This document shows, one piece after another, positions 1 through 23,570 of a DNA stretch of 23,570 nt. Source of the DNA: Labilithrix sp. (GTDB taxonomy: Bacteria; Myxococcota; Polyangia; Polyangiales; Polyangiaceae); NCBI GenBank assembly GCA_028287035.1, contig JAQBQL010000033.1, positions 1 to 23,570 on the forward strand, read 5' to 3'. Under the pieces are notes generated by a model that saw nothing but the letters and a program-made list of their open reading frames with translations, was not told the origin of the DNA and ran no database searches. The translations under genes were made by a program, and so were the position numbers. How positions within the stretch are numbered: position 1 is the stretch's first letter; the number at the start of each line of letters is the position of its first letter.

Positions 1-213
<213 letters not shown>

Positions 214-420
214 TATCTCTAGGGCAATCATTGAGGCCTTGGGTATGGCGATGCCGACCAGAAATGAGCGACACGTCGACACAAGGTGAAGACGAGGTCA
301 CGAGCAGGATTCGGGTTGCGAACCCGGATCCTCACCCGCTGCAAAGCTAAAAAGGATTCCGGAATTCGGCGCGTACGCAGAGCACGTCCCACGGGAGTCG
401 CTCGCACGCGGCCCACAAGT
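214..420 (+). other. 23S-5S internal transcribed spacer
   Basis: This 207-bp spacer contains no tRNA that I can fold and no convincing ORF. Its main feature is a hairpin at 307-331: an 11-bp stem, GGATTCGGGTT paired with AACCCGGATCC and including one G-U pair, closed by a gcg triloop. It is probably part of the rRNA precursor and may help processing between 23S and 5S, but that role is inferred only from position and structure. Confidence 0.7.
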
Positions 421-538
<118 letters not shown>

Positions 539-550
539 TTATTCCCAAGA

Positions 551-588
551 AGCCCGAGAGGTTATTACCTCTCGGGCTTTTTGCTTTT
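551..588 (+). terminator. Intrinsic terminator of the rRNA operon
   Basis: A perfect 11-bp stem (551-561 agcccgagagg with 568-578 cctctcgggct) encloses the 6-nt loop ttatta and runs into a T-rich stretch (tttttgctttt). It lies 12 bp after the 5S gene. The minus-strand reading is followed by ttcttggg, so the hairpin may also help stop transcription arriving from the convergent gene at 642-1613. Confidence 0.93.
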
Positions 589-641
589 GTCTTTCAGCTC
601 GGTGGTCCGGCGCGCTGCGGCTGACGACCAGGCATCAGGCC

Positions 642-1613
642 TCAGAACGCTGCGCGGAGACCGCCGAAGCAGCCCGTCGCGCTGCACGTCGCGGTCGGGA
701 CCACACTGGTCGCGCGCGTCACGCTCGTCACGCCTGCGCGCCCGGCGCCGCTCGCCGAGCTCTTCCGGCCGGTGCCGAGCCAGTACCACACCGCTCCGCC
801 GGCCACCGCGAGCGCGCCGCCGATGAGCAGCACGTCGCTCGCCGCCGCAAACCGTTTGCCCGACGCACGCTCACCCTCGAGGTCGAACGAGCTCGGGCAC
901 CGCCCCGCCTGGCAATGGTCGTCGATGCGGCTCTGCTTGCCCAGGGCGACCCCGCCGGAGATCGCACCCGCGACCAGCATCGCGCCACCGGCGCCCGCGA
1001 GAAGCCATGGACCGTAGACCGCTCCTCGTCCCGGATGAGGTCGCGGCGGAGGCACGGGAACGATCGGCATCAACACGAACCGGTGCTCTTCACGCGACCC
1101 GACCTCGACGTCGAGCTCCCAGCGCTGGTCCTCGTAGCCGTCGAGCTTCGTCTGGATGACGTGATGGCCCGGCCGGACCCCGATGACCAGGACGCCTTCG
1201 TCACCCGTGGGACCGTAGGCATTCACGATCCGCTCTCCCTGGAACGGCACCCGCGCGTCCAGCACGTGAACGCGCGCCCCGCCCACATGCAGCGTGAGGC
1301 GCGCGACGGTCGCGCTCAGCTGCTGCACGTCACTCACCACGGCGTCGCGGTCGATCTCGGTCAGCGACCGCGCCTCGCCGAGGTAGCGGGCGTACGCGGC
1401 GATCGCCTCGCCGTCACGCTCGAGCCTGAGCCCGCAGCTTCCGAGCATGGCCAGCAGGAGAGGAGAGCGCGAGACCTCGTAGTCCTTCTCGAATGCCTGG
1501 CACTCACGGACGAGCTGCTCTCGCGCCGTCCCCGACAGAGGCTCCGCGCGCGCCGACGCCGGGCAGGCGCCGAGCCCGAGCCCGACCACGATCGCGATGG
1601 CGCGCGCCCTCAT
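642..1613 (-). CDS. PEGA-like envelope protein with two C-terminal membrane helices
   Basis: This is a predicted exported protein of 323 aa. The start at 1613 was chosen over the upstream ATG at 1679 because it begins directly with a signal sequence (MRARAIAIVVGLGLGAC, then PASARA); cleavage could be by signal peptidase I, or by signal peptidase II at the Cys of LGAC. A helical region follows (about 30-100), then a beta-rich segment (about 108-180) with the PEGA-like pattern 'VRPGHHVIQTKLDGYED'. A Pro-rich spacer precedes two hydrophobic segments (about 197-222 and 257-280), with CQAGRCPSSF between them. Proteins of this layout (signal peptide, helical repeats, PEGA, two helices) are common in Myxococcota and usually have no assigned function. 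It converges on the rRNA operon and is divergent from the cytochrome peroxidase. Confidence 0.8.
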   Translation of the reverse strand: MRARAIAIVVGLGLGACPASARAEPLSGTAREQLVRECQAFEKDYEVSRSPLLLAMLGSCGLRLERDGEAIAAYARYLGEARSLTEIDRDAVVSDVQQLSATVARLTLHVGGARVHVLDARVPFQGERIVNAYGPTGDEGVLVIGVRPGHHVIQTKLDGYEDQRWELDVEVGSREEHRFVLMPIVPVPPPRPHPGRGAVYGPWLLAGAGGAMLVAGAISGGVALGKQSRIDDHCQAGRCPSSFDLEGERASGKRFAAASDVLLIGGALAVAGGAVWYWLGTGRKSSASGAGRAGVTSVTRATSVVPTATCSATGCFGGLRAAF

Positions 1614-1665
1614 GACGGGGCGTACTCTCCGCGCGCCGCCCCGCGTCTGCAAGGCCGACGTGGAT

Positions 1666-1672
1666 GTATACT
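1666..1672. promoter_or_regulatory. Candidate -10 element(s) between divergent genes
   Basis: TATACT at 1667-1672 matches the sigma70 -10 consensus in 5 of 6 bases, and its core GTATAC is self-complementary, so a TATACA also reads on the minus strand. Rightward initiation would fall near 1679, only a few bases before the ATG at 1683, giving an almost leaderless peroxidase mRNA. I see no good -35 on either side, so this is tentative. Confidence 0.35.
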
Positions 1673-1682
1673 CCCGCACCCG

Positions 1683-2816
1683 ATGCGCCCCCTACGTATG
1701 CCCGCCCTCGTGTCGTCCTCGCTGTTCGGTGCCTGCGCCGCTGCCGTGGTCCTTGCCGCCGGTTGTGACAACAAGAAGAGCGAAGCGGATCACACCTCCG
1801 CCGCCCCGGTGAGCTCCCCCACCGAGCCGGCCGCCCCGACCCCGGCCGCCGAGGCGCCGAAGCGGGCCATCGACCCGAACCAGCTCCTCGTCTTCGCCGC
1901 TCTGCCGGCGAAGGTCGAGCGCGCCGACAACCCGGTGACCGACGAGAAGGTCGCCCTCGGGCGGCAGCTCTTCTTCGATGCCCGCCTGTCCAAGGGGCAG
2001 GACGTGTCGTGCAACACCTGCCACGACGTGTCGAAGTCCGGTGCCGAGTCCCAGGCGACCAGCATCGGCACGAAGAAGACGAAGAACCCGCGCAACGCGC
2101 CGACCGTCTTCAACGTGGCCGGCGCGAGCGCCCAGGGGTGGGACGCGAGGTCGCCACTGCTCGAGGACTTCGTTCTCCCGCACGTGGCGACGCCCACCAT
2201 CATGGACGCCGACGACAAGCGGATCGAGGCGACCCTGGGCAGCATCCCGGGCTACGCCGCCGCGTTCAAGAAGGCGTTCCCCGAGGACAAGACCCCGACC
2301 GCCGCCGCCGCGTCGAAGGCGGTGGCCGCGTACGTCCGGCGCCTGCTCACCCCGTCGGCGTGGGACAAGTTCCTCGGCGGCGATCAGGCGGCGCTCTCCG
2401 AGGATCAGAAGGCCGGCCTCGGCGCGTTCCTCGACGCGAACTGCATGACCTGCCATGCCGGCAAGTACCTGGGCGCCGCGCAGAACCAGAAGCTCGGCGT
2501 CGCCAAGCCGTGGCCCTCCACCAGCGACCTCGGCCGCTTCGCCGTCACCAAGGAGGAGGTCGACCGCTTCGTGTTCAAGGTACCGACGCTCCGCAACGTC
2601 ACGAAGACCGGGCCGTACCTGCACGACGGGTCGATCGATTCGCTCGAGGAGACCGTGAAGCTCATGGAGCGGCACCAGGTCGGCAAGGACCTCACGGACG
2701 CGCAGGCGCGATCGATCGTGACGTTCCTCGGCGCGCTCGAGGGCGACGCCCCCAAGGACCTCGTGAAGAAGCCGGACCTTCCCGCCTCGGGGCCGAAGAC
2801 TCCCAAGCCCGAGTAA
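1683..2816 (+). CDS. Di-heme cytochrome c peroxidase (CcpA/MauG family) lipoprotein
   Basis: This 377-aa protein is predicted to reduce H2O2 in the periplasm with electrons from c-type cytochromes; some family members instead oxidise other substrates, as MauG does. The start at 1683 (alternative 1698) gives a signal peptide ending in the lipobox LAAGC, so the protein is probably a membrane-anchored lipoprotein with a Pro/Ala-rich tether (about 29-60). The two heme-attachment motifs of the family are present: CNTCH at 110-114 and CMTCH at 254-258. The C-terminal family signature VPTLRNVTKTGPYLHDGS is also clear. Length after the tether fits bacterial CcpA. The TerB-like gene starts 18 bp downstream and may be co-transcribed. 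Whether it is a peroxidase or a MauG-type oxidase cannot be told from sequence alone. Confidence 0.92.
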   Translation: MRPLRMPALVSSSLFGACAAAVVLAAGCDNKKSEADHTSAAPVSSPTEPAAPTPAAEAPKRAIDPNQLLVFAALPAKVERADNPVTDEKVALGRQLFFDARLSKGQDVSCNTCHDVSKSGAESQATSIGTKKTKNPRNAPTVFNVAGASAQGWDARSPLLEDFVLPHVATPTIMDADDKRIEATLGSIPGYAAAFKKAFPEDKTPTAAAASKAVAAYVRRLLTPSAWDKFLGGDQAALSEDQKAGLGAFLDANCMTCHAGKYLGAAQNQKLGVAKPWPSTSDLGRFAVTKEEVDRFVFKVPTLRNVTKTGPYLHDGSIDSLEETVKLMERHQVGKDLTDAQARSIVTFLGALEGDAPKDLVKKPDLPASGPKTPKPE

Positions 2817-2834
2817 AGCGGGTATCCTCGGCGC

Positions 2835-3323
2835 ATGAAGCGGCTCACGATCAGCGCCGACGCGTGCACCGAGACCCTCGCGCTCCTCATCACGATGGCC
2901 TGGGCCGATGGCCGCCTCGACGACGCCGAGAAGCAGAGCATCCTCGAGGCCGCGCAGGTCTTCAACCTGACGAAGGAGCTCCGCGACCGGCTCGACCAGA
3001 TGCTCGCCGCGCCGATGCCCGTCGAGGAGCTCCTCGTCGAGGGCCTGTCGCCGCGGGATCGCGCGTTCGCCTTCGTGGCGGCCGTCTGGATGAGCGGCGT
3101 GGACGCCGAGATCGACCCCAAGGAGCAGGCGCTGCTCGACCGGGCAGCGGTGCTCCTCGAGCTGCACCCGGCGAGGCAGAAGGAACTCATCCAGATCGCC
3201 CGGGACCTCGAGCCCCTCCAGCGGGGCGCCGGCTCGTGGTCGAAGGAGCTCGTGACGCTCTTCCGGTCGATCCCGCAGCGCCTCGAAGGCGACGCTGACG
3301 CCGAGGTCGGATTCGGCCTCTGA
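2835..3323 (+). CDS. TerB-like acidic helical protein
   Basis: This is a small (162 aa), all-helical, probably cytoplasmic protein. It has two halves, each with an acidic Asp-rich turn: MAWADGRLDDAEKQSI near the N-terminus and AVWMSGVDAEIDPKEQALL in the middle. This repeated 'W/M-x-D-G/x-D-x-x-E' pattern is what defines the TerB (tellurite-resistance B-like) fold, which is thought to bind divalent metal ions at membranes. No other ter genes are nearby, so a tellurite role should not be assumed. It starts 18 bp after the peroxidase gene, suggesting one transcript. The C-terminal 30 residues are not family-specific. Confidence 0.75.
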   Translation: MKRLTISADACTETLALLITMAWADGRLDDAEKQSILEAAQVFNLTKELRDRLDQMLAAPMPVEELLVEGLSPRDRAFAFVAAVWMSGVDAEIDPKEQALLDRAAVLLELHPARQKELIQIARDLEPLQRGAGSWSKELVTLFRSIPQRLEGDADAEVGFGL

Positions 3324-3406
3324 ACGGCCCGAGGACGGCGCGGCTCTGCAAAAAGCGCGCGGGAAGATGAGCCCCGGGCGGCCGAGCGTTAGGATGGGGC
3401 CTGCCG

Positions 3407-5932
3407 ATGCATGCCCCGCCGCCCAGCCGAGAGCCTGAACCGAGAGGTCGGCCGGGCGCGCGTGCCGGGTCCGGCTTCGCGGAGCCCCGTCCGACGTTGG
3501 GCGACCGCGTCCGTGACCTGAGGGACCGGGCAGCCGGCGCGCTCGAGCGCGTGCCGAGGCCGTGGCTCCTCGGCGCCGTGGCGGTGGTTCTCCTCGTCGT
3601 GGTGGCGGCGCTCGCCTCGTTCGGGCCGCTGGTTCGCGGGCGCGTCGCGAAGGAGGCCGCGAAGCGCCGCCTCGAGATCACCGTCGGCGCCGTGCGCCCC
3701 GGCTTCTTCGCGATCGGGCTGGAGGACGTCCGCGTTCGACTCCAGGGGGTCGAGGGGCTCGACGTCCGCCTCGAGCACGTTCGGGTCGAGCTGACCGCCA
3801 GCCTCTCGCCGCGGGAGGTCGCGGCCAAGGGCGGGGCGGTCACCGTCGACGGCGAGCCAGAGGACGTGGTCGAGCGCCTGCGCACCTTCCAGAAGAACGG
3901 AAAGACCGAGGGCTCCGCGCCCGCCGCGGGCCCCCGCGTCCCGCTTTCCGCGAAGGAGCTCGCGCTCGCGTGGAAGATGCCGTCCGGCGGAGAGATCACC
4001 GGCAGCGGCCTCGAGGTCGCGCGCGACGAGGGCGGCACGCAGCTCGGCTGCGGCCGGATCGCCGCGTCGGTGCAGCGGTCGACGCTCGAGGTGCTCGGGG
4101 GCGTCGTCGACCTCGCGCCCGACGGAGCGGTCCGTCACGTGACGGCGGCCTCGGTCACGGTCGGTCGTGAGCTCGCGCCGGGCAAGCCTGCTGCCGCTGC
4201 GCTGCCCGGGAGCGCCGCCGAGCCCGTGCCTCCGCCGCTGCCCGCCGCCGCGCCGCGGGACCTACGCGCCGGGAAGAAGGGCCGCGCGAAGGTGGTCGCC
4301 GCCGCTGCACCCGCCGCAGCGCCCGTGTCCGACGAGCCCGTGCTGCCGCTCCCCGATCTCCACGCCCTCCGCGCCAGGATCGCGGGGCTCGCGCAGGCAT
4401 TCCTGGCGCGCGTGCCCGACGGGAGCAAGTTCGACATCGGCGGCCTCGCCGTGAAGCTCGACATCGGCGGCGAGCCCTTCGCGTTCGGCCCCGGTCCGTT
4501 CACCATGAACCGCCAGGGCGACGTCGTCCGCCTCTCCTTCGCAAGCGAGAAGGGCGGGGCAGCGCAGTCGACCCCCCTCGCGATCGAGGCGGAGCTTCCG
4601 CTCGGCCAGGGCGACGTGAGCGCGCACCTCTCGGGCGGTCCGGTGTCGCTCGGCATGCTCGGCGTCAAGGAGGGCACGAAGGGCCTCTTCGACGTCGCGA
4701 AGGGCACCGTCTCCGGCAAGGGGCTGCTCGTTCTCGCGGCGGCGGGCGACGGGCTCACCTTCGACGGCCAGATCGCCCTCGCGCAGATCTCGATCAAGCA
4801 GCCGCGTCTCTCGGCAGAGCCGCTCCGCGGCCTCGATCTCGCGATCAGCGCGCGCGGGTTGCTGAACGACGGGGGGCTCCTTCGCGTCGACGACGCGCAG
4901 CTCGACATGGGCGCCCTGCACGTCCGGACGCATGGCACGCTCGAGGAGAGCGCCGATCACTTCGGCCTCGCGCTCGCGGTCGACATCGCGCCCGCGTCCT
5001 GCCAGGCGCTGCTCGACAGCACCCCGCAGGGTCTCCTGCCCACCGTCCGCTCGGCGCGCATGGGGGGCACCTTCGGGGCGACCTCGCGCGTCGTCTTCGA
5101 CACTCGGTCCATCGACAAGCTGGTGCTCGACTACGCCGTCGATGACCGCTGCCGGCTCGTGGAGGTTCCGCCCGACCTGTCGCGCGACCGGTTCTCGTCG
5201 AGCTTCACGTACCGCACGTACCACCCGGACGGCACGCCGAGCGAGACGACCACGGGGCCCGGCACGTCCGCATGGTCGGACCTCGACAGCATCAGCCCGT
5301 ACATGATGGCCGCCGTGCTCACGACCGAGGACGGCGCCTTCTACAAGCACCACGGCTTCAATCACAACGCGATCAAGAGCAGCGTCGCGGCGAACCTCAA
5401 GGCGCGCCGCTTCGTTCGCGGCGCCAGCACCATCACGATGCAGCTGTCGAAGAATCTCTTCCTCTCGCGCGAGAAGACGCTCTCGCGGAAGCTCGAGGAG
5501 ATCATCCTGACCGACTACCTCGAACAGGAGTTCCGGAAGGACGACATGATGGAGCTCTATCTGAACGTCATCGAGTTCGGGCCCGACGTGTACGGGGTCA
5601 CCCGCGCCGCCGAGCACTACTTCGGACGCAAGCCGGACGAGCTGAACGAGGCGGAGTGCTTCTTCCTCGCCTCGATCATGCCGTCGCCGAACCGGTACGG
5701 GAAGATGCGGGACAAGGGGCAGATCTCGGAAGGCTGGCAGAGCCACCTCGCGAAGCTCATGGAGATCGCCGCGAAGAACCACAAGCTCTCGAGCGCCGAG
5801 CTCGCCGAGGGCCTCGCGCAGACGGTCACGTTCTACCGGCCGGGCGACCCGCGACCCGAGCCGCGCCGTCCCGTGATCAACAACCGGCGCGACGCCTACG
5901 AAGAAGACGCGGGCTGGCAGCCGCTCGACTAG
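3407..5932 (+). CDS. Membrane-anchored AsmA-like/peptidoglycan glycosyltransferase (GT51) fusion
   Basis: This 841-aa protein has a short basic cytoplasmic N-terminus and one transmembrane helix (about 53-73). A long region (about 75-600) follows, made of short amphipathic beta-type repeats ('LEDVRVRLQGVEGLDVRLEHVRVEL' style) resembling AsmA/TamB-type periplasmic bridges and interrupted by an Ala/Pro-rich stretch (about 260-310). The C-terminal 230 residues are a GT51 lipid II glycosyltransferase: motif 1 EDGAFYKHHGF with the catalytic Glu at 641, motif 2 GASTITMQLSKN at 672-683, motif 3 SRKLEEI with the second conserved Glu, and motif 4 ELYLNVIEFG. No transpeptidase domain follows, so it would polymerise glycan strands but not crosslink them. 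Motif 2 has Met where most family members have Gln (STITQQ). Its stop codon directly abuts that of tadA on the other strand. Confidence 0.88.
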   Translation: MHAPPPSREPEPRGRPGARAGSGFAEPRPTLGDRVRDLRDRAAGALERVPRPWLLGAVAVVLLVVVAALASFGPLVRGRVAKEAAKRRLEITVGAVRPGFFAIGLEDVRVRLQGVEGLDVRLEHVRVELTASLSPREVAAKGGAVTVDGEPEDVVERLRTFQKNGKTEGSAPAAGPRVPLSAKELALAWKMPSGGEITGSGLEVARDEGGTQLGCGRIAASVQRSTLEVLGGVVDLAPDGAVRHVTAASVTVGRELAPGKPAAAALPGSAAEPVPPPLPAAAPRDLRAGKKGRAKVVAAAAPAAAPVSDEPVLPLPDLHALRARIAGLAQAFLARVPDGSKFDIGGLAVKLDIGGEPFAFGPGPFTMNRQGDVVRLSFASEKGGAAQSTPLAIEAELPLGQGDVSAHLSGGPVSLGMLGVKEGTKGLFDVAKGTVSGKGLLVLAAAGDGLTFDGQIALAQISIKQPRLSAEPLRGLDLAISARGLLNDGGLLRVDDAQLDMGALHVRTHGTLEESADHFGLALAVDIAPASCQALLDSTPQGLLPTVRSARMGGTFGATSRVVFDTRSIDKLVLDYAVDDRCRLVEVPPDLSRDRFSSSFTYRTYHPDGTPSETTTGPGTSAWSDLDSISPYMMAAVLTTEDGAFYKHHGFNHNAIKSSVAANLKARRFVRGASTITMQLSKNLFLSREKTLSRKLEEIILTDYLEQEFRKDDMMELYLNVIEFGPDVYGVTRAAEHYFGRKPDELNEAECFFLASIMPSPNRYGKMRDKGQISEGWQSHLAKLMEIAAKNHKLSSAELAEGLAQTVTFYRPGDPRPEPRRPVINNRRDAYEEDAGWQPLD

Positions 5933-6397
5933 CTACTTCTTGCCGAGCGCGCGCAGCTTGCCGAAGAACGTTCGGAGGCGGAGCGCGCTCTCCTCGGCGA
6001 GGAGGCCGCCCTCGCACGCGAAGCGGTGGTTCAGGCGCGTGTCCTCGCCGACCTTGTAGAGCGTCGCGCACGCGCCCGCCTTCGGGTCGGCCGCGCCGTA
6101 GACCACGCGGGCGACGCGCGCGTTCACGATCGCCCCCGCGCACATCACGCACGGCTCGAGCGTCACGTAGAGCGTCGCGCCCTCGAGACGCCACGAGCCG
6201 ATCGCGCGAGCGGCCGAACGGATGGCGACGACCTCGGCGTGCGCGGTCGGATCCTCGTCGGTCTCTCGCAGGTTGTGCCCGCGAGCGAGGACGGTGCCGT
6301 CGCGCGCAACCACCACGCAGCCGATCGGCACTTCGCCCTTCTCGGCGGCGGCATCCGCCTCGGCCAGCGCGAGCCGCATGAAGGGCTCGTCACTCAT
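5933..6397 (-). CDS. tadA: tRNA-specific adenosine deaminase TadA
   Basis: This 154-aa enzyme deaminates A34 to inosine in tRNA-Arg(ACG), letting it read CGU, CGC and CGA. The zinc-dependent deaminase residues are all present: His53 and catalytic Glu55 in the HAE motif, and Cys83/Cys86 in PCVMC. The downstream RVARVVYGAADPKAGA segment and C-terminal FFGKLR helix are typical of TadA. The ATG at 6397 gives the usual family N-terminus (SDEPFMRLALAEA). The gene begins only 17 bp after the 3' end of tRNA-Arg(ACG) on the same strand, with no clear Shine-Dalgarno and no separate promoter visible, so it is probably expressed from the tRNA promoter. Confidence 0.96.
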   Translation of the reverse strand: MSDEPFMRLALAEADAAAEKGEVPIGCVVVARDGTVLARGHNLRETDEDPTAHAEVVAIRSAARAIGSWRLEGATLYVTLEPCVMCAGAIVNARVARVVYGAADPKAGACATLYKVGEDTRLNHRFACEGGLLAEESALRLRTFFGKLRALGKK

Positions 6398-6414
6398 GGC
6401 GGTTCGTGTCTTTG

Positions 6415-6488
6415 CGCGCCCGGGAAGATTCGAACTTCCGACCCTTGGTTCCGTAGACCAATGCTCTATCCAGCTGAGCTACGGGCGC
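6415..6488 (-). tRNA. tRNA-Arg (anticodon ACG)
   Basis: The minus strand folds into a complete 74-nt cloverleaf. The acceptor stem is GCGCCCG paired with CGGGCGC, with discriminator G. The D arm is GCTC-AGCTGGATA-GAGC. The anticodon stem TTGGT/ACCAA closes the 7-nt loop CTACGGA, so positions 34-36 read ACG. The T arm is GGAAG-TTCGAAT-CTTCC. CCA is not encoded (the genome continues CAAA). A34 makes this the expected TadA substrate, and tadA is the next gene downstream. Confidence 0.96.
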
Positions 6489-6529
6489 ATTCCTCTCCCG
6501 CGACGGAGTCGCAGGTCAGAACGGGGCGC

Positions 6530-6557
6530 ACCTTACTGTCTGGCGCAGCCATGTCAA
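6530..6557 (-). promoter_or_regulatory. Promoter for tRNA-Arg(ACG)-tadA
   Basis: On the minus strand a perfect -35 box TTGACA (6557-6552) is followed after 16 bp by TAAGGT (6535-6530), which matches the -10 consensus at its key first, second and last bases. Initiation would fall near 6523, about 35 nt before the mature tRNA 5' end. The intervening leader contains a small GCGAC-GGA-GTCGC-type hairpin (6500-6512). Confidence 0.75.
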
Positions 6558-7081
6558 CGAAAGACCTCAGGACCTCCGCCGCGGCCCGAAGTGCGACACG
6601 TGCTCACGGGCGGACGGAAGACTCGTGCCAACTATGAAAAGAGTGCGCAGGTCCAGGGCCACGCTGACCCGGCCACCACGGCGAGCGAGGCGAGAGGTGC
6701 CTGTGGAAAGCTTCAAGTCACCGAGAACCCTCATCTTCTACAAATGGCACGCGTCTCGCTTATGGAGCTGTCACGGGCGCTGGTCACGGCGCCGCTTCTT
6801 ACGACTAGCTCACCTTACCTTCGCTGCTTTCGCTTCTTCTTCTCTCTTCCGCTTCGCTTGTCTCTCTTCTTTCGTCTCGCCGCTTGCTGGGCTGCTCGCT
6901 GCGAAACCTGCCGACCACTGCGTTCCTGGATCTCCCTTCAGGAACGGCTCCGGACCGGATCGCTTCACCTGCTTAGAGTCTGAGTCACCGCTGTCGAGCT
7001 TGTTCGTGGCGCTCCCTTCGCGGGGAAGCGCCACGTCGCTTTTGTGCGGTCGGGCTGCGCCACCTGGTTCAAGCTATCGAG
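6558..7081. other. Long stretch without a recognised gene
   Basis: About 590 bp lie between tRNA-Arg and the next CDS; the first part (6489-6557) holds the tRNA leader and promoter. The rest is visibly less GC-rich than its surroundings and lacks third-position G/C bias in any frame. It contains a polypyrimidine run on the plus strand (about 6812-6890), a hairpin-forming pair CTCAAGGACG-type repeat around 6928-6950 (gttcctggatctcccttcaggaac, read as two 8-base arms), and a terminator-like hairpin at 7006-7034. A minus-strand frame of 74 codons (6810-7034) has atypical codon use and is not called. The promoter for the gene at 7082 should lie near its 3' edge, but I see no convincing one. Confidence 0.5.
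7006..7043 (+). terminator. Terminator-like hairpin in the gene-poor stretch
   Basis: GTGGCGCT (7006-7013) pairs perfectly with AGCGCCAC (7027-7034). Further C-G pairing is possible inside after one mismatch, and four T residues follow at 7040-7043. The T-run is short and begins 5 nt after the stem, so termination would be weak. No plus-strand gene upstream is known to need it; it would make sense only if a plus-strand RNA is made from the preceding region. Confidence 0.35.
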
Positions 7082-7960
7082 ATGGCGCGCGCATTCCTGA
7101 GGGCGGTCGGCTTCGGCGGAGCGGTGTTGCTCGCCGGGGCGACGAGCCGTGCCGGGGAGCCGACGGGCCCGACCGTCGCGCAGCTGCTCGTCGGTCCGCC
7201 GTGGCTCGGCGTGTCGATGGACAAGGGCGGCGACATCGGGGTCACGGTCCAGCACGTCGTGCGCGGCTCGCCTGCAGACCGTTCCGGCATCCAGTCGGGC
7301 GACCGCATCGTCGCGCTCGACGGCGCGCGGATCACCGATCCGTCGCAGGTCACCCGGGGCGTCGGCACGCATCGCGTCGGCGACGCGGTGAAGGTCGACA
7401 TCGAGCGGCGCGGCGCGGCCTCCACCGCCTCGGTCACGCTTGCCGCGCGTCCCTCGGGCGATGCCATCCTCAGGATGGACCTGGTGGGCGCTCCCGCTCC
7501 CGCATGGACCAACGTCTCGGTCCTGTCGGGCGCGCCGTCGTCGATGGAGAACCTGCGCGGCCGCGTCGTGCTCCTCGATTTCTGGGCCTCGTGGTGCGGT
7601 CCGTGCCGGGCCCTCGCGCCGCGGCTGAGCGCGCTGAAGGACAAGTACGGCGCGCAGGGGCTCTCCGTCGTCGGCATCACCACCGACGATGCGGAGAAGG
7701 CGGCGCTCTTCGCGGAGCGTGCCCAGATGCGTTACGGCGTCGTGGTCGACGCGAACGGCGACACGAGCCGCGCCTACGGCGTGAGCGCCCTTCCGACGAT
7801 GCTCGTCGTCGACAAGAAGGGCATCGTGCGCGAGGTGTTCATCGGGTTCGACCCGTCGGGCGAGGGCCAGGTGGAGACGGTGCTGAAGGCGCTCCTCGCC
7901 GAGCCGGCGCCGCCGCCGGGGCCGCACACGCCGCAGGCCCAGCGCCCACCGGGACGCTGA
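7082..7960 (+). CDS. Exported PDZ-thioredoxin (TlpA/ResA-like) protein
   Basis: This 292-aa protein has an N-terminal signal sequence (MARAFLRAVGFGGAVLLAGATSRA, cleaved before about residue 25). A PDZ domain follows (about 41-123, with WLGVSM, GSPADRSGIQSGDRIVALDG), then a TlpA-type thioredoxin domain (about 137-270). The redox motif WASWCGPC places the active cysteines at 172 and 175, and the cis-Pro loop ALPTM is present, as is the TlpA-typical VVGITTDD insertion. The C-terminal 20 residues are Pro-rich. It should act as a periplasmic disulfide oxidoreductase, with the PDZ domain perhaps recruiting a client. The next gene starts 1 bp after its stop, so the two are very likely translated together. 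Confidence 0.88.
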   Translation: MARAFLRAVGFGGAVLLAGATSRAGEPTGPTVAQLLVGPPWLGVSMDKGGDIGVTVQHVVRGSPADRSGIQSGDRIVALDGARITDPSQVTRGVGTHRVGDAVKVDIERRGAASTASVTLAARPSGDAILRMDLVGAPAPAWTNVSVLSGAPSSMENLRGRVVLLDFWASWCGPCRALAPRLSALKDKYGAQGLSVVGITTDDAEKAALFAERAQMRYGVVVDANGDTSRAYGVSALPTMLVVDKKGIVREVFIGFDPSGEGQVETVLKALLAEPAPPPGPHTPQAQRPPGR

Positions 7961-7961
7961 G

Positions 7962-9371
7962 GTGGCGGACGCACGGACCGCGCTCCGCATCACCGACGAG
8001 CTGCTCTGGGTGCTGCGTCGCTCGGGGTTCGCGATCGCGACGTCCCAGGCCATCGATGCGGTGCGGGCCGTGCGGGCCGTGGGGTTCGGATCGCGCGAGG
8101 CGGTCCGCGACGCGCTCGCCTCGGTGATCGTGAAGCGCGCGCGAGATCGCGTGCGGTTCGAGTCGATCTTCGACGACTTCTTCACCGCGACCGCGCAGGG
8201 GGAGCGCTCCACCCTGTGGGAGCGCCTTGCCGCCCAGGGATTCACCGGGCCCGAGCTCGCGGAGCTGCGCGACATCCTCGACGCGTACGGCGCGGCGAGC
8301 CCCGAGGGCGCGCTCGGGCCGGTTCTCCATCGCGGGGCCGAGCTCGACCGGCTCCTCCAGCTCGCCGGGAGCGCGCAGATGCTCGAGGGCATGCAGAGCT
8401 CGCTGCAGGCCGGGTTCTACACGCACCGCCTGCTCGATCACGTGGGTACCTGGCGCGCCCAGGGGGAACTCGCCAGCCTGAAGGCGCGCCTCAGCGACGC
8501 GCTCGGCGAGGACCGCGCGGCGCGCCTCCTCGAGGCCCTCACGCGCGAGGTGCAGCGCGCGGCGGAGGACGTTCGTGGCTTCGTCCGGAGCACCCTCGAG
8601 CGCCGCGAGGCGGAGCGCGCCGAGGAGGGCGACCTGCTGACCGCGCCGCTCTCCGGGCTCGACGAGAACGAGATCGAGGAGGTGCGCCGCGCGGTGCGCT
8701 CCTTCGTGCAGCGGCTGCGGGGCGGCGAGCGCGTTCGCCGGCGGCGCGGAGCGAAGGGACGCATCGACGGTCCGGCGACGCTCCGGCGCTCGATGCGCAC
8801 CGCGGGGATCCCCTTCCGGCTGGTCCGGCGCACGCGGCGGCGCGACAAGCCGCGCCTCGTGCTCATGTGCGACGTGAGCGACTCGGTGAAGAGCGTGGCT
8901 CGCTTCCTCCTCGAGCTGACGTACGCCTCGCAGGAGCTCTTCGACCGCACGCGCACGTTCGTGTTCGTCAGCGATCTCGGCGAGACCACGAAGCTGTTCG
9001 AGGACGAGCCCATCGCGATGGCGCTCGCCAAGGCGTACTCGGGCGCGGTGGTGCCGGTGACCCACAACTCGAACTACGGGCGCGTCCTCCAGACGTTCGC
9101 GCGCGAGGTGCTGCCCGATCTCGATCGGCGCACCACCGTCGTCGTGCTCGGCGACGGCCGCACGAACTACCAGGCCGACGGGGCCGAGGTGCTCGACGCG
9201 ATCCGGGCCCGGGCGCGCGCCGTGGTGTGGCTCTGCCCGGAGCCGCGCGCCGCGTGGGCGACCGGCGACAGCGCGATGCCGCGCTATGCGCCGAAGTGCA
9301 CGCGCGTCCTCGAGGTGAGGTCGGCGCGTGACCTCGAGGAGGCCGCGCGCCTCCTGCTGTCGCTGCGCTGA
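7962..9371 (+). CDS. VWA domain protein of the CoxE type
   Basis: This cytoplasmic protein of 469 aa starts with GTG one base after the preceding stop codon (ctgaGgtg context), which fixes the start. The N-terminal two-thirds are helical, with a very basic stretch around 260-295 (RRRRGAKGR, RRTRRRDK). The C-terminal third is a von Willebrand A domain with a MIDAS motif DVSDS at 304-308 and the later metal-site loops VTHNSNYG and LGDGRTNY. Proteins of this type (CoxE/VWA containing) normally work with a MoxR-family AAA+ ATPase in metal insertion or complex maturation. No MoxR gene lies in this window; the partner here is an exported PDZ-thioredoxin instead. Its stop is 6 bp from that of the convergent apbE-like gene. 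Confidence 0.85.
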   Translation: MADARTALRITDELLWVLRRSGFAIATSQAIDAVRAVRAVGFGSREAVRDALASVIVKRARDRVRFESIFDDFFTATAQGERSTLWERLAAQGFTGPELAELRDILDAYGAASPEGALGPVLHRGAELDRLLQLAGSAQMLEGMQSSLQAGFYTHRLLDHVGTWRAQGELASLKARLSDALGEDRAARLLEALTREVQRAAEDVRGFVRSTLERREAERAEEGDLLTAPLSGLDENEIEEVRRAVRSFVQRLRGGERVRRRRGAKGRIDGPATLRRSMRTAGIPFRLVRRTRRRDKPRLVLMCDVSDSVKSVARFLLELTYASQELFDRTRTFVFVSDLGETTKLFEDEPIAMALAKAYSGAVVPVTHNSNYGRVLQTFAREVLPDLDRRTTVVVLGDGRTNYQADGAEVLDAIRARARAVVWLCPEPRAAWATGDSAMPRYAPKCTRVLEVRSARDLEEAARLLLSLR

Positions 9372-9377
9372 GCGGGC

Positions 9378-10541
9378 TCAGGGTCCGTCGCCGGGGACCG
9401 CGACCACGTCGATCTTCCCCTGGAGGCGCTTGCTCACCCAGAGGTTGTTCTTCGCGTCGACGATCACCGCGCCGACGCCGTCGAGCGACTCGACGAGCGC
9501 GAGGCCCTTGGCCGGCCCGAGGATGAACACGGCGTCGTCGATCTCGTCGGCGACCAGCGCGCTCGGCGCCCAGATCGTGACGCTGCGGCACGCGGTGGCG
9601 GGGTGGCCGGTGCGCGGGTCGATGATGTGATGGTACCGCTTGCCGCCGACGAGGTAGGCGCGCTCGTAGTCGCCGGCGGTGCTGAAGGCGTGATCGGACA
9701 GCGCGATCTTCGCGAAGTACTTGGTCTCTGGGCCGCGGGGATCGCGGATGCCCGCCTGCCAGTCGCTGCCATCGGGCTTCTTGCCGCGCGCGAAGAGATC
9801 GCCGCCCGCCTGGACGAAGAAGGACGTGAGCCCGATCGCGTCGAGCACCGCGACCGCGCGGTCGACGGCGTAGCCCTTGGCGATGCCGCCCAGGCTGATC
9901 TGCGTCTTGTCCTTCGCGAGCTTGACCGTCTTGTTCGCGTCGTCGACGAGGATGTTCTTGTAACCGACGAACGGCAGGCGCGCCTTGATGTCCTGCTCGG
10001 CAGGCGGATGCGGGTCGAGGTCCTCGTCGAACTTCCAGAGGCCATGCAGCGACTGGAAGGTGATGTCGAAGGTGCCCTCCGAGATCTCGCTCGTGTGGAT
10101 CGAGGCCTGGATGATGCGGAGCGTCTCGTCGCTGACGGGCACCGCGCTCTTGCCGGCGGCGGCGTTGATCTTCGACAGCTCGCTCTCGGGGCGCCACGTC
10201 GTCATCACCGACTCGACGCGCCGGATCTCGACGATGGCCTTCTCGAACGCCGCCCGCACGCGCGCCGCATCGATGGCGGGCGTGGTGAACGCGGCGAACT
10301 GGAGGTGCGTGCCCATCGCTGCGCCCTCGCCGGTGATGCGCTCCGGTACGAACGCGGCGGCGTCGGGCGCCTCGGCCTTCGCGGCAGGCGGCGCAGGGAG
10401 CTCGGGGGCACGCGGACCTTCGCTGGCACGCGGCGGAGACGAGCCCGCCACGTCACGGCAGGCGCCGGTGCCGAGGCCCAGCACGGCGGCCGGCAACACC
10501 ATCACGCCGAGGAACACGCCGAGGAGTGAGCGCCGCGCCAT
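9378..10541 (-). CDS. apbE: FAD:protein FMN transferase (ApbE family), probable lipoprotein
   Basis: This enzyme covalently attaches FMN from FAD to a Thr/Ser of target flavoproteins such as NqrB/C or RnfD/G; none of these targets is encoded nearby. It is 387 aa from the ATG at 10541, chosen because it gives a compact signal sequence (ARRSLLGVFLGVMVLPAAVLGLGTGAC) with a possible lipidated Cys28. The alternative ATG at 10610 would add an odd 23-residue extension. Family motifs present are MGTHLQF near the start of the domain, SLGGIAKGYAVD at 216-227, STAGDYERAY, and HHIIDPRTGHPA with Asp308 as a metal/FAD ligand. A Pro/Ala-rich tether follows the lipobox. It is divergent from the TonB-dependent receptor, with 56 bp between the start codons. 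Confidence 0.93.
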   Translation of the reverse strand: MARRSLLGVFLGVMVLPAAVLGLGTGACRDVAGSSPPRASEGPRAPELPAPPAAKAEAPDAAAFVPERITGEGAAMGTHLQFAAFTTPAIDAARVRAAFEKAIVEIRRVESVMTTWRPESELSKINAAAGKSAVPVSDETLRIIQASIHTSEISEGTFDITFQSLHGLWKFDEDLDPHPPAEQDIKARLPFVGYKNILVDDANKTVKLAKDKTQISLGGIAKGYAVDRAVAVLDAIGLTSFFVQAGGDLFARGKKPDGSDWQAGIRDPRGPETKYFAKIALSDHAFSTAGDYERAYLVGGKRYHHIIDPRTGHPATACRSVTIWAPSALVADEIDDAVFILGPAKGLALVESLDGVGAVIVDAKNNLWVSKRLQGKIDVVAVPGDGP

Positions 10542-10597
10542 CCTGCGCGGCGACGCTAGCACGAGGTCCCGCGGCGGGTGGTAGCCTGGACCGCGCC

Positions 10598-12724
10598 ATG
10601 GCGAGCTCACGCGTGAGACGCGCCGCGGTCCTCGCCCTCGCGTTGTCGGCGGCCTCCTCGACCGCAGCCGCCGACGAGCCGCCGGCCGCCCCCGTAGCGC
10701 CCGTGGCGCATGCGGAGGACGCGCCGATCGGACCTCCTCCGGCGCCCACCGACCTCGTGCAGGTGCGCGGCCGCAAGGGCGCGAAGTCGGGACAGACCAC
10801 GTTCTCCGCCGCCGAGGTGCGCGAGGTACCAGGCGCGTTCGGCGATCCCTTCCGCGTGATGGAAGCGCTGCCCGGCGTCACGCCGATGGTGAGCGGTCTC
10901 CCGTTCTTCTTCGTCCGCGGCGCGCCGCCCGGTAACAACGGCTACTACCTCGACGGCGTGCGCGTGCCGCTGCTCTACCACGTGGGCGTCGGACCCAGCG
11001 TCATCCACCCGGGCATGGTCGAGAAGGTCGACTTCTGGCCGGGCGGCTATCCGGCGCGCTTCGGGCGCTTCGCGGGCGGGATCCTCGCCGGCGAGACGCG
11101 GCGGCCCGCCGACGAGGTGCACGGCGAGGGCAACATCCGCCTCTTCGATGCCGGCGCCCTCGTCGAGGCGCCGTTCGCCGACGGCAAGGGCTCGGTGCTG
11201 CTGGCGGGCCGCTACTCGTACACGGCGGCCATCATCTCCCTCGCCGCGCCCGACGCGGTGCTCGACTACTGGGATTACCAGGCCCGCATCGCCTACCGCC
11301 TCGGCGACAAGGACGCGATCTCGGTGTTCGCGTTCGGCAGCTACGACTTCTTCGGCGAGAAGCAGTCGAACGGAGAGACCCGCACCGCCTTTGCGACGCA
11401 GTTCCATCGCATCGACGCGCGCTGGGATCACGAGCTGCCGCACGGCGGCAAGCTGCGCGCGGCGGTGACGGTCGGTCAGGACCAGACCGGCACCGAGGAC
11501 CTCGCCGGCGTCCGCGACCGCATGCTGACGAGCCGGGTGTACCTCGAGCAGCCGGTGGGCCGTGACGTGCTGGTGCGGGCAGGCGTGGACGCGACGCTCG
11601 ACCACTACGCGCTCGACTCCGCGCGGCACGAGGACGACCGGGAGGAGCAGCAGCGGCTCTATCCGCCTCGCAACGACCTGGCGGTGGGGATGCACCTGGA
11701 CGCGGTGTTCGTGCCCACCGATCGCTGGGAGGTGACGCCCGGCGTGCGCCTCGACCTGTTCGAGTCGGTGCGTGCCTCGGCGGCGTCTTCGCCGCGCGGA
11801 TCGAACGGCAACGGCGCGGTCCCGGCCGTCGATCCTCGGCTCCTCTCGCGGCTCCGGATCACGAAGGACGTCGCGTTCGTCTCCACCTTCGGCATCTCGC
11901 ACCAGCCGCCGGCCTTCTTCATCCCCATCCCGGGGCTCCAGCTCGGGCGCCTCGACCAGGGCCTCCAGACGAGCATCCAGACGAGCCAGGGGCTCGACAT
12001 CGCGCTGCCGCTCGCGTTCACGCTCACGCCGACCTTCTTCTACCATCGGTACCTGGGGCTCAGCGATTTCGCGACCACCTGCGGGATCAGCGACGGCAGC
12101 GCGACCGGCGACAACGACAGCGACAACTGCCTCGACAAGCGCGTGACCGGCCGCACGTACGGCGCCGAGCTGATGCTGAAGCGCTCGCTGACGAAGAAGC
12201 TGACGGGCTGGCTCTCGTACACGCTCTCGCGCACGACACGGACCACGCAGACGAGCACCTACGCGGTCGAGGATCTGCTCGCGGCGCGCCGCGGCCCGCG
12301 CCACACCACCACCGAGGAGATCGCCGGCGACTTCGACCGCACGCACGTGCTGAACGTGATCGGAGCCTACGATCTCGGGCACGGCTGGCGCGCCGGCGGA
12401 CGGTTCTACTACTACACGGGCCGACCCTACAGCGCGACGGCCTACGGCGTGCCGCTGCCGCCGTTCAACGAGCGCCGCTACCCGGATTTCTATCGCATCG
12501 ACGCGCGCCTCGAGAAGGCGTGGCACGTCGGCAAGAAGGGCCGCATCTCGCTGGTCCTCGAATGGCTGAACGTCACGCTACGCAAGGAGGCGACGAGCGT
12601 GTCGTGCGGCAGCTCGTCGAGCGGGGGGAGCGTCCAGCAGGTGCTCGCGGCGGCGAACGAGTGCACGTTCGAGTACGTGGGGCCGGTCACCATCCCGAGC
12701 ATCGGGGTGGAGGGCGCGTTCTAG
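10598..12724 (+). CDS. TonB-dependent receptor-like outer membrane protein
   Basis: This 708-aa protein begins with a signal peptide (ASSRVRRAAVLALALSAASSTAAADEPP); the start at 10598 was preferred over an in-frame upstream ATG at 10526 for that reason. A plug domain follows (about 60-160): VREVPGAFGDPFRVMEALPGV, FFVRGAPPGNNGYYLDGVRVP and the VEKVDFWPGGYPARFGRFAGG signature. The rest is a beta-barrel with alternating strands ending in a terminal Phe (GVEGAF), as expected for BAM-assembled porins. A Cys-containing loop rich in Asp/Asn (TCGISDGSATGDNDSDNC) could be extracellular. I see no obvious TonB box or carboxypeptidase-like N-terminal domain, and the substrate is unknown. Neighbouring ApbE gives no firm hint. 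Confidence 0.87.
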   Translation: MASSRVRRAAVLALALSAASSTAAADEPPAAPVAPVAHAEDAPIGPPPAPTDLVQVRGRKGAKSGQTTFSAAEVREVPGAFGDPFRVMEALPGVTPMVSGLPFFFVRGAPPGNNGYYLDGVRVPLLYHVGVGPSVIHPGMVEKVDFWPGGYPARFGRFAGGILAGETRRPADEVHGEGNIRLFDAGALVEAPFADGKGSVLLAGRYSYTAAIISLAAPDAVLDYWDYQARIAYRLGDKDAISVFAFGSYDFFGEKQSNGETRTAFATQFHRIDARWDHELPHGGKLRAAVTVGQDQTGTEDLAGVRDRMLTSRVYLEQPVGRDVLVRAGVDATLDHYALDSARHEDDREEQQRLYPPRNDLAVGMHLDAVFVPTDRWEVTPGVRLDLFESVRASAASSPRGSNGNGAVPAVDPRLLSRLRITKDVAFVSTFGISHQPPAFFIPIPGLQLGRLDQGLQTSIQTSQGLDIALPLAFTLTPTFFYHRYLGLSDFATTCGISDGSATGDNDSDNCLDKRVTGRTYGAELMLKRSLTKKLTGWLSYTLSRTTRTTQTSTYAVEDLLAARRGPRHTTTEEIAGDFDRTHVLNVIGAYDLGHGWRAGGRFYYYTGRPYSATAYGVPLPPFNERRYPDFYRIDARLEKAWHVGKKGRISLVLEWLNVTLRKEATSVSCGSSSSGGSVQQVLAAANECTFEYVGPVTIPSIGVEGAF

Positions 12725-12737
12725 CGCGCGGCGCGCC

Positions 12738-13391
12738 TCACTCGAGGCGCGTCACCTGCCGGCCTCGGGCGGTCGCGATCGAGGCGAGCAGATCGGCGAG
12801 CTTCTTGTCGTCGGCGACGCGCGGGAGCTTGTCGTACTCCCCGTTCCAGAGCTCCAGCATCACTCCCGCGTTGTCGACGACCACGCGGTCGACCTGCGCC
12901 CAGGTGTAGCGCTTCACCTTGGGGAAGCCGGCGAGCAGCGTGCGGGACTCGATCGCGTCGCCGGTCACGACGACGCCACGAAGCGCGTTCTTGATCACGT
13001 TCCCGATGGCCGCGAAGAGGATGATGAACGCGAGCGGACCGGACCCGAACACGCGGTGCCGATCGCCCTCGACCACCCAGACGTACAGGCGCGAGTTCGA
13101 TGACCCGTAGTAGGCCGCGAGCACGCTGAGCCCGATGCAGGCGGCAAACACGAGGAACAGGTACCCGGGGATGCGCGAGAGGAGCGGCGGCCCGAACGCG
13201 AAGCGCTCGTTCCGCGCCGGGCTGTAGGCCATCTCGAACTTGGCGATCGAGCCGTTCACGTCGGTGATCGAAGGACGATCGCCCTCGTCGGCAGTCTCGA
13301 TCACGCCGGCGAGCTCGTGGGAGCCCGACGTGGTGGAGCGGACGGTCGGGGCGGGCGGGGCTGACGTGGTGCGAGGCTCGGTCACGACCAT
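12738..13391 (-). CDS. Membrane protein with PH-like domain, unknown function
   Basis: This 217-aa protein has a Pro/Thr/Ser-rich N-terminus (about 1-55) and two hydrophobic helices (about 75-94 and 116-135). The C-terminal segment RGVVVTGDAIESR, KVKRYTWAQVDRVVVDNAGVMLELWNGEYDKLP resembles the bacterial PH-like domain found in two-helix membrane proteins. The start at 13391 has a reasonable Shine-Dalgarno (GGAGAG) just upstream. It converges on the TonB-dependent receptor with 13 bp between stops and follows the GAF/EI-like gene on the same strand after 64 bp. No enzymatic motif is visible, and the PH assignment rests on pattern only. Confidence 0.65.
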   Translation of the reverse strand: MVVTEPRTTSAPPAPTVRSTTSGSHELAGVIETADEGDRPSITDVNGSIAKFEMAYSPARNERFAFGPPLLSRIPGYLFLVFAACIGLSVLAAYYGSSNSRLYVWVVEGDRHRVFGSGPLAFIILFAAIGNVIKNALRGVVVTGDAIESRTLLAGFPKVKRYTWAQVDRVVVDNAGVMLELWNGEYDKLPRVADDKKLADLLASIATARGRQVTRLE

Positions 13392-13455
13392 CTCTCCATG
13401 AACCCGCGAGGCGCGCGGAGCTTGGACGAGCTCGGACGCGGCCGCGGGGCGACGG

Positions 13456-14775
13456 TCAGTCTACGCCTTCCTGCGTGCGGCGGTACTCGCGGAGCGCCGC
13501 GACCTCGCCCTTCGACGGATTGATGACGAGCAGGCCGTGATCGGCATCGACGAGCGCGACGTCACCGTCGGACGCCCAGCGGAAGAGCCCCTCCACGCCG
13601 ACCACCGCCGGGACGTCGAAGAGACGGAGCAGCGTGCGCGTGCGTGGCCCGCCGCCGCGGTCGGTAAGCGCGACGCCGACCGGATGCGCGCGCGCCGAGA
13701 TGAGCAGATCGAACACGCTCAGCGTGTCGCCGACGAGGATCGCCTTCGTGGGCAGCTCGGCGCGCTTGTCGGCGACCGCGAGCATGACGAGGGCGTCGCA
13801 CAGGTCCTCGACGTCGCGCGCGCGCTCCTCGAGGAAGGCGTCCCGCGAGACGGAGGCGGCGGTGCGTGTCACCTCGCGCGTCACCCGGCTGAGCGCGGCG
13901 GGGATCCCGGTGCGACCCTCGAGGAGCTCGTCGGCGCGCTCGCGAAACCGCGCGTCGCCCAGGATCTCGACGTACGTGGCGAGGAACGCCGCCTCGGAGC
14001 CGATCTCCATCTTCCGCGCGCGGTCGGCGAGCGCGCGGATCGCCTTGTCGGCGACGTCGAATGCGCCGCGCAGCAGGCGGCGATCCTCGCGGACGTCGGT
14101 CTCGGGCCGGGGCTCGCTGGGGCGGGCGGCCGGCCGGCGGAGCGCGGCGATGGCGCCGATCGCGCGGCCGCCGACGAAGGGGCGACCGGTCAACGTCACC
14201 TTGCGCGTGCCCCCGCCGGCCTTGCGGGCGAGCGGCCGTTCGCGGCGCGCGTCGATGAGCTCGGCGTGGCGGACGCCGGCGCCGATGATCGCCCCGAGCG
14301 CGGTGAGCAGCTCGATGTCGCGCTCGTCGAACGCGCTCCGGGCGCGCTGCACGACGAGCGCGCCGGAGGGGCCCGCCTTGCCGCGAACGGGCACCGCGAG
14401 GAACACCGGATAGCGCTCCTCGTCCAGGACGGAGAACGGCTTGTACGCGGCGTCGTGCGGAGCGTGATCGCTCGTGACCGGCCGGAGGTACTCGACCGCC
14501 TCGCCGGTCATCCCCTCGCCGATCTGCAGCCGCACCTGCCCGATCGCGGCCGACGAGAAGCCGACGTTTCCGCGCATGACGAGCTCGTGGCCGTCGCCCT
14601 CGACGAGGTAGAGCGAGCACACGTCGGCGCCGAAGATCGCGGCGATGCGCCGGGGCGCCTCGTCGAGGAGCGTGACGAGCGGCATCGGCTTCGCCGCGAA
14701 CGTCGCGAAGTCGAGGACGCCATCGAGCCTCGGGTTGCCACGTCCGTGAACCTTCGTGTGCGGGTCGTCGGACAT
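13456..14775 (-). CDS. Truncated EI(Ntr)-like protein: GAF + EI N-domain + swivelling domain without the active His
   Basis: This 439-aa protein resembles the front part of PtsP (Enzyme I of the nitrogen PTS). An N-terminal GAF domain (about 17-180: CSLYLVEGDGHELVMRGNVGFS, QIGEGMTGEAVE, PVRGKAGPSGALVV) is followed by an EI-type HPr-binding/N-domain (about 195-320, with the signature FLEERARDVEDLCDALV). A phosphohistidine swivelling domain comes next (about 325-425: ILVGDTLSVFDL, PAVVGVEG, VALVDADHGLLVINPS). The C-terminal PEP-binding barrel (about 250 aa) is absent. The usual GGxTSHxAI motif reads GGGPRTRTLL, putting Arg378 where the phosphorylated His should be. It therefore cannot be a normal PEP phosphotransferase and is probably a sensor or regulator. 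A good ribosome site (GGGGGT) precedes the ATG at 14775. The reading frame is intact, so it does not look like a decaying gene. Confidence 0.82.
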   Translation of the reverse strand: MSDDPHTKVHGRGNPRLDGVLDFATFAAKPMPLVTLLDEAPRRIAAIFGADVCSLYLVEGDGHELVMRGNVGFSSAAIGQVRLQIGEGMTGEAVEYLRPVTSDHAPHDAAYKPFSVLDEERYPVFLAVPVRGKAGPSGALVVQRARSAFDERDIELLTALGAIIGAGVRHAELIDARRERPLARKAGGGTRKVTLTGRPFVGGRAIGAIAALRRPAARPSEPRPETDVREDRRLLRGAFDVADKAIRALADRARKMEIGSEAAFLATYVEILGDARFRERADELLEGRTGIPAALSRVTREVTRTAASVSRDAFLEERARDVEDLCDALVMLAVADKRAELPTKAILVGDTLSVFDLLISARAHPVGVALTDRGGGPRTRTLLRLFDVPAVVGVEGLFRWASDGDVALVDADHGLLVINPSKGEVAALREYRRTQEGVD

Positions 14776-14859
14776 GGGCTCACCCCCAGTTTGCCGCGGA
14801 CCCGAAGGCGCTGTCCAGGGCGGGATGACACGAGGGCTCCGGCGCTGTATGAGGAGCAC

Positions 14860-15288
14860 GTGACCATCGACTTTCCCTCGACCGCGTGGACGGCCGCTTA
14901 CAAGGACGCCATCAACGCCAACCCGGAATACAAGAAGGCGGGGAAGGACTGGACGCACGGCGCCGTCGCCATGGTGGTCAAGGCCGAGCCTTCGCTCGAT
15001 CTTCCGGAAGACCTTGCGATGGTGCTCGACGTTCACCAGGGCGAGTGCCGGTCGTGCACGCTGGCGCCCGCGAAGGAGGCCGAGGAGACGGCGCCCTTCG
15101 TGATCGTGGCGAGCTACGCCCAGTGGAAGCAGGTCATCAAGAAGGAGATCGACCCGACGAAGGCTCTGATGCAGGGCAAGTTGAAGCTGACCAAGGGTCA
15201 CATGCCCACGATGGTCAAGCACGTCAACGCATCGAAGCAGCTCGTGGAATCGACCTCGCGCGTGCCGACCAAGTTCCGCGGGGAGTGA
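14860..15288 (+). CDS. SCP2 sterol-binding-fold protein
   Basis: This small soluble protein of 142 aa has the SCP2 (sterol carrier protein 2-like) pattern: an N-terminal helical part (AWTAAYKDAINANPEYKKAGKDW), beta strands AVAMVVKAEPSLDL and LAMVLDVHQGECRSCTL, then FVIVASYAQWKQVIKKEIDPTKALMQGKLKLTKGH, whose 'W..v..g..dp..ai..G.lk..Gd' pattern is the family hallmark. The GTG at 14860 was chosen as the start because GAGGAG lies just before it and the protein then begins at the usual point. It probably binds a hydrophobic ligand such as a lipid or acyl-CoA. It is divergent from the EI-like gene. Confidence 0.8.
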   Translation: MTIDFPSTAWTAAYKDAINANPEYKKAGKDWTHGAVAMVVKAEPSLDLPEDLAMVLDVHQGECRSCTLAPAKEAEETAPFVIVASYAQWKQVIKKEIDPTKALMQGKLKLTKGHMPTMVKHVNASKQLVESTSRVPTKFRGE

Positions 15289-15328
15289 CGCGGGGGCTGC
15301 GGTTTCTCGGCCGCGCGCGCCGAGACCC

Positions 15329-15358
15329 TTGACCGCGCATGGCGCGTGCTTCGATGAT
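15329..15358 (+). promoter_or_regulatory. Candidate promoter of the receiver-cytochrome pair
   Basis: TTGACC (15329-15334) matches the -35 consensus in 5 of 6 bases. After 18 bp comes GATGAT (15353-15358), a 4 of 6 match to TATAAT. Transcription would start about 7 bases later, essentially at the ATG at 15365, so the message would be leaderless or nearly so. No Shine-Dalgarno is visible, which fits. Confidence 0.45.
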
Positions 15359-15364
15359 GCGCGA

Positions 15365-16072
15365 ATGGCTACCTCCGCCCCGCTCGTGCTCGTCGCCGAC
15401 GACGAGCCCTCGATGCTCGAGCTCGTCGCGCGCCACCTGCGCACGATGTCCGGTCCGAAGCTCGAGGTCATCATCGCTTCCGACGGTGAGGAGGCGTGGC
15501 GCCAGGCCCGCGAGCATCTGCCCGATCTCGTCGTCCTCGACGTGATGATGCCGGGCATGAGCGGCTGGGAGGTCTGTCGCAAGATCCGCGAGGACGTCGC
15601 GCTCGCGCACACCGGCGTCGTGATGCTCACGGGCATCGGCGAGAACCTGAACCAGATGACGAGCCCGCTCTACGGCGCGGACGCGTACATCGACAAGCCG
15701 TTCGAGTTCGACGACTTCGACGACAAGATCCGCGAGACGCTCGCCTCCCGCAGCAAGCAGCGCGACGGCGTGGTCCGTCCGTCGATGAACGGCACGACCG
15801 CCGCGGCCAAGCCGGCAGCAGGCGACGAGCCGGCGCCGGCGCGGTCCGCGAAGAAGAAGAAGGCGGCGCCCGCCAAGAAGAAGGCGGCGCCCGCGAAGAA
15901 GAAGGCGGCGCCCGCGAAGAAGAAGGCAGCGCCCGCCAAGAAGAAGGCAGCGCCCGCGAAGAAGAAGGCAGCGCCCGCCAAGAAGAAGGCAGCGCCCACC
16001 AAGAAGAAGGCAGCGCCCGCGAAGAAGAAGGCGGCGCCCGCGAAGAAGAAGGCAGCGCCGAAGAAGAAGTGA
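15365..16072 (+). CDS. Response regulator receiver domain with histone-H1-like lysine-repeat tail
   Basis: This 235-aa protein starts with a complete receiver (REC) domain (about 5-130): acidic pair Asp12-Asp13, phosphoacceptor Asp59 in LVVLDVMMPGMSG, the switch Thr in VVMLTG, and the conserved Lys in YIDKPFEF. A short Ala/Pro-rich linker leads into a tail of ten KKKAAP(A) units ending in KKK, closely resembling the C-terminal domain of histone H1 and bacterial H1-like proteins that bind DNA non-specifically. There is no conventional output domain such as winged helix, LytTR or GGDEF. The tail is likely to bind DNA, RNA or acidic polymers, with phosphorylation of the receiver as the control; that is inference. 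No histidine kinase lies nearby. The cytochrome gene starts 1 bp after the stop. Confidence 0.9.
   Translation: MATSAPLVLVADDEPSMLELVARHLRTMSGPKLEVIIASDGEEAWRQAREHLPDLVVLDVMMPGMSGWEVCRKIREDVALAHTGVVMLTGIGENLNQMTSPLYGADAYIDKPFEFDDFDDKIRETLASRSKQRDGVVRPSMNGTTAAAKPAAGDEPAPARSAKKKKAAPAKKKAAPAKKKAAPAKKKAAPAKKKAAPAKKKAAPAKKKAAPTKKKAAPAKKKAAPAKKKAAPKKK
15854..16069 (+). repeat. Tandem 21-bp repeats encoding KKKAAPA
   Basis: Ten in-frame units of 21 bp (7 codons, aagaagaaggcngcgcccgcn) run from 15854, followed by a last AAG triplet set. Copies differ mainly at silent positions (gcg/gca, gcc/gcg). One unit carries Thr instead of the final Ala, and the last is shortened to KKKAAP. Such a tract can expand or contract by slippage while keeping the frame. 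Confidence 0.95.
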
Positions 16073-16073
16073 C

Positions 16074-16412
16074 GTGGGGGCGTCGAGGCTGCTCGTCCCC
16101 GCGCTCGCGTGCGTGGCCCTCCTCTCCGGTTGCCGGAAGAGGTCGGGCCCGCCGGACGGGGCCGAGCTCTTCGCCTCGACGTGCGCGCGCTGCCACGGGG
16201 AGCGCGGCGAGGGCGGAAGCCCGCTCCTCGGAGGCGGCACCGCCCCGCGGAACTTCCACGACCACGCGTTCCAGACGCAGCGCACCGACGAGCAGCTCGC
16301 CGACGTGATCGTCCACGGCAAGGGCTCGGGCATGCCCGCGTTCGGAAGCTTCTATTCGGAGGCCGAGCGGAAGGCCCTCGTCCAGCACGTGAGGTCCTTC
16401 GACCCACGCTGA
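16074..16412 (+). CDS. Mono-heme c-type cytochrome lipoprotein
   Basis: This 112-aa protein begins with a GTG one base after the receiver-gene stop codon, which fixes the start and implies translational coupling. The signal sequence ends in a good lipobox (ALLSGC, lipidated Cys20). One heme-binding motif, CARCH, is at 37-41, and a probable distal ligand Met lies in GSGMPAFG near residue 87. The fold pattern (ELFASTCARCHGERGEGG, LADVIVHGKGSGMPAFG, ALVQHVRSF) is that of small class I cytochromes such as the cytochrome c6/cbb3-CcoP type. It likely carries electrons at the outer face of the inner membrane or in the periplasm. Coupling to a response-regulator gene is unusual. Confidence 0.9.
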   Translation: MGASRLLVPALACVALLSGCRKRSGPPDGAELFASTCARCHGERGEGGSPLLGGGTAPRNFHDHAFQTQRTDEQLADVIVHGKGSGMPAFGSFYSEAERKALVQHVRSFDPR

Positions 16413-16461
16413 GCCCGGTCCTGATCTTGCGCTCCAGAAAGTTTCGTGTACGAACTATCGG

Positions 16462-17631
16462 ATGCCGAGCCCGTACCGCGAAGAGCACGAACAGTTCCGC
16501 AACACCGTCCGGAGCTTCTGCACGAAGGAGCTCGCGCCGCACGCCGACGCGTGGGAGGAGGCGGAGCTCTTCCCGAACGAGGTCTTCAAGCGCGCCGGCG
16601 AGCTCGGCATCTTCGGCGCGCACTACCCGGAGGAGCACGGCGGCGCGGGCGGCGACTACTGGTTCAGCATCGCCAAGGCCGAGGAGCTCCCGAAGTGCCG
16701 GTCCGCTGGCGTGTCGATGGGCCTCCTCGTGCAGAGCGACATGGCGACGCCGGTCATCAGCGATCTCGGCACGAAGGAGCAGATCGAGGAGTTCCTGATC
16801 CCTGCGCTCCGCGGCGACAAGATCGCAGCGCTGGGCGTCAGCGAGCCGAACGCGGGCAGCGACGTCGCCGGCATCCAGACGTGGGCCAAGCAGGACGGCG
16901 ACGACTGGGTCATCAACGGCGCGAAGACGTACATCACGAACGGCACGCGCGCCGACTTCGTGACGCTGCTCGTGAAGACGAACCCGGAGGCGGGCGCCCA
17001 CGGCTGCAGCTTCTTCCTCGTCCCGACGAAGACGAAGGGCTTCAGCGTGTCGAAGAAGCTGAAGAAGATCGGCAACCACGCGAGCGACACCGCGGAGCTC
17101 GCGTTCGAGGACATGCGCGTCCCGCAGCGCTACCTGCTCGGCCAGGCGAACCAGGGCTTCATGTACCTGATGCAGAACTTCCAGTCGGAGCGGCTCATCG
17201 CGTGCGCGAGCGCCACCGGCGGGCTGCAGATCGCAATGGACGAGGCGATCGCCTACGGCCGTGACCGGAAGGCGTTCGGCAAGCCGATCATCAAGCGCGA
17301 ATACTGGCAGCACAAGTTCGTCGACCTGCAGACGAAGCTCGAGGCCGCCAAGGCGCTCACCTACCGCGCCGCGGACATGTACAACGAGGAGCGCTACGTG
17401 AAGAAGGAGCCGATCTCGTTCGAGACCGTGAAGCTCATCTCGATGGCGAAGATCTTCGTCGGCGAGCTCGGCACCGAGCTCATCGACCAGTGTCTCCAGT
17501 TCCACGGCGGCGCCGGGTACATCGAGGAGATGCCCATCGCGCGTGCGTGGCGCGATCAGCGCCTCCTCCGTATCGGAGGAGGCACGACCGAGACGATGCG
17601 TTACTACGTGGCGAAGCTGATGGGGCTCTGA
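16462..17631 (+). CDS. Acyl-CoA dehydrogenase
   Basis: This 389-aa FAD enzyme catalyses alpha,beta-dehydrogenation of an acyl-CoA and passes electrons to an electron-transfer flavoprotein. The three-domain family pattern is complete: LGIFGAHYPEEHGGAGGDY, ALGVSEPNAGSDVAGI (FAD/substrate signature), KTYITNG, and QFHGGAGYIEEMPIARAWRDQR near the end. At the place where medium- and short-chain enzymes have their catalytic Glu (YEGTxxI) this protein has GGGTTE (Gly372-374). Instead Glu243 in QSERLIA matches the base position used by isovaleryl-CoA and long-chain acyl-CoA dehydrogenases. Substrate is therefore more likely branched or long-chain, which is inference. It begins 49 bp after the cytochrome gene; no clear Shine-Dalgarno is seen. 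It converges with the S1 protease, 1 bp between stops. Confidence 0.94.
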   Translation: MPSPYREEHEQFRNTVRSFCTKELAPHADAWEEAELFPNEVFKRAGELGIFGAHYPEEHGGAGGDYWFSIAKAEELPKCRSAGVSMGLLVQSDMATPVISDLGTKEQIEEFLIPALRGDKIAALGVSEPNAGSDVAGIQTWAKQDGDDWVINGAKTYITNGTRADFVTLLVKTNPEAGAHGCSFFLVPTKTKGFSVSKKLKKIGNHASDTAELAFEDMRVPQRYLLGQANQGFMYLMQNFQSERLIACASATGGLQIAMDEAIAYGRDRKAFGKPIIKREYWQHKFVDLQTKLEAAKALTYRAADMYNEERYVKKEPISFETVKLISMAKIFVGELGTELIDQCLQFHGGAGYIEEMPIARAWRDQRLLRIGGGTTETMRYYVAKLMGL

Positions 17632-17632
17632 G

Positions 17633-18862
17633 TCACTTCGTGAGCTTCAGGCCGTAGCTCTGGGCGTCCTGCCCGGAGCTACGGACCGCCACGAGGTAGT
17701 TGCCCGCCGACGAGGCCTTCGCCGCGAAGTGGGTGGGCGACTGGTTCGTGACCTGCGACCAGCCGCTGCCCGTGTTCTTCCACATCAGGATGTCGGCATC
17801 GCCGCTCGCGGTGAGCGTCAGATCGTAGGTGGCGCCCTTCGCGGCGCTCCACGAGAACCAGTCGACGTCGTCGCCGGTGGCGAGCGTTCCGCACCGCGTG
17901 CCCGAGAGCGCGTCGGGGTGGTTCGAGTCGTCGTTCGGCTCGGACTCGTGGGTTCCGGTGCATGCCGTCGTCCCGCCGGAGCTGCTGCTGCTGCCGCCGC
18001 TGGAGGAAGAGGACGACCCGCCGGAGCTGCTGCCGCCGGAGCTGCTGCCGCCGGAGCTGCTGCCGCCCGACGAGCTGGAGCTCGAGGAGGACGAGCCGCT
18101 GCCGCCGTTCGCCGCGATGAGCGACTGGATCTTCGCGTAGGCGAGGTCGACGCGCGCGAGGATCTCGCCGCCGCCGCCGCCCGAGTTCACCGCGGCGAGC
18201 GTGCGCGAGGTGCCGCTGCCCGTGTAGACCGGACCGCCCGAGTCGCCCGACTCGATGATCTCCTTCGCGGAGTACGAGAACGGGAAACCGTCGGCCTTGC
18301 CGTCGGTCAGCGTGACCGGCGCGCCGACGTAGAGGCCCGTGGTCGAGACCTTGTTGTTGCGGATGCGGCCGACGTTCACGGCCTTCGTGCCGTCGGCGGC
18401 CTTCGCGCTGGCGAGCTTCGGGTACTTCGTCAGGTTAATGGGCGTGTCGAGGATGATGACCGCGACGTCCAGCGTGTCGGGGTTCACGTAGTCGCCCGTC
18501 TGCACGTAGCCGGTCCACGAGCTCGAGCCGTGGGCGGTCTGGTTGGAGGCGTAGGGCGCCTTCACCGTCCAGGAGCTCACGCCGGCGACGCAGTGGCCCG
18601 CGGTGAGGACGAGCCGCGGGGCGATGACGGCGCCCGAGCAGTAGAAGTCGGGGCCGTCGACGAGGGCAGCCTCTTCGTAGGCGCTGGCGCTCGTGCCGTT
18701 GACGATCGGTTGGGAGACGGTGTCACTGCCGACGGCCTCCTCGCCGGAGCTCGCGCCCGATGTGCCGGCCTCGTCGGGTGACGAGCACGCCGCAGCGGCG
18801 GTGATGAGTGCGAGGGCGACCAGACCCAGCGTGCTGCGCACGCCCACATTAATCTCTTTCAT
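17633..18862 (-). CDS. Secreted trypsin-like (S1) serine protease, probable lipoprotein, with C-terminal PPC-like domain
   Basis: This 409-aa protein starts at 18862, where GGAGG lies 9 nt upstream. Other in-frame Met codons further out would add a non-signal extension. The signal sequence ends TAAAACSS, a probable but weak lipobox. The S1 domain has the full catalytic triad: His90 in LTAGHC, Asp132 in TLDVAVIIL and Ser208 in SGDSGGPV. A linker of almost pure Ser and Gly (about 255-300) joins it to a C-terminal beta domain (ESEPNDDSNHPDALSGTRCGTLATGDDVDWFSWSAAKG onward) with the pattern of bacterial pre-peptidase C-terminal (PPC) domains, often involved in secretion or surface interaction. 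Members of this style are plentiful in Myxococcota. Substrate is unknown. Confidence 0.92.
   Translation of the reverse strand: MKEINVGVRSTLGLVALALITAAAACSSPDEAGTSGASSGEEAVGSDTVSQPIVNGTSASAYEEAALVDGPDFYCSGAVIAPRLVLTAGHCVAGVSSWTVKAPYASNQTAHGSSSWTGYVQTGDYVNPDTLDVAVIILDTPINLTKYPKLASAKAADGTKAVNVGRIRNNKVSTTGLYVGAPVTLTDGKADGFPFSYSAKEIIESGDSGGPVYTGSGTSRTLAAVNSGGGGGEILARVDLAYAKIQSLIAANGGSGSSSSSSSSSGGSSSGGSSSGGSSSGGSSSSSSGGSSSSSGGTTACTGTHESEPNDDSNHPDALSGTRCGTLATGDDVDWFSWSAAKGATYDLTLTASGDADILMWKNTGSGWSQVTNQSPTHFAAKASSAGNYLVAVRSSGQDAQSYGLKLTK
18018..18062 (-). repeat. Three perfect 15-bp repeats in the Ser/Gly linker
   Basis: The plus-strand unit ccgccggagctgctg occurs three times head to tail (18018, 18033, 18048), encoding SSSGG on the minus strand. 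Related but imperfect copies flank it. The linker length is likely to vary between strains. Confidence 0.9.
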
Positions 18863-19104
18863 TACAGCTGTCCTCCGAGGTGCTGAGGCAGCTCCGTTCC
18901 CCCTACAGAGCACGCCTACTCTGCACCCCGGATCCAGGCATTTCAAATGAGCAAATTGCCACTCATCCCACTTAGGTGTGCGGAGCTGGGTGCATCGTCG
19001 CCATTCACACCGCTCACGCCGGACAGTTGCAGGATACATGCGTGTTGCGGCCCGCCGAGGCGACAAACGCGCCGCGCCACGCGACCACCACGCTCGAGCT
19101 CCCG
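18863..19104. other. Intergenic region upstream of the S1 protease
   Basis: This 242-bp gap should hold the protease promoter (minus strand) and the end of the upstream gene pair. A TTGAAA at about 18945 on the minus strand could be a -35, but no good -10 follows at 16-18 bp. A short inverted repeat CAGAG-N8-CTCTG lies near 18906-18923. No terminator with a T-run is evident for the 19105-20366 genes. Confidence 0.4.
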
Positions 19105-19761
19105 TCACGCAGCGCGGAGCTTCGCGCCCTGACCCATGTGGAAGAAGCGGCGGAGCTCACCCTGCAGCTCGCCGAAGCGGCCGCGCGTGACGTACTCCTT
19201 CTCGAGCCGGCTCGTGAAGCGGTGCGCGCAGTCGTTGGCGAGGCGATAGCGCTCGCCCTGCTCGCTGCCCGCGTCATGGAGATACGAGACGTCGCCGTAG
19301 AGGCGGTCGCGGAGACGCTGGCTGGTGCGCGCGTCGAAGTGCGACGAGGACTCGAGGGACGCCGCGAGGATGACGTACTTGTCGACCTCCGCCTGCACCT
19401 CGAGCTCGAGCTGCGTCGTCTCGCGATGCTGCGAGGCACGGTCCGCCAGGTAGACGAAGTGGCTCACGCCCTCGATGATCTGGCAGAGCGGGTCGAGCCC
19501 GGCGCCCTCCACGTCGACGGTGCGGTCGGTCAGCTTCGGCAGTCGGAGGAGCAGCTCGAGGCCGTCCTCCGACTCGCGCACGAAGAGCGTCTCGCGCTCG
19601 TCGCCCTCGGCCGGGGCCACGAAGGCGTCGACGTCGGCGGCGCGGTCGAGGCGGTAGAGGGTCTCGAGACCACGCTGGATGCGCGAGGCGAGGGCGATCT
19701 CGCGGACCAGGAGGGCCCCGTTGCCCGCGAGCGCGCTCTGACCGCGCGCCTCGCCGCTCAC
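19105..19761 (-). CDS. Unrecognised conserved-looking protein, second gene of the pair beside groESL
   Basis: I do not recognise this 218-aa protein. The start is the GTG at 19761, which overlaps the upstream stop codon by 4 bases (GTGA); longer upstream starts would overlap that gene deeply. It has no signal peptide or membrane helix. The first half is mixed (SALAGNGALLVREIALASRIQRGLETLYRLD, then a beta-type stretch FVAPAEGDERETLFVRESEDGLELLLRLP). The second half is helical and charged (PLCQIIEGVSHFVYLADRASQHRETTQLELEVQAEVDKYVILA, later DVSYLHDAGSEQGERYRLANDCAHRFTSRLEKEY). Regular third-position G/C and residue composition support a real cytosolic protein. The tight overlap with its partner suggests they act together, possibly as a complex. 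Confidence 0.75.
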   Translation of the reverse strand: MSGEARGQSALAGNGALLVREIALASRIQRGLETLYRLDRAADVDAFVAPAEGDERETLFVRESEDGLELLLRLPKLTDRTVDVEGAGLDPLCQIIEGVSHFVYLADRASQHRETTQLELEVQAEVDKYVILAASLESSSHFDARTSQRLRDRLYGDVSYLHDAGSEQGERYRLANDCAHRFTSRLEKEYVTRGRFGELQGELRRFFHMGQGAKLRAA

Positions 19762-20366
19762 GAGACCAGCCCGCCGCCTCGGCCGGCGACGAAGCCGTGC
19801 GACGCGAGCGCCTCGCCGAGCCGCTCGCTGCGCGTCTTCACCCATCGCTCGTACAGCTTGAGGACGCCCTGGGAGGTGGCGACGCTCTTCGCGATGGTGG
19901 CGTTGGCGACCTCCGCGAGAACCGACACGAAGGCGTTGAAGTCCTTCGCGAGCTCGGCGAAGAGGTCGAAGGTCCTCTCCTCGGTCTGCTCGCGGTTACG
20001 GAGGAGGGAGCCCGCGTTCTCGTAGGCGGTCCGCCCGATGCTCATCACGTAGCGGGTGTCGACGCCGCGCGCCTCGAAGTGGTCGGCGAAGAACCCGGAC
20101 GAGTAGAGGACGCCGTCCCCGAGGGTCCGGAGCTTGTCGAACCGCTCGGCGAGGGCCGGGGTGTTCATGGCCTCGTCGAGGAGGAAGGTGAGCGGCCGCT
20201 CGAGGGTCTTCTCGACGGGGCTGCCCGGCTTCGCGAGCTCCGCGAGGAGCCCCACGACGTAGGTGGTGGCGCCTTCGGAGGCCTTGAGGCCCCGCGAACG
20301 CATCGCGTCACCGACGATTTCACCGAAGAAGTCCGACACTGACGTGGTGGCGACAATCGTTGTCAT
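19758..20366 (-). CDS. Unrecognised protein divergent from groES, first gene of the pair
   Basis: I do not recognise this 202-aa protein. It is predicted to be mostly helical and cytoplasmic, without signal peptide: TTSVSDFFGEIVGDAMRSRG, TTYVVGLLAELAKPG, FLLDEAMNTPALAERFDKLRTLGDGVLYSSGFFADHF, then YVMSIGRTAYENAGSLL and a final helical bundle RTFDLFAELAKDFNAFVSVLAEVANA. The ATG at 20366 is the first in frame after the intergenic region. Its stop overlaps the next gene's GTG by 4 bases. It is transcribed away from groESL, and an imperfect CIRCE-like palindrome lies 78-103 bp upstream of its start. A role in proteostasis or stress is suggested only by that placement. Confidence 0.78.
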   Translation of the reverse strand: MTTIVATTSVSDFFGEIVGDAMRSRGLKASEGATTYVVGLLAELAKPGSPVEKTLERPLTFLLDEAMNTPALAERFDKLRTLGDGVLYSSGFFADHFEARGVDTRYVMSIGRTAYENAGSLLRNREQTEERTFDLFAELAKDFNAFVSVLAEVANATIAKSVATSQGVLKLYERWVKTRSERLGEALASHGFVAGRGGGLVS

Positions 20367-20443
20367 GCTCTTAAGGCGTACAACGACCCGTACCCTCGAG
20401 CAATTAAGCCCAGGACCTTCGCGGACTTAGGTGCCGCAGCCCG

Positions 20444-20469
20444 TCAGCACTCCGGGGCGTGAGTGCTCG
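20444..20469. promoter_or_regulatory. Imperfect CIRCE-like inverted repeat
   Basis: TCAGCACTC (20444-20452) and GAGTGCTCG (20461-20469) flank an 8-bp spacer. The inner seven bases of each arm (AGCACTC/GAGTGCT) match the CIRCE operator perfectly; the outer bases and the 8- rather than 9-bp spacer deviate. It lies 145 bp upstream of the perfect CIRCE and nearer to the divergent gene at 20366 than to groES, so it could serve that gene or act as a second HrcA site. Confidence 0.55.
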
Positions 20470-20574
20470 GCGGGAACAAACGCCCCCGCCTACCTGTCCA
20501 CACCCGGGACAAGTCGAACAGTTACCTAGGTTTGGCTGTCAGTAGTCGATCTTCTACGGGATGCGCGGCGCCCC

Positions 20575-20602
20575 TTGACGCCCACGAGAGGGGGATTATG
20601 TT
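20575..20602 (+). promoter_or_regulatory. groESL promoter
   Basis: TTGACG (20575-20580) and TATGTT (20597-20602), separated by 16 bp, form a good sigma70-type promoter. The expected start near 20609 puts the CIRCE element at the very beginning of the transcript and over the initiation region, the classical HrcA arrangement. Confidence 0.8.
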
Positions 20603-20613
20603 CCGCCGCGCCG

Positions 20614-20640
20614 TTAGCACTCGTCCCTGATGAGTGCTAA
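20614..20640. promoter_or_regulatory. CIRCE operator (HrcA binding site)
   Basis: This is a perfect 9-9-9 element: TTAGCACTC at 20614-20622, a 9-bp spacer, and GAGTGCTAA at 20632-20640. HrcA binds this inverted repeat and represses chaperone operons until heat or unfolded proteins draw GroEL away. hrcA itself is not in the window. Confidence 0.97.
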
Positions 20641-20724
20641 CAATCGCCAGGCTTCACAAGCCAGCCACCAGTTTCGCGGTTTCGGCCCTCTACGAACGGC
20701 CAGCCGCCGAAGGAGAACAGTCTC

Positions 20725-21015
20725 ATGAGCATTCGTCCCCTGCAGGACCGGGTCATCCTCAAGCGCGTCAAGGAAGAGGAGAAGACCAAGGGCGGCATCA
20801 TCATCCCCGACACGGCCAAAGAGAAGCCGATCGAGGGTGAGGTCGTCGCGGTCGGCAACGGCAAGCACATGGAAGACGGCACGCTGCGCAAGCTCGACGT
20901 GAAGGTCGGCGACCGCGTCCTCTTCGGCAAGTACAGCGGCACCGAGGTGAAGCTGGAAGGCGAAGAGCGCCTGATCGTCCGTGAGGACGACATCCTCGCC
21001 GTCCTCGAGAAGTGA
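20725..21015 (+). CDS. groES: Co-chaperonin GroES
   Basis: This 96-aa protein forms the heptameric lid of the GroEL folding chamber. The family pattern is complete: [33 protein letters not shown] (core strand and mobile loop), [28 protein letters not shown] and the C-terminal [11 protein letters not shown] strong Shine-Dalgarno AAGGAG lies 9 nt before the ATG. Length is standard. It is the first gene of the CIRCE-controlled operon, with groEL 54 bp downstream. Confidence 0.98.
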
Positions 21016-22701
<1,686 letters not shown>

Positions 22702-22706
22702 CAGGT

Positions 22707-22816
22707 GGGGCTCCGCCCCTCGCTTCGCGAGCCTCCCCGGGATGCGACCTACCCGGCGTGATTCGCCTTCGGCGAACGGCGCTTCGCGCCGAAGACACGC
22801 CTAGGTAGCAGCATCG
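22707..22816. repeat. Branched palindromic element downstream of groEL
   Basis: Two simple hairpins (GGGGC-TCC-GCCCC at 22707-22719 and CTCGC-TTC-GCGAG at 22719-22731) are followed by a branched structure. GATGC (22741-22745) pairs with GCATC (22811-22815), CTACC (22749-22753) with GGTAG (22804-22808), and GGCGTG (22755-22760) with CACGCC (22796-22801). Inside sit two more hairpins, TTCGCC-TTC-GGCGAA (22762-22776) and CGGCGC-TTC-GCGCCG (22777-22791). The repeated TTC triloops look like a dispersed intergenic repeat or a structured 3' UTR. Confidence 0.6.
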
Positions 22817-22818
22817 AA

Positions 22819-22859
22819 AACGACCTCTCACGCACTTGCGTGAGGGGTCGTTCTCTTTT
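22819..22859 (+). terminator. Intrinsic terminator of the groESL operon
   Basis: AACGACC-T-CTCACGC (22819-22833) pairs with GCGTGAG-G-GGTCGTT (22838-22852), giving a 15-bp stem with one T-G pair around an ACTT loop, followed by ctctttt. It is a strong Rho-independent terminator, 117 bp after the groEL stop. Confidence 0.92.
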
Positions 22860-22900
22860 GTGGCCGGCAGGAATCGGAAGCCCTAAACGTAGAGTCCGAC

Positions 22901-23236
22901 ATGCTCTGGTACATGCTGCTCAGCGAGGAGCTCCGCGTCTGGGAGCAGCGCATCGGCGCCTGGGTCGCGCAGTGTCAGGGGTGCCACCGCGAAGGCTGGC
23001 AGCTGACGTTCCGCATCTGGCGGACCAAGGGCAGCGCGATGTCGCCGGCGACGCCGTACGGGTACGCCTACGGCGAGTGCTACCAGGTTCGCTGCAGCAG
23101 CTGCGGTGCGGCCACGAACGTCGGGCACCCCAGCCAGTGGGTCCCGAGCATCGGCCCCGCGTACGCGTACGAGAACCATCCGCCGGTCTATGGAACGCCG
23201 CAGTACGTGCAGCTCGCGTTCCCGGCAATGCGCTGA
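22901..23236 (+). CDS. Small protein with two CxxC motifs (zinc-ribbon-like), unknown function
   Basis: This 111-aa protein shows very strong third-position G/C and hence is likely real. It has a Trp-rich N-terminal helix (MLWYMLLSEELRVWEQRIGAWVAQ) running straight into CQGC (Cys25, Cys28) and a second pair CSSC (Cys65, Cys68). Four cysteines spaced CxxC-36-CxxC suggest a zinc ribbon, with Cys60 spare. Between them lies a beta-type stretch (WQLTFRIWRTKG) and an aromatic turn (YGYAYGECYQV). The C-terminus is Pro/Tyr-rich. No signal peptide is evident, and I do not recognise the family. The ATG at 22913 (MLLSEE) is an alternative start. It stands alone after the groESL terminator. Confidence 0.7.
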   Translation: MLWYMLLSEELRVWEQRIGAWVAQCQGCHREGWQLTFRIWRTKGSAMSPATPYGYAYGECYQVRCSSCGAATNVGHPSQWVPSIGPAYAYENHPPVYGTPQYVQLAFPAMR

Positions 23237-23536
23237 CGCCCCCACATTGACGCACGCCGCCGCGCGCGATCTCCGCGCTCCGCGGAATGATTGCGTATTT
23301 CGGAATGCTTCCCTGCGGCGCAATGTGAGACGGCCCTGAGACAATCGGACCGTCAATAAAAGAGCGGACCGCTGCGTGGCAATTTGATCAGAGGTTCCAT
23401 GCGTTTGTGACGAACGCGCAAATCCGAGGGTGCACTTCGGTGTACCTGAGTGCCGGGGTGGGACTTGCACGCACCATCCTCCATTGCTAGAGCGCCCGTC
23501 CTCACCAGAGCTCTGGTGAGAAAGGAGTGTCGCGGT
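23237..23536 (+). promoter_or_regulatory. Structured leader region of the gene at the right edge
   Basis: This 300-bp stretch has no gene. It holds a repeated CGGAATG (about 23283 and 23301). Two good hairpins follow: GCGTTTG-TGA-CGAACGC (23401-23417) and GGTGCAC-TTCG-GTGTACC (23429-23446, a stable C-UUCG-G tetraloop). A perfect palindrome at 23501-23520 sits just before the ribosome site. This looks like a long structured 5' leader, but it matches no riboswitch class I could recall. I cannot place the promoter securely. Confidence 0.5.
23501..23520. promoter_or_regulatory. Perfect 20-bp palindrome before the ribosome binding site
   Basis: CTCACCAGAGCTCTGGTGAG reads the same on both strands. 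It ends directly against AAAGGAG (23521-23527). It could be a dimeric repressor's operator or, in RNA, an 8-bp hairpin with an AGCT loop beside the Shine-Dalgarno. Confidence 0.6.
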
Positions 23537-23570
23537 ATGGGTTCTCTCAAGTCGGGTCTCTTTGCGATCG
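23537..23570 (+). CDS. Start of a CDS cut by the window edge
   Basis: An ATG at 23537 is preceded by an excellent Shine-Dalgarno (AAAGGAG, 23521-23527, 9-nt spacing). Only eleven codons are visible (MGSLKSGLFAI). One lysine followed by hydrophobic residues would suit the beginning of a signal peptide or membrane helix, but no function can be assigned. Confidence 0.65.
   Translation, partial: MGSLKSGLFAI

Follow-up and report, generated by a model that had tools for sequence, protein, structure and literature searches.

Barrel-less, histidine-less GAF–enzyme I proteins form a conserved myxococcotal lineage of candidate HPr-docking regulators

The window analysed in this work is the whole of a 23,570-nucleotide stretch of a Labilithrix sp. 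contig (JAQBQL010000033.1). On its reverse strand, positions 13456-14775 encode a 439-residue protein that we call psEI, a name used here for any protein with a GAF domain and an enzyme I N-domain (EIN) that has neither the barrel nor the phospho-histidine of enzyme I (EI). Re-reading the sequence bore out the open reading frame, coordinates and strand given in a preliminary description of this locus, together with its motif GGGPRTRTLL and Arg378 (codon 13642-13644(-)), the residue equivalent to the phospho-histidine, His189, of E. coli PtsI. The GAF domain covers residues 35-166 (14278-14673(-)), is a clear Pfam match (GAF_2, 54.5 bits) and is the sole domain type that Pfam found ahead of EIN. 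The EI N-domain, at residues 197-318 (13822-14187(-)), is likewise a clear match (PEP-utilisers_N, 46.8 bits) and contains most of the helical HPr-docking subdomain. On the docking face lie Asp274 and Arg276 (13948-13956(-)), at E. coli PtsI positions 82 and 84, and Arg318 (13822-13824(-)), which corresponds to Arg126 of E. coli PtsI. All three domains had been described as intact. This holds for the GAF domain and the EI N-domain, but is too strong for the degenerate swivelling (mobile) domain at residues 344-414 (13534-13746(-)), because its PF00391 score of 17.7 bits is under the cut-off of 23.1. The swivelling domain also contains Trp400 (13576-13578(-)), a signature of psEI, and the frame does stop after it, only 25 residues beyond the PF00391 match.

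What is missing from psEI was sought both in the protein and around it. Pfam found no PEP barrel (PF02896) in the protein, and tblastn with four EI C-terminal queries (E<=1) found no match to the EI C-terminal part anywhere in the window. Thus the adjacent barrel fragment that the preliminary description had named as counter-evidence does not lie there. The best NCBIfam model for psEI is PtsP (PRK11061), which aligned as far as model position 408 of 748 and scored 88.6 bits, without reaching the cut-off of 583. That cut-off is strict for this phylum, since two full-length GAF-EI proteins from the class surveyed below fall short of it as well (442.6 and 446.5 bits). The structure model of psEI is moderate (pLDDT 73, pTM 0.45), with values under 50 for the linker and for part of the swivelling domain. 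Its top Foldseek matches are PtsP GAF domains (3trc and 3ci6_A, TMt 0.89). For EIN, the match is to EIN-Ntr (5t12), with a TMt of 0.59 and an rmsd of 11.2, and the arrangement of the subdomains is therefore poorly fixed. The linker RKAGGGTRKVTLTGR...ALRRP (residues 184-215, 14131-14226(-)) is modelled with low confidence.

Immediately downstream of psEI, 64 bases away and on the same strand, lies a gene for a 217-residue membrane-anchored protein (12738-13391(-)), here termed bPH-like. It has two predicted transmembrane helices followed by a PH-like fold (model pLDDT 79), as in the bPH-domain membrane proteins of Pfam families bPH_7 and bPH_6. The sequence matches are weak, with bPH_7 matching eight of 14 bPH-like members (best E 0.00067) and leaving the window's own member unmatched. 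The top Foldseek matches of the model are also weak (best E 0.0028) and include CARMIL, Pob3, SSRP1 and GRK2, which contain PH domains. In the opposite direction, an SCP2-like sterol-carrier protein gene (14860-15288(+); PF02036, 33.3 bits), possibly starting with GTG at 14860, diverges from psEI across 84 bases. Elsewhere in the window are a tRNA-Arg(ACG) (6414-6488(-)); a response regulator receiver domain with an AAPAKKK-type tail (15365-16072(+)), the tail being coded by 9.9 copies of a 21-base unit at 15853-16059; a gene that joins a PDZ domain to a thioredoxin-like AhpC/TSA domain (7082-7960(+)); and an 841-residue protein (3407-5932(+)) with a transglycosylase domain at residues 619-782 only, the first 600 residues of which match no Pfam family at E<=0.001.

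The unusual layout of psEI is a family trait. A protein search returned 990 hits, the best 120 of which are 434-501 residues long and 72-88% identical to the query. Several of those 120 are called PtsP or come from Labilithrix, and 'phosphotransferase system enzyme I (PtsP)' and 'Phosphocarrier protein kinase/phosphorylase' are among the labels of the listed hits. Arginine occupies the histidine position in 121 of 121 sequences when the query is aligned with these best 120 of the 990 hits. Furthermore, comparison with two close loci gave dN/dS values (Nei-Gojobori) of 0.105/0.74 and 0.09/0.651, or about 0.14 each, which indicates purifying selection. Scanning genome contigs yielded 30 loci. 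Of these, 22 encode psEI, down to 50% identity, and carry the titles Myxococcales, Myxococcota, Polyangiaceae, Labilithrix or, in two cases, deltaproteobacteria; the remaining eight have EI or EI-like proteins of other kinds, in which the C-terminal part is long. We conclude that psEI is a conserved lineage of soil-bacterial proteins and not the product of a frameshift, chance or an assembly error, and the pseudoenzyme lineage proposed in the preliminary description is real.

Within one myxococcotal class (that of G009), 134 of 240 genomes match the psEI family profile at E<=1e-10, and at least 84 of the 240 encode a barrel-less GAF-EIN protein. These 84 comprise 83 complete copies and one cut by a contig end (G022), and they are a lower bound, as scoring was limited to seven candidates in each genome and the loci fetched were a subset of the matches. 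Genome G002 has a second psEI (L199, 2412-3230(+)), cut by a contig end and 85% identical to that of the window over residues 1-273, which may be a strain mixture or a duplicate. For alignment we assembled 97 complete psEI sequences: that of the window, those from 21 of the 22 contig loci (L022 is cut at its contig end), 21 of L084-L113 (nine were dropped because their genomes had already been counted) and 54 of L114-L178 (six full-length GAF-EI proteins were dropped, as were L126, L141, L156, L170 and L178, which are split or incomplete). The 97 fall into a near group of 47 (the window's clade), a mid group of nine and a distant group of 41. The preliminary description had pointed to orthologues with the histidine and the barrel as the result that would speak for a recent error; none of the 97 is of this kind. 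Full-length GAF-EI proteins with the histidine and a barrel-length tail do occur in six other genomes of the class. No psEI was found in those six genomes, so no genome has both forms. Mutual exclusion of the two forms was considered and set aside, as only about two co-occurrences would be expected by chance and the difference from zero is not significant.

Histidine is absent from all 97 complete psEI sequences, both at the lost phosphorylation site and within three alignment columns of it, and no other residue there is common to the family. In the same alignment it is present in all 25 full-length EIs (6/6 GAF-EI and 19/19 PtsI, two contig-cut PtsI being excluded). Across the 97, the site holds R in 48, A in 17, L in 11, G in 6, P in 6, S in 3, M in 2, V in 2, T in 1 and C in 1. 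The preliminary description had proposed a check of whether Arg378 is conserved among orthologues. It is conserved in the near clade (Arg in 45 of 47, Met in the other two) but not across the family: arginine and serine each occur in three of the nine mid sequences, and among the 41 distant ones the residue is Ala in 16, Leu in 11, Pro in six, Gly in five and a different one in the rest, although the alignment of the distant sequences around this site is uncertain position by position. We therefore reject the idea that arginine is a family-wide working substitute for histidine. Since the residue varies and is never histidine, the loss of the histidine goes with the loss of the barrel, and arginine is a clade-specific state. 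Trp400 is found in 95 of the 97 psEI sequences and in none of the 27 full-length EIs aligned with them.

In a tree of 56 sequences, the 36 psEI proteins sampled from the 97 are monophyletic (UFBoot 94, both for EIN alone and for GAF plus EIN), and they group with the GAF-bearing EIs and not with PtsI (UFBoot 86 for EIN, 72 for GAF plus EIN). An earlier study (PMC2405797) describes the GAF-bearing EI-Ntr proteins as monophyletic, a Geobacter protein being among them. The simplest reading of the tree is that psEI arose once, by loss, from an EI-Ntr-like ancestor; support for the grouping is moderate. Like EI-Ntr (PtsP), psEI has a GAF domain followed by EIN, and the fold of its GAF domain is nearest to those of PtsP, but it has neither the phospho-histidine in the GGxTSH-type motif nor the PEP barrel. 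It also has equivalents of the EIN docking residues D82 and R126 of PtsI, from which it differs in the same two losses: all 19 aligned PtsI copies have the histidine, and all 19 uncut copies extend 577-605 residues from the start of EIN, the barrel being confirmed in the one copy scanned. E. coli DhaM (472 residues) demonstrates that a barrel-less EIN can exist, because it too stops after EIN and the swivelling part. However, DhaM retains the histidine (SHSALIAREL) where the psEI of the window has arginine, and it has EIIA and HPr domains where psEI has GAF. No description of a GAF-EIN protein lacking both histidine and barrel was found in the literature searched, which is weak evidence of novelty as subscription papers lay mostly outside the search.

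Both the sensor and the docking half of psEI are under constraint. The GAF residues S54, Y56, G72, G88, P129 and Q143 are identical in all 97 psEI proteins, in 6/6 full-length GAF-EI proteins and in E. coli PtsP. In the helical subdomain, position 274 is Asp in 96 of the 97, 276 is Arg in 94 and 318 is Arg in 91; these three, with L325 and C326, are the positions conserved in at least 86 of the 97, and four of the five match residues of the EIN:HPr interface as listed in PMC3724859. That list has 28 positions and derives from a modelled complex; its numbering was mapped to E. coli by offsets, with positions 104 and 108 approximate. Judged by this list, entropy is lower at interface positions than elsewhere in the helical subdomain, both across all 97 sequences (1.73 versus 2.45 bits, Mann-Whitney p 0.0002) and in the near 47 (0.96 versus 1.61 bits, p 0.0023). 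Circular shifts of the list reached the observed conservation in 0 of 110 cases for all 97 and for the distant 41, in two of 110 for the near 47 and in six of 110 for the mid nine. The same control on active enzymes gave 21 of 110 for 19 PtsI and two of 110 for 27 full-length EIs. The signal may thus partly reflect the fold and not binding, as active EIs also show the pattern, less sharply.

The face is not unchanged, however. In the near 47, L115 of E. coli has become Ala in 47/47, Y122 Phe in 46/47 and G75 Thr in 42/47; among the 41 distant sequences, Pro prevails at position 115 and position 122 is variable. Glutamate is not retained in psEI at E67 and E74, which are salt-bridge residues in E. 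coli. The suggestion that psEI preserves an HPr-binding-like domain is borne out in part: within the helical subdomain conservation is highest at the docking positions, but L115, Y122, E67 and E74 have changed. Arg276, which replaces Glu84 of E. coli PtsI, was considered as a disproof of HPr docking and rejected, as E. coli PtsP also has arginine there. Nor need docking end with the loss of the histidine, because an EIN mutant with aspartate in its place had unchanged affinity for HPr, as reported in PMC3724859.

Candidate partners, for which the preliminary description had proposed to look, are encoded in the genomes of relatives. Among 22 genomes of close relatives with psEI, HPr was found in 21, PtsI in 21 (19 full-length, those of G013 and G015 cut by contig ends, and none in G016), HPrK in 22 and an EIIA_2 (EIIA-Ntr-type) domain in 22; EIIA-Man was found in none of the 22. 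HPr retains GLHAR in 21/21. In all 21 relatives with both proteins HPr adjoins PtsI on the same contig, and the distance to the EIN match never exceeds 273 bases, too short a space for these PtsI to include a GAF domain; in the window, no PTS-HPr match was found among the 18 open reading frames scanned. On contigs that carry several of these genes, they run in the order ptsN-hprK-ptsH-ptsI, with rapZ identified by Pfam in G016 only. Across the class, HPr is present in 218 of 240 genomes and in 80 of the 84 with psEI. It went undetected in G016, G195, G210 and G250 (the last assigned by elimination from the list of 218), and as HPr kinase is also undetected in three of these four, a missing contig is possible; completeness values are not given for the surveyed genomes. 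Two further kinds of relay-like gene were noted: a 530-residue EI-like protein with an atypical TSH motif and an EI C-terminal match, distinct from PtsI and psEI (G017, L198, 1330-2922(-)), and a second, diverged HPr close to an EIIA_2 domain in G012 (L205 and L082) and G011 (L083), with an EI-like stretch in L205.

Taken together, the parts kept and lost suggest, tentatively and with a little under an even chance by our estimate, that psEI proteins are phosphorylation-dead descendants of a GAF-bearing EI (EI-Ntr/PtsP) that act as ligand-sensing, HPr-docking regulators. Holding a partner is probable, rather than chemistry, because the parts that load and pass phosphate are gone while a sensor and the surface that grips the carrier have been kept. 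For ligand-gated holding of HPr, we draw also on the affinity of the His-to-Asp mutant (PMC3724859) and on the finding in PMC4848567 that glutamine inhibits autophosphorylation of EI-Ntr and that mutation of GAF abolishes this inhibition.

A reading that we regard as quite possible, if doubtful on balance, is that the partner has been switched, so that psEI would be a GAF-ligand sensor whose EIN serves as a scaffold for some other protein, perhaps the bPH-like protein in the near clade, with HPr uninvolved. A bPH-like homologue lies directly downstream of psEI in 19 of the 22 contig loci, the hydrophobic part of the docking face has changed, and a basic linker motif, GT[RK][RK]V, is present in 47/47 near and 7/9 mid sequences and in 0/41 distant ones, 0/6 full-length GAF-EI and 0/19 PtsI (0/25 full-length EIs). 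Moreover, psEI is retained in the four genomes without detectable HPr. In one of these, G016 (L196), the contig with ptsN, hprK and rapZ continues into a 5'-nucleotidase gene and lacks ptsH and ptsI, yet psEI and its bPH-like neighbour remain. No other single observation weighs as much against HPr as the partner, although G016 is a metagenome-assembled genome (MAG); its HPr kinase match is weaker (1.4e-35) than those of the 21 relatives (1.9e-59 or better). Against a switched partner stand the presence of HPr in nearly all psEI genomes and the fact that the docking positions are the best conserved even in distant psEI, downstream of which no bPH-like gene was found. The bPH-like linkage does not extend beyond the near clade (34 of the 110 locus rows, counting duplicates). 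The SCP2-like gene is divergent from psEI in 17 of the 22 contig loci. A search for other conserved neighbours of distant psEI gave none that was clear, shadow open reading frames of the high-GC DNA swamping the clustering.

It is improbable that the target is instead PtsI, which psEI would contact through its GAF or EIN half and dampen, with no holding of HPr. PtsI does accompany psEI in 21 of the 22 genomes searched, and EI works as a dimer. However, EI dimerizes through the barrel that psEI lacks, and in the relatives the HPr and EIN matches are at most 91 codons apart, which is not enough to encode a GAF domain, so GAF-GAF pairing with their PtsI is unavailable. Phosphorylation of psEI at another residue, with onward transfer, is very improbable: no evidence in its favour was found, and there is neither a PEP-binding barrel nor a nearby histidine or shared residue at the lost site. 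Finally, the losses and the degenerate swivelling domain might suggest a decaying remnant or an assembly error, a reading that can hardly be right given the site common to all 121 near sequences, the low dN/dS and the number of genomes with psEI; a frameshift or an adjacent barrel fragment was rejected as the layout is family-wide and the window has no barrel.

If psEI is indeed an HPr-docking regulator, its GAF domain would most likely bind a small metabolite that reports nitrogen or carbon status, and occupancy of GAF would decide if HPr, or one of its phospho-forms, docks on the EIN face. Docked HPr would be withheld, with psEI competing with the ordinary PtsI of the genome; alternatively, psEI may hold HPr near the membrane, beside the bPH-like protein of the next gene. 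It is possible, though we would not yet lean towards it, that this describes a class-wide pseudoenzyme of the phosphotransferase system (PTS), in which a GAF-gated EIN captures HPr and so converts a metabolite signal into the size of the free HPr pool, with a bPH-like partner bringing this to the membrane in the near clade.

In summary, the homologues annotated as PtsP or as phosphocarrier kinase/phosphorylase do not have the parts needed for that activity. As the docking positions have been retained while the catalytic parts have been lost, the holding of HPr is directly testable. If true, psEI would regulate a bacterial phosphorelay by holding the carrier and not by kinase or phosphatase action, and if psEI proteins do hold HPr, the myxobacterial phosphorelay would have a non-catalytic sensor arm.
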